A stretch of 64,000 bases of DNA from Chloroflexota bacterium (GTDB lineage Bacteria; Chloroflexota; Dehalococcoidia; JACPQD01), in assembly GCA_016190665.1 (NCBI GenBank), contig JACPQD010000079.1, positions 1 to 64,000 on the forward strand, given 5' to 3'. Shown here piece after piece: positions 1-64,000 of this stretch; the stretch's first letter is position 1, and each line of letters starts with the position of its first letter. A program made the position numbers and the translations under genes. Under the pieces are notes generated by a model. It saw only the letters and a program-made list of their open reading frames with translations, had not been told where the DNA came from and searched no databases.

Positions 1-26
1 CCCGACCCCTAACCCCCATCCCTGCC

Positions 27-905
27 ATGTCTGGCGTGTTCCTCGGCTTGCTGGCCGGAGCCTCCTACGGGATGGCCACAGTGATCATCCGCACGGCTGT
101 TCGGCAGATCCCGCCGCTGCCGGGGACGGTCCTGTCTCTCATGGCCAGCCTGGCCTGCGTGGGCCTCGTCGCCTTGCTGGTGCATCCCGCCGGGCTCCTC
201 AATGTCCCCCTCGAGGGCCTCATCTGGTTCGCCGCCATCGGAACCCTCAACTACCCGGTCGCCAGGCATCTCAACTACCGGGGCGTGCAGGGCCTGGGGG
301 CTTCCCGGGCGCAGACGCTGATCGCGACGCAGCCTTTCTTCGCCTTCGTCTTCGCAGTGGCCTTTCTGGGTGAGAGCCTGACCCTGCCCGTGACGGCTGG
401 GGCTGTCGCCTGCGTGCTGGGGATAGCGCTCCTCATGAACGAGGAGAGGGAAGGACAGAAGGTGCGCTGGTGGGGTTACAGCTTCTCCCTGGTGGCTGCC
501 GCTTGCTATGGGGCCACTATGGTGTTGGTGAAAATGGCCGTGCCAAAGTTCGCTCCACCGCTGATCGCCGCCTCCTTCGCGCTGGTGTTCGGGACGCTGG
601 TCATATCCTCCGCGGGCCTGCCCGGGCTCGGCACCCATCTCAAGGGCAAGGCGAGGGCCGCCGTCCTCTTCCTTCTCTGTGGCGTGGTCTCCGCTATTGG
701 GCTTACCTCCCAATATTTCGCTCTCAGCATGACCCCGGTGGTCGTTGTGGCGCCTCTGCTGGCCACCAGCCCCTTCTTTACCTTCCTGGGCGCCCGCCTC
801 TTCCTGCGGCGCGGGGAAGACATTACCGGTCGGCTGGTCTGCGCCGCCCTCCTGGTGGTGGGTGGGATCATCCTGATTGTGAGCAGATCGGCCTCCCAGG
901 CTTGA
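27..905 (+). CDS. EamA/DMT-family transporter
   Basis: A 292-residue, very hydrophobic protein with about ten membrane segments arranged as two EamA half-repeats, the usual size and layout of drug/metabolite exporters. It begins with a hydrophobic segment (LGLLAGASYGMATVII), and a short charged loop around residue 138 (NEEREGQ) separates the halves. Substrate cannot be told from sequence. The start lies 26 bases from the window edge after a C-rich stretch with no clear ribosome-binding site, so the start is provisional. The next gene on the same strand is about 350 bases away, so it is probably transcribed separately. Confidence 0.85.
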   Translation: MSGVFLGLLAGASYGMATVIIRTAVRQIPPLPGTVLSLMASLACVGLVALLVHPAGLLNVPLEGLIWFAAIGTLNYPVARHLNYRGVQGLGASRAQTLIATQPFFAFVFAVAFLGESLTLPVTAGAVACVLGIALLMNEEREGQKVRWWGYSFSLVAAACYGATMVLVKMAVPKFAPPLIAASFALVFGTLVISSAGLPGLGTHLKGKARAAVLFLLCGVVSAIGLTSQYFALSMTPVVVVAPLLATSPFFTFLGARLFLRRGEDITGRLVCAALLVVGGIILIVSRSASQA

Positions 906-1259
906 CCCGCCCTGCGCATAGCAAGCTGCGTCCCTGCTTTCCAACAGACTGCTACCCATGTGTTCGTTTACCTTGTTACCTACGTCCTTGGTTGCTCAGA
1001 GGAGGGCTGAAAATTGAAGTACCCCCTCACCTTAGTCCTCTACCGCGGAGGAGAGAGGAAACTTGGCTCTTCAGCGCAACAAGGCACTAACCCGATCCTC
1101 GCGGTTCACGAGACGGCCATCACATCCGGAGGGTCTTGAGGGGCAGCCATGGACCGCCCACCGTCCGCCCGCCTGTTCAGCAGGCAATGAAGATGATAAA
1201 ATGGCATTTCAGCGCGGGGACCAGCAAGCCGGCGCCCGTAGGAGGTGTGACCAGAGAAC
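906..1259. repeat. Intergenic region with dispersed repeat
   Basis: No gene is visible. Bases 1022-1062 (core CCCCCTCACCTTAGTCCTCT, then a CCGCGGAGG palindrome and GAGAGGAAAC) recur almost unchanged at 25534-25574. Bases 914-925 (GCATAGCAAGCT) resemble the palindromic GCATAGC element found near 24.6-25.7 kb. A good AGGAGG ribosome-binding site for the next gene is at about 1239. Confidence 0.6.
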
Positions 1260-1808
1260 ATGAGCACAGTAGCGCAGCAAATCATAGATGAGCTCAAGCG
1301 CAACGGAGTCAAGTTCTACGTGACGGTGCCAGACTCGCTGACCCGTCCCCTCTGGCAGATAGCCAGGGATGATGCCGAGCTCGACTTCGTGCGAGTATGC
1401 CACGAAGCGGAAGCGGTCGCTGTGGCCGCCGGGCTCCACATCGCGGGGGCGAAATGCGTAGTCGTCATGGAGAACTCCGGGTTCTTCCAGGCGATCGAGG
1501 CTGTAAGGGCCCTGCCCATCGACATGCAAATCCCGGTGGTTATGCTCGTGAGCTATGTGGGCAGGCTCAAGCCGGGCCAGAACAAAGAGGACGCGATGCA
1601 GGAAATCCTGGCTGCCAAGGGAGGAGCTGGAACACACATCATCTGGCAGGGAGCCATCAGCGAGCCCCTCCTGGACACGCTGGGCATAGCCCATGCCACC
1701 TTCGAGGGGGCGCAAAGCATCGAGCTGGTGTCCTGGGCGTTCGAGAGGGCGGAGAAGGAACGCCAACCCGTAGTCTTACTCTTGAACAGACTGGAGGAGC
1801 CCGAATGA
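1260..1808 (+). CDS. Sulfopyruvate decarboxylase-like, alpha subunit (TPP PYR domain)
   Basis: A 182-residue protein matching the N-terminal thiamine-diphosphate pyrimidine domain found as a separate subunit in sulfopyruvate and phosphonopyruvate decarboxylases (ComD-like). The HEAEAVAVAAG stretch at residues 48-58 holds the conserved glutamate that activates the cofactor. The stop overlaps the start of the beta-subunit gene (ATGA), so the two are translationally coupled and surely form one enzyme. In methanogens this enzyme makes sulfoacetaldehyde for coenzyme M. Here the 2-oxoacid substrate is unknown, and no other coenzyme M gene is in the window. Confidence 0.8.
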   Translation: MSTVAQQIIDELKRNGVKFYVTVPDSLTRPLWQIARDDAELDFVRVCHEAEAVAVAAGLHIAGAKCVVVMENSGFFQAIEAVRALPIDMQIPVVMLVSYVGRLKPGQNKEDAMQEILAAKGGAGTHIIWQGAISEPLLDTLGIAHATFEGAQSIELVSWAFERAEKERQPVVLLLNRLEEPE

Positions 1809-2416
1809 TCGACCTGGACCAGGCACTCAGCCAGATCGCGCAGTACCGCACTGACGAAGTTGTGGTCGCCACCATGAGCGCCAATCTGATATGGCCTTCC
1901 TATTCGAAGCTGGACGCCGACCTGCTCTTCACCGCTCCCATGGGCGGCGTGCCGGGCGTGGCCCTGGGCATCGCGCTGGCCCGGCCGGACGCGCGCCTCT
2001 GGCTTTTCAACGGGGACGGCTGCACCGTGATGTACCTGGGTTCTCTCATATCTATCGCGGGCAAGATGCCCCCCAACCTGGTGTTCTTCCTGATGGATAA
2101 CCGTGAGTGGGGACGGGTGGGACACCTGCCGCTACCCGCTGCGGACAGCCTCGATTTCGCGGGCATGGCCAGGTGCGCGGGCTGGCAAAACGTGCACGAG
2201 ATCGGGTCGCTGGAAGACCTGGCTTCGGAGATGCCTAAGATCAAGGGAGAGACGGGGCCGGTTTTCGTCGATCTTCGGGTCACCACCATGAGCCTTAGCA
2301 AGTCAAAGAAAGTGTATAAGGAACGGATGGGCCGCCCGGAGGCGATGCGGCGCTACGGCAGAGACGGCATCGCCGCAGTACAAGCTTACCTGGCGCAGGG
2401 GAAGCCTGGAGCGTAA
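1805..2416 (+). CDS. Sulfopyruvate decarboxylase-like, beta subunit (TPP-binding domain)
   Basis: A 203-residue C-terminal thiamine-diphosphate binding subunit (ComE-like). The start is the ATG overlapping the alpha-subunit stop. An upstream extension in this frame is only an overlap shadow. The diphosphate/Mg-binding motif is clear: GDG at residues 70-72 and N99 of MDN, the usual spacing of about 27. The AP(M)GGVPGVALGIALA segment before it is typical of TPP enzymes. It works with the preceding subunit to decarboxylate a 2-oxoacid such as sulfopyruvate or phosphonopyruvate; which one is not resolved. Confidence 0.8.
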   Translation: MIDLDQALSQIAQYRTDEVVVATMSANLIWPSYSKLDADLLFTAPMGGVPGVALGIALARPDARLWLFNGDGCTVMYLGSLISIAGKMPPNLVFFLMDNREWGRVGHLPLPAADSLDFAGMARCAGWQNVHEIGSLEDLASEMPKIKGETGPVFVDLRVTTMSLSKSKKVYKERMGRPEAMRRYGRDGIAAVQAYLAQGKPGA

Positions 2417-2461
2417 GACTGGGGAGGCCCTCTTTGTTCTAACATCCACTGGAGGTGAAGC

Positions 2462-4120
2462 ATGGCATTGAAGATGGCAGACTGGAAAATCATGTGTGTT
2501 CTGGCCGTACTGGGGATGGCGTTGGCGGGCTGCGCGCCGGCCGCTTCCCCGGCTCCGGCGCCGTCGAAGGCGTCGGCGTCACCGCAGGCCCCGAAACCAA
2601 CGGCCGTCGCCTCTCCGGCGGCCACTCCCAAGCCCTCCGCCGAGCAGCCAGGATACGGCGGCATCCTGAATCGAAGCATCCGGTCCGAGATTCCTCACTA
2701 CGACCTTCACACGTCCAGCTCGGGCATATACCTCTACCCCATCAGTCCGGCCTATAACGGGCTCGTCCAGTATGACCCCTCGAATCCCGGCAAAGTAATC
2801 GCGGACCTGGCTGAGAAGTGGTCGGTGAGCGGCGATGGCCTTGAATATACCTTTGCTCTACGAAAAGGTGTCAAGTGGCACGACGGAAGCCCCCTCACCA
2901 CGGGAGACGTGCTGCTCAGTCTCGAGAGATTGCGGAAACATCCTCACACGGGGTCTGGCCTCACCGCGTTGAAGAACGTGCTCGGCCCAGATGACGGTAC
3001 GGTCAAGATCGTCCTCAACTATCCCAGTACCGCCCTTATCAACTATCTCGCCTTAAGCTGGTCCGCGATAATGCCCAGGCACATAATCGACAGGAAAGGG
3101 GGCATGAAGTCGGACATCATCGGCACGGGCGCCTTTAAGTTCAAGCGTTTCGAGAGCGGCTCCTACATCGAGCTGGAAAGGAACCCGGGCTTCTTCATTC
3201 AAGAGAGGCCATATCTTGATGGCATACGCACTTACTTCATACCGAGTGAAGACACGGCCATCGCGGCTTTGAAGACAGGCCGGATAGATATGACTATAAC
3301 GGGCATAAGCGACTCCGGCGCGATGCGGATTCGGGAGACGTTCAAGGAAGGAACAGCAGCTCAATTCAAGGGCGGACAATGGCGCGCCGTCTACCTGCCG
3401 GTGGATAAGTCCCCCTGGAAGGACATACGGGTACGCAGAGCGGTCCACCTCGCCGTTGATCGTCAAGCGGGGATTAAGGTGCTGATGGGGGGCGTGGCCG
3501 ACCTGGGCAGTCAGATTCCTGAAGTTCTTGGGGGCATCCCGGTCGCCGATCTGATGAAGAGACCCGGGTATCGCCAGCCGAAGGACGCTGACATCGCGGA
3601 GGCGAGGCGTCTGCTGGCTGAAGCCGGCTATGCCTCTGGATTCAAGACCACGATGCTCTACAGGAAGGGGAGCGAGTACGAAAGCCAGGCCGTTTTCTTG
3701 GCGGACCAACTCCGCAAGCTCGATATCGAGGTCGCCCTCAAGACGGTAGACGACGCGACATTCTACGATATTCGCGACAAACGTAACTACGAGACCTTCA
3801 GTCACCGACGGCCCATGTCGGTGAATGAGCCCGACGACATATTGATGAAGGAGTACAAAACAGGGGCCAGCGACAACTGGTCCAACCTGAGCGACGCCGA
3901 GTTGGACAGGCTCATTGACTTGCAGTCGCGGGAACAGGACCCGGAGAAGCGCAAGGCGATTGTGCGCCAGGCGAACGAAAGAATAGAGGAACTGGCCGTG
4001 AGCGTCATGTTGTCGTGGGCGGGCTACTGGAGGACCTGGGGACCGCGTGTCAAGGGCTACGTGTTGCCGGGACAGCTCTACGATGATGAGAAATTCGTTG
4101 CGGTCTGGCTCGCCCGATGA
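2462..4120 (+). CDS. ABC transporter solute-binding lipoprotein, family 5
   Basis: A 552-residue extracytoplasmic binding protein of the oligopeptide/nickel (SBP_bac_5) family. The N-terminus has a lipoprotein signal with lipobox LAGC (Cys at about residue 24), followed by an Ala/Pro/Ser-rich linker to about residue 60, then the binding domain (LAEKWSVSGDGLEYTFALRKGVKWHDG is the family signature region). TGGAGGTGAAG precedes the ATG. No permease or ATPase genes follow, so it is an orphan binding protein or works with a transporter elsewhere. Its position after the decarboxylase genes may hint at uptake of a related organic acid or peptide, but this is a guess. Confidence 0.85.
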   Translation: MALKMADWKIMCVLAVLGMALAGCAPAASPAPAPSKASASPQAPKPTAVASPAATPKPSAEQPGYGGILNRSIRSEIPHYDLHTSSSGIYLYPISPAYNGLVQYDPSNPGKVIADLAEKWSVSGDGLEYTFALRKGVKWHDGSPLTTGDVLLSLERLRKHPHTGSGLTALKNVLGPDDGTVKIVLNYPSTALINYLALSWSAIMPRHIIDRKGGMKSDIIGTGAFKFKRFESGSYIELERNPGFFIQERPYLDGIRTYFIPSEDTAIAALKTGRIDMTITGISDSGAMRIRETFKEGTAAQFKGGQWRAVYLPVDKSPWKDIRVRRAVHLAVDRQAGIKVLMGGVADLGSQIPEVLGGIPVADLMKRPGYRQPKDADIAEARRLLAEAGYASGFKTTMLYRKGSEYESQAVFLADQLRKLDIEVALKTVDDATFYDIRDKRNYETFSHRRPMSVNEPDDILMKEYKTGASDNWSNLSDAELDRLIDLQSREQDPEKRKAIVRQANERIEELAVSVMLSWAGYWRTWGPRVKGYVLPGQLYDDEKFVAVWLAR

Positions 4121-4169
4121 GGACTTAGAGAAGGCCCGCCGCCCCTATTGCCCTCGGGAGGGACGCTGC

Positions 4170-4206
4170 TAGACCTCCGATGTCTCGAAGACCTCGCAGG
4201 TCTTGA
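4170..4206. repeat. Palindromic GACCTC/GAGGTC intergenic element
   Basis: The stretch contains AGACCTCCGATGTCTCGAAG and then ACCTCGCAGGTCTT, able to fold on itself. A close relative follows the LysR gene at 40722-40756. It sits between the convergent binding-protein and oxidoreductase genes, where it could serve as a bidirectional terminator, although no long T-run follows. Confidence 0.4.
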
Positions 4207-4224
4207 TACGCGGGAGTGCCGGCC

Positions 4225-6096
4225 CTACGGCCACAGGTCCCTGGCCACGTGCTCCAATCCCAAGGACCTGAGCGTCTCCGGCAACGGCCTGCCACTCAGG
4301 CGGTCCCAGCCCATGTCGCGGTAGTAGATGTCCAGCATCTTCTCCCACTCGGGCGCGATGGACTTCCCGGCCCCTGGTCCATCCACAGGAGTCGAGCCGT
4401 ACCTCGGTGACGGATTATCCAGGCCCGGATGGTGCCCGTGCCGGACGTTGAAGGCCCGAAGCAGGTTGGCGAATTTGCGACCGGAGGCATTGCCTTCTTC
4501 AGGGGTGTAGTCCCAGCCCGTCGCCGCCTGCATGAACTCCGCCAGCCGCTGCATCCGGCTATCCGTGGTGAAACGGCACACGCCCAATGAGTCCTCGAAG
4601 GGCATGATGCCCCGGACCGCGGCCACTATCCGGGCTATCTCCTCGCCAGCGAAATTGCTGCTCAGAGGCGGTATGCCGAACATCTTGGGGTCCGCTTTGG
4701 TGCCCGATTCCACGGTGCTGGTATCCGAGACGCAGGTGTCAAACATGTGAAACCACAGAGTGCGGTGGTCATGGCCACGGGGAACGATGCCCTTCATGGT
4801 ATGAACGCCGATGTTAAGCGCCTCGCCGCCTATGGCTTGTGCGGCGCGCATCACGCCCTCGGCGAGGACATCCCCGAAGCCCTCTCGATAGGCGATCTTC
4901 CTGAGCATGGCGCGAACGGCAGGCACGTTGCCCCAGGTCATCTCCAGACCATCGGTGTCCTTCCTCGTCAGCAGCCCCTTCTCGTAGCACTCCACGACCA
5001 TCGAAATTAGAAACCCGGCCTCATTGGTATCGAAACCCAGGCGGTCCACCTCGTTGCTGAGGACGATGCTGGCCGCGACGTCGCTATTTCCTATCAGGGG
5101 GCCCCAAGCGGCGAAACACTCGTATTCGGGCTCTTCGCCGACGAAGCCAGCGTAAGGCCCGTCCGGAATGCGCAAGATGTGGCAATGGTGTGTGGGACAG
5201 GCCCAGCAAGTGTGGCGCTTGGCCTGGAAATGGTCCCTGATGTACTCGCTCCCGAACTTGTTGAGGTCATCAGGGCTGATAGCCCAGGTATTCGTGGTGT
5301 AGTTCTTGATGGGGAGGGCGCCCGACTTTTCATAGCGGCGCACGCCCTCCAGCGTCCCGGTGTAGTAGCGGACGCTCCAGGCTTTCTCCGTCCTCATCTT
5401 CTCCATCAGGTCCCGGGCCAGCTCGCCGAGGCGCTTGCTGTCCGCCACCGGAATACGGCCTTTGCCCCGGGCCACGGCCACCGCCTTAAGCCTCTTGAAC
5501 CCCATGACCGCGCCCACGCCGTTGTGCGCTGCGGCGTGGCCTTTGTCCCCGACGATGGCGGCGAACCTTACGAGGTTCTCCCCCGCCGGGCCGATGCCAA
5601 AAACGCTCAACTCCGCTTCCTTCGCCCCCAGCTCGGCCTTGATGAGGTCCTCGATCTCCCAGGTATCCTTGCCGACCAGCGCTGAGGCATCTCGAAGCTC
5701 AGCGGCGCCATCGTGGACAAACAGGTACTGCCAGCGCTCAGCGCGACCCTGCACAATTATGCCATCGAAGCCAGAGAACTTGAGGTAAGCGCCAAAGAAG
5801 CCGTTGGCCTGGGTTGAGGTAGCGCCATTGGTGATGGGCCCCTTAGTAACCACGGAGAACGTCCCCGAGCCGCAGACGCTGGTTCCGGCGAGCGGGCCAG
5901 TGGCCATGACGAGACGATTCTCCGGGTCGGACCACGCCACCCCTGGAGGCACTTCCTCATAGAGGACCTTCGACCCGAAGCCGGTGCCTCCCAGGTACTT
6001 ACGCAGCGTGGCCTCGTCCGGAGACTCCTCGCTGATCCTGCCTGAACTCAAGTCGACACTGAGGAACTTGCCGGCGTAGCCGGGAACTGGCGCCAT
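4225..6096 (-). CDS. Aldehyde:ferredoxin oxidoreductase family (tungsten/molybdenum)
   Basis: A 623-residue member of the AOR family, full length for the family (about 600-620). It has the N-terminal pterin-binding domain (YAGKFLSVDLSSG, KYLGGTGFGSKVLYEE), and the [4Fe-4S] ligand cluster at C297, C300 and C305 (CWACPTHHC) with a distal Cys near residue 505 (SLGVCRFT). The spacing of the second and third ligands is C-x4-C rather than the C-x3-C of the archaeal enzymes; this occurs in bacterial paralogues. It oxidises an aldehyde or similar substrate with ferredoxin as acceptor in the cytoplasm. No partner electron-transfer gene adjoins it. Confidence 0.9.
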   Translation of the reverse strand: MAPVPGYAGKFLSVDLSSGRISEESPDEATLRKYLGGTGFGSKVLYEEVPPGVAWSDPENRLVMATGPLAGTSVCGSGTFSVVTKGPITNGATSTQANGFFGAYLKFSGFDGIIVQGRAERWQYLFVHDGAAELRDASALVGKDTWEIEDLIKAELGAKEAELSVFGIGPAGENLVRFAAIVGDKGHAAAHNGVGAVMGFKRLKAVAVARGKGRIPVADSKRLGELARDLMEKMRTEKAWSVRYYTGTLEGVRRYEKSGALPIKNYTTNTWAISPDDLNKFGSEYIRDHFQAKRHTCWACPTHHCHILRIPDGPYAGFVGEEPEYECFAAWGPLIGNSDVAASIVLSNEVDRLGFDTNEAGFLISMVVECYEKGLLTRKDTDGLEMTWGNVPAVRAMLRKIAYREGFGDVLAEGVMRAAQAIGGEALNIGVHTMKGIVPRGHDHRTLWFHMFDTCVSDTSTVESGTKADPKMFGIPPLSSNFAGEEIARIVAAVRGIMPFEDSLGVCRFTTDSRMQRLAEFMQAATGWDYTPEEGNASGRKFANLLRAFNVRHGHHPGLDNPSPRYGSTPVDGPGAGKSIAPEWEKMLDIYYRDMGWDRLSGRPLPETLRSLGLEHVARDLWP

Positions 6097-6410
6097 AGCT
6101 GGATATCCTCTCTCTCATGTTCGCAGCGCGGTCGGGACCTGTCGGACCTGTCTGACCCATCAGACAGCGCCGCACGCTTGGGCGCGCCACCGCTGCCCCA
6201 CCTATCTTAGCAAGACTAAGCTCCCCGCGACAACCCCAAGCCTGCGAGAAGATTGTCGGCACGCGGGAGGCCCCTGTTGTGGTTGAAAGGGCCTGGAAGG
6301 CTTCCACAAACGGCCTGTGCGCCGGCATGGCCCACACCCGTTTCCGTTCAGATAGCCAGGGCATGATCAGGCGCGCCGGTGCATGCATGCCGCCCAGCGC
6401 CGCAAAAGTT
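6097..6410. repeat. Intergenic region with tandem GTC-N-GAC repeat
   Basis: No gene is visible. Bases 6125-6166 hold a roughly 10-base-periodic array of GTCGGGAC, GTCGGAC, GTCTGAC and CATCAGAC units. Similar arrays occur at 23488-23532 and 35195-35230. The rest shows nothing recognisable. Confidence 0.5.
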
Positions 6411-6974
6411 TCATGAAGTCGACGCCAGCATTCCCCCGAGGCGAGGGCTCACCTGAAGCTCGTTCCGAACTTCGGTCACCTCGGGCGTCAAGCGCGCCAG
6501 GTCCTCAGCCGCCGATCTCAGGTGGTCACTTGGCACCATCCCCCTGAGACAAGCAACGCCCTCTTTGACCACAACCCTTACCTCGGAGAGATCGATGCCA
6601 AGGCACTGAGACAAACCCTGGAGGATCTCGCCAGTGACCTGAACCTCGTTCCTGGGCCGGGCTGGGACAACTTCCAACTCACTTACGAGACCTCTCATGC
6701 CTGGCGCCGACCAGGCTTCGTCCTCGATGATACGCCGTTGCACGGGCGTCCTGATGGTGCCCCTGACGTGTACGACGCCCCTTGTCACCTCAATGGAAAG
6801 GCTTCGCGGGTCCACAGCGGGATTCCGAGACAGGCCCCTTTCGATGTGTCTCCGGATGCCATCATCACGAACCGCAGCAAATGGGACGGTCCTGAGCCTG
6901 TTGACCACTACCCTCAGTCCCTTAATCCTGCCCACAGTTGGCGCTCGCCTTGTCACTTTGATCCCCGGCTTCAT
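6411..6974 (-). CDS. BON-domain protein (two BON repeats)
   Basis: A 187-residue protein with two BON domains, residues about 35-100 (DDGIRRHIERGLSRNP ... VVHVRGTI) and about 105-175 (VVVKEGVACLRGMVPS ... TEVRNELQV). There is no signal peptide. BON domains bind lipids or small ligands; E. coli Kbp, a BON-LysM protein, binds potassium. The gene follows the Cys-rich gene after 23 bases on the same strand, and both lie behind the c-di-AMP riboswitch at 7461-7660. A role in osmotic or potassium balance is therefore an attractive inference but is not shown by the sequence. Confidence 0.75.
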   Translation of the reverse strand: MKPGIKVTRRAPTVGRIKGLRVVVNRLRTVPFAAVRDDGIRRHIERGLSRNPAVDPRSLSIEVTRGVVHVRGTIRTPVQRRIIEDEAWSAPGMRGLVSELEVVPARPRNEVQVTGEILQGLSQCLGIDLSEVRVVVKEGVACLRGMVPSDHLRSAAEDLARLTPEVTEVRNELQVSPRLGGMLASTS

Positions 6975-6997
6975 CAGTCCACCCCCTCTGTTCCAGT

Positions 6998-7405
6998 TTA
7001 TCGAGGATGCAAGAATCCGAATCTACATATCAGACCTCGGCAGGGGGCTTCGTCCGCTGTCAAGCCGCGACGAGCCGCGCGGGTGGAAGCGCCGCGGAGT
7101 CCTAACGGGTCCCTCGCGCCGACTATGCTATCTCTTGGCAGCTCCAGCGTCTGCTGTGGTCCGCGGCCCAGAGCTATGAACCCCTCGACTCCATCAACTT
7201 TCCTCAGGGCAACGGCGAGCTCATAGAGGCAGGCGCACTCGCCGCAAAGGCGGCGACAGCCATACCGTAGGACCACCGTCGAGCGCGTAGGCCCCTCACA
7301 GGCGTCGCATACCGTTGCCCGGCTCCCGCGCCGACGCCACACATCCCTCAAAACGCTTCCAGCAGTGGCGACGATCTTGCCTAGCCGTTCTTCAAAGATC
7401 TTCAT
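6998..7405 (-). CDS. Small Cys-rich (zinc-ribbon-like) hypothetical protein
   Basis: A 135-residue protein starting at the ATG of MKIFEERLGKIV, which is preceded by AGGAGGACAGCG; longer readings of the frame run back into the riboswitch terminator. Two Cys pairs (VCDAC and LCGEC) about 20 residues apart suggest a small metal-binding knuckle. I do not recognise the family. It is the first gene behind the c-di-AMP riboswitch and is followed 23 bases later by the BON-domain gene. Its C-terminal third is Arg-rich and low in character, so the true end of the conserved part is uncertain. Confidence 0.55.
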   Translation of the reverse strand: MKIFEERLGKIVATAGSVLRDVWRRRGSRATVCDACEGPTRSTVVLRYGCRRLCGECACLYELAVALRKVDGVEGFIALGRGPQQTLELPRDSIVGARDPLGLRGASTRAARRGLTADEAPCRGLICRFGFLHPR

Positions 7406-7460
7406 CGCTGTCCTCCTTTCAGCCCGGCGCAAATCCGGCGCCCGAAGCAATGGAAAAGCC

Positions 7461-7504
7461 CGCACAAAAACAAAAGGGAGCAAGAGGAAAGCCTCTCGCT
7501 CCCT
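7461..7504 (-). terminator. Intrinsic terminator of the c-di-AMP riboswitch
   Basis: On the minus strand, bases 7504-7492 pair with 7487-7475 (13 base pairs including one G-U, loop CUUU), followed at once by TTTTGTTTTT. It lies between the aptamer and the ribosome-binding site of the Cys-rich gene, exactly where a transcription-terminating expression platform should be. Confidence 0.85.
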
Positions 7505-7660
7505 AAAGCTGGCGTCCGGGAGGGCTGCCTCTCCTTCTATGCCTACGAGGTTAGCTGACGGGTTCGGCCGAAAGGAGTTAGCCTATCCGCCCAAGGCGGA
7601 ATTCACCCCAAGATTTGGGTCCCCCGCTCCTCTTTCGAGGACTCGGCTCACTATTCTTTT
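7505..7660 (-). ncRNA. Cyclic di-AMP riboswitch (ydaO/yuaA type)
   Basis: The minus strand carries the hallmark conserved segment CCGAACCCGTCAGCTAACC followed by TCGTAGGC (7543-7569), and upstream GGGGGACCC ... TTGGGGTGAATTCCGC (about 7598-7626), both typical of the ydaO c-di-AMP aptamer. The terminator follows directly, so ligand binding should stop transcription into the Cys-rich and BON-domain genes. A promoter ends about ten bases before the aptamer. Identification rests on motif recall, not on a covariance-model search. Confidence 0.85.
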
Positions 7661-7668
7661 ATGTGCAT

Positions 7669-7698
7669 ATCTTAACGCAGCCCAATGATCTTTGTCAA
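7669..7698 (-). promoter_or_regulatory. Sigma-70-type promoter of the riboswitch
   Basis: Minus-strand TTGACA (7698-7693), an 18-base spacer and TAAGAT (7674-7669). Transcription would begin near 7662, just before the aptamer. Confidence 0.65.
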
Positions 7699-7779
7699 AC
7701 TGCGACAGCAGTCTATGATGGCGCGTCTACCTATGCTATCGTCCAACATAACATTAATACTTTGCCGCGCACGGCTATT

Positions 7780-7808
7780 ATTATGATTTATCATTACGCA
7801 ACCGTCAA
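7780..7808 (-). promoter_or_regulatory. Possible second upstream promoter
   Basis: Minus-strand TTGACG (7808-7803), a 17-base spacer and CATAAT (7785-7780), about 110 bases upstream of the first promoter and reading the same way. The surrounding 7700-8110 shows no convincing gene. Confidence 0.4.
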
Positions 7809-8114
7809 TGACTCACGCAGGCGCAAGCAAAGCCGAGGTCCGGCGCAGAGCCACGCCGAGCTGTCTCACCCGGATCGGGCGACACAGCCGCCTATTCTCT
7901 CTCCCGAAACGGGTAAAGAACCCACAAACGGAAGCTATACCTCGATGATCCTGGGGCGGCCGCAGCCTCAACGCTCCGGCTTGCTCGGAGTCCCGATACT
8001 TCGGCAAAACCGTGACGTAACCTACCACGCCCGCGCTGCCCCCCCCGGCCCTGGGCGCACCCCTGGGCGTATTGCCGTGTGCCCCGTTTGGCGCCGGTTA
8101 CCAGTCCCGCCTTC

Positions 8115-8597
8115 TCACGGGTTCAACTGCCATACGGAGAAGGTTAGGAAAACGGTGAAGGTTACCCAGAGCAGATAGGGCACGAGAAGCAGCCCAGCCG
8201 GCCGGGAAATGCCCAGGAAGCTGCGAACGGAAAGGGCGACGACCACCCAGAGCACGATGACCCCGATGAAGGCGGAGAAGGGCGACTGCGACCCAAAGAA
8301 CAGGACAGACCAGGCGATGTTCAGCAACAACAGGAGGACGAAGAGAGACAGGGCCGGCTTCACCCCCTTGTTTTCCAGACCCTCGTGCCAGACCAGGTAG
8401 ACGGATACGCCCATCAAGGCAAAAAGGGTGCTCCAGACAGGGCCGAAGACGCCGCCGGGCGGCGTGAAGGGCGGCTCGATAAGGGTGGCATACCACGTTG
8501 ACATTGACGGGCTGGTGAGGAATGAGCCGATGAATCCAACGAACAGGCAGACCAGGATGCTGACCACCAGTTTCTGGACCGATACGCTTTTTCCCAT
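8115..8597 (-). CDS. tspO: TspO/MBR-family membrane protein
   Basis: A 160-residue protein with five membrane segments and the family signature WYATLIEPPFTPPGGVFGPVW near residues 35-55. The length matches bacterial TspO proteins (about 150-160). These bind porphyrins and other hydrophobic ligands and are linked to stress responses. It starts 15 bases downstream of the cutA stop on the same strand with GGAGG before its ATG, so the two probably form an operon. Confidence 0.9.
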   Translation of the reverse strand: MGKSVSVQKLVVSILVCLFVGFIGSFLTSPSMSTWYATLIEPPFTPPGGVFGPVWSTLFALMGVSVYLVWHEGLENKGVKPALSLFVLLLLLNIAWSVLFFGSQSPFSAFIGVIVLWVVVALSVRSFLGISRPAGLLLVPYLLWVTFTVFLTFSVWQLNP

Positions 8598-8611
8598 TTG
8601 AACCTCCTTAG

Positions 8612-8938
8612 TTAGTTTTTGGGTCCAGTTTCCTTGCTAACCCACTCCAGGTATTCCCGGAGTCCCTCCACAATGGGCACGGCGACTATCTCCGGCACCT
8701 CATAGGGGTGCATCTCTTTAATGGTCCTCTCCACCTCAGCATAGAGGTCGCCCCGCGTTTTGATGAGGCAGAGCCACTCCGGGTTCCGCTCGACCTTTCC
8801 CTTCCACCAGTAGGTGGTATCGATAGGCCCGATGATCTGGACGCAGGCCGCCAGCCGCCGCTCCACGAGGACCCTGGCTATCCGCTCCGCGTCCTCTTTC
8901 TTTTCCGTGGTGGTGGAGATTTGGAGGAAGTCGGACAT
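8612..8938 (-). CDS. cutA: Divalent-cation tolerance protein CutA
   Basis: A 108-residue CutA1-family protein of standard length. Recognised from the pattern LQISTTTEKKEDAERIARVLVERRLAACVQI at the N-terminus, then YWWKGKVE, and the C-terminal HPYEVPEIVAVPI. These proteins form ferredoxin-like trimers in the cytoplasm. The link to copper tolerance comes from E. coli and may not hold widely. It is the first gene of a short minus-strand pair with tspO. Confidence 0.93.
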   Translation of the reverse strand: MSDFLQISTTTEKKEDAERIARVLVERRLAACVQIIGPIDTTYWWKGKVERNPEWLCLIKTRGDLYAEVERTIKEMHPYEVPEIVAVPIVEGLREYLEWVSKETGPKN

Positions 8939-9008
8939 TATCTTGCTACCTTGGGACTCACGCGAAGCCGCGAAGGCGCGAAAAGGGAGACTTGGATGAA
9001 GGATGGCA

Positions 9009-9227
9009 TCACCCTGCCAGCGCCTTCAAGAGCCGCGCCCGCAGCCCGATCAAAGTAAGCCCTACCACCTCTTTGCGCGCTTCATCGTAGCGCACAACCA
9101 TGCCCTCCCCGATGTCCATGCCCAACGCCGGCTTCGGGTCGCCAATCGAGAGGTAAAGCACGTCCGCCTCTTCGTCATAGTCCCACGTGATCTTGTCCGG
9201 TTTGTCCAGGATCTTCAGCGCTTCCAT
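9009..9227 (-). CDS. DUF2283 family protein
   Basis: A 72-residue DUF2283 protein, with the typical WDYDEEADVLYLSIGDP and VVRYDEARKEVVGLTLI segments. The start is the ATG of MEALKILDK with GGAAGG directly upstream. Three more members lie at 56602, 57379 and 58499, where they sit beside toxin-like genes. Here no toxin-like neighbour is evident, so this may be a solitary copy. Function is unknown; an antitoxin role is inferred only from the other copies. Confidence 0.8.
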   Translation of the reverse strand: MEALKILDKPDKITWDYDEEADVLYLSIGDPKPALGMDIGEGMVVRYDEARKEVVGLTLIGLRARLLKALAG

Positions 9228-9413
9228 ATCCTTCCCGTGCTGCCGTCGGTTTCGTCTGTGGATTTCCCGCTGGCGGCCCGGTTTTCCGCAAAATGAGGAA
9301 GCGAAACCTGAACAGTTCGCCGGCCAATATCGGGGCTCGTCGTTGCTCAGCGCCAAACAAAGCCACCCATTTGCGGTCCACCCCGCGCTAGCGTGGAGCG
9401 GCGAAACAGTCGT

Positions 9414-10000
9414 TCACCGCGACCTCGGGGGGATGGGTTTCGAACTGAAATTGAAGGGAAGCACGCCCTCCTCCGTGTAAGCAACGAACCAACCTTCTAT
9501 CGCGACGTCCACCCTCCAAGGAATGCTCCCGAACAAACCTTTTCGAGCTCTAACAACGGTGACGAGCCGATCAATATCAACGGGCTCGCCATCGTCTTGC
9601 AACAGAGAGGGCACCCATAATCCGGTAAGTCGCACTCTTGCCATGCGCCCGTCACTGACCTTCACCAGGGTGCGCACGTCAAGAAACCGGCCAGACGGCC
9701 CGGTTTCACCCGAGAAAGCATAGCACTTGGCTCGAAACACCCTTCGTAGTTCTGCCAGCTACGCGATTGGATAGCCAAAATGCATTTCTTAACGGCGTCA
9801 CCTTCAGAATGAGGCCAGGGGAGATTCTCCACGTACAAATCTGCTGCCAACTGCCGATCTTTGGTGGATAACCGCGCGTATAACGCGCCAACGTCCTCTC
9901 CAGTCGCGGCGAAAGCTAGCCACAATATGAAACCCACAATGCCCAACCCCGCGAAACCCACCACCTGATTGCCGAACGAGTTTTCCGAAGATTGCGCCAT
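9414..10000 (-). pseudogene. Frameshifted small membrane-anchored hypothetical protein
   Basis: Two overlapping minus-strand frames read as one protein. The upstream part (from MAQSSENSFG at 10000, or MLGKWE at 10018) has a membrane segment VVGFAGLGIVGFILWLAFAA and ends SWQNYEG at about 9740. The downstream part continues VFRAKCYAFSGETG and ends at 9414. One extra G in the GGG run at about 9738-9740 would join them into a protein of about 195 residues. It is either a sequencing error, a recent frameshift, or two overlapping genes. The family is not recognised. Confidence 0.45.
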
Positions 10001-10018
10001 TTCCCACTTCCCCAGCAA

Positions 10019-10467
10019 CCTTCCGTATCAGTTGCCGACCCGTATCGTGTACGCCGAATCGGGCCCACACACTCCTGGGTGAGGTCGCCGCACGACCATG
10101 GCGTTGCCCCGGTGCGGGCAGAGACAGAAGAGAGTTTCCGCTCAGCCTGCAACGTGACCGCCTCCGATCAGCACCCGGCAGCACGCCCGCAATACGTTCG
10201 AGAGTTCGTCAATGAACCCTTGGTACCCGGGATGTGGCCCATGTGAGGCGGACGTTCGCGATGCCAGGCATAACTCAAGAAGCGTGCGAAGGGGGGAGCG
10301 GCACTTATCCTTACCAGGTGCGGATACTTGAGAAGGACGCCACGCCAGTTCGCTCCGACTACTCCGGGCGAATTCTGCGCCATGTGAGGGCTCGAAACTC
10401 ATTCTGGAGACTCCAACCCGGGGTTCCAGCAGGCGTGTCCAGAAGCCCCCTTCGATTCTTCAGGGTA
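10019..10467. other. Intergenic region, nothing recognised
   Basis: About 450 bases. The short open frames on both strands have no protein-like composition, and I see no structured RNA or repeat here. Confidence 0.5.
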
Positions 10468-11928
10468 CTAGCGTGCAGGATCCAGACGATCCCAAAGGTT
10501 CTCGGCCAGCGCGTTCAGGTCCAGACCCTCTGGAATTTCGGGTTCCGTCGGACAGCTCGTGAGCGGGAATCTGTTTGTGCCGACCATCGCAACTCGCCCG
10601 GGGAATGACGGCACAAATCCAAGCAATAGGAAAAGCCACCAAGCGAGATTACTGGGGGGACGCATTGCCTCCTCCAAACTCTGTTTCGAAGACCAGATTG
10701 GCCAGTCAGGCCCTTGGTGTGATTGATGAGTTCCTTCGTCCCTAAGGACGGGGTTCATCAACACGCCGAGTCTCTCCTGGGCTAGGTGAACGGCCTGCTC
10801 CCACTGAATTCGCTCGTCCTTCCCTGCGACAACAACGACTTTTTGCTCCGCTAGCTCTGCCAAGTAATGCACTGCGGCTATCGACAGCGCGGGCCGCAGA
10901 AAATCGAGAGTTGGATTTGTCTTGATGTCCTCCTTGACTTTGTCCTCATAATCCTTATTGTTGATTGCCAACATCTGTTCCAGCTTCAACCTCGAAGCTA
11001 TTGTCCGAAATCCAGCTTGTACTTTGGGATAGTCTTTGAATGACGGGGCAAAGAGCTCAGATAAGCAGAGTGTTTCGTGCGGGTTGACTCCCCTTGACTG
11101 AACATAGCGAAGTAATTTCTGCTGAAATCTCTCGCAATCGGTGCGACTGTAGTTCCTGTTAGCCCCAGCACCGCAATCAGCTATAAGAAGCGTCACCCGC
11201 CATCCCAACAGGGCAAGAAGCCTGATCAGCTCAGTCTGCCCCCTGTGGATAACCGTAACAACGTTTCTTGGCACTACTGGCCAAACGACAACTGAAGGAC
11301 TAGCTAGATTCGTGAAAGCCAAGTTGTAGACCTCGATCCCGCCTAATTCGAGGTGAAGAGTGACCCATTTGGCCAAACCAACATCTGGGTTTTCATGGGC
11401 GTATGTTCGCCAGTCAAAAGAGTACAACTCCTGCTCGTTTGCCACTCCCTTCAGCGCACATTTTCCGACCGAGGCCAAGTATTTTTGGGTCTGAGTTGGC
11501 CCCCAGATCGCGCTCACTGCCTGGTAGAGATTGTTTCCGATCAATACTTCGCCCGGTTTAGCTGCGTCCCGCATACGCACCCCCCGGTTTACACCAGAAC
11601 CGAAAACATCGTCAGCAGTGGCGAACACAACTCCAAGCTCAATCCCAATTTTGATTTCAAGTGCTTGTCGACTGAGGCAAGGCTGTTTCAAATAGAACTC
11701 TTGGAGGTTCGACGACAGGCGCAGAGCATTTGTGGGATCCTCAAATTCAATGAGATATCCGTCTCCAGTGTTCTTAATGCCGGTTCCTCCAACCAAGTCT
11801 GCCATGCCTGTTATGACATCGAAATGATTCATCAGCTCTGGAACGTATGCATCATGCCCTAGGCCCTCTGTGAGTTCTGTGGAGCCCTTTAAGTCCGTGA
11901 ACATAATTACAGTTACCTTATTGGGCAT
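10468..11928 (-). CDS. Class III nucleotide cyclase fused to TyrRS/TrpRS-like domain
   Basis: A 486-residue two-domain protein. Residues 1-165 are a class III adenylate/guanylate cyclase domain with intact-looking catalytic features: first metal Asp in FTDLKGST, Lys and second metal Asp in KNTGDG, and VNRGVR with the transition-state Asn and Arg. Residues about 215-425 resemble a class I tRNA synthetase catalytic core of the Tyr/Trp type: HRGQ in the HIGH position, LLGWRVTLLIADCGA, SRGVNPHET, VVVAGKDERIQWEQAVHLA (the GxDQ region) and WSSKQS in the KMSKS position. No tRNA-binding domain is evident. It overlaps the radical SAM stop by 11 bases (ATGCCCAATAA), making a tight operon. Function is unknown. 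Confidence 0.75.
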   Translation of the reverse strand: MPNKVTVIMFTDLKGSTELTEGLGHDAYVPELMNHFDVITGMADLVGGTGIKNTGDGYLIEFEDPTNALRLSSNLQEFYLKQPCLSRQALEIKIGIELGVVFATADDVFGSGVNRGVRMRDAAKPGEVLIGNNLYQAVSAIWGPTQTQKYLASVGKCALKGVANEQELYSFDWRTYAHENPDVGLAKWVTLHLELGGIEVYNLAFTNLASPSVVVWPVVPRNVVTVIHRGQTELIRLLALLGWRVTLLIADCGAGANRNYSRTDCERFQQKLLRYVQSRGVNPHETLCLSELFAPSFKDYPKVQAGFRTIASRLKLEQMLAINNKDYEDKVKEDIKTNPTLDFLRPALSIAAVHYLAELAEQKVVVVAGKDERIQWEQAVHLAQERLGVLMNPVLRDEGTHQSHQGPDWPIWSSKQSLEEAMRPPSNLAWWLFLLLGFVPSFPGRVAMVGTNRFPLTSCPTEPEIPEGLDLNALAENLWDRLDPAR

Positions 11929-13105
11929 TTGATTGACCTCCCCCGGACCTGTCCGGCGCGTTCAAATATCTTGTAGCGTGACAGCCCATATTCACCTGTC
12001 TAACAATTTCGCCCGTTCGTGGGCGACGGGGCGTTTGGGAGTCAATGACTACTTTTTGTGGTCTCTGGTTTGATTCAGTATGAAACGTACCGTCGGGTGC
12101 CACGAGTATCACAGAGTTCACTATTCTGTTGGATTCTGTCTGGACCGCCATCTCTCGTTTCCAGAACTTCTCTTGCGCTTCGTGCACTTTGTCAGACACA
12201 TATTCCCAGGCCTTGGGGGACAGACTCAACTTCCTGTACCAATCCATGTTCTTACTTGACGGGGCGATCTGAAGAATTCGCCACGAGCGAACGCCCAGCC
12301 GGTAGAGCTTATCTCCAAAAGCCACCAAGTCAGTGGCGGTCTTGTTAGTTGCGACCGTTTGTATCGTTACAGTTAGGCCCGCATCCAATGACCTGCAGAT
12401 CGCATCTAAGGCACTGGCACTGGTGGAAGGGGTATGCGAACGAAAAGGTCTTTCAAGAAGACGTCTGAGAAACTCGTTGACCTTCGGGCGCTCCGAGTCA
12501 AGTGAGATACGGACCGCGACATTGTGTGTGGCGAAGAGGTCAATATGATGGTCCTTGAGGCCATAACCGTTTGTGTCGACAACGATGCCCACCTTTCCAC
12601 TCAAGTAATTGATCGCACGAGTGAGGTGGGGACTAACGAGGGGGTCGCCCCCCGTAATCACCACAACCAAAGGATCGAAGCTCAGGATTGCCTCAGCAAT
12701 CGACTTGATGTCGCTGGCGTTGGTTGGCTCACCCTTTTCACCCCTCATCAAGTCCTCGGCATAGCAGTATCGACACTTGAGTTGGCAGATTCCCGTTATG
12801 AGCCAGTTGATAACGATTGGCCTCGACACTGCGGGTACGGTATTCCAGGCTTCTCTATTTGGAAGGAGATTGGTCGATGGGTGCTGGGCAAGATGGACAG
12901 GCCTCGCCCAGCCTGCTCCCAGACAATTGTCATATTCCTGACAGGGCGGTAGGGGCAAGCTACGGTCAAGCCACTGCCTCACATCCGTCTTCTCTGATGA
13001 ATCAACCGCATAGACAAGACCGGTGTAGGGCGAATAAGCGAGGAGTCCAAAGCCTGGGTCATCCCGCACTATGATTCCGCTTTGCGTTAACACCGTTCTT
13101 TCCAC
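11918..13105 (-). CDS. Radical SAM enzyme, second gene of cyclase operon
   Basis: A 395-residue radical SAM protein. The cluster-binding motif is C107-x3-C111-x2-C114 (CQLKCRYCYAE), followed by ITGGDPL (the GGE-like motif, here GGD) and VDTNG. About 90 residues precede the motif, including YSPYTGLVYAVD, recalling N-terminal domains of peptide-modifying radical SAM enzymes. A short Cys-poor tail argues against a full SPASM domain. It lies 6 bases after the methyltransferase gene and overlaps the cyclase-synthetase gene. The substrate is unknown; a small molecule, a peptide or a tRNA are all possible. Confidence 0.85.
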   Translation of the reverse strand: MERTVLTQSGIIVRDDPGFGLLAYSPYTGLVYAVDSSEKTDVRQWLDRSLPLPPCQEYDNCLGAGWARPVHLAQHPSTNLLPNREAWNTVPAVSRPIVINWLITGICQLKCRYCYAEDLMRGEKGEPTNASDIKSIAEAILSFDPLVVVITGGDPLVSPHLTRAINYLSGKVGIVVDTNGYGLKDHHIDLFATHNVAVRISLDSERPKVNEFLRRLLERPFRSHTPSTSASALDAICRSLDAGLTVTIQTVATNKTATDLVAFGDKLYRLGVRSWRILQIAPSSKNMDWYRKLSLSPKAWEYVSDKVHEAQEKFWKREMAVQTESNRIVNSVILVAPDGTFHTESNQRPQKVVIDSQTPRRPRTGEIVRQVNMGCHATRYLNAPDRSGGGQSNAQ

Positions 13106-13111
13106 TCTCGC

Positions 13112-14389
13112 TTACCGGCTCAGATGAATAAGATATTTCCCGTGCTTTGCTCTCACTCCACGAGCTCGCGGGTTCTTTGTGCCAATGTGGAAGTATTCGC
13201 CCAACTGAGTTAACTCGGCGGTAAATCCGAGCTTTGTCCATGTCTCCAGGACAACTTCAGCTACGGGAACAACTCTACCTCTGTGAGTGTTATTGACAAC
13301 AACAATATAACCTTCGAATTCCTCTCCGAGCGCATGATTGATGTTCCCAAATGCCTGCTCCAAATCAGAAAAATAGTTCTCAAAGTAGGGCAAGTAGTAA
13401 CCTTGGTCGTCTTTAATAGCGCGCTGGGAACGCTTTAGCGTTTTGATAGTGTTGATGAACTGATTGGCCGCAGCAGATTCCGGCAATCGTACCTCACGGC
13501 CGGCGACGGTGTTGGAGCCGATAATGTGGCCCTCAACCTGTCTTAGGGGCATTTCGTGCGCTGGGAGAAGAGAGAGAAGCTCATTTTCGGGATCGAACAT
13601 CGAAGCCATATCGGTGCGATTGGGATAAGGAGGTGAGGTGACCATTGCACGAAAGCGCTTTTTGGGAAAGACAAACGTCCGCGCGTCACCGTACTGCAGT
13701 TCATGCACAGATGATTTCGATTTCTCACCTATGGCGTTCAGTCTGAAAGCCAACGCACGAAGATACAGTTCGAAATCTTCCTCCCATCCTCGAAACACGC
13801 ACATGCCCCCCTTCTTGACGTGCGGAGCCACATCAGCCGCGACAGAGCAGGAAAGGCGCCCGGCAAACGGCAATAGGAGAGCCACGGATAACTCACACGA
13901 ATTCTTGCCATCAAAAAACCTGCTGACGGCTCCTTGTATCAGGTGAAGAATCTCCTGAAGCAGCTCGCGTGATTCTTGGGGAAACCATTCGTCGGACGAC
14001 AACGCCCTTAATGTGGCTCGCGGCCAACGAGAACGCGATGAAAGAAGCGAGTTTACGCATTGAGCGAACTGTCCAGAATTGACTGGCTGACACAAGATTT
14101 GCCATAGATGTTGAGGAAGATTGAATTCAAGACAATATGAGCTAATCCCAAATTCCGCGCAATACGATGTGAGGAGGCCGTACCCAGCCATCGGGTCAAG
14201 GATCTCTCCTCTCGCTTGCAGGAGTTCGACCAGCGTGCGCTCCTCTTCAGTAAAAGCGGCGTACCCGCGTCCGGAGTTCAGCAGAGATCGATATATGTCC
14301 CGAATCAGCGTGGTACGCGTAAGAAAAGCGGGCCCGCTTGATTCGCGAGAGAGCCGCGTGCGGTTTGACACACCCATGCAGTTCACCAA
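13112..14389 (-). CDS. SAM-dependent methyltransferase (SPPY type), first gene of cyclase operon
   Basis: A protein of about 425 residues with the AdoMet-binding motif I ILDPMAGYG at residues 63-71 and the catalytic motif IV TSPPYPNRTD at 251-260, so the order is I then IV. The SPPY motif is typical of N4-cytosine and some N6-adenine DNA methyltransferases and of TRM11-like RNA enzymes. The 180 residues between motifs are unusual and might hold a target-recognition region. The start is a TTG at 14389 (11 bases after GGAGGA) or the ATG at 14377. It leads the three-gene operon. No restriction nuclease adjoins it, although an unrelated R-M pair lies 3.4 kb away. Confidence 0.75.
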   Translation of the reverse strand: MVNCMGVSNRTRLSRESSGPAFLTRTTLIRDIYRSLLNSGRGYAAFTEEERTLVELLQARGEILDPMAGYGLLTSYCAEFGISSYCLEFNLPQHLWQILCQPVNSGQFAQCVNSLLSSRSRWPRATLRALSSDEWFPQESRELLQEILHLIQGAVSRFFDGKNSCELSVALLLPFAGRLSCSVAADVAPHVKKGGMCVFRGWEEDFELYLRALAFRLNAIGEKSKSSVHELQYGDARTFVFPKKRFRAMVTSPPYPNRTDMASMFDPENELLSLLPAHEMPLRQVEGHIIGSNTVAGREVRLPESAAANQFINTIKTLKRSQRAIKDDQGYYLPYFENYFSDLEQAFGNINHALGEEFEGYIVVVNNTHRGRVVPVAEVVLETWTKLGFTAELTQLGEYFHIGTKNPRARGVRAKHGKYLIHLSR

Positions 14390-14519
14390 ATCGCCGATAC
14401 TCCTCCGCGTCGTTCCTTGGTGACCAAAGTGGTCGCCTGACTACAGGGTCCACGAAGTGCAGATAACACCGACATGGCGGTCCTCGCACCCTTTGGACTT
14501 TCGGACTTAACGTTTGCTG

Positions 14520-16781
14520 TCAGCAGGTACCGTAACCGCAGTATAGACACTTAACGCAGCCTTCTTCATACATTAGCAGGTTATTGCATTCTGGACACTG
14601 CCCCACCACATTTCGCAGCGAGGTCTTCATCGATTTCCGGCTTGCGCTGTTTTCGACATGGGCCTTGCGGTCCGCGAACTTCAGTAGCACCTTAGAAATC
14701 GCATCCGCACATGAGAGCACCTCCTTACCACCCTCCCCGAATTCCTTATACGGTGTGGGACACCGGATGGCCGAAAGATGTTTGATTATATCATCAACTG
14801 CCACACCTGATCGCAGTGCCAGTGAGATTAGTCGAGACGTAGACTCAAGTTGTGCCGCTGCGCAGCCGCCGGACTTTCCTAAGACCGAGAAGACCTCAAA
14901 TAGTCCTTGGTCGTCTAAGTTTACGGTCACGTACATGGAGCCGCATCCGGTGGTTATTTTCGTGGTGCTCCCCCGGAGGTCTTCTGTCAGACGTTCACGC
15001 GGCCCGATGCGTACACCTCCGTCTCGTGTCGGCTGCCCTATGGCTAAGGGTGCCTTACGGCACCCGTATCTAAAGATGGTAATGCCCTTCAACCCCCTCT
15101 CGTGGGCCAGCGTGAACGCCCGGGCGACTTCCTCTCTCGTCGCGGTGTTCGGGAAGTTGACCGTCTTTGATACCGCATTATGGACGTGCCGCTGGAACGC
15201 AGCCTGCACCTCAACATGGCGATCAGGTGCTACTTCGTGAGCAATAACACAGACCTTCTTTACGTCATCGGGGACTCCCTCAATATTTCTGAGTTGTTGC
15301 CCCTTGGCCAATAGTTCCATGAGTCTCGCGGAGTAGAATCCGCGAGACTCAGCCAACTTCTGGAAAGTTGGGTTCACCTCTAGAAGCGTGGGTCCGCCGT
15401 CCAGCGTTCGTTCGAACACGAGGCCGAAAAGAGGCTCAATTCCACTTGAGCATCCCGCTAGTATATTGAGCGTACCGGTCGGGGCAATGGTGGTGCAGGT
15501 CGCGTTTCTTCGTCTAGCGTCCGGAGAAGCGAGAGCAGTTCCCTCTACGGCCGGAAAGGCGCCGCGTTCCTTTGCCAACTCCATCGAAGCTTTGCATGCC
15601 TCCTCAGCTATGAAGCGCATGACTTCCGAGGCGGTCTCCACGGCTTCAGGCGAGTCATAGGGAATACCGAGCTGGATCAGCATATCAGCAAAACCCATTA
15701 CGCCTAGCCCAATTTTCCTTGTCCGTTTGGTCATTTCCTCAATCTGCGGCAAGGGAAACTTGTTCACGTCGATCACGTTATCAAGGAATCTCACCGCTAT
15801 CTTAACGGTCTGTGATAGTCTCGCATAATTGACTTGGGCGGTCCCATCAGTTGTTATCAGCATTCTTGCAAGATTGATGGAGCCTAAATTGCATGACTCG
15901 TAAGGTAGGAGAGGCTGCTCGCCACAGGGGTTGGTGCTTTCAATCATGCCCAGTTCGGGAGTAGGGTTGGCCCGGTTCATCTGATCAATGAAGATGACTC
16001 CGGGCTCACCGGTTTCCCAGGCCATATCCACTATTTCGTTGAACACATCCTGAGCATTCACTCGGCCAACTACCTCATTTGACCGTGGGTTTATGAGGTC
16101 ATACGCGCTCCCAGCTTTTACCGCTTCCATGAATGCATCAGTTAGAGCAACTGAGAGGTTGAAATTTTGGAGTGCGTTTGGGTCCTTCTTCGCCCTAATG
16201 AACTTGATAATGTCAGGATGGCTCGCATTGAGAATCGCGATGCTCGCCCCTCGACGCATGCCACCCTGTTTGACGATTCTGGTGGCAGTATCGAAGATAT
16301 CGATGAAGGAGACTGGGCCGCTCGCCGCACCGCCCGTAGAACCCACCATGTCATTTTCCGGACGCAGCTTCGAAAAAGAAAATCCGGTGCCGCCACCGCT
16401 CTTGTGAATGAGGGCGCAGTTCGTAACGGCCTCAAAAATGGATTCCATCGAATCCTCTATGGGCAGAACGAAGCAAGCCGAGAGTTGGCCCACGTCCCGA
16501 CCCGCATTCATCAAAGTGGGGGAGTTGGGCAGGAACTCCAGATTGGCCATCAATGTCCAGAATTCCTCCGCTCTAGCCGCCACATCTGCCTTGGGGTCGT
16601 AAATACGGTCCGCCGAAGCAACAGCGCGCGCGACACGGCGTAACATGGCCTCTGGTGTCTCAACGGTATTTCCTTGCGCGTCCTTCTTCAGATACCTTTT
16701 CTCTAAGACGCGGAGCGCATTGTTAGAGAAGCCGATCTTGGCTCCTTGCGCCTTTCCATTGTCCACATTTCGTCTCGCCAC
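14520..16781 (-). CDS. nrdJ: Adenosylcobalamin-dependent ribonucleotide reductase (class II)
   Basis: A 753-residue class II reductase that converts ribonucleotides to deoxyribonucleotides using adenosylcobalamin. The start chosen is a GTG preceded by GGGAGGTGAAGCC; an upstream in-frame start at 16850 lacks such a site. Visible features are the redox Cys in [11 protein letters not shown], the radical-site loop [21 protein letters not shown] with Asn, Cys and Glu, and [17 protein letters not shown]. The C-terminal tail has CPECNN and CLYCGYGTC, a zinc-ribbon-like end common in class II enzymes. No vitamin B12 riboswitch was recognised upstream. Confidence 0.95.
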
Positions 16782-17375
16782 GGCTTCACCTCCCGACGAA
16801 CGCCCTTTGCACGAATCTGCTAGTGCCTGGCATACTGGGAATAGGTGCACCCAGTCATATGTCGAACCATGACCTTCCTCTTACGAATTGGAAGACGCGG
16901 TCAAGGGGGAATTGACCGGCAACATGGTAGACCACTGGCACGAACTGTCAAGGTTCAGCAGCCCCAAACACGACGGTGGCGTGAGCAACGCACTTGAAAC
17001 CTCTAGTGGCCTGGTCTTGGGGGCTCTACTGACCGGTATTTCCGACATGAACTCTTGACAGGGCTATACCTAATCCGGAATTCCCCATTTCAGCTGTTGA
17101 TTGCCGGGAAGTCACGGCACGGCGCTATCTGGCGGCATTATAGGCTCCCGCTGTCTGGATTGTCAAGCAGCTTCTCGAACACTGCGGAATGTTGGGGACG
17201 TTCATCGCTGCTGCAACATGGCTACCGCCGCCGCTGCATGCCAGAGCGATGATAACCTGGGAAGCACGCGGCGCCCGCAGGCATACTCAAAAAGTATGTA
17301 AAAGGGAGACCGAACATCCTGTGTAAACTACTGGCAGAAGCGTATTCAACGCTGTCCCCACGTGGAGGCGACGCC
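16782..17375. promoter_or_regulatory. nrdJ upstream region with candidate promoter
   Basis: On the minus strand TTGACA (16951-16946), a 16-base spacer and TACCAT (16929-16924) form a plausible nrdJ promoter about 140 bases before the GTG. No NrdR-box pair or B12 riboswitch core was recognised. From 16952 to 17375 I see no gene or repeat. Confidence 0.45.
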
Positions 17376-17621
17376 ATGCTTAGAGAACTCCTCAACCGGA
17401 TATACGATTATGTCATGGGACGAAGCACGCTTGCTGGTCTGGAAACCTGGCTATTGTCAAACCTGCAAGAGATACTGGACTCGGGCGACGATAAGGCCAT
17501 CCACGTGGCAAACCAACTGGATGCCGACCTCGTCGAGCTCGGCGAAGGTCTGATCGACGAAGCGACCTTCCGGCAGCGTCTGGAAGCGCTGATAGGAGCC
17601 TTCTCTACCAGCCAGCCGTAG
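17376..17621 (+). CDS. Small hypothetical protein
   Basis: An 81-residue acidic, helical protein (MLRELLNRIYDYVMGRST ... ADLVELGEGLIDEATFRQRL). GGAGGCGACGCC before the ATG supports it as a true gene. I do not recognise the family. It stands alone, between nrdJ and the restriction-modification island, and reads opposite to both. The composition resembles small partner proteins of toxin-antitoxin or regulatory loci, but no partner is adjacent. Confidence 0.6.
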   Translation: MLRELLNRIYDYVMGRSTLAGLETWLLSNLQEILDSGDDKAIHVANQLDADLVELGEGLIDEATFRQRLEALIGAFSTSQP

Positions 17622-17727
17622 GCCGTTCCACTTCGACTTCTCGCTCCCTTCTCCGATTCGCTTGCGTTCTTCGGAGTCTTCGACTTCCCGCTCCGTGCTT
17701 CTCGCTTCTTGCTTCGTCTCCCCTGCA

Positions 17728-17778
17728 TCGTATACGCTGAGTTAAACGTCACGTACTCCTCGGTGGTCGCAGCCCCAG
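17728..17778 (-). repeat. Duplicated argJ 3'-end fragment (left boundary of R-M island)
   Basis: The 51 bases repeat the last coding bases of argJ at 19584-19636 with a few substitutions and a short deletion. On the minus strand both spell TEEYVTFNSAYT, and CGTATACGCTGA and TTAAACGTCAC are shared. The restriction-modification genes lie exactly between the two copies. Confidence 0.8.
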
Positions 17779-17794
17779 TCGCGGGCTGGACGAC

Positions 17795-18460
17795 TTAACT
17801 CTCTGACTTCTCTTCCCATTGATGCTTGACCTTTTCGAAGTAGGAGATACGATCTCGAATCTTCCCGATCTCCTTCGGATAGAACTCAAGCATGATCTCG
17901 CACAGCTCGATCATCCATTTCTTCCGAGAGTAGCTTTCGTTGATATGAATGCTGTTTGCGTTGGCGATCTGTATCTGTCCCCAGCCTAACGCGCCGACGG
18001 TCAAACAGTCCCATGACAGGAATTCAATTGGAAAGAAATGTACCTCTTTGACCAGCGCTTCTGTCTGTTCAAGAGTGTGCTTGACCATCAATACAACAAA
18101 GTAGTTCTTGTCGTCTTGATAGAACCGGGCAAGCCTTTCGACTGATGTCAAATTCGGCATGTTGAAGTGGGTTTCCATTCTGTGTGTTTTCACGTCCACG
18201 ACATAGTAGAATCCATCCGTGTCGGTGAACGCGAGGTCGGCCATTGCCCGGCGCGCGAACTCCGCTGAGTATTCCACGCACAAGCCCGGGATCAGTGACT
18301 GAAATCGTTCGGAGAGTATTGCCTGAATCGCATCACCCGCGGCCCTGGGGCTTGCAGCCGTTCTCGAAGATAAGAAATCAGGTTGCGAATTAAGAAGCGC
18401 CGCGATCGCGTTTTCGACTGACTTGTGCTGGTGCGTGTAGAAAATCTGACTTCTGCTCAC
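17795..18460 (-). CDS. Type II restriction endonuclease
   Basis: A 221-residue protein encoded directly after a DNA methyltransferase. The probable PD-(D/E)XK core is ADLAFTDTDGFYYVVDVKTH (residues about 90-110): an Asp, then D-V-K. The following FNMPNLTSVERLARFYQDDKNYFVV is a conserved stretch I associate with a family of type II enzymes, though I cannot name the recognition sequence. Its ATG overlaps the methyltransferase stop (4 bases). The pair lies on an island bounded by a duplicated argJ end, with base composition visibly less G+C-rich than argJ, indicating acquisition by transfer. Confidence 0.8.
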   Translation of the reverse strand: MSRSQIFYTHQHKSVENAIAALLNSQPDFLSSRTAASPRAAGDAIQAILSERFQSLIPGLCVEYSAEFARRAMADLAFTDTDGFYYVVDVKTHRMETHFNMPNLTSVERLARFYQDDKNYFVVLMVKHTLEQTEALVKEVHFFPIEFLSWDCLTVGALGWGQIQIANANSIHINESYSRKKWMIELCEIMLEFYPKEIGKIRDRISYFEKVKHQWEEKSES

Positions 18461-19464
18461 GGCATTTCTTCCCGGTAAGCACCAAGCAGTGGTAACTCGG
18501 CCTGAGTCTCGCTGTCTTTCCAGACACGTCTAGGGCGCTGAAGCGAGTTTCGCTCCCAGAATACCCCCTCGCCGTAGCCCTGTATTGTCTTGTCGCGGTC
18601 TGCCATAGCCAACCGCTTCTCCGCAAGACAGCAGTATTCTACATCGAGTTCTACACCCACATATCTTCTTTCGAGTTTCTTGGCCACGACCGAAGTCGTG
18701 CCCGAACCCAGGAAAGGATCGAGAACCAGGTCGCCTGGACGGGAACTCGCGAGCAAGATTTTCGCCAGAAGTTTTTCTGGTTTCTGGGTGGGGTGGTCGG
18801 TATTCTCTCGCATTGACCAAAATGGTATTGTCAGGTCTGTCCACATATTGGACGGATGCGTGAGACGATAGTTTCCGTTTTCAGTCCTCTCCCAGTCTTT
18901 AGGCTCACCCTGTGAATCCGTATAGGGCGCGACAACTCGGCGCTTGAGCTTCACCGCATCCGTATTGAAGGTATACGCCTCCGATGCCGTGCAGAACCAG
19001 ACATCCTCGGAGCAATTCTTCCAGTTCGCTGTTGCCCCTCTTCCCTTCTCCCGTTCCCACGTGATCCGGTTTCGCACAATAAGGTATTTCTGAGCGACGA
19101 GGTGAATCGCAGTCGAAGACCTCCAATCAGAGCAAATATATACTGATGCCGAAGGCTTGAGCGTTCTCAGGAGCTTAGGAAACCAGCCTTCAAACCATTG
19201 TCTGTATTGGTCGGTTGACCGCTCTCTAAACAGCGACCCATTGAAGTCCTTGGTCATGTTATATGGCGGGTCTATGAATAAGAGATCTACAAATGAACCG
19301 GGTAGCCAATCGATAATCTCAAAAAGGTCCTGGTTGATCGTCCGATTTTCGATACTCTGCGGCTGCACGGGGCCATGGAGTCTGAGCAGACTCCGCTTGT
19401 AGAACGGGAGGTCCTGCGCTGACAAACTCGTTGTCCTGTTTCTTGGCGCCCTCAATTCACTCAT
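18457..19464 (-). CDS. DNA adenine/cytosine methyltransferase (beta class), type II R-M
   Basis: A 335-residue DNA methyltransferase starting at the ATG of MSELRAP (GGGAGCGAACCG upstream; a longer TTG reading to 19488 is possible). The catalytic motif DPPY is near the N-terminus (FIDPPYNMTKDFNG) and the AdoMet motif near the C-terminus (LDPFLGSGTTS), the beta-class order. HPTQKPEKLL and YVGVELDVEYC are typical. DPPY favours N6-adenine methylation. It protects the host from the downstream endonuclease; being placed first, it can act before the nuclease appears. Confidence 0.9.
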   Translation of the reverse strand: MSELRAPRNRTTSLSAQDLPFYKRSLLRLHGPVQPQSIENRTINQDLFEIIDWLPGSFVDLLFIDPPYNMTKDFNGSLFRERSTDQYRQWFEGWFPKLLRTLKPSASVYICSDWRSSTAIHLVAQKYLIVRNRITWEREKGRGATANWKNCSEDVWFCTASEAYTFNTDAVKLKRRVVAPYTDSQGEPKDWERTENGNYRLTHPSNMWTDLTIPFWSMRENTDHPTQKPEKLLAKILLASSRPGDLVLDPFLGSGTTSVVAKKLERRYVGVELDVEYCCLAEKRLAMADRDKTIQGYGEGVFWERNSLQRPRRVWKDSETQAELPLLGAYREEMP

Positions 19465-19578
19465 CGGTTCGCTCCCATGGTGCGGCAAATCAAAAGCTTG
19501 TGGTTACCAGTCGCACAAGCTCTGGCCTTGTTTTCCGTAGATACAAGCCAGGACCTTGTAACGTCTCTTGCTCCTCCC

Positions 19579-20799
19579 TCACGTCGTATACGCTGAATTA
19601 AACGTCACATACTCCTCGGTGAGGTCGCAGCCCCAGGCGGTGGCCCGGGCATGGCCCAGGTTCAGATTCAGACGGAAGAAGACCTCGGGGCGGCCCATGA
19701 CGGCGCGCGCCGCCGCCTCGTCGAAGGGCATCGGGCGGCCCGCTTTCATTAGACACGTGCTGTCGCCCAGGTAGAGGTCGATCCTGGCCTCCTCCAGATA
19801 GGCACCGCTCCGCCCCGCCGCCGCCACGATGCGGCCCCAGTTGGGGTCGCCGCCGTAGACCGCCGCCTTCACCAGGTTCGAGCCGACGATCGTCCGTGCG
19901 TGAAGGCGAGCGTCGCGCAAGGTGCGCGCCCCTTCCACCGTCACTTCGATGAACTTCGTGGCGCCCTCCCCGTCGTGGGCCATGGCTCTGGCCAGGTGGG
20001 CGCAGACCTGCGTCAGTCCGGCCTGGAAGGCGCGGCCCGCCTCGCCGCCCGCGACGGGCGCGTTGCCCGCCAGACCGTTGGCCAGGATGATGGCGGTATC
20101 GTTGGGGCTCATATCCCCGTCCACAGTGATCATGTTGAAGGAGACATCCACCGCCCGCTTCAAAGCTGTCTGCAGGAAATCGGGGTCGACGGCGGCGTCG
20201 GTGGCCAGGAAGCAGAGCATGGTGGCCATGTTCGGGTGGATCATGCCGGACCCTTTGGCGATGCCCCCGATGGTGACCTCTTTATCGCCTATCGTCAGCC
20301 CGAGGGCCACCTCCTTCGGCTTCGTATCGGTCGTCATGATGGCCCGTTCCAGCTCGTGGCCGCCGTCCCGTTTCAGCGCGATCTTGCCGATGTGGGCGCG
20401 CACCAGCTCCATAGGGATAGGCACGCCCACGACGCCGGTGCTGGCCACGAGGACGTCCTCCGTTGCCAGCTTCAGTTTCCGCGCCGCCAACTCGGCCATT
20501 TCCCGGGCGTCGGCCAGGCCGCTCTCGCCGGTGCAGGCGTTGGCGTGGCCGCTATTGATGATGACCGCCTGGGCGCGTCGGTCCGCCAGGTGCTGCTGGC
20601 ACACGAGTATGGGCGCTGACTTTATGAGATTGCTGGTGAAGACGCCGGCCGCGGCGCACGGCGCCTCCGAGTACAGTATGCCCAGATCACGCTGGTCGGC
20701 GCACTCCGTCTTGAGGCCGGCGTAGACCGCCCCGGCCAGAAAGCCTTTAGGCGTGGTCACGGTGCCGTTTGGGATAATCTTGAACTCAGCGTTTCTCAT
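19579..20799 (-). CDS. argJ: Bifunctional ornithine acetyltransferase / N-acetylglutamate synthase
   Basis: A 406-residue ArgJ, full length. The self-cleavage site is in HPNMATML, between A192 and T193, which frees the nucleophilic Thr of the beta chain; the preceding KGSGMI is also conserved. It recycles the acetyl group in arginine synthesis. No other arg genes adjoin it. The 3' end is intact although a copy of its last 50 or so bases sits beyond the restriction-modification island, so the insertion restored rather than broke the gene. Confidence 0.95.
   Translation of the reverse strand: MRNAEFKIIPNGTVTTPKGFLAGAVYAGLKTECADQRDLGILYSEAPCAAAGVFTSNLIKSAPILVCQQHLADRRAQAVIINSGHANACTGESGLADAREMAELAARKLKLATEDVLVASTGVVGVPIPMELVRAHIGKIALKRDGGHELERAIMTTDTKPKEVALGLTIGDKEVTIGGIAKGSGMIHPNMATMLCFLATDAAVDPDFLQTALKRAVDVSFNMITVDGDMSPNDTAIILANGLAGNAPVAGGEAGRAFQAGLTQVCAHLARAMAHDGEGATKFIEVTVEGARTLRDARLHARTIVGSNLVKAAVYGGDPNWGRIVAAAGRSGAYLEEARIDLYLGDSTCLMKAGRPMPFDEAAARAVMGRPEVFFRLNLNLGHARATAWGCDLTEEYVTFNSAYTT
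19584..19636 (-). repeat. argJ 3' end, right copy of island-flanking direct repeat
   Basis: This is the genuine C-terminal coding end of argJ. It matches 17728-17778 in direct orientation, so the restriction-modification genes (17795-19464) are bracketed by an imperfect repeat of about 50 bases. Confidence 0.8.
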
Positions 20800-20858
20800 G
20801 TCCTAGCAAGCAAAAAGTATAACATCAGAGGGTGGCCCGCGCAATGGCCGCGGACTTC

Positions 20859-20889
20859 TTGACTATAGTATCATTACGTGATACTATAG
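20859..20889 (+). promoter_or_regulatory. higBA promoter with overlapping perfect operator
   Basis: TTGACT (20859-20864), 17-base spacer, TACTAT (20882-20887). An 11-base perfect inverted repeat, CTATAGTATCA at 20863-20873 and TGATACTATAG at 20879-20889 with a 5-base spacer, covers the spacer and the -10 box. This is the expected arrangement for autorepression by the antitoxin complex. The predicted transcription start is at the toxin GTG. Confidence 0.75.
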
Positions 20890-20893
20890 GGCC

Positions 20894-21160
20894 GTGATTG
20901 AGTCTTTCGCTGACCCAGAGGCGGAGAGAATCTTCAAGGGATTCGTTTCAAGGAAACTGCCCCGGACCATGCAGAAAGCGGCCCGGCGCAAACTGGTCTA
21001 CCTTGACGATGCCGACGATTTGCGTGACCTGTCCGCGGTGCCTGGCAACAGGCTTCAGGGAGAAGACCTTTACAGTATCCGGATTAACGACCAGTATCGA
21101 ATTTGCTTCAAGTGGGAAAAGGGCAAAGCGAAAGAAGTGCGGATTGTGGACTATCACTAA
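20894..21160 (+). CDS. higB: HigB/RelE-family mRNA interferase toxin
   Basis: An 88-residue toxin of normal HigB length with the family pattern: LPRTMQKAARRKLVYLDDADDLRDLSAVPGNRLQ, then YSIRINDQYRICFKW and VRIVDYH at the end. It would cleave mRNA at the ribosome. The GTG start lies about 7 bases after the -10 box, so the message may be leaderless. The antitoxin gene follows after 11 bases. Confidence 0.9.
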   Translation: MIESFADPEAERIFKGFVSRKLPRTMQKAARRKLVYLDDADDLRDLSAVPGNRLQGEDLYSIRINDQYRICFKWEKGKAKEVRIVDYH

Positions 21161-21171
21161 GAGGCAATAAC

Positions 21172-21552
21172 ATGGATAGACTTCCCCCGATTCATCCCGG
21201 CGAAGTACTGCTCGAGGATTTCATGAAGCCCCTCGGCCTGACCCAATACCGCGTGGCGAAGGACATCGGCGTGCCGGCGTTGAGGATTAGCCAAATCGTG
21301 CGCGGTAAGCGTTCCGTCACCGCAGATACCGCCCTGAGGCTGGCGCGCTATTTCGGCACCAGCGCCGCTGTGTGGCTGCGCCTGCAAGCCAGGTATGACC
21401 TCGAAGTGGCGGACACCAGGACGGCAAGACAGATAGATCGCGAGGTCAAGGTCCTCGCCCGGCCGGAAGATGCCCAGAAGTTGAGGGCAGGAGGACGAAA
21501 TGGCTACCACCGTAGCCAGGATGACAAAGAGCGAACTACGGGAAATGATTGA
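21172..21552 (+). CDS. higA: HigA-family antitoxin (helix-turn-helix)
   Basis: A 126-residue XRE-type helix-turn-helix antitoxin: PPIHPGEVLLEDFMKPLGLTQYRVAKDIGV, then RISQIVRGKRSVTADTALRLARYFG. The start is the ATG after GAGGCAATAAC. It binds HigB and the operator at 20863-20889. The last 35 residues past VKVLARPED are low in conservation and overlap the next gene by 53 bases, so the reading may have drifted by a frameshift there. Two close relatives lie at 57792 and 59457. Confidence 0.88.
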   Translation: MDRLPPIHPGEVLLEDFMKPLGLTQYRVAKDIGVPALRISQIVRGKRSVTADTALRLARYFGTSAAVWLRLQARYDLEVADTRTARQIDREVKVLARPEDAQKLRAGGRNGYHRSQDDKERTTGND

Positions 21553-21721
21553 GACCATCATCGAGCAGAAGCTGACAGAACTGCTTGGCGATCCCGACGA
21601 AGGATTGCCCATCAGAAAATCGGTGCGCGATCGACTCCTTCGCCAGAAACAGGCTGTAGCTGCGGGAGAGCGTGGCCAGCCGTTCGAGGAAGTGGTTCAG
21701 AACCTGCCCGGATATCGTTGA
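21500..21721 (+). CDS. Small antitoxin-like hypothetical protein
   Basis: A 73-residue acidic protein (MTKSELREMIETIIEQKLTELLGDPDEGLPI ... QKQAVAAGERGQPFEEVV) with AGGAGGACGAA before its ATG. It overlaps the higA 3' end by 53 bases. Proteins with this ELLGDPDEGL pattern are common as small partners beside RelE-type toxins. It may be a third component of the higBA locus or an orphan antitoxin; there is no following toxin. Confidence 0.65.
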   Translation: MATTVARMTKSELREMIETIIEQKLTELLGDPDEGLPIRKSVRDRLLRQKQAVAAGERGQPFEEVVQNLPGYR

Positions 21722-21826
21722 CATCCCCGTCCAGTTAGGCTAAACTGCCAACTATTGGCAATCGTCTCCCGGTCAGGGCCGGCTTATCTTCTATTCTTTG
21801 CGTTTTTGGGAAAGGACGGGTGTTTG

Positions 21827-23482
21827 ATGGCCAGCAAGAGCAAGCAGGAATGGAACGAGACGACCCTGCAAGCGACCCTCAAGCGTTTCCCGGAGCGTCA
21901 GGAGCGCTTCGATTTCACTTCCGGCGACGAAATTCAACGACTCTACGGTCCTGAGGACCTGGCCGGTTTCGACTACGCGGAGGGCCTGGGCTATCCGGGC
22001 GAATTCCCCTTTACTCGCGGCGTGCAGCCCAGCATGTACCGCGGCCGCTTCTGGACCATGCGCCAGTACGCCGGCTTTGCCTCCGCCGAGGAGTCCAACC
22101 GCCGCTACCGCTACCTTCTCGAGCAGGGCCAGACCGGCCTGAGCATCGCCTTCGACCTGCCCACGCAAATCGGCTACGACTCCGATCACCCGATGGCGGA
22201 GGGCGAAGTGGGCAAGGTGGGTGTGCCTATCGACAGCCTTCAGGACCTGGAGGTCCTCTTCGAGGAGATACCCCTGGACAAGGTCAGTACCTCCATGACC
22301 ATCAACGCGACAGCGCCCATACTCCTAGCCATGTACATCGCGCTGGCAAAGAAACAGGGCGTTCCCGTGGAGAAGCTGGACGGCACCATCCAGAACGACA
22401 TCCTGAAGGAATACATCGCCCGGGGCACCTACATTTTCCCGCCCCGGCCCTCGCTTCGCCTCATCACCGACATCTTCAAATATTGCAGCGCCAGCGTTCC
22501 CCGCTGGAATACCATCAGCATCAGCGGCTACCACATCCGAGAGGCGGGCGCCACCGCCGCCCAAGAGGTCGCTTTCACCCTGGCCGACGGCATCGCCTAC
22601 GTTCAAGCAGCGGTGGACGCCGGACTGGACGTGGACGCCTTCGCCGGGCGTCTCTCCTTCTTCTTCGCCAGCCACAACAACCTCCTGGAGGAGGTGGCTA
22701 AGTTCCGCGCCGCGCGGCGACTCTGGGCCCGGATCATGCGCGACCGCTTCCGGGCAAAGGACCCCCGCTCCTGGATGCTCCGTTTCCACACGCAGACCTG
22801 CGGCTGTACGCTCACCGCCCAGCAGCCGGACAACAATGTCATCAGGACCGCCTTCCAGGCCCTGGCTGCCGTGTTGGGCGGGACGCAGTCGCTGCATACG
22901 AACTCAAGGGATGAGGCGCTGGCCCTCCCCAGCGAGGAGTCGGTCCAGATCGCGCTGCGCACGCAGCAGATTATCGCTTATGAGAGCGGCGTCGCCGAGA
23001 CGGTCGACCCGCTGGCCGGCTCCTATTTCGTCGAGTCCGTCACCAACTCCCTGGAGGCGCAGGCGCGCCAGTACATCGAGAAGATAGACGCCAAAGGAGG
23101 CGCGTTGCCCGCCATCGAGCAAGGCTTCCAACAGCACGAGATACAGGAAAGCTCCTATCGCTACCAGACGGATGTGGAAACCCTCAAGCGCACCGTGGTG
23201 GGCGTGAACAGGTTCGTGGCCCCCTATCCCAAGCTCAGCGGTCTCCTGCGCATCGATCCCGTGGAAGCGCGGAAGCAGAGGGAGCGCGTGATTGCCCTCA
23301 AGCGCAGCCGGGATAACGCCCGCGTCGCGGCGGCCCTGAAGCAGCTCGAGGCCACGGCCAAAGGCTCCGAGAATACCATGCCTGCCTTCCTGGAGTGCGC
23401 TGAGGCTTACGCCACCCTGGGTGAGATGTGCGACGTCCTGCGCCGCGCCTTCGGCGAGCAGAAGGAGTTTGTGGTCTTTTAG
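21827..23482 (+). CDS. Methylmalonyl-CoA mutase, large (catalytic) subunit
   Basis: A 551-residue catalytic subunit with the family core: [74 protein letters not shown] and [14 protein letters not shown]. It lacks the C-terminal B12-binding domain, which is a separate gene at 27422, so the enzyme is split. The start chosen is MASKSKQEW with an AAGGA site; the frame is open further upstream to 21755. It interconverts methylmalonyl-CoA and succinyl-CoA, working with the epimerase at 26999. Confidence 0.93.
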
Positions 23483-23487
23483 ATATT

Positions 23488-23532
23488 GTCCGACCAGTCC
23501 GACACGTCAGACCCGTCAGACTGGTCAGACGG
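23488..23532. repeat. Tandem GTC-N-GAC repeat
   Basis: About four units with a 10-base period (GTCCGAC, GTCAGAC, GTCAGAC, GTCAGAC) right after the mutase stop. Related to the arrays at 6125-6166 and 35195-35230. Confidence 0.6.
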
Positions 23533-23561
23533 CCCCGCCCATAAACTGGAAGGAGGTACCG

Positions 23562-24623
23562 ATGCCCAAGGCACAGGAACTGAAGTCCGAGAAGATCCGC
23601 GTGCTCAATTCCCCGGAAGCCGTGGATCGCCTCTATTACGGGCGTGGCTGGACCGACGGACTTCCCATCATCCCGCCCACGGAGGAGCGGGTGCTGAAGA
23701 TGTTGAAGGGAACCAAGCGCGACGCGCAGGAACTGATCGGCGCCGTCCCGCCGAAGTGGGGGCCGGCCACGACGGAGAAGCTGGCCATTAACGCCGTGAT
23801 GGCCGGCTGTCTGCCCGAGTACATGCCGGTGATCATCGCCGCCATGATGGCCATGATCGAGGAGCAGTCCTTCAACCTCTACGGTGTACAGGCAACGACG
23901 CACCCCGTAGCTCCGCTGGTCGTCGTCAATGGCCCCATCGCGAAGAAGCTGGACATGAACTCCGGTTACGGCCTCTTCGGGCCGGGCGCCAGGGCCAACG
24001 CCGCTATCGGGCGGGCTATCCGTCTGATACTGGTCAACGTGGGCGGCGCCGTTCCGGGTCGCCTGGACCGCGCTACGCACGGCCAGCCCTCCAAGTACAG
24101 CTATTGCGTCGCTGAGAACGAGGACGAGAATCCCTGGGAGCCGTTGCACGTTGAGCGCGGCTTTGCCAGGGATGCCAACGTCGTGACCGTCTGTCCCTCG
24201 GAGAGCCCCCACAATATCAACGACCATGACAGCAACACCGCCCTGGGCGTCCTGACCACCGTGGCGGGCACGATGGCTATCACGGGCAGCAATAACACCC
24301 ACATGATGGGCGGCGAGCCGATGGTCTGCTTCGGGCCGGAGCATGCGTCTACTGTGGCCAAGGATGGGCTGTCCAAGACCGATGTCAAGAAGTTCCTCTT
24401 CGAGAAGGCGCGCATTCACTACAACAGGTTCCCCAAAGAGGCTGTCGACTTCAAGAAAAGGATACCGGAGCGCTTCGGCTCCTTCGACGAGAACACCATG
24501 TTCCCCATAGCCAACAAGTGGGAAGACATGATGGTGATGGTGGGCGGGGGCGCCGGTAAGCATTCGCTATTCATTCCGACTTTTGGACTGGCCCGCTCGG
24601 CGACTCGGGCCATCGAGGATTAG
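23562..24623 (+). CDS. Conserved protein paired with UGSC selenoprotein
   Basis: A 353-residue protein starting after GGAGGTACCG. It carries stretches such as YYGRGWTDGLPIIPPTEERV, NSGYGLFGPGARANAAIGRAI and ATHGQPSKYSYCVAENEDENPW, which I recognise as a conserved family of unknown function that occurs next to UGSC-family (seleno)proteins. There is no signal peptide or membrane segment. The selenoprotein gene follows after about 130 bases on the same strand. The pair probably acts together, perhaps as a reductase or hydratase-like complex, but no catalytic function can be read from the sequence. Confidence 0.75.
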   Translation: MPKAQELKSEKIRVLNSPEAVDRLYYGRGWTDGLPIIPPTEERVLKMLKGTKRDAQELIGAVPPKWGPATTEKLAINAVMAGCLPEYMPVIIAAMMAMIEEQSFNLYGVQATTHPVAPLVVVNGPIAKKLDMNSGYGLFGPGARANAAIGRAIRLILVNVGGAVPGRLDRATHGQPSKYSYCVAENEDENPWEPLHVERGFARDANVVTVCPSESPHNINDHDSNTALGVLTTVAGTMAITGSNNTHMMGGEPMVCFGPEHASTVAKDGLSKTDVKKFLFEKARIHYNRFPKEAVDFKKRIPERFGSFDENTMFPIANKWEDMMVMVGGGAGKHSLFIPTFGLARSATRAIED

Positions 24624-24635
24624 CCGGAAGCTCGT

Positions 24636-24660
24636 AGGGGTATAGCTTGCTATGCCCTGG
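24636..24660. repeat. Palindromic GCATAGC/GCTATGC element
   Basis: GTAGGGGTATAGCTTGCTATGCCC; the same palindrome family recurs at 25385-25404, 25612-25632, 25666-25690 and, diverged, at 54254-54300. Confidence 0.55.
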
Positions 24661-24754
24661 GCGGGGAGCCGGAAGCGGATGACCGGCCATCCGCCGGGAT
24701 CTTCTTTGACCCCGACTACAGATACCCAAGATGCAGTCTTCAAAGGAGGGAGAC

Positions 24755-25384
24755 ATGACAGAGGCGCGTACCATTTTCGTTTATGACCCCACGGCCACGG
24801 CCAACGTCCCGGAGCATGAGATGGCGGAGCGTGTGGGCGACCTGAACGGGAAGGTCATCGGGCTGCTGGACAATAGCAAGCCCAATTTCGACATTTTCCT
24901 GGACAGGGTCCAGGAGCAGCTCTCGAAACGCTATAAAGTGGCGGGCTTCATCCGCAAGCGCAAGTCCACCCACTCGGAGAGCCCGGGAAGGGGCGCCGCC
25001 GAATCGACCATCGAGGAGCTGGTGAGCAAGGCCGACGTCGTCATCAATGGGATGGGCGACTGAGGCTCCTGCACATCGTGGAGTATCCACGATTCCGTCG
25101 AGATAGAGAAGAAGGGCATCCCGGTGGCCACCGTCGCCACCACCGAGTTCGCCTCCCTGGGCCGCGCCGAGGCGGAGGTCCTTGGCGTCCCAACCCTGCC
25201 CATCGTCACGCCCACCCATCCCATGGGCGGCCTGAAGAAGGAAGAGGTCCACGCCAAGGCTGACAGCGTCCTGGACGAGATCGTCTACGTCCTGACCACG
25301 CCCAAGGAGAAGCTGGCGAAGGAGTACCGCGGCAAGGCGCCGGAGCAGAAGGGGACCTTCAAGCCCAAGCCGCTGTTCGCGTAG
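24755..25384 (+). CDS. UGSC-family selenoprotein (in-frame TGA as selenocysteine)
   Basis: A 209-residue protein if TGA at 25061-25063 is read as selenocysteine (residue 103). The frame continues unbroken for 106 more codons with conserved-looking sequence. The local motif is GD-U-GSC-TSWS, matching the UGSC signature of a known selenoprotein family, and the downstream part (IPVATVATTEFASLG, PTHPMGG) is typical of that family. AAAGGAGGGAGAC precedes the ATG. A hairpin 11 bases after the TGA looks like a bacterial SECIS. Without selenium insertion the product would be a truncated 102-residue protein. The selenocysteine machinery genes are not in the window. Confidence 0.88.
25075..25093 (+). 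promoter_or_regulatory. Candidate bacterial SECIS hairpin
   Basis: ATCGTGG (25075-25081) pairs perfectly with CCACGAT (25087-25093) around loop AGTAT. The GU in the apical loop lies 20 bases after the TGA, as expected for a SelB-binding element inside the coding sequence. Confidence 0.75.
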
Positions 25385-25836
25385 GGGCATAGCAAGCTAT
25401 GCCCAGGCTCTTCGCGTAGGGGCACAGCCTGCTACAATACTGTCCGATAAAACTATTCTGTCAAGTGCCTGACGCCCGTTCGAGTTTCCTCTCCCTCGAT
25501 GGGAGAGGGTAGGGTGAGGGCGAAACCGGAGAGCCCCCTCACCTTAGTCCTCTCCCGCGGAGGGGAGAGGAAACATCCAGTCAGGCGCGATTCAATTTTA
25601 ATAAGACAACATTGCAGCCTGCTATGCCCAGGCGTAGGGGCACGCGGGGCATCGTGTCCGCCGTGGGGGGCATAGCTTGCTATGCCCAGTGGCGCGGGGC
25701 CTAGGCACTAGAGGCGGGTGTCAAAACCCGCAACCTTTGCCAAAGAGACGAGCCCGGCGGATTGGGTCGCCGTGAGGTCGTCTCCGACCCCGACTGCGCG
25801 TTGAGCGAATAGCTTGTTGAGCAAGGACGTAATTCA
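25385..25836. repeat. Repeat-rich intergenic region
   Basis: No gene is visible. It contains several GGGGCATAGC-AAGCTATGCCC palindromes (25385-25404, 25612-25632, 25666-25690), an inverted pair of CCCTCACC/GGTGAGGG elements (25491-25520 and 25534-25574, the latter also found at 1022-1062), and a TGTCCG-rich stretch. These look like non-coding dispersed repeats. Confidence 0.6.
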
Positions 25837-26997
<1,161 letters not shown>

Positions 26998-26998
26998 G

Positions 26999-27418
26999 TT
27001 GATTAAGAGAGTTAACCACATTGCCATCGCCGTCAAGAACATAGAGGAGACCGCGGCTCTCTACCGGGACGTGCTGGGGCTCAATCCGGGTGAAGTGCAT
27101 ACCGTCCCTGACCAGGGCGTGAAAGCGGTGATGATCCCCATCGGCGACGGAGAGATCGAGCTTATCGAGCCGCTGAGTCCAGATAGCGGAGTGGGCAAAT
27201 TCCTGGAGAACAAAGGCGAGGGGATTCATCACATTTGCCTGGAGGTCGACGACGTCGACAAGGAGCTGGCCTCCCTGGGGGGCAAGGGCGTTTCCCTGAT
27301 AGATAAGGTTGGCCGGGCCGGGCTGGCGGGCAAGGTGGGGTTCGTGCATCCTCGTTCCACCAAGGGTGTATTGTTCGAATTGGCGCAGCCGACTGGACAC
27401 GGAAAGGGGGGCAGCTAA
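26999..27418 (+). CDS. mce: Methylmalonyl-CoA epimerase
   Basis: A 139-residue VOC-fold epimerase of standard length: NHIAIAVKNIEETAALYRDVLG, then GEGIHHICLEVDD and GVLFELAQP, which supply the metal-binding His, His and Glu. The start is a TTG with GGAGG placed correctly; an upstream in-frame reading overlaps the dehydrogenase gene. It converts (2S)- to (2R)-methylmalonyl-CoA for the mutase. The B12-binding mutase subunit follows after 3 bases. Confidence 0.92.
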   Translation: MIKRVNHIAIAVKNIEETAALYRDVLGLNPGEVHTVPDQGVKAVMIPIGDGEIELIEPLSPDSGVGKFLENKGEGIHHICLEVDDVDKELASLGGKGVSLIDKVGRAGLAGKVGFVHPRSTKGVLFELAQPTGHGKGGS

Positions 27419-27421
27419 GCC

Positions 27422-27826
27422 ATGTCTGGTAACGGGAAGCTGAGGGTTCTTATCGCTAAGCCGGGACTGGACGGGCACGACCGCGGCGCCAAAGTCGTGG
27501 CCCGCGCGCTGCGCGATGCCGGCATGGAGGTCATCTACACCGGCATCCGCCAGACCCCGGAGATGATCGTGGAGGCGGCCCTGCAGGAGGATGTCGACGC
27601 CATCGGCATGAGCATACTGTCCGGCGCCCACGTGGAGCTTTTCCCCAGGGTGATGCAGCGGCTGAAGGAGAAGGGTATGGACAATGTAGTCGTCTTCGCC
27701 GGCGGCATCATCCCCGAGGATGACATCCCGGATTTGATGAGGATAGGGATAAAAGGCGTCTTTGGCCCGGGCGCTTCCATCAAGGAGATCGTCGAGTTCG
27801 TGAAGGCGAACGTGCCTTCGAAATGA
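27422..27826 (+). CDS. Methylmalonyl-CoA mutase, B12-binding small subunit
   Basis: A 134-residue cobalamin-binding domain with the complete DxHxxG-SxL-GG signature: [10 protein letters not shown] near residue 18, SILSGAH near 63, and AGGIIPEDD near 93. It pairs with the catalytic subunit at 21827. The split-gene arrangement is usual in archaea and Chloroflexota. It is the last gene of the dehydrogenase/epimerase string. Confidence 0.95.
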
Positions 27827-27829
27827 TGA

Positions 27830-27970
27830 ATGCGGAATGATGAATTGGGTCCGGTTTTAACCACGAAATACACGAAGCAGTTCAAAATGATGAATGATGA
27901 ATGCGGAATGGGGGCCGGAGCGGACCAATCCCCAGCCCCTAGCCCCCAACCCCCGCCGAAGACCGACCGC
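27830..27970. repeat. Degenerate ATGATGAAT repeat region
   Basis: Short direct repeats of ATGAATGCGGAATGATGAAT type at 27826-27852 and 27887-27912, then a C-rich CCCCAGCCCCTAGCCCCCAA stretch similar to 28225-28260 and to the first 25 bases of the window. Confidence 0.45.
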
Positions 27971-27997
27971 TGACAGCTCATTCAAGGAGAGCTCTAC

Positions 27998-28189
27998 TTG
28001 GCCATTCTACGTGCTTTTCTCGACAACCACCCTCGAATAGCGGCCTTCGGCGGGCTGGCCACTGGCATGGTTATCGTGCTCTTTGTTCTGGCCCGCGATG
28101 TGGCGCTGGCGCCCAGCCAGTGGGCGGCCATAGTTGGGGCCACCATCGTGCTGGCCGGGCTGTGCGTCTGGATCATTCATTGGGATTGA
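27998..28189 (+). CDS. Small two-helix membrane protein
   Basis: A 63-residue protein with a TTG start after AAGGAGAGC. Two hydrophobic segments (AAFGGLATGMVIVLFVLA and WAAIVGATIVLAGLCVWII) span most of its length. I do not recognise the family. It stands between the methylmalonyl-CoA genes and a methyltransferase gene, with C-rich spacer DNA on both sides. Confidence 0.55.
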   Translation: MAILRAFLDNHPRIAAFGGLATGMVIVLFVLARDVALAPSQWAAIVGATIVLAGLCVWIIHWD

Positions 28190-28270
28190 AGAAGGGGGCC
28201 GGGGGTCAGGGGATGGGGTCAGGCGCCTCCCGGCCCCCGGCCCCTAGCCCCTGACCCCCGGAAGCCACGC

Positions 28271-29014
28271 ATGCCGTCTGATTGGTACCAGCACTTCTTC
28301 CAAGGCGTCCCCCTGGACGCCTGGAGCGCCATCATCCGCCGGCAGACGCCGGCGGAGGCCGATTTCATTGAGAGCGTTCTCAACGTCCAGAAGGGCGGCC
28401 GTGTGTTGGATGTTCCCTGCGGGGACGGTAGACTCTCTATTGAGCTGGCGAGGCGCGGCTACAAGATGACTGGTGCGGACCTCTCCGAGGACTGCCTGCG
28501 CCGCGCGCGGGAGCAGACCACGGCGGAGAAGGTCAGCGTCGAATGGCTCTGGGCCGATATGCGCGACCTCCCGTGGCAGGCCGAATTCGATGGCGCTTTC
28601 TGCTTCGGCAACAGCTTCACCTACCTGCCCCACGCCGAGATGCGCCGCTTTCTCTCCTCGCTGTCTCGCGCCCTCAAGCCGGGGGCGCGCTTTCTGGTGG
28701 ACACCGGCATGGCCGCAGAGTCTATCCTGCTCAATCTCCAGGAGCGGGAGTGGGTCCACGCCGATGATATCTACATGCTCCTAGAGCACGAATACGTTCC
28801 CGCTGAAAGCCGCGTGGACACCAAGTACACCTTCCTCCGCAACGGCGTGACCGAGACCCGAGAGTCCCACCACTGGGTCTACACCATCGCCGAGATACGC
28901 CGCCTCCTCGACGACGCTGGCCTGGCCACCGTCTCCCTCTTCGGTTCCCTGGACAAAGCCCCCTTCGAGGTCGGCGATCCGAGGTTGCTGATGGTGGGGG
29001 AGAGACGAACCTAA
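28271..29014 (+). CDS. Class I SAM-dependent methyltransferase
   Basis: A 247-residue methyltransferase with motif I VLDVPCGDGRLSIELARRGY (residues about 40-60) and the acidic loop GADLSEDCL. It resembles the Methyltransf_25 group that acts on small molecules. The substrate is unknown. It appears to be a stand-alone gene; the start has no strong ribosome-binding site (GAAGCCACGC). Confidence 0.85.
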   Translation: MPSDWYQHFFQGVPLDAWSAIIRRQTPAEADFIESVLNVQKGGRVLDVPCGDGRLSIELARRGYKMTGADLSEDCLRRAREQTTAEKVSVEWLWADMRDLPWQAEFDGAFCFGNSFTYLPHAEMRRFLSSLSRALKPGARFLVDTGMAAESILLNLQEREWVHADDIYMLLEHEYVPAESRVDTKYTFLRNGVTETRESHHWVYTIAEIRRLLDDAGLATVSLFGSLDKAPFEVGDPRLLMVGERRT

Positions 29015-29494
29015 CCCCCTGGCCCCCTTCCCGAAGCGGGAAGGGGGAACTGTTTGGAGTGCGGCGGCTTGCCGCCGCTTTCGAAAGCGCAGGCGAGCCT
29101 GCGCACTCCACAACAGCCGACCTACGTAGTACACACGCTCGCCCCCGCTATTGTGCCCTGAGGCCCCTTTTCTGTCAGCCTGAGGCGCTTTCCCTGTCGT
29201 TCCGAGCGCTCCATGCCCATTGCATTGGCGCCACAAACGATGAAAATGCCGTAGGGCAGGGGCTTGTCCCCTGCCGCCCCGGGAAGAGCCTCGACGAATC
29301 ATTTTCGTAGGAGCGCGCGCAGAAACTCTTCCGTCTGCCGAAAAGCGCTCCTCGCGCGAGGAATCTCCCTTCATGTCGGGCGCTGGCACAAAGAGTGAGA
29401 CCCTTCGGCTGCGCCTCAGGGTAGCATCACGATGCCCTCGTCGTCCGCTACCTACCTCTTGCCAATTGCCTGCGAAAGTGATAGGTTATGGGGC
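29015..29494. repeat. Intergenic region with palindromic repeats
   Basis: No gene is visible. CCTAACCCCCTGGCCCCCTT at 29012-29031, continuing into CCCGAAGCGGGAAGGGGGAA, recurs at 30846-30886. Bases 29056-29110 form large GC hairpins (GGAGTGCGG ... GCGCACTCC). Bases 29254-29278 hold GGCAGGGG-CTTG-TCCCCTGCC. Confidence 0.5.
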
Positions 29495-30838
29495 ATGAGC
29501 GGGAACACGTGCGCGTCAGACGGATGTCTGCTGAGTCCCTATGATCGATCTGGGCTTTGCATTCTTCACTCGTACGATCCGGAGAAAGATGCTACATCTT
29601 TTAACAAGGCCCTAGAAGACAAGATCGCGCGGGGGAAAACAGCGGACACCATCGACTTGAAATATGTCGTTTTCCCTGTGGTCTTCAATTGGAGCAGCAA
29701 AGACCCACGAAATACCGTTACCTTTCAGGGCGCATGGTTTCTTGAGCCCGCGAACTTCGACGCTGTTGTCTTCTTCAAAGAAGTTGATTTCCGGGACGCC
29801 ATCTTCTTCGAAGGAGCCTCGTTCATCAAGGCGCAATTCCTTGCCAAGGCGAATTCCTCCGGAGCCACGTTCTGTGGCCACGCTTGCTTTCCAGAGGCGA
29901 ATTTCGCTGATGCCACGTTCTACGGCGCGGGATTTTCCGGCACAGCCAACTTCCGCAAAACAAAATTCTCGGGTGCCGCTGACTTCCGGCGAGTCGATTT
30001 TGGCCAGGGCGCAGATTTCTCTCAGTCGACATTTCATTCATCGCTGCGCTTGCGGCACGCGATCCTTCCCACTCGCACCCCTGCCCGACTCAATTTCAGG
30101 GATGTGACTCTTATGGAGCCGGCAAAGGTCCTTTTCGACACTGTGGACTTCGCACAGGCGTCGTTCTTGCGCACCGATGTCAGCGAGGTTCGTTTGGTTG
30201 ATGTCAAATGGCCGCATGAAGAGGAGTCATGGGTGACCGACGTTTTCGGCAAGACCACGGCGCTGTATGACTACAGGGTGTTGCTCAAGAAGGAATGCAA
30301 CCGGGACGAGCCATGGTTCGAAGGAAGAAAAAGGAGCAACGTGAGTGGCTTCAACTTGGTCGGGGACACGTACCGTCAATTCAGGATGAACCTTGAAGAC
30401 CACAGACGGCACATCGAGGCTGGCGACTTCCACGTGGGGGAGATGGAAATGCGGCGTCTGAACCCAGAGACGCACTTGCTGTACAGAGGGCTTCTCTGGC
30501 TCTACGGGCTGGCTGCGAACTACGGGGAAAGCTATGTGCGACCTCTCATCGCCTGGTTCGCTCTTGCGGCCCTGTTTGGCGCTCTCTATCTGTTGACCGG
30601 CTTCAAGTGGTTCGGAGAAAAGCAGATCGCCTACACCTTCGGGCCTGGGTCGCTGGGCGACTTCCTGGCTGACTGGCTGCGCGCCTGGCTAAGCGCGATC
30701 GCCACACCGCCTTTGCCCGGTCCCGATTTCAAACCTCTGGGCTTCTGGACTTCTTTCTGGCGTGTGTGGAACGCGGTCTTCAACGCAGCTTTCATCTCCT
30801 TGACGCTTATCGCCCTCCGCCGCCGCTTCAAGCGGTAG
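29495..30838 (+). CDS. Pentapeptide-repeat protein with C-terminal membrane segments
   Basis: A 447-residue protein. The N-terminus (CASDGCLLSPYDRSGLCILHS) is Cys/His-rich and could bind a metal. Residues about 75-220 are pentapeptide repeats of the FxxAxF type (ANFDAVVFFKEVDFRDAIFF ... GAADFRRVDFGQGADF), which fold as a right-handed beta-helix. After a linker, two or more hydrophobic segments near the C-terminus (LIAWFALAALFGALYLL and AAFISLTLIALRRR) anchor it to the membrane. The ATG at 29495 is chosen over one 63 bases upstream because the conserved part starts there. Ion-channel-like C-termini occur in such proteins; the role here is unknown. Confidence 0.8.
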   Translation: MSGNTCASDGCLLSPYDRSGLCILHSYDPEKDATSFNKALEDKIARGKTADTIDLKYVVFPVVFNWSSKDPRNTVTFQGAWFLEPANFDAVVFFKEVDFRDAIFFEGASFIKAQFLAKANSSGATFCGHACFPEANFADATFYGAGFSGTANFRKTKFSGAADFRRVDFGQGADFSQSTFHSSLRLRHAILPTRTPARLNFRDVTLMEPAKVLFDTVDFAQASFLRTDVSEVRLVDVKWPHEEESWVTDVFGKTTALYDYRVLLKKECNRDEPWFEGRKRSNVSGFNLVGDTYRQFRMNLEDHRRHIEAGDFHVGEMEMRRLNPETHLLYRGLLWLYGLAANYGESYVRPLIAWFALAALFGALYLLTGFKWFGEKQIAYTFGPGSLGDFLADWLRAWLSAIATPPLPGPDFKPLGFWTSFWRVWNAVFNAAFISLTLIALRRRFKR

Positions 30839-30842
30839 GGGC

Positions 30843-30887
30843 CTCAACCTAACCCCCTGGCCCCCTTCCCGGCACGGGAAGGGGGAA
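30843..30887. repeat. Dispersed CCTAACCCCCTGGCCCCCTT repeat
   Basis: Second copy of the element at 29012-29049, with CCCGGCACGGG as the central palindrome. It directly follows the pentapeptide-protein gene and could fold as a terminator, although no T-run follows. Confidence 0.5.
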
Positions 30888-30985
30888 TCTCGTTCTCTCT
30901 CATTCTCGCTCCCCGTCCCTACTTCGTCCCAGTCCCGATGGGTCGGGACTTCCCGCTCCCTGCTCCGTCATCAACATTCTTGATG

Positions 30986-31014
30986 TTGACAATTAGTTTT
31001 CCTGATGATATACT
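30986..31014 (+). promoter_or_regulatory. Strong sigma-70-type promoter for the YedE-like operon
   Basis: TTGACA (30986-30991), a 17-base spacer and TATACT (31009-31014), close to consensus. The expected start is near 31021. It rules out the in-frame ATG at 31005 and supports the TTG at 31050. Confidence 0.75.
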
Positions 31015-31049
31015 GGCTTGTCACACGATTGGGAAAGGAGCGAACAGCC

Positions 31050-32264
31050 TTGAGCGCCATAGCCCCCGCCATAACCCCTTCGCGTACAACCTATTGGAGC
31101 TACCTTTCGGAAGGCTATTGGCGCCTCTTCGGTCGCGCCTGGCCGGTATGGCTGGGAGGGCTGCTCCTCGGCCTGGCCAACTTCGCCTATTTCGCTGTCG
31201 GCGCCCCCTGGTTCGTCTACGGCGGCTTCAGCCTCTGGGGCGGCTGGCTCATCAGCTTCGCGGGGATGACGCCGGCGGTGAAACTCGATCTCCCCTGGCT
31301 CCACGCCGCCTCCATGCAGGATGCCGGCACCATCGCTGGGGCGCTCATCTCCTGCCTGCTGGCCAGCGACTTTCGCCTCAGGATGCCACAGCGCAGGATT
31401 CGACTGGTCGAGGGGCTGGGCGGCGGGCTGCTGATGGGCGTCGGCGCCATGCTGGCCCCCGGGTGCAACATCGGTGGTTTCTTCTCCGCGATGAGCGCGT
31501 TGAGCCTCAGCGGCTTCGTCATCTTCTTTGGGCTGCTGGGCGGCGCCTGGACCGGCGCGGTCTTCGCCAAATGGCGCTTGAACCGGGAGATCAGATCGGG
31601 TATTCTCACGAGATACGAACAGTCGGCCGAAACGGTCACGTCTGCCGCCGCATCGACGGGCAGGGCCTGGCGCCAGCCCCTGGCAGGCGTCCTGGGCGTC
31701 GTGGTGGGTCTGGCCGTCCTGGAGGTTTTTCTGGGCTCCGGGCTGACGAATGTGGCCGTCTTCTGGCTCTTCGGTTTGATCTTCGGCTTCATCCTACAGC
31801 GGTCGGGCTTCTGTTTCACCGCCTCCTTCCGCGACCTCTTCACCTCAGGCGACGCCCGCCTGGCGCGCGGGGTTATCGTGGCCATCGCAGTGGCGATGCT
31901 CGGCTTCGCCGTCCTGGTGGCCACTGGCCTGCGACAACCCTTTACCCTGGCGGTGGGCTGGCACACATTGGTGGGAGGCTACCTCTTCGGGCTGGGCATG
32001 GTGATCGCCGGGGGCTGCGCCAGCGGGACCCTCTTCCGGCTTGGAGAGGGCAGTGTCCAGTTCCTCTTCGCCCTTCTCGGCGGAGTGGTCGGCGCGGCGC
32101 TGACCAGCGTTACTCTCAGGTCAGCCGGATTTCAAGCGGGCGCCAAGGTATGGCTGGGGGATTCCCTGGGCTTCCAGGGCGCGCTCTTCGCCGGCCTGGG
32201 GTTTCTGGCCATATGGCTGATTATGTTGCAATGGAATGAGATGCGGCGGAGGGCAGTGAGATGA
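31050..32264 (+). CDS. YeeE/YedE-family (selenium/sulfur) transporter
   Basis: A 404-residue protein with about ten membrane segments in two repeats, each with the family Cys motif: LAPGCNIGGFFSAM in the first and IAGGCASGTLFRLGEG in the second. YeeE imports thiosulfate, and YedE is linked to selenium metabolism. The TTG start follows AAAGGAGCGAACAGCC and lies behind a strong promoter. The next gene, a TusA-like protein, overlaps by 4 bases, the yedE-tusA/yedF order seen in many genomes. Whether it carries sulfur or selenium compounds cannot be decided here, but a selenoprotein and YedF in the window favour selenium. Confidence 0.82.
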   Translation: MSAIAPAITPSRTTYWSYLSEGYWRLFGRAWPVWLGGLLLGLANFAYFAVGAPWFVYGGFSLWGGWLISFAGMTPAVKLDLPWLHAASMQDAGTIAGALISCLLASDFRLRMPQRRIRLVEGLGGGLLMGVGAMLAPGCNIGGFFSAMSALSLSGFVIFFGLLGGAWTGAVFAKWRLNREIRSGILTRYEQSAETVTSAAASTGRAWRQPLAGVLGVVVGLAVLEVFLGSGLTNVAVFWLFGLIFGFILQRSGFCFTASFRDLFTSGDARLARGVIVAIAVAMLGFAVLVATGLRQPFTLAVGWHTLVGGYLFGLGMVIAGGCASGTLFRLGEGSVQFLFALLGGVVGAALTSVTLRSAGFQAGAKVWLGDSLGFQGALFAGLGFLAIWLIMLQWNEMRRRAVR

Positions 32265-32518
32265 AGCAGCCAGACAGGGTATTCAATCTCCAGGGCGAAG
32301 CCTGTCCCTATCCCGCCATGTACGTTTCGGCGGCGCTGAAGCAAGCGCGCGACGGCGAGGTGGTCGAGATCCTGGTCGATCACCTCTGTGCTGTGGATGG
32401 GGTGCCGGCCGTCGTGGCGCAACTCGGCCACCGTGTCGTCAGCAACGATAAGCTGGCGAGCGGAGTCTACCGCATCCGTGTTGAGGTCAGACCAGCCTCT
32501 GCGAAGGGAGGAGCCTAG
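32261..32518 (+). CDS. TusA/SirA-family sulfur-carrier protein
   Basis: An 85-residue TusA-like protein with the CPYP motif at residues 15-18 (LQGEACPYPAMYVSAAL). The Cys is the persulfide (or perselenide) carrier. It overlaps the YedE-like gene (ATGA) and sits 2 bases before the permease gene, so it belongs to a three-gene operon. It likely accepts sulfur or selenium from the transporter. Confidence 0.9.
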   Translation: MKQPDRVFNLQGEACPYPAMYVSAALKQARDGEVVEILVDHLCAVDGVPAVVAQLGHRVVSNDKLASGVYRIRVEVRPASAKGGA

Positions 32519-32520
32519 CC

Positions 32521-33885
32521 ATGGCGAAGGTGCAGACCCTGGACGTTAGTCGAGAGACTCTATCACCGGGTGGACTCCTGAGGCGCTATCACCTGGTCAC
32601 GGCGGCTTTCTTTGCCTCCGTCGTTCTCCTGCTGGGAGCCGTGGTGGAGATGCGGCGGGCCATCTTCCTCCCCAGCGGCGATTATCTGAAGGTGGGTGGC
32701 CCTTCTCCCATTCTCTATCTAGACTGGCGCCAGGCGCCCTTCCTGCTGGCGGGGATCATCGGCGCCTGGCTTTCCTACCGGTACCTGAAGGGACTGGAAC
32801 GCAGCGCAAACCGGGCCAGCTTGCGGGGCGCCGTGAACATCCTGGCCGTCGCAATCATGGTCTTTCTGTCCCTGGACCTCTTCACCTACCGCGGGGTCCC
32901 TGCCTCGCGGACCGTTGCCGCGGGGAAGATCGGCATCGGCCAGGCCTTCGCCGTCACCGCCTTTCCCGATTGGCTGCGGCCGCTGGCCGAGGCGCTGAAC
33001 TACATGGCGCTGGTCTGGCACGCTACGATCATCGGCATCCTAATCGCTGCCCTGGTGGTGCTGATGACGGGTCGCTTCCTGAGGCCGCTGCTTTCGGGGG
33101 GCGGCGTCAAATCGCATATGGCGGGGGCGCTGCTGGCCACACCCTATCCCTTCTGCTCCTGCTGCGCCGCGCCGGTGGGCGCCTCCCTCTTTCGAGGAGG
33201 CGCTTCGCTGGGCGCCATGATGGCCTTCGTGGTCTCCTCCCCGATGCTCAATATCACCAGCCTCGTCCTGGCCGTCAGCCTGTTGCCCACCGAGTTCGCT
33301 CTTCTCAGGATAGTCGGCGGGCTGGCGGTAGCCCTCGTCGTCACCTACCTGGCCTCGTCCATAGCTTCGCGATGGGTGGCCCGGGCGCCGGCCACGAGGG
33401 CGGATAGCCCGCTCCTGGGGCTCTCCGCCCGGCTTCTTCAAGGCTACACCCGTCTGTTCCGGTTCGAGGAGGCGACCTCCGCCTCTCCGGACTCGGTGGC
33501 CGCCTTCGTGCCGATGTGGCTGGGCACGGCCTGGCGGCTGGGCCGAGTTCTGGTGCCCGTGCTCTTCCTGGGGGCCCTCGCCGCTTCGGCGGTGGTGGGC
33601 GCCCTGCCCGCGTCGCCGAGCAACACCGTGGCAGGCGTGGTCCTGGCCTCGGCCCTCGGCACGGTGCTCATGGTCCCGACCTGGACGGAGATCGCCATCG
33701 CCCTGCCACTGATACAGCAGGGGGTCGCCGGCCCGGCGGCAGCCCTGCTCCTGACCCTTCCCGCAGTGAGCCTGCCCTGCCTGGCCATTGTGGGCGGCGC
33801 CTTGAACAGCCAGAGAGCGGCCCTGGTCCTGGGTACGCTGGTCTTTCTGGGGGGCGTCGCAGCGGGCTTCGCTTTCTTGACTTAG
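32521..33885 (+). CDS. UPF0718/DUF318-type permease
   Basis: A 454-residue protein with about ten to twelve membrane segments. The core TPYPFCSCCAAPVGASLFRG (residues about 204-223), followed by GASLGAMMAFVVSSPMLNI, marks the DUF318 permease family, some members of which (ArsP) carry methylated arsenicals. The CSCC cluster could bind a thiophilic ion. Its place behind YedE- and TusA-like genes suggests export or import of a sulfur or selenium compound; this is inference. Confidence 0.78.
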   Translation: MAKVQTLDVSRETLSPGGLLRRYHLVTAAFFASVVLLLGAVVEMRRAIFLPSGDYLKVGGPSPILYLDWRQAPFLLAGIIGAWLSYRYLKGLERSANRASLRGAVNILAVAIMVFLSLDLFTYRGVPASRTVAAGKIGIGQAFAVTAFPDWLRPLAEALNYMALVWHATIIGILIAALVVLMTGRFLRPLLSGGGVKSHMAGALLATPYPFCSCCAAPVGASLFRGGASLGAMMAFVVSSPMLNITSLVLAVSLLPTEFALLRIVGGLAVALVVTYLASSIASRWVARAPATRADSPLLGLSARLLQGYTRLFRFEEATSASPDSVAAFVPMWLGTAWRLGRVLVPVLFLGALAASAVVGALPASPSNTVAGVVLASALGTVLMVPTWTEIAIALPLIQQGVAGPAAALLLTLPAVSLPCLAIVGGALNSQRAALVLGTLVFLGGVAAGFAFLT

Positions 33886-33912
33886 GGGCTCCTTGAGCCT
33901 ATCCTAGTTCTC

Positions 33913-35145
33913 ATGGCAGGCGTCGAAGACGTCATAAGGGAGCATATCTCCCGGGAGGGGCGGATCACCTTCGCCGACTTCATGGAGATGGCTCTCTATT
34001 ATCCGGGAGTGGGCTATTACACGTCCGGCCGGGAGCGCGTGGGCGCCGAGGGCGACTTCTATACCAGCCCAGCCACCCACCCCGTCTTCGCCGCCCTCAT
34101 CGCCCTCCAGATCGAGCAGATGTGGCAGGTTCTGGGCCGCCCGCCCGATTTCAACGTAGTGGAGATGGGCGCGGGCAAAGGCCTGCTGGCCAAAGACATC
34201 CTTGCCTATCTTCCCAGCCTGCGCTCAGAACTGGTTCACTCACTCACCTACGTGAGTCTGGAACGGGCAAAGCCAGCGCTTCGGGCGAGGCAGGGCGAGG
34301 CCTTCGAGCCGGTCCCGGAGGCGGAGGCCACGCCGGGCGGCGCCGTAGGTTGCTTTCTCTCCAACGAGTTGCTGGACGCGCTGCCCGTGCATCGCGTGGC
34401 TATGCGGCGCGGCCGGCTGCGGGAAGCGTACGTAACCCTTCGGGATGGCCGTTTCACAGAGGTCCTGGATCGTCCGTCGACGCCTCTATTGGGGCAACGG
34501 TTAGCGGTTGAAGGCATCAAGCTGCCTGAGGGCTGCATCACTGAGGTCAACCTGGGCATCTCGCCCTGGATGGATGGGGTCGCCGCCAAGCTGGAGCGCG
34601 GCTTCGTCCTGACCATCGACTACGGCTATCCCGCCGAGGAACTTTACTCCCTGGAGAGAAGCTCGGGCACCCTGGTCACGTACTACCGGCATACCTACGG
34701 CCAGGACCCCTACATCAGGATCGGTTCTCAGGACATCACCACTCACGTGGACTTCACAGCGGCCATGATGGCAGGCGCAAAACGCGGCCTCAGCACACTC
34801 GGCCTCACGACCCAGCGCCAGTTCCTCTTGAACCTGGGATTTAACCGTTTCATGGACGCCCTGGCTGGGAAGGGTCTTGATTACACGGAGTACCTGGCCA
34901 ACCGAATGGCGATGCAGGAGTTGGTGCGCCCGGAGGGCATAGGCGGTTTCAAGATCCTCGTCCAGGGAACAGGCGTCGCGGCCGCGCCGCTGTATGCTCT
35001 CACCCCCGCTGACCCGCAGGATTTCCTTCCCTTCAAGAATGGCGACCTCCCGGTCCCCCTCCTGAAGCCAGAGCATATTCCGCTCATGCGGGCGAAGTAC
35101 CCGCAGTATTTTCCACCCATGGATTTCGACTCTTCGGACATGTAG
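33913..35145 (+). CDS. MidA/NDUFAF7-family SAM methyltransferase
   Basis: A 410-residue member of the DUF185 family. The N-terminus ITFADFMEMALYYPGVGYYTSG and the AdoMet-binding VVEMGAGKGLLAKDIL (about residue 80) are diagnostic, as is GFVLTIDYGYPAEELY. The mitochondrial homologue methylates an arginine of complex I. The bacterial role is uncertain. mutL follows on the same strand after about 140 bases. Confidence 0.9.
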   Translation: MAGVEDVIREHISREGRITFADFMEMALYYPGVGYYTSGRERVGAEGDFYTSPATHPVFAALIALQIEQMWQVLGRPPDFNVVEMGAGKGLLAKDILAYLPSLRSELVHSLTYVSLERAKPALRARQGEAFEPVPEAEATPGGAVGCFLSNELLDALPVHRVAMRRGRLREAYVTLRDGRFTEVLDRPSTPLLGQRLAVEGIKLPEGCITEVNLGISPWMDGVAAKLERGFVLTIDYGYPAEELYSLERSSGTLVTYYRHTYGQDPYIRIGSQDITTHVDFTAAMMAGAKRGLSTLGLTTQRQFLLNLGFNRFMDALAGKGLDYTEYLANRMAMQELVRPEGIGGFKILVQGTGVAAAPLYALTPADPQDFLPFKNGDLPVPLLKPEHIPLMRAKYPQYFPPMDFDSSDM

Positions 35146-35194
35146 GGGCGGCAGCCCCTCAAGACCGGCTCGGTCTCAGAGACCGAGCCGGTCC

Positions 35195-35230
35195 GGGCGA
35201 ACAGGTCAGACACGTCGGAGGCGTCGGACT
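35195..35230. repeat. GTC-N-GAC repeat array
   Basis: GGTCAGACACGTCGGAGGCG followed by TCGGACTT; relative of the arrays at 6125 and 23488. Confidence 0.45.
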
Positions 35231-35288
35231 TGCGAGGCAACTCTTCAAAGCCGGCCTCACTATGGTAGAATACCCTCTGAGGTGCGTC

Positions 35289-36986
35289 ATGCCCATAAAG
35301 GTACTGTCGGCCGAGGTGGCCCACAAGATCGCCGCCGGAGAGGTGGTGGAGAGACCGGCCTCGGTGGTCAAGGAGCTGATAGAAAACTCTCTGGATGCCG
35401 GGGCGACCCGCATTTCCGTAGAGGTACGCGGCGGCGGCCTCCAATTGATCCGCGTCAGCGATAATGGCGCCGGCATCCCGGCCGAAGAGATGCACCTGGC
35501 CTTTCAGAGGCACGCCACGAGCAAGATCGAGGCGCTGGACGACCTGGAGAGCATCAGCACCCTCGGCTTCCGCGGGGAGGCGCTCCCCAGCATCGCCACC
35601 GTATCTGGAGTGACGCTGACCAGCCGTCCGAGCTCCGCCGTGGATGGCGCCTTCATTGCCCTCACGGGCGGCGGGATCGTTGAAGAGGGAAAACGCGGCT
35701 GCCCCCCCGGCACCTCCGTCGTCGTGCGCGGCCTTTTCTCCAATGTCCCGGCCCGGCTCAAGTTCATGAAATCCCCAGCCACCGAGGCGGGCCGCGTCAG
35801 CGAGCTTGTGGCCCACTACGCCCTGGCCTTCCCGGAGGTCGCCTTCTATCTGTTGGTCGATCGCCGCACCGCCTTCCAGACCCCAGGCGGTTCCACGCAG
35901 CGCGATGTCCTGGCCCAGGTGTATGGACGGGAGACCGCCCAAGCCATGCTGGATGCGACGGGGGACTTCGCAGAGATCGGGGTCAGCGGGCTGGTAAGCC
36001 CGCCGTCCCTATCAAGGGCCAGTCGCAGCTACATCAGCATCTTCGTCAACCGGCGCTGGGTGCAGAGCCGCATGCTGAGCTATGCCATCGAGGAGGCCTA
36101 CCACGGCATGCTCATGATAGGCAAGCATCCCATCGCTATCGTCAATCTGTCCTTGCCGCCCAGGGACGTGGACGTGAATGTTCACCCCGCCAAGAGCGAG
36201 GTGAGGTTCCGGCGCGAGCAGGATGCTTTCGGGGCGGTACAGCGCGCGGTGCGTGCTGCGCTCACCGATTCCGCCAGAGGCGGACCGGTCCCGCCGGTGG
36301 GGCCGCTGGCAGCGCCAGGGGGCGACCGCTCCTTTGAACGGCAGCTGGCCCCCGTCGAGCCCGTCCAGCCTTCCCTCTTGGGGCCATCGGGCGCGCCAGC
36401 GCCGCGGCCCGCGCTGCCCATTCTGCGCGTCGTTGGCCAGGTGGCGAACACCTACATCATCGCCGAGGGGCCGGACGGCATGTACCTGGTCGACCAGCAT
36501 GCCGCCCATGAGCGTGTCCTCTTCGAAAGGCTCAAAGCCCAGGCGGCCAAAAGGGAGGTGGAGGTCCAGGGGTTGCTCGATCCGCTAGCGGTCCAGCTCA
36601 CGCCCCGTCAGGAGGAGACGCTGAAGTGCGATGGAGAAGCTCTGGCGCAGTTCGGCTTCGCCATCGAGCCTTTCGGGGACAGGACCTGCTTGCTCCGAGC
36701 GGTCCCCGCTGTCCTGAAGGGACGGAGCGCGGCGGAGGCGGTCATAGACCTGCTGGATTCGCTGGACCAGGGCACGGCGGGCAGCGATCTGGTGGAGCCC
36801 ATCGCCATTACCCTGGCCTGCCGCGGCGCGGTCCGCGCCGGCGACACCCTGACGCCAGAGGAGATGCGCGAGATGATGCGCCAGTTGGAGCGGACCTCCA
36901 GTCCTCGGACCTGCCCCCACGGGAGGCCGACCGTCCTCCACCTGAGCTCGTCACGCCTGGAAAGGGAGTTCGGCAGACAACCGTAG
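35289..36986 (+). CDS. mutL: DNA mismatch repair protein MutL (endonuclease type)
   Basis: A 565-residue MutL. The GHKL ATPase motifs are intact: ENSLDAGA, DNGAGI and STLGFRGEALPSIA. The C-terminal domain carries the metal-binding endonuclease motif DQHAAHERVLFE plus ACRGAVRAG and CPHGRP, so it should nick DNA itself, as in bacteria without MutH. The start is the ATG of MPIKVLSAEVAHKIAAGEV; an upstream in-frame start would add nine unconserved residues. No mutS is nearby. Confidence 0.95.
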   Translation: MPIKVLSAEVAHKIAAGEVVERPASVVKELIENSLDAGATRISVEVRGGGLQLIRVSDNGAGIPAEEMHLAFQRHATSKIEALDDLESISTLGFRGEALPSIATVSGVTLTSRPSSAVDGAFIALTGGGIVEEGKRGCPPGTSVVVRGLFSNVPARLKFMKSPATEAGRVSELVAHYALAFPEVAFYLLVDRRTAFQTPGGSTQRDVLAQVYGRETAQAMLDATGDFAEIGVSGLVSPPSLSRASRSYISIFVNRRWVQSRMLSYAIEEAYHGMLMIGKHPIAIVNLSLPPRDVDVNVHPAKSEVRFRREQDAFGAVQRAVRAALTDSARGGPVPPVGPLAAPGGDRSFERQLAPVEPVQPSLLGPSGAPAPRPALPILRVVGQVANTYIIAEGPDGMYLVDQHAAHERVLFERLKAQAAKREVEVQGLLDPLAVQLTPRQEETLKCDGEALAQFGFAIEPFGDRTCLLRAVPAVLKGRSAAEAVIDLLDSLDQGTAGSDLVEPIAITLACRGAVRAGDTLTPEEMREMMRQLERTSSPRTCPHGRPTVLHLSSSRLEREFGRQP

Positions 36987-37016
36987 CTGCGGCCGCTCGG
37001 GGCCGCAGGAGGCGCC

Positions 37017-37550
37017 CTATGAAGCCGGGCTGATGACGGCCCGCAGCGCTTCCAGCACTTCGTTGCTGACCTGGCTCCGGTTCGATTCAGTCAGGGGAAA
37101 GACGCGAACGCGGCTGTCTTGTTTCAGCTTGTCCGCCCACGGGTGCGGCCCCAGCATGATGGTCCCCAGCACAGGTCTGCCGCTCTCGATGGCGTCCTGA
37201 ACGGCGCGCTGGAACTCAGGCGAGAAGAGCTCCATTTTGCCCACCTCATCAACCACGATGAGGTCGCCCTCATCGATGGCCCGTCGCAGCGCAGCCACGC
37301 CCACACGGTCGAGGTTCTCCATGCTGACGCCGTACTTGCTGACGCGATGCGGCGACCGATGGTGGATGCTGGCCAGGGTCGCTGTCTGGCCATCGAGGGT
37401 CACGAGGCGGAAACCCTCCCTCTTCCCCTCGTGGCGCTCCTCCTGGGTGTAGAAGCCCCCGGCGCGAACGCCGAGGGCAGCAACAATCTCCTTCAGAATT
37501 GTGGTCTTGCCCACGCCAGGTCGTCCCGTCAGGAAGAAGGCGGTTTTCAA
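37017..37550 (-). CDS. THEP1-family nucleoside triphosphatase
   Basis: A 177-residue NTPase of the THEP1/NTPase_1 family, with Walker A GRPGVGKTT at residues 8-16 and Walker B LIVVDEVGKMEL near residue 100. These proteins hydrolyse ATP and GTP, and the cell role is unclear. It is convergent with mutL and lies 13 bases downstream of the yedF gene, so it may be co-transcribed with it. Confidence 0.9.
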   Translation of the reverse strand: MKTAFFLTGRPGVGKTTILKEIVAALGVRAGGFYTQEERHEGKREGFRLVTLDGQTATLASIHHRSPHRVSKYGVSMENLDRVGVAALRRAIDEGDLIVVDEVGKMELFSPEFQRAVQDAIESGRPVLGTIMLGPHPWADKLKQDSRVRVFPLTESNRSQVSNEVLEALRAVISPAS

Positions 37551-37563
37551 TTAGAAGGCCTTG

Positions 37564-38148
37564 CTAGAAGGAGACAATCCTTCCGGCGGTGAAGAGGCGC
37601 TCCGCGATCTCCAGCATGTTGGACACCTTGCCCACGGCCACTTTCTCCTTTATCCCGAAGTAGTCCAGGCACCGGCCGCAGGCCAGCAAGTCGATCCCTT
37701 GCTCGCTCAGGAACCTCAGGTCGTCGAGGACCGGAGACCCTTCGGTGACCAGTTTCACCCCGTTGTTCATGAAGAGTATTATCCGTGGCATGGCGGCCAC
37801 CTGGCCGATAGTGCTGATAAAGGTTTTCATCAGTATGCCGCCCAGCTCATCGCTTCCCTTGCCGATGGTGTCGGCCGAGATGAAGAGGATAGTGGGGCCG
37901 GCCGCCGCGGGCGCAGGCTCCTGGGACGCCCTAGCGCTCGTCCTCGAGAGATGAAGGTGGAAAACATCCCCGCCCTTGTCCTCAACCATCACCTGACAGC
38001 CCTGGCTCTGCGCCATGCGCTTTACGTTCTCTCTGGCTACCTCATTGTCCACAATGGTGGTTAGCTCCTCGGCTTCCTGAAGGGCTCGTTTGGTGAGGAT
38101 GACCGGCTGCGGGCAGGCCAATCCGCGCGCGTCGATGACCTTTGCCAT
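37564..38148 (-). CDS. yedF: Selenium metabolism protein YedF (TusA-DsrE fusion)
   Basis: A 194-residue protein. Residues 1-70 are a TusA domain with CPQP (RGLACPQPVILTKRAL), and residues about 85-190 a DsrE-like domain (ILFISADTIGKGSDELGGILMKTFI) with the Cys pair CGRC. This fusion is the YedF family, whose occurrence tracks selenium use. It supports the selenoprotein call at 24755. It lies 12 bases after the FAD oxidase gene in a minus-strand string that ends with THEP1. Confidence 0.9.
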   Translation of the reverse strand: MAKVIDARGLACPQPVILTKRALQEAEELTTIVDNEVARENVKRMAQSQGCQVMVEDKGGDVFHLHLSRTSARASQEPAPAAAGPTILFISADTIGKGSDELGGILMKTFISTIGQVAAMPRIILFMNNGVKLVTEGSPVLDDLRFLSEQGIDLLACGRCLDYFGIKEKVAVGKVSNMLEIAERLFTAGRIVSF

Positions 38149-38160
38149 TGTCTTTCGCTC

Positions 38161-39540
38161 CTACTCTGGTGATATTGCGCACCCCGGGTTCAGTATCCCC
38201 CGGGGATCGAAAACCTTCTTGATTCTTCTCATCAGCGCCAGCTTCGTCTCATCCAAAGACAGATGCATATCCGGGACCCGGGTCTTGCCCAGACCATGCT
38301 CGGCGGTAATGGTCCCCCCCAGCTTGACCGTCTCCTTATATATCAGCGTCTTTGCTTCCCGGACAGCGCTGGGGCCCGATCGCGCCAGGTCTTTTATCAG
38401 ATGGGCATGCAGATTACCGTCCCCAGCGTGGCCGTACATCGGGATCGTCACGCCAAACTGTGTTGCGATATCATCTACGGCATCCATGAGCTTGCCCATG
38501 CTGGCTGGGGGCACCGCCATGTCCAGGATATCCGCCGTCTCACCCTTCAGCGCCAGGTAAATGTTGCTCCTTATCTTCAGAACGCGCTCCTGGTCCTTGC
38601 GCGTCTCGCCGACGGCCGGCTCCAGGGCATGGCGCCCCGCGCAGATCTCATAGATATGCTGGCAATGTGAGCGTACAACGACCACGCTCTCGCCGTCCAC
38701 AATTACCATGAGGTAGGCCTTCCCGGCGCGGCAGGGCCACTCCAGGCCCAGGTTCGCCGCGGAGACCTCGACGGTGCTCCGGTCCACGTACTCGATGGCC
38801 AGCGGCATGACCCCGCTCCGGAGTATCTCCGGTACCGAGTCGATGGCGTCGTGGCGGCCTTCGTAGGGAATGACCATAGTGGCGCTGGCGCCTAGGGGCG
38901 GGAACAGCCGAAGGATGACGCTGGTCACCACCGCCAGCGTGCCTTCGGAGCCGATCAGCAGTTGCATGAGGTCGTAGCCAGCGTTGTCTTTGAGGAGCTT
39001 GCCGCCCAACCTCAAAATATCGCCATCAGGCAGGACCGCCTCGACCCCCTTGACGTAGCTCCGCATGACGCCGTATTTGACTGCCCGCGAGCCGCCGGCA
39101 TTGCAGGCGACCAGCCCGCCTATCTGGGCGCTCTCGTCGCCGGGGTGCGGCGGGAAGAAGAGGCCGGCCTCCTCAGCCTTCGCCATCAAATCCCCAAGCG
39201 TCGCGCCCGCCTCGACCGTGGCCATGAGGTTGTCCTTGTCCAGGGCGATGCCATTCATACGCTCCAGGGAGAGCACGATGCCGTTTTCGGTTGGGACAGC
39301 CCCTCCGCATAAGCCGGTGCCGCCGCCCCGAGGAAACACGGGAATCCCCTCGTCGTTGGCCAGCCGCAGCAGAGAGGCCACCTCTTGCGCGCTCGCCGGT
39401 CTTGCCACGACAACCTCGTCGGCCGGCTGGGGCCTCACCGGGGAGGCCGTCTCATCAACCAGATAGTCCAGCATCCGCTCCCGGTCGGTGATCACCGCTG
39501 CCTCGCCAAGAATGGCCGCCAGCCTGCTAGCTATTTCCAA
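38161..39540 (-). CDS. FAD-linked oxidase, glycolate/D-lactate dehydrogenase type (GlcD)
   Basis: A 459-residue flavoprotein of the FAD_binding_4 family: PVFPRGGGTGLCGGAVP binds FAD, then HPGDESAQIGGLVACNAGGSRAVKYG and the C-terminal PMYGHAGDGNLHAHLI and GLGKTRV. It oxidises a 2-hydroxyacid such as glycolate or D-lactate. It is the first gene of the string with yedF and THEP1; the link between them is unclear. The TTG or ATG at the start has no evident alternative. Confidence 0.9.
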   Translation of the reverse strand: MEIASRLAAILGEAAVITDRERMLDYLVDETASPVRPQPADEVVVARPASAQEVASLLRLANDEGIPVFPRGGGTGLCGGAVPTENGIVLSLERMNGIALDKDNLMATVEAGATLGDLMAKAEEAGLFFPPHPGDESAQIGGLVACNAGGSRAVKYGVMRSYVKGVEAVLPDGDILRLGGKLLKDNAGYDLMQLLIGSEGTLAVVTSVILRLFPPLGASATMVIPYEGRHDAIDSVPEILRSGVMPLAIEYVDRSTVEVSAANLGLEWPCRAGKAYLMVIVDGESVVVVRSHCQHIYEICAGRHALEPAVGETRKDQERVLKIRSNIYLALKGETADILDMAVPPASMGKLMDAVDDIATQFGVTIPMYGHAGDGNLHAHLIKDLARSGPSAVREAKTLIYKETVKLGGTITAEHGLGKTRVPDMHLSLDETKLALMRRIKKVFDPRGILNPGCAISPE

Positions 39541-39782
39541 CTTGAACCACCAGGCTTTCTTGCCTTAGAATCTAACTACCGACTGCGGCTGGTTTCCCAT
39601 ACCCCGCACTTAATCCTGAATCCCCTGAATCAAGTTCAGGGTCAGGATGAAGTACGGGACATAGTAGTCGGATTCTTGAAGCGGCCCATACCGCGCACTT
39701 ATACTATATACCCTGCAACATTTGCGCGGTCCGCGTCTTTTCATAATAAATCAAAGTATATCATAATCTCTATTTAATGCCA

Positions 39783-39801
39783 AGATAAGCACTCCTTATC
39801 T
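39783..39801. promoter_or_regulatory. Perfect inverted repeat, candidate LysR operator
   Basis: AGATAAG (39783-39789), 5-base spacer, CTTATCT (39795-39801), 15 bases before the LysR GTG and inside the 276-base divergent gap to the oxidase gene. A likely site for autoregulation. Confidence 0.5.
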
Positions 39802-39816
39802 GCGAAGCGAGGCCCC

Positions 39817-40716
39817 GTGAACACGGACTATCTGCGGACGTTCCTGGAGGTGGTGCGGCTCAAGAGCTTCTCCGAGGCGGCCAAGCGCCTGGGGCTCAGT
39901 CAGCCGGCGGTATCCTTTCAGATACAGCGTCTGGAGCGCGACCTCGTCGTTCGGTTGATTGACCGCAGCGAGAAGGGTTTCGCACTCACCCAGGCTGGCG
40001 AGCGTTTTCGTCGCTTCGCGGAGTCAGTCGTCCAAGAGAGAGAACGCCTTCTGGCCGATCTGGACGTGCTGAGGAGTGAGGTGGCGGGCACTCTGGCGAT
40101 AGCGGCCAGCACTATCCCGGGGGAGTACCTGGTGGCGCCCATACTGGGCAAGTTCCGCAGCGAGCACCCTGCCGTGAACGCGCGCCTGGCCGTGTTCGAC
40201 TCCATCGCCGTGATAGAAAAGGTAAGCCAGGGCGAGTTCGACATCGGTTTCTGCGGCACGGCGCCGGAAGGATACTCGCTGAGCCAGTTCAAGGTCGCCG
40301 CCGATGAGTTGGTTCTGGTCGTGCCCCCACAGCACCCCTTAGCGCAGCGGGAGTCCGTGTCTCTCCTGGAGCTGACCGAGGAGCCCTGGCTTTTCCGCGA
40401 GGAGACCTCCGGCACGCAACGCAGCCTCGCCCGCCTTCTCAACCGCCAGGGATTCGACCTGGGGCGGATATCGCCGGTAATGGTCCTGGGGAGCACTCAA
40501 TCTGTGCTATCAGCAGTCGAGGGGGGAGTGGGGATTGCCTTCATCTCCGACCTGGCGGTGGCCAAGAGCGCCAGCCTGGGGTTATTGAAGGTGGTGCCTG
40601 TAGAGGCTCTGAAGCTGGAAAGGGATTTCTACTGCGTCTACAACGAGGAGCGCCTGGTGTCGCGTCTACAACGCGAGTTTCTTGCCTTCGTGAGGGGGTG
40701 GGCGGCGGGGGGCTAA
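39817..40716 (+). CDS. LysR-family regulator, probably selenium-metabolism associated
   Basis: A 299-residue LysR protein. The N-terminal helix-turn-helix is MNTDYLRTFLEVVRLKSFSEAAKRLGLSQPAVSFQIQRLE, and the effector domain begins near residue 90 with IAASTIPGEYLVAPILGKF, a stretch typical of the LysR group found with selenium-metabolism genes. It diverges from the GlcD-yedF-THEP1 string and may control it. The start is a GTG after GCGAGGCCCC. A CysB-like role in sulfur control is an alternative. Confidence 0.85.
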   Translation: MNTDYLRTFLEVVRLKSFSEAAKRLGLSQPAVSFQIQRLERDLVVRLIDRSEKGFALTQAGERFRRFAESVVQERERLLADLDVLRSEVAGTLAIAASTIPGEYLVAPILGKFRSEHPAVNARLAVFDSIAVIEKVSQGEFDIGFCGTAPEGYSLSQFKVAADELVLVVPPQHPLAQRESVSLLELTEEPWLFREETSGTQRSLARLLNRQGFDLGRISPVMVLGSTQSVLSAVEGGVGIAFISDLAVAKSASLGLLKVVPVEALKLERDFYCVYNEERLVSRLQREFLAFVRGWAAGG

Positions 40717-40721
40717 TGACG

Positions 40722-40762
40722 AGACCTCCAAGGTCTTGGAGACCTCGGAGGTCTTTCCGCTG
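40722..40762. repeat. GACCTC palindrome after LysR gene
   Basis: GAGACCTCCAAGGTCTTGGA, then GACCTCGGAGGTC, folds strongly. Related to 4170-4206. It may end transcription of the LysR gene and of the minus-strand RNA beyond it. Confidence 0.45.
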
Positions 40763-40784
40763 CGGTCTGGGGGCGAATAAAGAC

Positions 40785-41047
40785 GTCCCAAGTAACCTCG
40801 CGCTTTTCCTGGTTTGCCCGTTCACCGTTCCCCTCTGAGGCGACTCCTCTCGGTCAAGGTCCCTTGTTGCGATTCACAGTTTTCTTGGCCTCTCGGACCT
40901 AGCCTTTCTGCTTTCACTTACTTGGCTTCGGTCCTGCTGGTACAAGCTCTCGTGTACCGCCCAAGCTTCCCCTGAACCTGATGGCTTCACCTGACCAGGT
41001 TCCCAGCTTCCGCTGCAACCGGGATCAGCAGCCCGATCACTTGGGAC
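40785..41047 (-). ncRNA. Unidentified structured non-coding RNA, about 263 nt
   Basis: No open reading frame fits. The ends form a 9-base perfect helix: GTCCCAAGT at 41047-41039 (5' end, minus strand) with ACTTGGGAC at 40793-40785. Inside are a long hairpin (41009-40963: AAGCT/AGCTT and GAACCTG/CAGGTTC), a hairpin GGTACA/TGTACC (40958-40939) and a two-part stem GGACC/GGTCC plus AGCC/GGCT (40934-40895). Single-stranded parts on the minus strand are purine-rich, as in stable RNAs. A near-consensus promoter ends right at the 5' end, and TCTTTATT follows the closing helix. I could not match it to RNase P, SRP, tmRNA or 6S motifs. Confidence 0.65.
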
Positions 41048-41053
41048 TCTCTA

Positions 41054-41083
41054 AATATAGCACGCGTGCTTATGGCTTGTCAA
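41054..41083 (-). promoter_or_regulatory. Promoter of the structured RNA
   Basis: Minus-strand TTGACA (41083-41078), an 18-base spacer and TATATT (41059-41054). The predicted start, about 7 bases on, is base 41047, the first base of the closing helix of the RNA. Confidence 0.7.
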
Positions 41084-41225
41084 TGGGTTGGAATACCTAT
41101 TTTCAAACAGGGTGAAATTGCTTCCCTATCGTCGGTGATACGTAGTTGCGCACCATATCTTGACACGGCTGTCGGGGCAACATAGAGTGGAAATTGAGGA
41201 GTCGATTCCGCAGCGGAGGAGCAAA

Positions 41226-41810
41226 ATGAGATTCAACGGGGTGAACCATCTGGCCATGGCCACCGGGGATATGGACAAGACGATCCGGTTCTGGAGGGAC
41301 CTGCTGGGCATGAGACTGGTCGCTGGCCTCGGGCAGCCGGGGTACAGACACTTCTTCTTCCAGATTTCGGACAGCGACCTGATCGCCTTCTTCGAGTGGC
41401 CCAGCGTCAAGCCCGTGCCCAACAAGGTGCATGGCATGCCTGTCGGCGGCCCCTTCGTCTTCGACCACGTCTCCTTCGGCGTCGATACCGAAGAGGACTT
41501 GTGGGAGCTGAAAGACGCGCTGGAAGCGGCGGGCTTCCCGGTATCAGACGTCATCGACCATGGCTTTATCCACTCCATCTACGCCCATGACCCCAACGGC
41601 ATACCGATTGAGTTCTCGCACAGCGTTGAAAGCGTCGACATAAGAAGGGACCCGCAGATGAGGGACCGGGCGCCCTCTCAAGTTACCCTGGAAGGAGCCG
41701 AGCCGAACGAGGCCGTGTGGCCGAAGGTCACCAGACCCACCCTGGTGTCCGCGCGCAGAGTCTATCCGGGCGCGGGCAGCGAGCTTTTCCACGGCAAGGT
41801 GCCTGCGTGA
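41226..41810 (+). CDS. VOC-family (glyoxalase/dioxygenase-like) protein
   Basis: A 194-residue vicinal-oxygen-chelate protein: NGVNHLAMATGDMDKTIRFWRDLLGM, then FDHVSFGVDTEEDL and DPNGIPIEFSHS, giving the metal-ligand His, His and Glu. GGAGGAGCAAA precedes the ATG. A C-terminal extension of about 60 residues beyond the usual fold (RRDPQMRDRAPSQVTLEGAEPN) is of unknown role. The substrate is unknown; the gene stands alone. Confidence 0.85.
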   Translation: MRFNGVNHLAMATGDMDKTIRFWRDLLGMRLVAGLGQPGYRHFFFQISDSDLIAFFEWPSVKPVPNKVHGMPVGGPFVFDHVSFGVDTEEDLWELKDALEAAGFPVSDVIDHGFIHSIYAHDPNGIPIEFSHSVESVDIRRDPQMRDRAPSQVTLEGAEPNEAVWPKVTRPTLVSARRVYPGAGSELFHGKVPA

Positions 41811-41912
41811 CTTCGGCGAGGTCTGATGCCTATATCAGCGGACCCGGGCGGTCGCCGCCTCGAGGAGGTGGCTCAGGCGGCGACCAGCGACGGCGATGGA
41901 GTCGAGGCCGGG

Positions 41913-42746
41913 CTAGGCCCGGCGGCGCAGGCCTACGCCCAGGGCCGCCAGCGTTGCGGCCGCAGCCGCAATGACGCCGAAGGGCGGTAGCAGCCCGCCT
42001 GTCCTGGGCAGTGTCTTGGCCACTGGCGCCGCGGGCGCCGGCTTGGCGGGCGCGGGCTTCGCTGGCGCGCCGGGCGGTGGCGCCGGCGGCGGCAGCTCCC
42101 AGATGAAGGCGGCGATGTCCGCCAAGGCGCCATCGCTCAGCTTGTCTGGAGCGAAGGTCGGCATCCTGGGCACCGAGCCGGAACGACTTGCCAAGCGTAC
42201 TAGCGCATGCATCACCGGCGCTGGGGCGCCCCCGGCTTTGAGTCCGGCGGCCATACCGGCTACAGGCATCGCCGTGGCGCCTTCGCCTCTCGCGCCATGA
42301 CAGGCGGCGCAGTTGGCGGCGTAGGGCGCGGCGCCGTTCTGGGCGTTGCCCGGCGGGATCACTGCCGCGGGCGCTGATGATAGGGTCCAGAGGTAATCAG
42401 TGATGTCAGCCGCATCGGCGTCGGTGACCTGACCCGGGTTGAGGACCGGCATCATGGCGCCCGGAGGGCGCTGTTTCGTCGCCTGGTTGACTATGGCGGC
42501 GACGGCCTGAACAGGCAACCCCACCTCCTTAAAGTAGACGGTATCTTTGCCAAGCGGCGGCGCGATGGGTCCACCCTTCCCCTCGAAACCGTGGCACACG
42601 GCGCACGCTTTGTCCCACACCTGTTTCCCTCTTGCGGCGTCTGCGGCCGGGGCGGCCAGACTGGTAGAGGCGAAGACCAACATGACAATTGCGAGCCCGC
42701 CCAGTGCCACGAGGACGAAGGGTGTCAACATTCTGTGCGTTCTCAT
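41913..42746 (-). CDS. Diheme c-type cytochrome with LPxTG-like sorting signal
   Basis: A 277-residue exported protein. The signal peptide is MRTHRMLTPFVLVALGGLAIVMLVFASTSLAAPA. Two heme c sites follow, CAVCH and CAACH, each in a cytochrome domain with a distal Met region (PPGAMMPVLNPGQ and VPRMPTFAPDKLSD). Then comes a Pro/Ala linker and LPRTGG, a hydrophobic segment and a final RRR, the layout of a sortase substrate. The ATG after AGGAGGTCTC is chosen. It would carry electrons at the cell surface. The membrane protein gene upstream may be its partner. Confidence 0.88.
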   Translation of the reverse strand: MRTHRMLTPFVLVALGGLAIVMLVFASTSLAAPAADAARGKQVWDKACAVCHGFEGKGGPIAPPLGKDTVYFKEVGLPVQAVAAIVNQATKQRPPGAMMPVLNPGQVTDADAADITDYLWTLSSAPAAVIPPGNAQNGAAPYAANCAACHGARGEGATAMPVAGMAAGLKAGGAPAPVMHALVRLASRSGSVPRMPTFAPDKLSDGALADIAAFIWELPPPAPPPGAPAKPAPAKPAPAAPVAKTLPRTGGLLPPFGVIAAAAATLAALGVGLRRRA

Positions 42747-42846
42747 GAGACCTCCTTTTCTATGGTCCATTTTCGGTGCAATTGCGAAGTCCATGGCCTC
42801 ACCTCCTTCCACGAGAGGCCATCCCTCCAGTTGCTTTCCAGGTCGG

Positions 42847-43422
42847 TTAGAACCTCAGGCTCGCCATGACGAAGATAATTGCGAGCTGCAGCACCCCTTG
42901 CACGCCGCCCAGCATAGCGGTCCGCATGCCCAGGCGGGAGATTTTGTCGATGTCCGGGCTGTCCGAAAGCAGCTCTCGAAAGATGCGAATCTCGTTAGGG
43001 AGGAGAAGCCCGAACCCCTGAAGGGCGAGGAGGCCCGTGATGATCAAGGCGGCAAGGGGCCACGGGCTGGTCAGCGAGAAGCCCATTCGTTGCGCAAGTT
43101 CGATCCCCGCCGTGGCGGTTACGCCGGCCAGCACGGGCATGAGGAAGGTCATCCGAGGCACGAGACGCATGAACACGGCGGCGCGGTCCCTGGGAGCCAT
43201 GGCCCCCAGGACCGGCCCGAGCACAAAACCCATGAAGAGATCGATGCCGGTCCAGAGCGCACCGGTCATGATATGAACGTAGTTGAGCGTGGTGAGCGAC
43301 CCGAAATTCATGGCGTAGACGAGCGCGCCAACGGGTACGCCCACTGCCACGAGGATGAACACCGGACTAGCGGCACGGATTATGCTTGAGACGACACCTG
43401 GTCTCTCCGGCTGCTTCTGCAT
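42847..43422 (-). CDS. Integral membrane protein, cytochrome-associated
   Basis: A 191-residue protein with five or so membrane segments (FILVAVGVPVGALVYAM, IMTGALWTGIDLFMGFVLGPVLGAM, LAALIITGLLALQGFGLLL, LQLAIIFVMASL). The Trp-Thr-Gly-Ile-Asp and conserved His (YVHIMTGALWTGID) recall the heme- or copper-related CopD/DUF2269 group. It lies 100 bases upstream of the cytochrome gene on the same strand, so the two likely form an operon. The start is the ATG after GGGAGATAAGC. Confidence 0.7.
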   Translation of the reverse strand: MQKQPERPGVVSSIIRAASPVFILVAVGVPVGALVYAMNFGSLTTLNYVHIMTGALWTGIDLFMGFVLGPVLGAMAPRDRAAVFMRLVPRMTFLMPVLAGVTATAGIELAQRMGFSLTSPWPLAALIITGLLALQGFGLLLPNEIRIFRELLSDSPDIDKISRLGMRTAMLGGVQGVLQLAIIFVMASLRF

Positions 43423-43668
43423 GCTTATCTCCCAATGCAGTAGCCGTAGATGGGATGGATTGCGCCGAATCCATTGTCTCAGAATGGATTGCGGCGCCAG
43501 GCGCCTCATCCATTCTTGCGTCGTTTAGCGCCGCAATCCATATCAGGGTGGGTGGAGATGTGACGAAATTGCCGGGCAACCAGCCGTCGCGTGCGGCGTC
43601 CCTTCTGACGGGTTACGCTCGGCTCCACCCACCGTACGCATTAATCGATGTTACGTTGTACCAGGAGG

Positions 43669-44691
43669 CTACGGAAAAGCGGTCCACTCATGCAGCAGGA
43701 CGCGGGCCAGAAGGGTAAAGCCCTGCTGTTCGTCAGGCCTGAAGATGAACGCATCCACTTCCCTCTGTGGCACTTCGAACCCGACCGCTCGGATATTCGG
43801 GCGATGAGTAACCAGCACAATGTTGGTCCCGGCTGGCGGGGGCGTCGCGAGCAACTGCTTGAGGGCTTCAATCCGCTGTGGGAAGCCGGGCGGCACCGGG
43901 GCCCCCGGCACGGGGACGTATTCGGGGGGAAGCAGAATATCGGAGAGCTGAGCGTCGCCGAAGGCGAGGCGAGCTGTGTCAAAGGTGCGGCAATACGCGT
44001 CAACGAGCACCTGACCGACCGGGATGCCGAGGGTGCGGAAACTCGCGCCGATCGCGCGCGCATCCGCGCGTCCTCTTTCCGTTAGCCTGGCCTGGACCTC
44101 GCAGTTCCGGAGGTCTAAAGGAGACGCATCGGGCACCCGCTGTTCCGGCGGAGCGATGCTCCTGTCAGTCTCGGCGTGAGGGATAAGTACCACATGCCCG
44201 CCGCGGCGCAGCGCTGCCACCGTCAGCGGAATGCCTATCTCCGCGCGTCTGGAGACGGCCGTCCCCGGCACTTCTCCTGTCCAACTGACCCAGGCCTGGA
44301 CGAAAGGCGGGGAGGCGGGGTCTAGCGCGCCGGCATCGAAGACGAAAACAAAGGGGCCCCGCCGCTCGCCGGCCTTCGTCCCGATGTTGACCCAACCCAC
44401 GTCATTCCCGTCGAAAGCTCCAGCGTTAGCGCCGGAGGTGGGACCGGCCCAGGAATCGACGAACCTGGCGCCCTCGGGAACGCGGCCCCTGATACTCATG
44501 ACGTCGGTGTCAAAGTTGCCCTCGTTTCTTACCCAGACCTCCGCCCTGAAAACGGTCCCCTGCTGTTCGATCGCCAGGTCCACCTTCACCGGCGGCCACT
44601 CCGTCTGCTGTGCCGCCGGCGAAACGCTCGCCAGTGTGAGCAACAGGGCGGCCGCCATAGCGATAGCCACGGAATCTACGCGCCTTCTCAT
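43669..44691 (-). CDS. Exported protein with degenerate histidine-phosphatase domain
   Basis: A 340-residue protein with a signal peptide (AIAMAAALLLTLASVSPAAQQ). Residues about 35-160 resemble a beta-sandwich repeat (VDLAIEQQGTVFRAEVWVRNEGNFDTDV). Residues about 165-330 follow the histidine phosphatase pattern: GGHVVLIPHAETD (usually RHGET, so the Arg is Pro here), LTERGRADARAIGASFRTLGIP, RTFDTARLAFG and LVTHRPN. Catalytic His residues remain but the first Arg is lost, so activity is doubtful. This fusion is unusual. It is the only gene between the cytochrome operon and tRNA-Arg. Confidence 0.65.
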   Translation of the reverse strand: MRRRVDSVAIAMAAALLLTLASVSPAAQQTEWPPVKVDLAIEQQGTVFRAEVWVRNEGNFDTDVMSIRGRVPEGARFVDSWAGPTSGANAGAFDGNDVGWVNIGTKAGERRGPFVFVFDAGALDPASPPFVQAWVSWTGEVPGTAVSRRAEIGIPLTVAALRRGGHVVLIPHAETDRSIAPPEQRVPDASPLDLRNCEVQARLTERGRADARAIGASFRTLGIPVGQVLVDAYCRTFDTARLAFGDAQLSDILLPPEYVPVPGAPVPPGFPQRIEALKQLLATPPPAGTNIVLVTHRPNIRAVGFEVPQREVDAFIFRPDEQQGFTLLARVLLHEWTAFP

Positions 44692-44875
44692 AGGTCCCCC
44701 TTCAAAGCGGATTTCTGGAGCATAAGGGGATTTTGCAGCAGGAGCGCGTGGCGGGCGAGCGCAAAAACGTGCAGAGATTTGCAGCGAGTGTCGTGGAAAA
44801 AGTGCAGTCTAACGGGAGGCGAGTGCGTCACAGGAGGCTGGAAGATAGACTCATCTTCTGGCTACTGTGGGGAAT

Positions 44876-44951
<76 letters not shown>

Positions 44952-44957
44952 GCTAAT

Positions 44958-44986
44958 ATAATAGCTGGTGCGTAGGTGCTTGGCAA
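44958..44986 (-). promoter_or_regulatory. tRNA-Arg promoter
   Basis: Minus-strand TTGCCA (44986-44981), a 17-base spacer and TATTAT (44963-44958), 6 bases before the tRNA 5' end. Confidence 0.65.
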
Positions 44987-45075
44987 GGGGCGCGACACCC
45001 AGCACACCCAGTGGCTTTCAGCGGTCAGCGATCAGCTATCAGCCTGCTGACGGCTGAGTGCTGAAGGCTGAGAGC

Positions 45076-46893
45076 TTATAGGTACTCCTTCACCTTCTCC
45101 GCCGCCGCTTTCGTGACGCCTTTAACGGCAGCTATCTCCTCCAGTGACGCCTCTTTGATGGCTCGAACCGAGCCAAACTTCTTCAACAGCGCCCGCTTTC
45201 GCTTCGGGCCGATGCCGGGCACGGAGTCCAGCGCCGAAGCGATGGCGGCTTTCTTCCGCACCCTCAGGTGGTAAGCTAGGGCGAAGCGGTGCGCCTCATC
45301 GCGGATGCGCTGGACGAGATAGAGAGCCTCGGAGTTGCGCGGAAGCATGATGGCCTCGGGGCTGCCGGGGACGAAGACCTCCTCGTTCTCCTTCGCGATG
45401 CTGGCCACGGGGACAAAGTCGGCCCCCACGCTGCGCACCGCCTCCAGGGCGGCGTTAAGCTGCCCCTTGCCGCCGTCGATGAGCACCAGGTCGGGCAGGG
45501 CGGTCCACGGGGATGCGGCGTCCTCGACGGAGACCCGCTTGAAGCGGCGGACCAGCACCTCCTGCATCATGGCGTAATCGTTGGCCCCCCTGACTGTCTT
45601 GATGCGGAAGCGCCGGTAGTCGGAAGGCTTGGGCGCGCCTTTTTCAAAGACCACCATGCTGCCCACCGCCGAGGTGCCCATGATGTCCGATATGTCGTAG
45701 CATTCGATGCGCGATAGCATTCCAACCAAACCTAGAGACCTCTGCAGCTCTGCCAGGGCGCCGGCGATCCTTTCCGCGCCGGCGAGCCGCGTCGCCCGCT
45801 CCGCCTCCAGAAAATGGCGCGCGTTCTCCGCTACCAGGTCGACCAGCCTCTTCTTATCGCCGCGGACGGGCACCCTCAGCTTGACCATTCCTCCCCGTTG
45901 CGACCCAAGCCACTTCTGCATGATCTCCACGTCCTCTGGAGCGTGCTGGAGGACGATGGTGGGCGGCACATAAGGCGCGGAGCTGTAAAACTGCTCCAGG
46001 AAGCTGGTCATTATCTTGGCGGTATCCTCGTCGCGAGCCCCCTTCAGCAGGTAATGCTCCTGCCCGATGAGGTTGCCCCGGCGGACGAAGAAGACCTGTA
46101 CGGCAGCGTCGTCGTCCGTTTGGGCAAGCGCGATGACATCCTCGTCGCCAGCCAGGGGCACGGAGACCTTCTGTCGCTCCATGACGTTCTCGATGAGCCT
46201 GATGTGGTCGCGCAGAACAGCGGCCCGCTCGAACGCCATGTCCTCGGCGGCCTCCTCCATCCTGCGGCGCAACTGACGCAGGATCTGGTCCTGCTTCCCT
46301 TCAAGGAACATGATCAGTTGGCGGATGTTCTCCCGGTACTCCTCCGGCGTCACGGCGCCGATGGTGCGCCCCGGACAGAGACGGAGGTGATAGGCGAGGC
46401 AGGGCCGGGAGGCGGGTCCTCTAATGGGCAGGGTACACGTGCAATAAGGGAAGACTCTCCTGACGACGTTCATGGCCGCCTTGACGGAGGCAGCGCTGGC
46501 ATAGGGGCCGAAGTAGCGCGACCCGTCCCGCTCCAGCTTCCGAGTGATATGCACGCGCGGCCACTCTTCGCCGAGGGTGATCTTCAAATAGGGGTAGGTC
46601 TTGTCATCCTTGAGCAGAACGTTGTAGTGGGGGCGATGCCTCTTGATGAGGTTGTTCTCCAGGATGAGAGCTTCCAGCTCGGAGTCGGTAACAATGGTGT
46701 CCAGGGCCACGACATGGGAGACCAGGTTCTGGATCTTGGGCGTCAGACCGTTGGGCGCGCCGAAGTAAGACCGCACCCGGCTGCGCAGGCTGCTCGCCTT
46801 GCCCACATAAAGGACGGCGGCTTTCTCGTCCTTCATGAGATAGACGCCCGGCTTGGCGGGGAGACTCTTAAGCTGTTGCGCCAAGGATTTCAC
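45076..46893 (-). CDS. uvrC: Excinuclease ABC subunit C
   Basis: A 605-residue UvrC. The N-terminal GIY-YIG nuclease domain reads PGVYLMKDEKAAVLYVGKA; the UVR region (LRRRMEEAAEDMAFERAAVLRD) is near residue 215; the RNase H-like nuclease domain includes CYDISDIMGTSAVGSMVVF and DLVLIDGGKGQLNAA; the helix-hairpin-helix pair ends the protein (SVPGIGPKRKRALLKKFGS). The start is a GTG. TATAAT (46905-46900) lies 7 bases before it, so the message may be leaderless. It makes the dual incision in nucleotide excision repair. Confidence 0.95.
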   Translation of the reverse strand: MKSLAQQLKSLPAKPGVYLMKDEKAAVLYVGKASSLRSRVRSYFGAPNGLTPKIQNLVSHVVALDTIVTDSELEALILENNLIKRHRPHYNVLLKDDKTYPYLKITLGEEWPRVHITRKLERDGSRYFGPYASAASVKAAMNVVRRVFPYCTCTLPIRGPASRPCLAYHLRLCPGRTIGAVTPEEYRENIRQLIMFLEGKQDQILRQLRRRMEEAAEDMAFERAAVLRDHIRLIENVMERQKVSVPLAGDEDVIALAQTDDDAAVQVFFVRRGNLIGQEHYLLKGARDEDTAKIMTSFLEQFYSSAPYVPPTIVLQHAPEDVEIMQKWLGSQRGGMVKLRVPVRGDKKRLVDLVAENARHFLEAERATRLAGAERIAGALAELQRSLGLVGMLSRIECYDISDIMGTSAVGSMVVFEKGAPKPSDYRRFRIKTVRGANDYAMMQEVLVRRFKRVSVEDAASPWTALPDLVLIDGGKGQLNAALEAVRSVGADFVPVASIAKENEEVFVPGSPEAIMLPRNSEALYLVQRIRDEAHRFALAYHLRVRKKAAIASALDSVPGIGPKRKRALLKKFGSVRAIKEASLEEIAAVKGVTKAAAEKVKEYL

Positions 46894-46899
46894 GACTCT

Positions 46900-46905
46900 A
46901 TTATA
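46900..46905 (-). promoter_or_regulatory. uvrC -10 box
   Basis: A perfect TATAAT on the minus strand, 7 bases before the GTG start of uvrC; no good -35 box is visible at the usual distance. Confidence 0.45.
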
Positions 46906-47042
46906 GCATCGTGACGCCGGCGAGAGGCGGGAGCAGATTTTGGTGAAGCATGCGGCGCACACGAGACGCCGAGAGGCCGGCGGCGATGCCGTCGGCCTCC
47001 CTGTTCCTCTAAGACCGCAGCGGTCTTCTCTCTCACACACCC

Positions 47043-48134
47043 CTACCGCGAGACCAGCACCTGCGCCGGATTCGTGGCCTGATATTTGCCTTTGTTCGAC
47101 GTTATCTCAAAGGACTGCGGCGCCTTATCCAGGCCGTCGAGGACGTGGCTGATGAGCGGCGCCAACTGAATGCGCCTGGTGGCTACGAGGTGGACTACAT
47201 AGTCCAGCAGCTTGTCGCTGCAGTTGTCGGAGGAGAGGTAGCTGATGCCGCGTTCGCGCCACTCATCAGTCCTGAATTCCACTTTGTTGCCGATCCAGGC
47301 CACTTGCACGACTTTGCCCAGGTCGCGCACCATGTGCATGGCCTGGCCTTGAGTCTTCGTGCCCGCCAGCCCTTGCTCGGGGCTTCCACCGGCCGCCTCG
47401 AAGACCACGTCGGCCCCGAACCCATTGGTAAGCTCAATTACCGCCTGAACAGGGTCCACTTGCGTGGCATCCACGACGCAGTCGGCGCCAAGCTGCCTGG
47501 AGAGGGCCAGGGACTCCGGTCGTACGTCGATGCCGATGAGCTTCCCCGCGCCGCAGACTCGCGCCAGTTGCAGGCAGTAGAGCCCCATGACGCCCTGTCC
47601 AATGACCGCCACCGAATCCCCCATTTGGATGTGGGCCGCCGACACGTTCGATACCGCGCCGGTCAGAGGCTGGATACACGCGCCTTCATTGTCGCTGACG
47701 GAATCAGGCAGCACGGCCAGGACCTCCGCGGGGATAGTGGTGTACTCGGCGAAGCAGCCCGGGATCTGCCTGCCGATGTTGGGGCCCTTCCGGCAGAGGT
47801 CAGGGAAGCCGGCGCGGCAGATATCACATTCATGGCATGGGACGCGGGCCCGGCAGGCGACGCGGTCGCCCACCTTCACCCTGGTGACCCCCTCGCCGAG
47901 TTCCACGACCTCGGCGCAGAACTCATGGCCGAAAAGGGGCACCGGCGCCTTCTCGGCTATCAGCCTCTTCACCGTCTCCGTGCCGCTGATGGGCATGCCC
48001 ACGGCCCGCTGCGCTTCAGTGACGCTAGGCTGCACCACCCGCGTCTTCAGGATGACCCACCCCGGCTTGCACTCAGGCATAGGCACATCGTCCAACCTCA
48101 TGTCCCCCAGAGCGTAGAATCGCCACTGCTTCAT
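47043..48134 (-). CDS. Zinc-dependent alcohol dehydrogenase (MDR superfamily)
   Basis: A 363-residue medium-chain dehydrogenase. The catalytic-zinc region is GHEFCAEVVELGEGV, and the structural-zinc site is CHECDICRAGFPDLC. The NAD-binding motif is VIGQGVMGLYCLQLARVCGA. The N-terminus (MKQWRFYALGDMRLDDVPMPECKPGWV) is typical. It oxidises an alcohol or polyol of unknown identity. It lies 31 bases after the flavin oxidoreductase gene on the same strand, probably in one operon. Confidence 0.9.
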   Translation of the reverse strand: MKQWRFYALGDMRLDDVPMPECKPGWVILKTRVVQPSVTEAQRAVGMPISGTETVKRLIAEKAPVPLFGHEFCAEVVELGEGVTRVKVGDRVACRARVPCHECDICRAGFPDLCRKGPNIGRQIPGCFAEYTTIPAEVLAVLPDSVSDNEGACIQPLTGAVSNVSAAHIQMGDSVAVIGQGVMGLYCLQLARVCGAGKLIGIDVRPESLALSRQLGADCVVDATQVDPVQAVIELTNGFGADVVFEAAGGSPEQGLAGTKTQGQAMHMVRDLGKVVQVAWIGNKVEFRTDEWRERGISYLSSDNCSDKLLDYVVHLVATRRIQLAPLISHVLDGLDKAPQSFEITSNKGKYQATNPAQVLVSR

Positions 48135-48165
48135 GGTTCCTCCTTTTCTTTGCCTGGCCTAACTC

Positions 48166-49128
48166 CTATGTGAAGCACAAGCGCTTCCTTATTGCCTCCG
48201 CTCCGTCGATAATTTCGTCGATGACTTGCTTTGCAGATTTCACTTCATGGACCAGGCCCACCACCTGGCCGCAAGAGATGACGCCGGCGTTCACCTCGCC
48301 GGTGGTGAGCGCGCGGCAGGCGTTGGGGCCCGCAATTATCGGCATCAGCTCTTCCAAGGCAGCGCCTTTTCGGTCCAGTTCCAGCGCCTTCAGAGAGGTC
48401 TCGGTCTTCATGGCGCGCATGGTGTTGCGGATGCCGCGGTTTATCATGAGCGTATCCGTCTCCCGGGCGCTGATGAGCCAGTCCTTGATCTGAGGGTGCG
48501 CCAGGCACTCGATGGTAGCCATGAAGCGGGTACCCATCAGGATGCCCTCGGCGCCCAGGGCCAGGGCAGCCAGCAAGCCTCGGGCGTCGGCGAAGCCGCC
48601 CGCCGCCACCACGGGCACCTTGACCGAGTCCACCACTCGTGGAACGAGCACCAGGGAAGTAACGTCCTCCTCGCCGGGATGGCCGCCGCATTCGGTGCCC
48701 ACTATACAGATGGCATCCACCCCCAGCCTCTCCGCCGACTGGGCGAAGCGCACCCCGGTGACCTTGTGCATCACCGTCACCCCGCCATCCTTCAGCTGCT
48801 TCATATGGGGTTCCGGGCTCCGCCCCGAGGTCTCCACGAAGCGCACCCCCTCGCTGATCGCGACATCGATGTATTCATCGACCTTCACCGGGCGAGCGGC
48901 GGGAAAGAGGTTGATGTTGACCGCGAAGGGCTTGCCGGTCAAGCTCCTCGTCTTCCTGATCTCATCGCGTAGCTCCGTTGTGGAGGCGAAATGATGGGAC
49001 GTGAGAATTCCCAGGCCGCCAGCATTGGAAACGGCCGCCACCAGCTCCGCCCTGGCCAGCCATTGCATGCCACCCTGGAGGATGGGATGCTGAATGCCAA
49101 AGAGCTCGGTAATCCTGGTCCTGAACAA
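48166..49128 (-). CDS. Nitronate monooxygenase-family flavoprotein
   Basis: A 320-residue TIM-barrel FMN enzyme: ITELFGIQHPILQGGMQWLARAELVAAVSNAGGLGIL at the N-terminus, VGTECGGHPGEEDVTSL in the middle and VAAGGFADARGLLAALALGAEGILMGTRFMAT near the FMN phosphate site. The start is a TTG with GGGGGACACG upstream; longer readings to 49287 are unconserved. A paralogue is at 50766. It may be a 2-nitropropane dioxygenase or an enoyl reductase-like enzyme. It leads the pair with the alcohol dehydrogenase. Confidence 0.88.
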   Translation of the reverse strand: MFRTRITELFGIQHPILQGGMQWLARAELVAAVSNAGGLGILTSHHFASTTELRDEIRKTRSLTGKPFAVNINLFPAARPVKVDEYIDVAISEGVRFVETSGRSPEPHMKQLKDGGVTVMHKVTGVRFAQSAERLGVDAICIVGTECGGHPGEEDVTSLVLVPRVVDSVKVPVVAAGGFADARGLLAALALGAEGILMGTRFMATIECLAHPQIKDWLISARETDTLMINRGIRNTMRAMKTETSLKALELDRKGAALEELMPIIAGPNACRALTTGEVNAGVISCGQVVGLVHEVKSAKQVIDEIIDGAEAIRKRLCFT

Positions 49129-49521
49129 CGTGTCCCCCTTCGTTGGAAAAAGCCCCGGTTTCAGGCGGGTTATCTGTGTGGGAGTCAAGGAAGATCCGAC
49201 TGCCGGACTCTCCGTCCCTCCCGTCGGCGTCCACCCTGGCTCCCCAGTCCAGGGTGGCAGTATGACACTTCTGCCCACCGAAGTCAATCCCTGGAGGATT
49301 TTCGGAGGTGTCAGCCGGGACGGGCCAGGGTCGTTAGCTCTAGAGAAACAGCCCGACCCTGCCCCAAAATGAAGCTAGCGTTCGAAGACAGCGAGAAAGC
49401 GACCACTGGAGGGCCCCCAGCGCTTCCAGGCGCTCCGGGGCATAGTATGGGCCACAGCAGCCGCACGGTCTGCAAGGCGCCGGGCCCTGGAGGATTGCAC
49501 CTGATACTCCGTACGAGAGGT
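49129..49521. other. Intergenic region, nothing recognised
   Basis: About 390 bases between the flavoprotein gene and tatA. No convincing frame, repeat or RNA was seen. Confidence 0.5.
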
Positions 49522-49716
49522 TTATGCGCTCTTATCTTGTTTCGGCTCAGCCTCCTTGGCCGGAGGCCGCTCATCCTCACCCGTAGAAGACCGCCGGAAC
49601 TCGCGGATCCCCTTGCCCAGCGCCCCACCAACCTCCGGCAATCTCCCCACGCCGAAAACGATAAGTATCACCACCAGAACTATTATCAGCTCCATAGGAC
49701 CAATATTGAACGGCAT
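49522..49716 (-). CDS. tatA: Sec-independent translocase protein TatA/E
   Basis: A 64-residue TatA-like protein: a single N-terminal membrane helix ([25 protein letters not shown]), the FG motif, then an amphipathic helix ([11 protein letters not shown]) and a charged tail. GGAGGCGTGAGAT precedes its ATG. It forms the pore part of the twin-arginine export system; tatC is not in the window. Confidence 0.93.
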
Positions 49717-49857
49717 ATCTCACGCCTCCATACGCTGATGCCACCAGAATAGCACCGGCGCCTACCGAAGTCAAGCTGCTGAGACCGCTGCGCCAAGTAC
49801 CTGTGCGTCGGTGGTTGTTTCCCGCCGCGGCACTGAGCAAATGCGACGTCCGACTGC

Positions 49858-50523
49858 TCACTCGAATCCATGCCACCGGACCAGGACGTCCAGCGGCTCT
49901 CTATCGCTCTGGTGTGTGTTCGGCACGGCGTCCCAATCAGGATAGCCGATAGAGATGCCGACTACTATCTTCTTGGAATCGGGTATGTTCAAGATGCGAC
50001 GCAGGACATCGGGATATCTCACCAAGGCCGCTTGCGCGCAGGTCCCCAGTCCGTAGTGCTGCGCCGCCAGCATGACGTTCTGGGCCAGTAGCCCGAGATC
50101 GAATAGAGACCATGCTGTGAGCGACCTATCCAGATAGAAGATTATTGCGTTCGGTGCGCCGAAGAGGCCAGGGCCTTGCAGGCTCCACCAGCGCCTTTTC
50201 TCGACATCATCCCGCCGGATGCCAAGCACCTCGAAGAGCCGCCTTCCATTGTTCTTAATGCGGTCCAGCCACGGCGATGGGAACTCTGGCCACGGGATAT
50301 CTGAGTAGGGGGCCGCGCCGGCCGCCGCCTTTTGCAGGATAGCTTTCCTGACCTGCTCCACGACTCCGCCGCCCAGCACGGCGAACTCCCAAGGCTGGGA
50401 GTTCGCCCAAGAAGGCGCCCGAACAGCGATTTCGAGGAGATCGCGCAAGACCTCCCCGGGTACGGGGTCCGGCTTGAAAGCCCTGATGCTCTTCCGGGTC
50501 TTAATGGCATCGATCAAGTCCAT
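49858..50523 (-). CDS. Nitroreductase-family protein
   Basis: A 221-residue FMN-dependent nitroreductase-like protein: MDLIDAIKTRKSIRAFKPDPVP, then APSWANSQPWEFAVLGG and FDLGLLAQNVMLAAQHYGLGTCAQAA, ending with VGISIGYPD. The ATG follows GGGAGGTAGTCGT; the longer open frame to 50688 is not conserved. It probably reduces nitro or quinone compounds with NAD(P)H. It stands alone. Confidence 0.9.
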   Translation of the reverse strand: MDLIDAIKTRKSIRAFKPDPVPGEVLRDLLEIAVRAPSWANSQPWEFAVLGGGVVEQVRKAILQKAAAGAAPYSDIPWPEFPSPWLDRIKNNGRRLFEVLGIRRDDVEKRRWWSLQGPGLFGAPNAIIFYLDRSLTAWSLFDLGLLAQNVMLAAQHYGLGTCAQAALVRYPDVLRRILNIPDSKKIVVGISIGYPDWDAVPNTHQSDREPLDVLVRWHGFE

Positions 50524-50671
50524 ACGACTACCTCCCTGAATCTTGCTCTCTCCCAGTATAACAACAGGTGAGACGTGGGAGAAAGGCCAGCGCGCCCCCG
50601 CAGGGATCGCGTATCTCAATACCAGTGGCATGACGAATAATAGAGGGCGCTGCTGTGGCGCCAGCGCACTG

Positions 50672-50700
50672 TTGACATTCGCCGTCAAAAGGTGTTATCT
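50672..50700 (+). promoter_or_regulatory. Candidate promoter of flavoprotein gene at 50766
   Basis: TTGACA (50672-50677), a 17-base spacer and TTATCT (50695-50700), about 60 bases before the ATG. Confidence 0.5.
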
Positions 50701-50765
50701 GTTAGTTCGTCGTCTCCTGGGGGCGAATCGCTAATTCTGGCCATAATCGAGGAGAGATTGAGCAC

Positions 50766-51776
50766 ATGAAGAAGACAGCCATTTGCGACCGGTTGGGCAT
50801 CGAATATCCGATAGTTCAAGCTCCTATGGCCTGGATCACGCCCGCGGAGTTCGCTGCCGCCGTCTCCAACGCGGGGGGATTGGGCACCATCGGCCCCATG
50901 GCGGGCATCAAGGGACCCCGGGAGGCTGGGGATGCAGACGTGGTGGGCGAGCGCCTCCGGGAACAGATAAGAAAGGCGCGCAGCCTCACCAGCAAACCCT
51001 TCTCGGCCAACGTTCCGGTGGGCCGGGGAGGCCGCGCGCCCATCAGCGATAGAATGGTGGACGTGATCATCGAGGAGAAGCCCCCAGTGGTGATAGTGGT
51101 AATGGGCTCGCCCGCTCTCTACACGAAACGCCTCAAAGCGGCCGGCATCTTCGTGATGCACGCTGTGGGCTCCGTCAAGCATGCCCAATTCGCTGAGGCC
51201 CAGGGCGTTGACGCCGTTATATGCGAAGGGTACGAGGGGGGCGGCCATCTGGGCGGCGAGGAGCTGACCACCTTCGTCATGACCCCTCAGGTCGCCGACG
51301 CCGTCAAGATACCGGTGGTAGCCGGAGGAGGCATCGGCGATGCCCGGGGCCTGGTGGCTGCCCTCGCCCTGGGCGCCTCGGCGGCCTACGTTGGCACGCG
51401 CTTCATGGCCACCATCGAATGCCCGGTGCACCCCAACATGAAGCAGGCTATCCTCGATGCCATCGACACCAGCACCATCGCCTTTGGCAGAAAGACCGGC
51501 CTCTCCCGCTGCCTGAAGAACGAATACACGCGCGAGCATGTGGCGCTGGAGGCCGGCGGGTCCTCCTTCGAGGAAATGCGCGAGTACGAACGGTCCGGCA
51601 CGCCCTCCCTCCAGGGTCGGAGGCGCGTCCCGGCGGCGCTTATCGACGGCAACGTGGTCCACGGCTCCGCCGCCATGGGCGCCGTCGCCGGCCTGGTAAA
51701 GGAGGTTGTCAGCGTCGCCGACCTGATCCAGAGCATGGTAAAAGGGGCAGACGAAATACTGAAGAGGCTGGCGTAG
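50766..51776 (+). CDS. Nitronate monooxygenase-family flavoprotein (second copy)
   Basis: A 336-residue TIM-barrel FMN protein, distant paralogue of the one at 48166: ICDRLGIEYPIVQAPMAWITPAEFAAAVSNAGGLGTIG, EGYEGGGHLGGEELTTF, and VAGGGIGDARGLVAALALGASAAYVGTRFMAT. GAGGAGAGATTGAGCAC precedes the ATG. The substrate is unknown; these enzymes oxidise nitronates or act as enoyl-ACP reductase-like proteins. Confidence 0.9.
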   Translation: MKKTAICDRLGIEYPIVQAPMAWITPAEFAAAVSNAGGLGTIGPMAGIKGPREAGDADVVGERLREQIRKARSLTSKPFSANVPVGRGGRAPISDRMVDVIIEEKPPVVIVVMGSPALYTKRLKAAGIFVMHAVGSVKHAQFAEAQGVDAVICEGYEGGGHLGGEELTTFVMTPQVADAVKIPVVAGGGIGDARGLVAALALGASAAYVGTRFMATIECPVHPNMKQAILDAIDTSTIAFGRKTGLSRCLKNEYTREHVALEAGGSSFEEMREYERSGTPSLQGRRRVPAALIDGNVVHGSAAMGAVAGLVKEVVSVADLIQSMVKGADEILKRLA

Positions 51777-51822
51777 CCTCAACACACCTCGATATCCAAT
51801 CCCCATCACCATCGCTATCTCT

Positions 51823-51852
51823 TTGACTTTTGGCCCTCCTCCGTGCTACATT
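51823..51852 (+). promoter_or_regulatory. Candidate promoter of PIN-TRAM gene
   Basis: TTGACT (51823-51828), an 18-base spacer and TACATT (51847-51852). Transcription would start about 150 bases before the ATG at 52007, leaving a long leader. Confidence 0.5.
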
Positions 51853-51954
51853 TAATTTAGCTGAATTATCCACCGGTTCTTCCTGGCATCCGAGAACGCT
51901 TGTCTCGGGTGCACTTCATACAAAGGTTAAAGTCATGTCATTAGGGAAGCTCAC

Positions 51955-51983
51955 AGGTGTACTGCGGTACACTTTTTTGTTTT
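51955..51983 (+). terminator. Leader terminator upstream of PIN-TRAM gene
   Basis: GTGTAC (51957-51962), loop TGCG, GTACAC (51967-51972), extended by two pairs, then TTTTTTGTTTT. It lies between the promoter and the ribosome-binding site, so it may attenuate the gene or end a short leader RNA. Confidence 0.6.
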
Positions 51984-52006
51984 CGGGCAGTGGCGGAGGT
52001 GTCACT

Positions 52007-53050
52007 ATGTTTGGTGATTTGGCGTCCCGCATCATATTCATGGTCATCTTCGGTTTCGTCGGTCTTCTAATGGGCAGCAATCTACCGCAGTCGTGGACCA
52101 TCGGATATGTCTCAGGCCCCATCATGGGCGCGCTGGTCGGCGGCGCGGTCGGCATCGCCACCGGCCCCTATCTGCTGTTCTTGCCCGCCCACTGGCTGCG
52201 CAGCCAGATAAGCCAGGCGTCGCCGCAGGCGATGTTATGGGCTGCCGCCGGACTGCTTATTGGGCTCTTTGCCGCTGCGCTGCTCGCTTTGCCCCTGTCG
52301 CTGCTGCCGGACCTCTACGGCAAAGTGCTGCCCGCCGTTTTCAGCCTTCTCCTCGGTCTCCTGGGGGTCCTCATGGCCACCATCGTCCACCAGGAGATGT
52401 CCCATATTGGGACCGCGTTGCCGAGTCTCGGCACAACCTCCCGGGGAACGCTTCAGAACGGCCGCAGGGTAGTGCTGGACACCAGCGCCATCATCGACGG
52501 CCGGATCGCAGACATCAGCCAGACCGGCTTCCTGCGGGAAACTCTGGTTGTCCCGAGATTCGTCCTTGACGAGCTGCGTCACATCGCCGATTCACCGGAT
52601 GCCATGCGTCGCAATCGGGGCCGGAGAGGCCTGGATATCCTCAACAAGCTCCAGAAGGAGTCAAACGTCCCCGTTCACATTTCCGATGCGGACTTCGAGG
52701 GCACCCCTGAGGTGGATGCCAAGCTGGTCATGCTCGCCAAGTCCCTGCGCTGCCCCATCGTAACGGGCGATTTCAATCTGAACCGCGTCGCCGAGCTTCA
52801 AGGCGTGTCAGTGCTCAACGTGAATGAGCTGGCCAACGCCGTCAAGCCGGTGGTCCTGCCCGGCGAGGAGCTGAGCGTGCGCATAATTCAGGAAGGCAAA
52901 GAGGCGGGGCAAGGCGTGGGATTCCTCGATGATGGCACCATGATCGTGGTGGAGGGTGGACGCCGCCATCTTAACAATCTGATAACCGTCATGGTGACGC
53001 GCGTGTTGCAGACCGCCGCCGGCCGTATGATCTTCGCGTACCCCAAGTAA
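52007..53050 (+). CDS. PIN/TRAM-domain membrane protein
   Basis: A 347-residue protein starting at the ATG after GGAGGTGTCACT. Four membrane segments fill residues 1-125, then comes a PIN ribonuclease-like domain (VLDTSAIIDGRIADI, with Asp residues; later IVTGDFNL) and a C-terminal TRAM domain (VRIIQEGKEAGQGVGFLDDGTMIVVEGGR) that binds RNA. This architecture (YacL-like) is common upstream of ispD in Gram-positive bacteria, as here, where ispD follows after 13 bases. It is probably an RNA-directed nuclease at the membrane. Confidence 0.92.
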   Translation: MFGDLASRIIFMVIFGFVGLLMGSNLPQSWTIGYVSGPIMGALVGGAVGIATGPYLLFLPAHWLRSQISQASPQAMLWAAAGLLIGLFAAALLALPLSLLPDLYGKVLPAVFSLLLGLLGVLMATIVHQEMSHIGTALPSLGTTSRGTLQNGRRVVLDTSAIIDGRIADISQTGFLRETLVVPRFVLDELRHIADSPDAMRRNRGRRGLDILNKLQKESNVPVHISDADFEGTPEVDAKLVMLAKSLRCPIVTGDFNLNRVAELQGVSVLNVNELANAVKPVVLPGEELSVRIIQEGKEAGQGVGFLDDGTMIVVEGGRRHLNNLITVMVTRVLQTAAGRMIFAYPK

Positions 53051-53063
53051 TCGGGAGTCGCCT

Positions 53064-53795
53064 TTGAGGGACGAGCCTAGCCGCTCACCGGGCGCCAGGC
53101 CCCTCGGGAAAGTAGGCGCCGTCATTGTGGCCGCCGGAAGCAGCCAGCGAATGGGCGGCCCCGACAAGATCTTCGCTGACCTTTCCAGTAAGCCCCTCAT
53201 AGCCCACACTGTCGAGGCCTTCCAGGATTCCGACTGGGTGGACCACGTTGTCCTTGTCCTCAGCAAGAGAAACCTGCTCCGGAGTCGCGAGCTTGCCTCC
53301 TACCCCAAGATGCGAGACGTATGCCTGGGGGGAATGCGGCGGCAAGACTCCGTGAAAGCCGGCCTGAAGAGGCTAGCCGACTGCGAGTGGGTGGTCATCC
53401 ACGATGGCGCCCGGCCTTTCGTGACCGTCGACCTCATCGAGCAAGGGCTGCTGGCTGCCCAGGAGACGGGCGCGGCGATAGCCGCCGTTCCGGTGAAGGA
53501 CACGATCAAGGTGGTGAACGGAGACAGCTTCGTTCAGGAAACCCCACCCCGAAAGCGCCTGTGGGCCGCCCAGACTCCTCAGGTTTTCCGCTTCGCCCTC
53601 CTCTGGGAGGCCTACAAGAAGGCCCGCGGCGAAGTCACCGATGACGCCATGTTGGTGGAGAGGCTCGGCCATAAGGTGAAGCTGTACATGGGGTCGTACG
53701 AAAACATAAAAGTGACCACCAGTGAAGACCTGGCGGTGGCAGGAGAGATCGCTTGCGGGAGGAAGCTACGGGAAAGGGTATCCGGGTCGGAATAG
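53064..53795 (+). CDS. ispD: 2-C-methyl-D-erythritol 4-phosphate cytidylyltransferase
   Basis: A 243-residue IspD with the nucleotide-binding VGAVIVAAGSSQRMGGPDKIF, the VVIHDGARPF motif and the C-terminal VTTSEDLAVA. The start is a TTG. It makes CDP-methylerythritol in the non-mevalonate isoprenoid pathway. Its end overlaps ispF by 43 bases, so the two are coupled. Confidence 0.95.
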   Translation: MRDEPSRSPGARPLGKVGAVIVAAGSSQRMGGPDKIFADLSSKPLIAHTVEAFQDSDWVDHVVLVLSKRNLLRSRELASYPKMRDVCLGGMRRQDSVKAGLKRLADCEWVVIHDGARPFVTVDLIEQGLLAAQETGAAIAAVPVKDTIKVVNGDSFVQETPPRKRLWAAQTPQVFRFALLWEAYKKARGEVTDDAMLVERLGHKVKLYMGSYENIKVTTSEDLAVAGEIACGRKLRERVSGSE

Positions 53796-54256
53796 GCCAC
53801 GACGTTCACCCGCTGGTTCCCGGCCGGAAGCTGATCATCGGAGGCATCGACATCTCCTTCGAGAAAGGCCTGGCGGGACACAGCGACGCCGACGTGCTCC
53901 TGCACGCCATTATGGACGCCCTGCTGGGAGCAACGGCCCTGGGCGATATCGGCCAGCATTTCCCGCCCAGCGACATACGCTACAAGGATATCTCCAGCCT
54001 CCTCCTTCTCAAGTATGTGAAGGACCTGCTGGTTTCGCGGGGCTGGCGAATTGGCAATATTGATGCTACTATAATAGCTGAGCGCCCCAGACTGGCAGCC
54101 CATATCGACGATATGCGACGCGTCATTGGAGAGACTCTGGAGTTGGACTCCGGCCGCGTGTCGATCAAGGCGACTACCAGCGAGGGCCTGGGCTTCGCTG
54201 GCCGCGGCGAAGGCATCGCCGCGCAGGCCGTAGCCCTCATCACCGAAAGCCTGTAG
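53753..54256 (+). CDS. ispF: 2-C-methyl-D-erythritol 2,4-cyclodiphosphate synthase
   Basis: A 167-residue IspF: GIGHDVHPLVPGRKLIIGG (metal Asp and His), HSDADVLLHAIMDALLGA and ATTSEGLGFAGRGEGIAA. It overlaps ispD, as often seen, and a TTG start is assumed; the conserved region begins at about residue 11. It catalyses the cyclisation step of the same isoprenoid pathway. Confidence 0.95.
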   Translation: MREEATGKGIRVGIGHDVHPLVPGRKLIIGGIDISFEKGLAGHSDADVLLHAIMDALLGATALGDIGQHFPPSDIRYKDISSLLLLKYVKDLLVSRGWRIGNIDATIIAERPRLAAHIDDMRRVIGETLELDSGRVSIKATTSEGLGFAGRGEGIAAQAVALITESL

Positions 54257-54300
54257 GGCACGGCGTGCTGTGAGGGGCACGGTGCACTGTGCCCCTACCG
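54254..54300. repeat. Diverged palindromic GGGCAC/GTGCCC element
   Basis: TAGGGCACGGCGTGCTGTGA, then GGGGCACGGTGCACTGTGCC. It resembles the GCATAGC palindromes at 24.6-25.7 kb and lies between ispF and cysE. Confidence 0.4.
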
Positions 54301-54316
54301 AGAGGGAGGGGGAGCT

Positions 54317-55009
54317 ATGTCCCTCTTCAGAAGCATAAGAAAAGACATACAGGCCTGCTTCGATCGGGACCCGGCGGCGGTTAGCATTGTTGAAGTGCTG
54401 CTGGCCTACCCGGGCTTTCATGCGCGCCAACTCCACCGCCTGGCGCACTTCCTATGTGGCTGCAGGGTCCCCGTAGTGCCGCGGCTCATCTCCCATTTGG
54501 GTCGTTTCTTCACCGGCATAGAGATCCACCCGGGCGCCAGGATCGGGGAGGGGCTCTTCATCGACCACGGCATGGGCGTGGTCATCGGGGAGACGGCGGA
54601 GATCGGGGACGACTGCGTGCTCTACCAGGGCGTGACTCTCGGCGGCACCAGCCACAGGCGGGCGAAGCGCCACCCCACCCTGGGAAACAACGTCGTAGTG
54701 GGCGCTGGCGCCCAACTCATCGGGGCCATCACCATCGGCGACAACGTCAAAGTCGGCGCCGGTTCCGTGGTGACCATTTGCGTTCCCAGCAATGCCACCG
54801 TTGTCGGCGTGCCCGGCCGCATCGTTTCCATCCGCAATCCCGACACCGATACCGTGGAGAAACTTCCCGATCCCGAGGGCGAGGCCATCGAGCGCCTGCA
54901 GCAGAAAGTTGCCGAGCTCGATGAGAAGGTATCTGCGCTGGAGGCTATCATCAAGAATGGCCAGCGGCCTAGCGCCGACATCCCCGTGGTCACCCACCCC
55001 CAGTTATGA
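54317..55009 (+). CDS. cysE: Serine O-acetyltransferase
   Basis: A 230-residue acetyltransferase: N-terminal helices ([38 protein letters not shown]), then the left-handed beta-helix of hexapeptide repeats ([29 protein letters not shown]) with the catalytic Asp and His. A C-terminal coiled tail follows. It makes O-acetylserine for cysteine synthesis; cysS follows, so cysteine supply and use are neighbours. GAGAGGGAGGGGGAGCT precedes the ATG. Confidence 0.95.
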
Positions 55010-55227
55010 GTTATGAGTTGTGAGTTGTGAATTCAACACTCACCACTCAAGACTCAGAACCCGTCACCCCCCCTTAATCCCCCCGTCCACGGGGGGAAAT
55101 TCGCGCCCTCATTCATCGTTCACCACTCATCATTACCCTATCCCCTATAACCTACAACCTGCAACCTATCTGTGATAAGATAGACTTCGAAAAACCGCAC
55201 ATCGCCAGGCTGACAGAAGGAGCCCAA
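55010..55227. repeat. Short direct repeats between cysE and cysS
   Basis: AGTTATGAG/AGTTGTGAG repeats at 55004-55032 and CACTCACCACTCAAG/TTCACCACTCATC nearby, with C-rich runs. No gene is visible. Confidence 0.45.
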
Positions 55228-56589
55228 ATGAAAATCTATAGTACGCTCAGCGGACAGAAAGAGGAGTTTCTGCCGCAGGGCGACCCCCTCCGGATGTACG
55301 TCTGCGGGGTCACGCCCTATGACGACTGCCATATCGGCCACGCCATGAGCTATATCATCTTCGACGTTATCCGCCGCTATCTGGAGTTCCGGGGCTACCA
55401 CGTCAAACACGTTCAGAATTTCACCGATATCGACGACAAGATCATCAACCGGGCCAACCGCCTGGGCGTGCCCGCTCAGGAACTGGCGGCCAGGTTCATC
55501 GACCAGTATTTCGCCGATATGGATGCCCTGAACATCCAGCGCGCCCACGTCTACCCAAGGGCGACCGAGGAGGTCCCCAAGATCATCGAGCTGGTGCAGG
55601 GCCTTATCGCGAAAGGCAAGGCCTACGAGGCGAAAGGCGACGTCTACTTCCGCGTCGAGACCGCCAACAACTACGGCAAGCTCAGCCACCGTACTCTGGA
55701 CGGCATGATGGCAGGGGCGCGCATCGAGCCCGGCGAGGCCAAGCAGCATCCCCTGGATTTCGCTCTCTGGAAGGCGGCCAAGCCTGGGGAGCCGAACTGG
55801 GAGAGCCCCTGGGGGCCGGGGCGACCGGGCTGGCACATCGAGTGCAGCGCCATGTCTCTGAAGTACCTGGGCGAGACCATCGATATCCACGGCGGGGGCC
55901 AGGACCTCATCTTCCCCCACCACGAGAACGAGATCGCCCAGTCGGAAGCCTTCACCGGCAAGACGCCGTTCGTCAAATACTGGCTGCATAACGGCCTGCT
56001 GCGCCTGGGCGAGGAGAAGATGAGCAAGTCGCTGGGCAACCTCATCACTGTCAAGGAGATCCTCACCCGCTACAGCGCCGACGCCCTGCGGCTCTTTGTC
56101 CTCAGCTCCAACTATACCAGCCCGCTCACCTACACCGAGGAGGGGGTCGCCGCTGCGGAGCGAGGCGCCGAAAGGCTGCGGTCGGCGGCAGCGTTGGAGG
56201 GTGGGACCGGCGAAGCGCTGGACGCCAGCGCATGCCGCGGGAACTTCATTCAGGCCATGGACGACGACTTCAACAGTGCTCAGGCGGTGGCCGTCCTCTT
56301 CGACCTGGCGCGCGACCTCAACCGCGCCCAGACGGAAGGCAAGAGCATCGTGGAGGCCAGGGCGACCCTGGTCGAGTTGGCTGGGGTCCTGGGTCTCACC
56401 CTGAAGGCGCGAGAGAAGAAAGAGCTTTTGGGCGCGGGCCCCTTCATCGACCTCCTGATTTCCACGCGCGCCGACCTGCGCGCCGCCAAACAGTTCCAGC
56501 TCGCCGACCGGATCCGCTCCCAGCTCGCGGAGCTGGGTGTTCTTCTGGAGGACACGCCCAAAGGCACGGTGTGGAAGGCGAGGGAGTAG
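55228..56589 (+). CDS. cysS: Cysteinyl-tRNA synthetase
   Basis: A 453-residue class I synthetase. The zinc ligand region [17 protein letters not shown] contains the HIGH motif, WHIECSAM and the [16 protein letters not shown] pocket are present, and the KMSKS loop is [19 protein letters not shown] precedes the ATG. The last 30 codons have a diverged duplicate at 58107-58199 in the toxin-antitoxin cluster that follows. Confidence 0.97.
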
Positions 56590-56601
56590 GGCAACTGAGC
56601 C

Positions 56602-56820
56602 GTGAAACTCGCATATTACCCTGACACAGACTCGCTCTACATCGATCTGTCAGGTAAGACCAGCGTCGACAGCCGCGAGATATCCGAAGGTGTAGTCCTC
56701 GACTACGATGAAGCTGGCAACGTTGTCGGCATAGACATAGACAATGCCAGCAGAAAGGTCGACCTGAAGGAGCTTATGCTGAGCAAGGTGCCCTTCTCTG
56801 AACAGACCATGGTGGGCTAA
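56602..56820 (+). CDS. DUF2283 protein, copy 1
   Basis: A 72-residue DUF2283 protein (YYPDTDSLYIDLSGKTSVDSREISEGVVLDYDEAGNVVGIDIDNAS) starting at a GTG 12 bases after the cysS stop. It differs at only four residues from the copy at 58499. In that copy a DUF4258-like toxin gene precedes it; here cysS does, so the toxin was lost or never copied. An antitoxin role is inferred. Confidence 0.82.
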   Translation: MKLAYYPDTDSLYIDLSGKTSVDSREISEGVVLDYDEAGNVVGIDIDNASRKVDLKELMLSKVPFSEQTMVG

Positions 56821-56843
56821 GCATGGCTCACAACGGAGGTCCC

Positions 56844-57042
56844 ATGAAGTATAAGATTGCATTGCAGAAGACTGAAGAAGGATTCAGTGTCTCGGTCCCC
56901 GCACTCCCTGGCTGTTGGTCTCAGGGAGCCACCGAGGAGGAAGCTGTCGGCTAACATCCAGGATGCAATCAAGGAATATCTGGCTGCACGCGAGGAACTT
57001 CTGCGTGACTCGGTCATTCGCGACGTCGAGGCGGCTGGATAG
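56844..57042 (+). pseudogene. HicB-like antitoxin gene, frameshifted
   Basis: MKYKIALQKTEEGFSVSVPALPGCW ... EEEAV is the HicB N-terminal pattern, but a stop arises at 56952. Removing one G at 56949-56950 restores ANIQDAIKEYLAAREELLRDSVIRDVEAAG to 57042, a normal HicB end. GGAGGTCCC precedes the ATG. It is either inactive or a sequencing error. Confidence 0.7.
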
Positions 57043-57085
57043 CTGCCTATTGCACATGAGGCGCTGTTTGCCATAGAATCTCTGC

Positions 57086-57391
57086 ATGCAGGATATCGTA
57101 TTCTCCAAGGGCAACGTCCCGATTCGTCTTACCGATGAGCGGTGGGCGCACATCAGCGAAGAGCATAACGAGTTGGCCGGATTGCGGTTGGAGGTCCTCG
57201 AAACGGTTGCCAATCCGTCAACGATTCCGGAGGGGAGATACGGGGCACTTCTTGCAGTCCGTCAAGTTGACCGCAGAAAGTATATCGTTGTGGCTTACCG
57301 GGAACTGGATAGTGACGGTTTCATCATAACAGCATTCATCACGAGCCGCAAAGCGTTCTTTACAAGGAGAAGACAACTATGGCGAGTATAG
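57086..57391 (+). CDS. PBECR/toxin-like protein
   Basis: A 101-residue protein of the pattern VRLTDERWAHISEEHNEL ... EVLETVANPSTIPEGRYGALLAVR ... KYIVVAYRELDSDGFIITAFITS, seen in a family of small RNase-like toxins (PBECR / barnase-RelE-like). Its end overlaps the following DUF2283 gene by 13 bases, forming a toxin-antitoxin-like pair. Activity has not been assumed beyond family resemblance. Confidence 0.7.
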   Translation: MQDIVFSKGNVPIRLTDERWAHISEEHNELAGLRLEVLETVANPSTIPEGRYGALLAVRQVDRRKYIVVAYRELDSDGFIITAFITSRKAFFTRRRQLWRV

Positions 57392-57657
57392 CGATTCAAG
57401 AGTACCTCGACCTTATTCCGGCTGTTACACATGCGCCACGGGGTTACCTGTGGTCATCATATGATCCGGAGGCAGACGTGCTGTATATCAACTTCAAAAA
57501 GCCCAGCCGCGCCACGGACAGCGAGCTCACGGATGACGACGTCATCATCAGATATGAGGGGAAAGAGGTCATAGGTCTCACCATACTGCATATGAGCAAA
57601 CGTAAGACAAAGGGGCGAGCCAGTCGCTCCGGCCGGCGCGCCACGGCGCCGGCCTGA
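57379..57657 (+). CDS. DUF2283 protein paired with PBECR-like toxin
   Basis: A 92-residue DUF2283 member (YDPEADVLYINFKKPSRATDSELTDDDVIIRYEGKEVIGLTIL), more diverged than the other copies and ending in a basic tail. It overlaps the toxin-like gene before it by 13 bases and follows the order toxin then partner, which suggests it is the antitoxin of the pair. Confidence 0.78.
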   Translation: MASIAIQEYLDLIPAVTHAPRGYLWSSYDPEADVLYINFKKPSRATDSELTDDDVIIRYEGKEVIGLTILHMSKRKTKGRASRSGRRATAPA

Positions 57658-57666
57658 CCTCAGCAA

Positions 57667-57795
57667 ATGAAAGAAAGCGCTCGATACGTGAAGATCTTGG
57701 AGCGGTCGGAAGAGGACCAGTGCTACGTCGGAAGCTCGCTGGGCTTGATCTACGGCGGGTGCCACGGAGACAACGAAAAAGAGATCAGCATATGA
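57667..57795 (+). pseudogene. Truncated HicB-like gene copy
   Basis: A 42-codon reading (MKESARYVKILERSEEDQ ... GCHGDNE) matching the first 37 residues of the 64-residue gene at 58760, then cut and run into the start of the higA-like gene (overlapping ATGA). It is a broken duplicate. Confidence 0.7.
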
Positions 57796-58100
57796 AAACG
57801 ACGAAAATGGCCCCGATACATCCGGGGGAGATCCTTGACGAGCATTTCCTCAAACCCCTGGGCATCAGCCAGTACAGGTTGTCCAAAGACATCTACGTTC
57901 CCCCCCGCCGGATCAACGAGATAGTCCACGGCAAGCGTTCCATCACCGCCGACACCGCCCTGAGATTGGCCCGTTATTTCAACCTCTCCGAGCGGTTCTG
58001 GCTCAATCTCCAGGCGAGGTACGACCTCGAAGCCGAGAAGGACAAGCTCGCCGGACGAATCGAAACGGAAGTCAAGGTCTTGGAAGTGCAGAGGGCGTGA
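57792..58100 (+). CDS. HigA-like antitoxin, copy A
   Basis: A 102-residue helix-turn-helix antitoxin (APIHPGEILDEHFLKPLGISQYRLSKDI ... NEIVHGKRSITADTALRLARYF), close to full identity with the gene at 59457. No HigB toxin is adjacent; the ATG overlaps the truncated HicB-like frame. In the same frame, seven bases past its stop, begins the copy of the cysS 3' end. Confidence 0.85.
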   Translation: MKTTKMAPIHPGEILDEHFLKPLGISQYRLSKDIYVPPRRINEIVHGKRSITADTALRLARYFNLSERFWLNLQARYDLEAEKDKLAGRIETEVKVLEVQRA

Positions 58101-58106
58101 ACGGGC

Positions 58107-58199
58107 CAGGTCGCGGACAGCATCCTCGGCCAGTTCGCCGAGAAGGGCATCCCCCCGGAAGACATGCCCAAAGGCACGGTGTGGAAGGCGAAGGAGTAA
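58107..58199 (+). pseudogene. Diverged copy of the cysS 3' end
   Basis: Thirty codons ([30 protein letters not shown], stop) align without gaps to the last 30 residues of cysS, 19 identical. It shows that a block including the cysS end was duplicated into the toxin-antitoxin cluster. Confidence 0.75.
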
Positions 58200-58259
58200 G
58201 GGCAACCGAGCTTTGCCGCTGGGCCGGATAGGCGCCACGAACCGATGAAGGGGCCGTGA

Positions 58260-58502
58260 GTGAGAGATTACAGGTTCACGGATTATTTCGAAAATGAAGT
58301 CCTGCGGAAACGCCCCTACATTAAGAAGGAGTGGTGCATTCGGGTCATTGAGAATCCCCTACGAAGTGAGCCCCAAGAAGGCAATCGGTATCGTTTCTGG
58401 GGCATAATAGAAGAACTCGGCGGCCGGGTGTTGAGGGTTGTGACGCTTTCCGACAAGCTTACCATACACAATGCGTTTCCCGACAGGGGGTTTAAGGCAT
58501 GA
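58260..58502 (+). CDS. DUF4258-like toxin-type protein
   Basis: An 80-residue basic protein (RDYRFTDYFENEVLRKRPYIKKEWCIRVIENPLRSEPQEGNRYRFWGIIEELGGRVLRVVTLSD). It resembles DUF4258-type RNase-like toxins that pair with DUF2283. The start is a GTG, and its stop overlaps the DUF2283 ATG (ATGA), so the two are coupled as a toxin-antitoxin-like pair. Confidence 0.75.
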   Translation: MRDYRFTDYFENEVLRKRPYIKKEWCIRVIENPLRSEPQEGNRYRFWGIIEELGGRVLRVVTLSDKLTIHNAFPDRGFKA

Positions 58503-58717
58503 AACTGAGATATTACCCTGATACAGACTCACTCTATATCGATCTGTCAGGCAAGTCCAGCGTGGACAGTCGCGAGATATCCGAGGGTGTAGTACTCGAC
58601 TACGATGAAGCCGGCAATCTTGTCGGCATAGACATAGATAATGCGAGCAGAAAAGTCGACCTTAAGGAACTCATGCTCAGCAAGGTACCCTTCACTGAAC
58701 AGACCATGGTGGGCTAA
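58499..58717 (+). CDS. DUF2283 protein, copy 2
   Basis: A 72-residue protein with 68 residues identical to the copy at 56602, overlapping the DUF4258-like gene by 4 bases. The near identity shows recent duplication or gene conversion within the cluster. It is the probable antitoxin of the pair. Confidence 0.85.
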   Translation: MKLRYYPDTDSLYIDLSGKSSVDSREISEGVVLDYDEAGNLVGIDIDNASRKVDLKELMLSKVPFTEQTMVG

Positions 58718-58759
58718 CACCTCTTCCCTGGCGTCGTTGTCTATCCAGGAGTCGAGGAA

Positions 58760-58954
58760 ATGAAAGAAAGCTCTCGATATGTCAAGATCGTCGAGTGGTC
58801 GGAAGAGGATCAGTGCTATGTCGGAAGCTCGCCGGGCTTGATCTACGGCGGGTGCCACGGGGACAACGAATGGTACGTCTTCGACGAGCTTTGCCGAATT
58901 GTCGAGGAAGCCATCGAACTGCATAAGGTGAGGCGACGATCGTTCGTCGCCTGA
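58760..58954 (+). CDS. HicB-like small protein
   Basis: A 64-residue protein (MKESSRYVKIVEWSEEDQCYVGSSPGLIYGGCHGDNEWYVFDELCRIVEEAIEL) with the short HicB beta-fold. The intact version of the truncated copy at 57667. GAGGAA precedes the ATG. It has no DNA-binding tail and no direct HicA neighbour, so its partner is unclear. Confidence 0.75.
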   Translation: MKESSRYVKIVEWSEEDQCYVGSSPGLIYGGCHGDNEWYVFDELCRIVEEAIELHKVRRRSFVA

Positions 58955-58968
58955 AAGGGGCAAACCTC

Positions 58969-59199
58969 ATGCCAAGGGAGAGAAAGCGAAAAGTAACTTA
59001 TGAGATAGTCCTGGAACCGAGCGAGGAGGGCGGCTTCACCGCTTACGCGCCTTCCCTGAAAGGGTGCGTCTCCGAAGGAGAGACCGAGGAAGAGGCGCTG
59101 GAGAACATCAAAGACGCCATCTCGCTCTGGCTAAAGACATGGGAGGATATTGCCGCGGAGAAGAAGGGAATGCTCCGAAGGGTTGAGGTCAGCGTGTGA
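58969..59199 (+). CDS. hicB: HicB-family antitoxin
   Basis: A 76-residue HicB: VTYEIVLEPSEEGGFTAYAPSLKGCVSEGETEEEALENIKDAISLWL. It lacks a C-terminal helix-turn-helix domain. The stop overlaps the hicA start (GTGA), giving the hicB-hicA order. Confidence 0.9.
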   Translation: MPRERKRKVTYEIVLEPSEEGGFTAYAPSLKGCVSEGETEEEALENIKDAISLWLKTWEDIAAEKKGMLRRVEVSV

Positions 59200-59378
59200 G
59201 CAAGCCCGCTGATCTGTCCTGCGAGAGGATCGTTCGGGCCTTGGAGCGGGACGGCTTCGTGATCAAGCGACAGGGTAAGCATCTCTCCATGTACAGCGCC
59301 AAGCGAGATGTGGTGGCGGTGATTCCAAGGCACAACCCAGTGAAGCGGACGACGCTGCTTCGCATCCTCAAAGGATAG
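59196..59378 (+). CDS. hicA: HicA-family mRNA interferase toxin
   Basis: A 60-residue HicA with the catalytic His in QGKHLSMYS and the VIPRHNPVKRTTLLRILKG end. The start is a GTG overlapping hicB. It would cleave mRNA when free of HicB. Confidence 0.9.
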   Translation: MSKPADLSCERIVRALERDGFVIKRQGKHLSMYSAKRDVVAVIPRHNPVKRTTLLRILKG

Positions 59379-59456
59379 ATATGACCCTCGAAGAGTTCCA
59401 GAGGCTTATGTAACGATGACTTGGGAGTGTGGGGCTTCCACCAGGAGGTCAGCGCG

Positions 59457-59771
59457 ATGACGACAAGTAAGGTGGCCCCGATACATCCGGGAGAGATCCT
59501 TAACGAGGATTTCCTCAAGCCCTTGGGCATCAGCCAGTACAGGTTGTCCAGGGATATCAATGTTCCTTCCTGCCGCATCAACGAGATAGTCCACGGCAAG
59601 CGTTCCATCACCGCCGATACCGCCCTTAGATTGTCCCGTTATTTCGACCTTTCGGAGCGGTTCTGGCTCAATCTCCAGGCGAGGTACGACCTCGAAGCCG
59701 AGAAGGACAAGCTCGCCGGACGAATCGAAACGGAAGTCAAGGTCTTGGAAGTGCAAAGAAGCGAGCGATGA
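59457..59771 (+). CDS. HigA-like antitoxin, copy B
   Basis: A 104-residue helix-turn-helix antitoxin, close duplicate of 57792. AGGAGGTCAGCG precedes the ATG. There is no HigB-like gene next to it. Both copies share RIETEVKVLEVQR at the end, showing a duplicated segment. Confidence 0.85.
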   Translation: MTTSKVAPIHPGEILNEDFLKPLGISQYRLSRDINVPSCRINEIVHGKRSITADTALRLSRYFDLSERFWLNLQARYDLEAEKDKLAGRIETEVKVLEVQRSER

Positions 59772-59901
59772 CGAACGGCGGCGCTGTGCAATTGGAGGAC
59801 ACGGCAGAAGGTCTAGTGGCGGAAACGGCGGGAATGAGGGCAGCGGAGCGCACATCCGTTGGCCCCTCGCCAGACAAAGCTTCAACGAGGAGCAATGGAT
59901 T

Positions 59902-60957
59902 ATGCGATTGTACGGCGTAGAGCCAGACGGCAAATTCAAGGAATTCGTCGCGACGCCATTCCAGCATGACCATGAAGAAGCCATCTTAGAGGACTGGCTG
60001 GAACACAACCCGGACGGAATTGTCGAGGACGGCAGCCTGCTCATTATCGGTCGTCAAGTCAATACGAATCTCAACAGCACAATAGACCTGCTCGCTTTGG
60101 ACCGGGGCGGCAATGTTGTGGTTATCGAATTGAAGAGGGATCGAACGCCTCGGGAAACCCTCGCTCAAGCTCTGGAATATGCTTCCTTCGCTGAGCGGCT
60201 CGACGCGGAACAACTTGAAGGAATACTGCGGACCTACATGAGTGACGAATCCCTGACACTCGCCGACTACCACAGAGGATACTTTGAGCTTGCCCCACAA
60301 GAGGCGGTCTCATTCAATAAAGACCAGCGCATATTTGTCGTGGGGCAACGTGTGACCAGCGACATCAGGCAGACTGCATCGTTCCTGCGTGCTAAAGGCA
60401 TCCGAGTGACTTGCGTCGAGTTCTCCTTTTTTCAAGCTGACGGAGGCACTAAGCTCTTGTCCCAGGAGATCGTGGTGGGGAATGAGCTGCCTAAACCGCA
60501 ACGGGTTTCCTCAGGGTCCTTACCGGTCGTCACCCTCGAGGCCTTCATTACGAGCCTGGATAAGAACGGAGCCCTTTTCGAAAGGATTCTCGATTTTGCG
60601 CGGGAGCGGTCCATGCCAGTTCACTGGGGCACCAAAGGCTTCTCGCTCAATGCCGACTTGGATGGAAGCCACGTCGTCGTCTGCTTCGGTTTCCCACCAG
60701 CGTCTGTGTATGGGCAATCGCTCTACACGGCCTTCTTTGGGCACGGAAGCCTGGCGGCCAAGACGGCGGTACCTGGGCACGTAGGGAAAGAGCTCCGTGA
60801 AACGGCCCTTGCCACAGGGCTGTTCCGCCCTGCCGGACGTGAACTGAGGTGCTCAGTGAACAAGATGTTTTCGATAGAAGAAATTGACAGGGTCCTCTCA
60901 TGGCTTGACGAAGTTGCTTCCGCCGTAAAGAAGTACGGACTGAAAGCGCCCGATTGA
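59902..60957 (+). CDS. PD-(D/E)XK nuclease-like protein (DUF91/NucS-like)
   Basis: A 351-residue protein. The N-terminal third holds a nuclease core: DWLEHNP, then STIDLLALDRGGNVVVIELKRDRTPRETLAQALEYASF, in which Asp and E-L-K match the PD-(D/E)XK signature. The remainder (about 200 residues) is unrecognised. It lies inside the toxin-antitoxin cluster, with no obvious partner. It could be a defence or repair nuclease. Confidence 0.78.
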   Translation: MRLYGVEPDGKFKEFVATPFQHDHEEAILEDWLEHNPDGIVEDGSLLIIGRQVNTNLNSTIDLLALDRGGNVVVIELKRDRTPRETLAQALEYASFAERLDAEQLEGILRTYMSDESLTLADYHRGYFELAPQEAVSFNKDQRIFVVGQRVTSDIRQTASFLRAKGIRVTCVEFSFFQADGGTKLLSQEIVVGNELPKPQRVSSGSLPVVTLEAFITSLDKNGALFERILDFARERSMPVHWGTKGFSLNADLDGSHVVVCFGFPPASVYGQSLYTAFFGHGSLAAKTAVPGHVGKELRETALATGLFRPAGRELRCSVNKMFSIEEIDRVLSWLDEVASAVKKYGLKAPD

Positions 60958-61042
60958 GAAGCGTTGGCTGGCTGACAGGGCGGACTTCCCACCCCATCAC
61001 TACTCACCTGCGAACCATCGCACTCCGTGGAGGGGAAAGGAC

Positions 61043-61243
61043 ATGACTAAGGTCGAGAAACTGGAAGAGGAAATCAAGAAGCTTAGCCGCTCCGAGCTAG
61101 CGGCTTTTCGAGAGTGGTTCCGCGCGCACGACTCCGACGAATGGGACCGACAGATCGAAGAGGACATCCTGGCAGGGAAGCTCGACAAACTCGCCGATGA
61201 GGCCATCGCGGAGTACAAGGCCGGAAGGGCGCGGGAGCTTTGA
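61043..61243 (+). CDS. Small antitoxin of a RelE/ParE-type pair
   Basis: A 66-residue acidic protein (VEKLEEEIKKLSRSELAAFREWFRAHDSDEWDRQIEEDILAGKLDKLADEAIAEYKAGRA), a common addiction-module antitoxin pattern. GGAGGGGAAAGGAC precedes the ATG. It overlaps the toxin gene by 4 bases. Confidence 0.85.
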   Translation: MTKVEKLEEEIKKLSRSELAAFREWFRAHDSDEWDRQIEEDILAGKLDKLADEAIAEYKAGRAREL

Positions 61244-61503
61244 GGCACTTCGCCTCCTCCAGCTTCTGGGCGCTTCGGCGTCGGCTTCCGAAGGCCGTGC
61301 GCGAACTGGCGCACAGGAATCTCGATCTGCTTATGGTTGACCCCTCACATCCTTCGCTTGGCTTCAAGAAGATCGGCAGATACAGAGCTATTCGTGTTGG
61401 TCTTCATTACAGAGCCCTGGCTGTCGAAACACCGGAGGGACTGCAATGGTTTTGGATCGGCAGTCACTCCCGCTACGATAGGCTCGTGAGGCGGCTGAAG
61501 TAA
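61240..61503 (+). CDS. RelE/ParE-family toxin
   Basis: An 87-residue toxin (SSSFWALRRRLPKAVRELAHRNLDLLMVDPSHPSLGFKKIGRYRAIRVGLHYRALA ... WIGSHSRYDRLV) with the RelE fold pattern. The antitoxin is encoded just before it. It is likely a ribosome-dependent mRNA interferase. Confidence 0.88.
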   Translation: MRHFASSSFWALRRRLPKAVRELAHRNLDLLMVDPSHPSLGFKKIGRYRAIRVGLHYRALAVETPEGLQWFWIGSHSRYDRLVRRLK

Positions 61504-61584
61504 CGAGCCGGATGTGAGCCGCAGTCGCGCCGCCTCATGAACACCGCCGGTAACCCCGGCTAGATCGGTTTGGCCAAGTAGTGA

Positions 61585-62862
61585 ATGGATAACGACCTCA
61601 AGCTGAGACCCGCTTTCCTCTCCTCCGGCATTAACTTCTTGAAGCGGCAGCACCACGACTGGAAGGTCACGGTCGCGCGGACCTCGCTGGACAAGTTCAC
61701 CTATCAGATGATCTTTCCCTACCTGTCCATCTACATCGTGGCGCTGGGGGCCAGCGCGACGCAGTTGGGCATGGTGAACAGCGTGGGGATGATCGTGGCG
61801 GGCGTCCTCGGCCCCTTCATCGGCTGGCTGATCGACAGGAACGGCCCCAAGAAGATATACCTCGCCGGCATCAGCTTGCTGGCCCTCGCCTACCTGACCT
61901 ATGGCCTCGCGGCGTTCTGGACGGTGACCCTCGTCGCCATGATGGTGTACTGGGTGGGCCATTCCATAAGCACCCATAGCTGTTCCACGGTCTGCGGGAA
62001 TTGCCTGGCAAATAAGGACCGGGCCACGGGCATGATGATCTGCGAGACGGCCGCCGCCGGGCTGCTGGGCATGGCTGGGCCCATGGTGGGCGCCTGGATA
62101 GTCACCACCTCGGGCGGCGTGAATGTCGACGGCATCCGGCCCTTGTTCTACGTGGCCGTGGTCTCCACCATCGGCGCGCTGCTGATCGTGTTCACCAAGC
62201 TCTCCAACCAGAAGTGGGGAGCGATGAGGAAGACCAGCGCCAACGTCTTCCGCGACCTCTACTGGGTGATGAAAGGGGGTCGCAACCTCCGGAGATGGCT
62301 GCTGGTAGCCTCGATCGGCGCCCTGCCCCTGGGCATGGTCTTCCCCTTCTCTCAGGTCTTCGCCCATAAAACGCAAGGCGCCAACGAGTTCGTGTTGGGG
62401 GCCATGGTCACGGGCGCGGCGCTGACCTCCATTGCCTTTGCCATTCCTCTGGGGAGGCTGGCGGACATCGTGGGGCGAAAGAAGGTCCTCTTCATCACCA
62501 TGCCGCTCTTCTGGGCCTCCAACCTCATCCTCGTCTGGGCGCCCAGCCCGGCCTTTCTCATCTTCGCGGGCGTCCTGCAAGGCTTCTACTACATCGGGAG
62601 CCCCATCTCCATGGCCATGGAAAGGGAGCTGGTGCCCGCCGAGAACATGGGCAAGTGGCTGGGGATCACCCGTTTCGTCCGGATGCTGGTGGGCGCCTGC
62701 ATGGCCTTCGCCGCCGGAGTTGTCTGGGATAAGGTCGGCCCGCAATACGTTTTCCTGGCCTTCGTGGCCATTGACCTCCTCTTGAGACTGCCGTTGCTGG
62801 TCAGCATGCCCGAGACGCTGAACTCGCGGTTCGGGAAAGAGGCTTCCGAGCCAATGGCTTGA
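61585..62862 (+). CDS. MFS transporter
   Basis: A 425-residue protein with about twelve membrane segments in two halves and the loop motif GWLIDRNGPKK after segment two, with PLGRLADIVGRKK repeating it in the second half. Substrate is unknown. A start GTG or ATG at 61585 fits. It marks the right end of the toxin-antitoxin cluster. Confidence 0.9.
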   Translation: MDNDLKLRPAFLSSGINFLKRQHHDWKVTVARTSLDKFTYQMIFPYLSIYIVALGASATQLGMVNSVGMIVAGVLGPFIGWLIDRNGPKKIYLAGISLLALAYLTYGLAAFWTVTLVAMMVYWVGHSISTHSCSTVCGNCLANKDRATGMMICETAAAGLLGMAGPMVGAWIVTTSGGVNVDGIRPLFYVAVVSTIGALLIVFTKLSNQKWGAMRKTSANVFRDLYWVMKGGRNLRRWLLVASIGALPLGMVFPFSQVFAHKTQGANEFVLGAMVTGAALTSIAFAIPLGRLADIVGRKKVLFITMPLFWASNLILVWAPSPAFLIFAGVLQGFYYIGSPISMAMERELVPAENMGKWLGITRFVRMLVGACMAFAAGVVWDKVGPQYVFLAFVAIDLLLRLPLLVSMPETLNSRFGKEASEPMA

Positions 62863-62928
62863 TGTACGGCGATGCAGCGTATACTATGTAATTACGGGTC
62901 GCATTCAAGCCAGTCATGGGAGAGGACC

Positions 62929-63225
62929 ATGCCCCTGAGCACCAAGACACGCATTATCAAGATCGTCAACTCGCAGGGCATCCGCATACCCAAGCGGCTC
63001 CTCGACCAGGCTGGGCTCGGTAAGGAAGTCGAGCTGGAGGTGCGGTACGGTGAAATAGTGGTCCGCTCAGCGAAGCGTCCGCGCCACGATTGGGAAGAGC
63101 GGTTCGCCCGGATGGCAGAGCTCGGAGATGACCGACTGCTTGATCCGGAAGCTGTCGTCCTCACCAGTTGGGACGCCGACGAATGGGAATGGGACTCGGC
63201 CAGGAGGCGAAAGTCATGCGAGTAG
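62929..63225 (+). CDS. AbrB/MazE-family antitoxin-like protein
   Basis: A 98-residue protein with an N-terminal SpoVT/AbrB fold (TRIIKIVNSQGIRIPKRLLDQAGLGKEVELEV) and the acidic tail of MazE proteins (HDWEERFARMAELGDDRLLDPEAV ... WDADEWEW). AGAGGACC precedes the ATG. No MazF follows; its stop overlaps the start of an EEP-family nuclease gene by 10 bases. Confidence 0.85.
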   Translation: MPLSTKTRIIKIVNSQGIRIPKRLLDQAGLGKEVELEVRYGEIVVRSAKRPRHDWEERFARMAELGDDRLLDPEAVVLTSWDADEWEWDSARRRKSCE

Positions 63226-64000
63226 CTACTTTCAACGTCGAGAACATGTTCGAGCGCGCCAGGGCCATGAATCTCGACACGTGGGCCGACGGCAAGGGCG
63301 TGCTGGAGGACTTCACGCGCCTCAATGGGCTGGTCCAGGAGCCAGCCTACTCCGACCAGATCAAGTCTGAGCTGCTGGAAACCATGGGACGCTACGAGGG
63401 CTTGCTCTCCAGTGGCGAGAGCAGGTTCATCCTCCTTCGCGATATCCGCGGCAAATTCCTCAGCCGGCCCAGGAACAAGCCGGTCGAGATCGCGGCGACA
63501 GGGCGCGGCGACTGGATCGGCTGGTTTGAGCTCGTCAAGGAGCCGGTCAAGGAGACGGCCACCGAGAATACCGGCCGCGTGATCGGTCTGCTAGACGCGG
63601 ATGTGCTCTGCGTTGTCGAGGCGGAGAACCGCATCGGCCTCAAGCGCTTCAACGAGGATGTGCTGCCGCCGGTGAGCGTGGCGCCCTTCGATCATATCAT
63701 GCTTATCGACGGCAACGACGACCGTGGCATCGACGTCGGGATCATGACGAAGCAGGACCACAAGATCGTTCGCATGCTCAGCCACGTGGACGACAGAGAC
63801 GATAAGGGCATAATCTTCAGCCGGGACTGCGCCGAGTACGAGATCGAGACCCCGCAGGGCAACACGCTTCTGTTGCTGGTCAACCATTTCAAGAGCAAGG
63901 GTTATGGCGCGCCCGCGGAATCGGCGGCCAAACGGCTCCGTCAGGCAAAACGCGTACGCGCCATCTACGACGAGTACGTCAGCGGCGGCCGTGACTACGT
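63216..64000 (+). CDS. Endonuclease/exonuclease/phosphatase-family protein (partial)
   Basis: The first 261 residues of a gene cut by the window end. It begins MRVATFNVENMFERARAM, with the EEP-family Asn and Glu (FNVEN), and continues ADVLCVVEAENRIGLKRFN, DDRGIDVGIMTK and LLLLVNHFKSKGYG, the metal and catalytic motifs of the family. The ATG follows AGGAGGCGAAAGTC and overlaps the MazE-like stop, implying translational coupling. Confidence 0.88.
   Translation, partial: MRVATFNVENMFERARAMNLDTWADGKGVLEDFTRLNGLVQEPAYSDQIKSELLETMGRYEGLLSSGESRFILLRDIRGKFLSRPRNKPVEIAATGRGDWIGWFELVKEPVKETATENTGRVIGLLDADVLCVVEAENRIGLKRFNEDVLPPVSVAPFDHIMLIDGNDDRGIDVGIMTKQDHKIVRMLSHVDDRDDKGIIFSRDCAEYEIETPQGNTLLLLVNHFKSKGYGAPAESAAKRLRQAKRVRAIYDEYVSGGRDY

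What the first reader, a model, noticed from the sequence alone, without database searches (positions are those of the whole stretch)
10468..14389. Three-gene operon: SPPY methyltransferase, radical SAM enzyme, and cyclase fused to a tRNA-synthetase-like domain
The genes are 6 bases apart or overlap, so they act together. The last encodes a class III nucleotide cyclase with its catalytic residues followed by a TyrRS/TrpRS-like catalytic core (HRGQ and WSSKQS in the HIGH and KMSKS positions, GKDERIQ in the GxDQ position) without a tRNA-binding domain. I know of no described system that joins a nucleotide-signal cyclase with an aminoacyl-adenylate-forming domain, a radical SAM enzyme and a base-methyltransferase-like enzyme. 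It may make an aminoacyl- or nucleotide-linked signal or modify nucleic acid as part of defence; an R-M pair lies nearby. Function is inference.
Basis: partly seen in the sequence, partly recalled or inferred. Interest (0 to 1): 0.85.

Follow-up and report, generated by a model that had tools for sequence, protein, structure and literature searches.

The report
Cyclase fused to dead TyrRS-like domain
A horizontally acquired three-gene operon joins a DNA-marking methyltransferase, a radical enzyme resembling the antiviral enzyme viperin, and a signal-making cyclase fused to what looks like a catalytically dead tyrosyl-tRNA synthetase; it is probably a phage-defence module of a kind not described before, but it is known from one genome only and its function is inferred.

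Summary
The three genes are real, tightly packed and of foreign composition (GC3 0.54-0.58 against 0.80-0.86 in two flanking host genes). Gene 3 has a class III cyclase half with all six canonical catalytic residues. Its C-terminal half matches no library model, but aligns co-linearly over 208 columns with a combined TyrRS/TrpRS profile (0 of 330 shuffles and 1 of 250 other ORFs score as high; that ORF is a CysRS). The catalytic claim is not supported: the KMSKS lysine, the GxDQ Gln and the Tyr/Gln/Asp amino-acid pocket are substituted, and WSSKQS does not fall on KMSKS. I read the domain as a pseudo-synthetase, more likely sensor than enzyme.

The radical SAM protein is viperin-like but outside the known prokaryotic viperin clade. 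The methyltransferase belongs to a Type II DNA methyltransferase family whose sampled relatives often sit beside REase, SIR2, DUF262-type or HerA/NurA genes; genes 2 and 3 occupy that effector position.

Best reading: a methyltransferase-marked defence operon with a nucleotide-signalling response. No second copy of the fusion was found anywhere searched, so co-occurrence could not be tested. Mechanism confidence about 0.4.

The parts
13112..14389 (-). Gene 1: SPPY-type DNA methyltransferase (425 aa, TTG start; ATG at 14377 is an alternative)
   Evidence: ORF; matches a 7-member family HMM at 4e-29, PADLOC MTase_II 3e-6, PHROG DNA methyltransferase 1e-7
14177..14197 (-). MTase SAM-binding motif DPMAGYG (residues 65-71)
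   Evidence: sequence
13625..13636 (-). MTase catalytic motif SPPY (residues 252-255)
   Evidence: sequence
11918..13105 (-). Gene 2: viperin-like radical SAM protein (395 aa, GTG start)
   Evidence: Pfam Radical_SAM 3e-14; best NCBIfam model viperin, 74 bits, below cut-off 180; PADLOC pVip 7e-23
12821..13105 (-). N-terminal extension of the rSAM (residues 1-95), unidentified, beta-rich in a low-confidence part of the model
   Evidence: no Pfam hit; model
12764..12787 (-). CxxxCxxC [4Fe-4S] motif (C107, C111, C114)
   Evidence: sequence, alignment
10468..11928 (-). Gene 3: class III cyclase / pseudo-TyrRS fusion (486 aa, ATG start)
   Evidence: ORF; same-frame coding signal in both halves
11419..11916 (-). 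Class III nucleotidyl cyclase domain (residues 5-170) with D12, K52, D56, D107, N114, R118
   Evidence: Pfam 1.8e-10, PDB Ma1120 2e-15, residues
10471..11418 (-). TyrRS/TrpRS-like domain (residues 171-486)
   Evidence: hhalign score 35.6 over 208 columns, 0 of 330 shuffles as high
11236..11256 (-). HIGH-position region TVIHRGQ (residues 225-231), degenerate
   Evidence: two alternative alignments
10813..10824 (-). GxDQ position: GKDE (residues 369-372)
   Evidence: alignment
10714..10728 (-). KMSKS position: HQSHQ (residues 401-405), both lysines lost
   Evidence: alignment
17137..17166 (-). 12/12 sigma-70-like promoter upstream of the island's ribonucleotide reductase gene; possible start of a transcript that includes the operon (inference)
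   Evidence: consensus scan; the total number of sites found is near chance

Best explanation
An anti-phage operon built on a DNA methyltransferase whose usual partner (restriction enzyme, SIR2, DUF262-type or HerA/NurA protein) is replaced by a nucleotide-signalling module. Step 1 (inferred): the SPPY methyltransferase marks host DNA as self. Step 2 (inferred): infection is sensed by the C-terminal pseudo-TyrRS domain of gene 3, which keeps the synthetase fold but has lost the residues for amino-acid binding and adenylation, and so serves as a ligand or tRNA sensor, much as a dead HisRS-like domain does in the kinase GCN2. Step 3 (inferred): this switches on the intact class III cyclase half, whose Lys/Asp pair suggests ATP as substrate. 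Step 4 (inferred): the viperin-like rSAM enzyme makes or modifies a nucleotide as the toxic or antiviral output. Shown by computation: the three genes, their packing and foreign composition, the intact cyclase, MTase and Fe-S motifs, the TyrRS/TrpRS-like fold with degraded catalytic motifs, and the defence contexts of the MTase family.
For: Fold and degeneracy of the C-terminal half. Cyclase intact. rSAM viperin-like: NCBIfam and PADLOC best models, end-to-end alignment with three pVips including the non-SPASM C-terminus, Foldseek target-normalised TM up to about 0.7 to viperins, grouping beside pVips in the tree with support 52/91. MTase relatives adjacent to REase (2.7e-116), SIR2_2, NsnA/GmrSD_N and HerA/NurA-like genes. 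Foreign low-GC island containing an R-M pair. Cyclase domains are known components of prokaryotic conflict systems (PMC7159879).
Against: No relative of the fusion in any genome searched, so no comparative support for the operon as a unit. No separate cyclic-nucleotide-binding effector is visible. The rSAM lies outside the known pVip clade and lacks the K-x-N-[ST]-V residues of the aligned pVips. No usable structural model of the C-terminal half (pLDDT 36). No functional data.
Confidence: 0.4

Rival explanations
1. Active aminoacyl- or nucleotidyl-transferring system: the C-terminal domain activates an amino acid or other acid with ATP, and with the rSAM and MTase makes a modified base or nucleotide-linked signal.
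For: Class I synthetase-like fold; the Asp and Gly of GxDQ, the Pro before HIGH and the Asp of the second strand are kept; HRGQ would keep His and Gly of HIGH in one alignment.
Against: KMSKS lysines absent at the aligned position; Gln of GxDQ and Tyr/Gln/Asp of the amino-acid pocket substituted.
Confidence: 0.12
2. Biosynthetic cluster for a small peptide or nucleoside product: the rSAM is a peptide maturase whose N-terminal extension is a peptide-recognition domain, with the cyclase fusion as regulator.
For: Foldseek best hits by E-value are the RiPP maturases SkfB and SuiB; the N-terminal extension is beta-rich in the model.
Against: No SPASM cysteines, no precursor peptide gene recognised, no Pfam match of the extension, no useful match to MftB; the MTase family is a DNA MTase family.
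Confidence: 0.13
3. No functional unit: cargo genes that happen to lie together in a foreign island, the MTase being an orphan that has lost its nuclease.
For: No second instance of the combination.
Against: 6-base gap and 11-base overlap on one strand, like codon-position composition, and open frames with intact catalytic motifs in MTase, rSAM and cyclase.
Confidence: 0.25
4. A Pycsar-type pyrimidine cyclase system.
For: Class III cyclase in a defence-like island.
Against: No PADLOC hit for the fusion; a Lys stands at position -4 of the second metal Asp, where EaPycC has Arg142 (PMC11224242); no PycTM or PycTIR effector gene.
Confidence: 0.04

Closest known systems
Class III nucleotidyl cyclases (Ma1120 / LipJ type)
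   Same: Whole catalytic domain and all six canonical residues
   Different: Fused to a TyrRS/TrpRS-like domain; no such fusion in the libraries or papers searched
TyrRS/TrpRS family of class I aminoacyl-tRNA synthetases
   Same: Co-linear fold signal over 208 columns; weak match at the C-terminal helix
   Different: Catalytic and amino-acid-pocket invariants substituted; not recognised by Pfam tRNA-synt_1b in the own-genome search
Prokaryotic viperins (pVips)
   Same: Barrel, N- and C-terminal motifs and lack of SPASM; fold
   Different: 74 bits against a cut-off of 180; outside the pVip clade; K-x-N motif changed; 95-residue N-terminal extension
Type II DNA methyltransferase family PDLC03224/PDLC03306
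   Same: Motifs, length and match to the HMM of its relatives
   Different: The neighbouring gene is not a restriction or SIR2/DUF262 gene but the rSAM and the cyclase fusion
Pycsar
   Same: Class III cyclase in a defence-like setting
   Different: No cognate effector, different base-pocket residues, no model hit
GCN2 (eIF2-alpha kinase)
   Same: Works-like analogy only, from general knowledge: a signalling enzyme fused to a dead synthetase-like sensor
   Different: Class II HisRS-like domain and a kinase, in eukaryotes; no homology claimed

Membership tests
Class III nucleotidyl cyclase | Guanylate_cyc domain over cut-off | tested here: met
   41.2 bits against 21.9
Class III nucleotidyl cyclase | Two metal Asp, base-specifying Lys/Asp, transition-state Asn and Arg | tested here: met
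   D12, D56, K52, D107, N114, R118
Functional TyrRS/TrpRS | Class I HUP catalytic core | tested here: met
   Profile test with shuffle and ORF controls; no solved structure or confident model
Functional TyrRS/TrpRS | KMSKS | tested here: not met
   HQSHQ at that position
Functional TyrRS/TrpRS | HIGH | tested here: inconclusive
   TVIH or HRGQ depending on the alignment
Functional TyrRS/TrpRS | YPxxQxxD amino-acid pocket | tested here: not met
   RPALSIAA
Viperin | NCBIfam NF038283 over cut-off | tested here: not met
   74.1 bits against 180; true pVips score 299-328
Viperin | Inside the pVip clade | tested here: not met
   Ten pVips form a 100/100 clade without it; it stands beside them at 52/91
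Viperin | Makes a ddhNTP | not testable with these tools
   needs an enzyme assay
Type II DNA methyltransferase (SPPY) | SAM motif and SPPY, family profile match | tested here: met
Type II R-M system | Cognate restriction endonuclease beside the MTase | tested here: not met
   neighbours are the rSAM and the cyclase fusion
Pycsar | PycC model hit and PycTM/PycTIR effector | tested here: not met
   no PADLOC hit for the fusion and no such neighbour

The most novel reading that the evidence does not exclude
A bacterial counterpart of GCN2: a class III cyclase gated by a dead TyrRS-like sensor of tRNA or aminoacylation state, serving as the alarm of a methyltransferase-marked defence operon whose output is a nucleotide made by a viperin-like enzyme outside the known viperin clade.
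Probability: 0.17. Interest if true: 0.88.

Novelty: new variant of a known kind. Interest (0 to 1): 0.6.

Why it matters
If right, it adds a new response module (second-messenger cyclase with a pseudo-synthetase sensor, plus a viperin relative) to methyltransferase-led defence operons, and would be the first cyclase known to me that is tied to a synthetase-like sensor. It would also give a deep relative of viperin outside its known clade.

Tried and rejected
Search for relatives of the fusion's C-terminal half: 400 genomes of the own phylum, 100 relatives, 247 and 246 genomes of two other phyla, plasmids, phages, viral contigs and GTDB contigs with two motif patterns: none. The bait alignments A1-A3 hold artificial conservative variants of the window protein, used only to widen the scan patterns. 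The GTDB scan with A1 used AGKDER[IVL]Q and WSSKQS[LIM]E, and the second motif later proved not to be KMSKS, so that scan is weaker than planned; the GTDB scan with A3 used one rSAM pattern and found 15 other rSAM loci with no MTase or cyclase nearby. Two weak genome hits were chance. Single-sequence AlphaFold2 of the fusion failed (pLDDT 36). Bacterial or archaeal TyrRS or TrpRS profiles taken one at a time were not significant; combined profiles were. GluRS and nucleotidyltransferase profiles gave no match. Paper searches for the fusion found nothing; the library holds only open-licence papers. Considered and rejected: Pycsar membership, viperin membership, reading WSSKQS as KMSKS.
Full report
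Observation. Their GC3 is 0.54-0.58, against 0.86 in ArgJ (19579-20799) and 0.80 in the aldehyde ferredoxin oxidoreductase gene (4225-6096) on either side; the dip in GC runs from about 11 to 19.5 kb and includes a ribonucleotide reductase gene and an R-M pair. Both halves of the fusion are open and show coding signal in the same frame.

Fusion, N-terminal half. Pfam Guanylate_cyc at 1.8e-10 over residues 7-169; nearest solved structure by sequence Ma1120, 2e-15. The two metal aspartates (D12, D56), the base-position lysine and aspartate (K52, D107) and the transition-state N114 and R118 stand at canonical spacings. The Lys at position -4 of the second Asp is the adenylate-type residue by general knowledge of the family; EaPycC has Arg142 there (PMC11224242). 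PADLOC gives no hit, so this is not filed as Pycsar.

Fusion, C-terminal half. No library recognises residues 171-486. I built TyrRS and TrpRS profiles from genomes of the own class, from eleven other genomes and from an archaeal phylum. A single TyrRS or TrpRS profile is not significant, but the score rises with profile breadth: 25.9 with bacterial TyrRS+TrpRS and 35.6, E 1.6e-4, 208 co-linear columns with all 74 sequences. None of 330 shuffles reaches this, and of 250 other ORFs from the session only one does, the CysRS in this window (44.9), a true class I synthetase; the next (29.2) looks like a nucleotidyltransferase by its motif, also a HUP protein. GluRS and nucleotidyltransferase profiles give nothing. 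The MAFFT alignment runs to the last residue, where LDLNALAENLWDRLDPAR matches the terminal helix of archaeal TyrRS; that piece alone is weak (7 of 300 shuffles as good). The single-sequence AlphaFold2 model is useless (pLDDT 36), so the fold claim rests on sequence profiles.

Catalytic state. Of the near-invariant columns, the GxDQ Asp (D371) and Gly (G369), the Pro before HIGH (P220), the second-strand Asp (D251) and two other prolines are kept. Lost are the KMSKS lysine (99%, H401), the GxDQ Gln (99%, E372), the Gly before the HIGH region (100%, P217), and the Tyr, Gln and Asp of YPxxQxxD (R345, S349, A352). WSSKQS lies 11 residues after the KMSKS-aligned HQSHQ. HIGH aligns with TVIH or HRGQ. 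I conclude pseudo-synthetase rather than an adenylate-forming enzyme; this is inference from the alignment of a single divergent sequence.

Radical SAM protein. NCBIfam's best model is viperin (74 bits, cut-off 180) and PADLOC's is pVip, 7e-23. Three of the loci found with it encode true pVips (299-328 bits), and it aligns with them end to end, including VINWLITGICQLKCRYCYAED against VVNWHLLEPCQLKCKYCYAEW and a SPASM-free C-terminus, but the K-x-N-[ST]-V stretch reads T-I-Q-T-V. A 28-row tree puts ten pVips in a 100/100 clade without it, and it stands beside them at 52/91, which is not strong. In the Foldseek search (model pLDDT 68) RiPP maturases come first by E-value and viperins have the best target-normalised TM, mostly 0.6-0.7. 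The 95-residue N-terminal extension is unidentified.

Methyltransferase. An HMM of seven distant relatives finds it at 4e-29. Five of those relatives were scanned and are best matched by PADLOC Type II MTase models; they sit beside defence-type genes: a Type II REase in the own genome (2.7e-116, 2 bases downstream), a SIR2_2 gene and a DUF262/NsnA gene (each overlapping by 4 bases), HerA- and NurA-like genes, and in one case SIR2- and DUF262-type genes a few kilobases away. In the window the neighbouring place is taken by the rSAM and the fusion. A sixth relative (L020) lies among cell-division genes and was not studied further.

Distribution. No relative of the fusion was found in the collections and genomes listed under 'tried and rejected'. 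The motif scans find close relatives only, so 'no second copy' means none at that sensitivity. Co-occurrence of the three genes therefore remains untested.

Verdict. A real, unusual and so far unique operon. The best-supported reading is a methyltransferase-led defence operon with a nucleotide-signalling response and a dead TyrRS-like sensor. The anatomy is shown by computation; the mechanism is inference at about 0.4.

Noticed in passing
17718-17786 and 19574-19644: Direct repeats of about 70 bases (86-88%) flank the R-M pair (17795-19488); the second copy is the 3' end of argJ, so the pair sits at a duplicated argJ end.
   Followed up: partly
14520-16850: A ribonucleotide reductase gene with the low GC3 (0.59) of the island lies 130 bases upstream of the operon on the same strand and has a 12/12 sigma-70-like promoter at 17166-17137; it may share the transcript.
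   Followed up: no
7524-7658: c-di-AMP riboswitch RF00379 on the minus strand, 100.7 bits, upstream of minus-strand ORFs including a BON-domain gene.
   Followed up: no
L021 6018-8365: The same genome holds a second member of the MTase family next to a Type II REase gene (PDLC03404, 2.7e-116).
   Followed up: partly
17795-18460: The R-M pair's nuclease candidate matches only weakly (PADLOC REase_II 7e-4).
   Followed up: no
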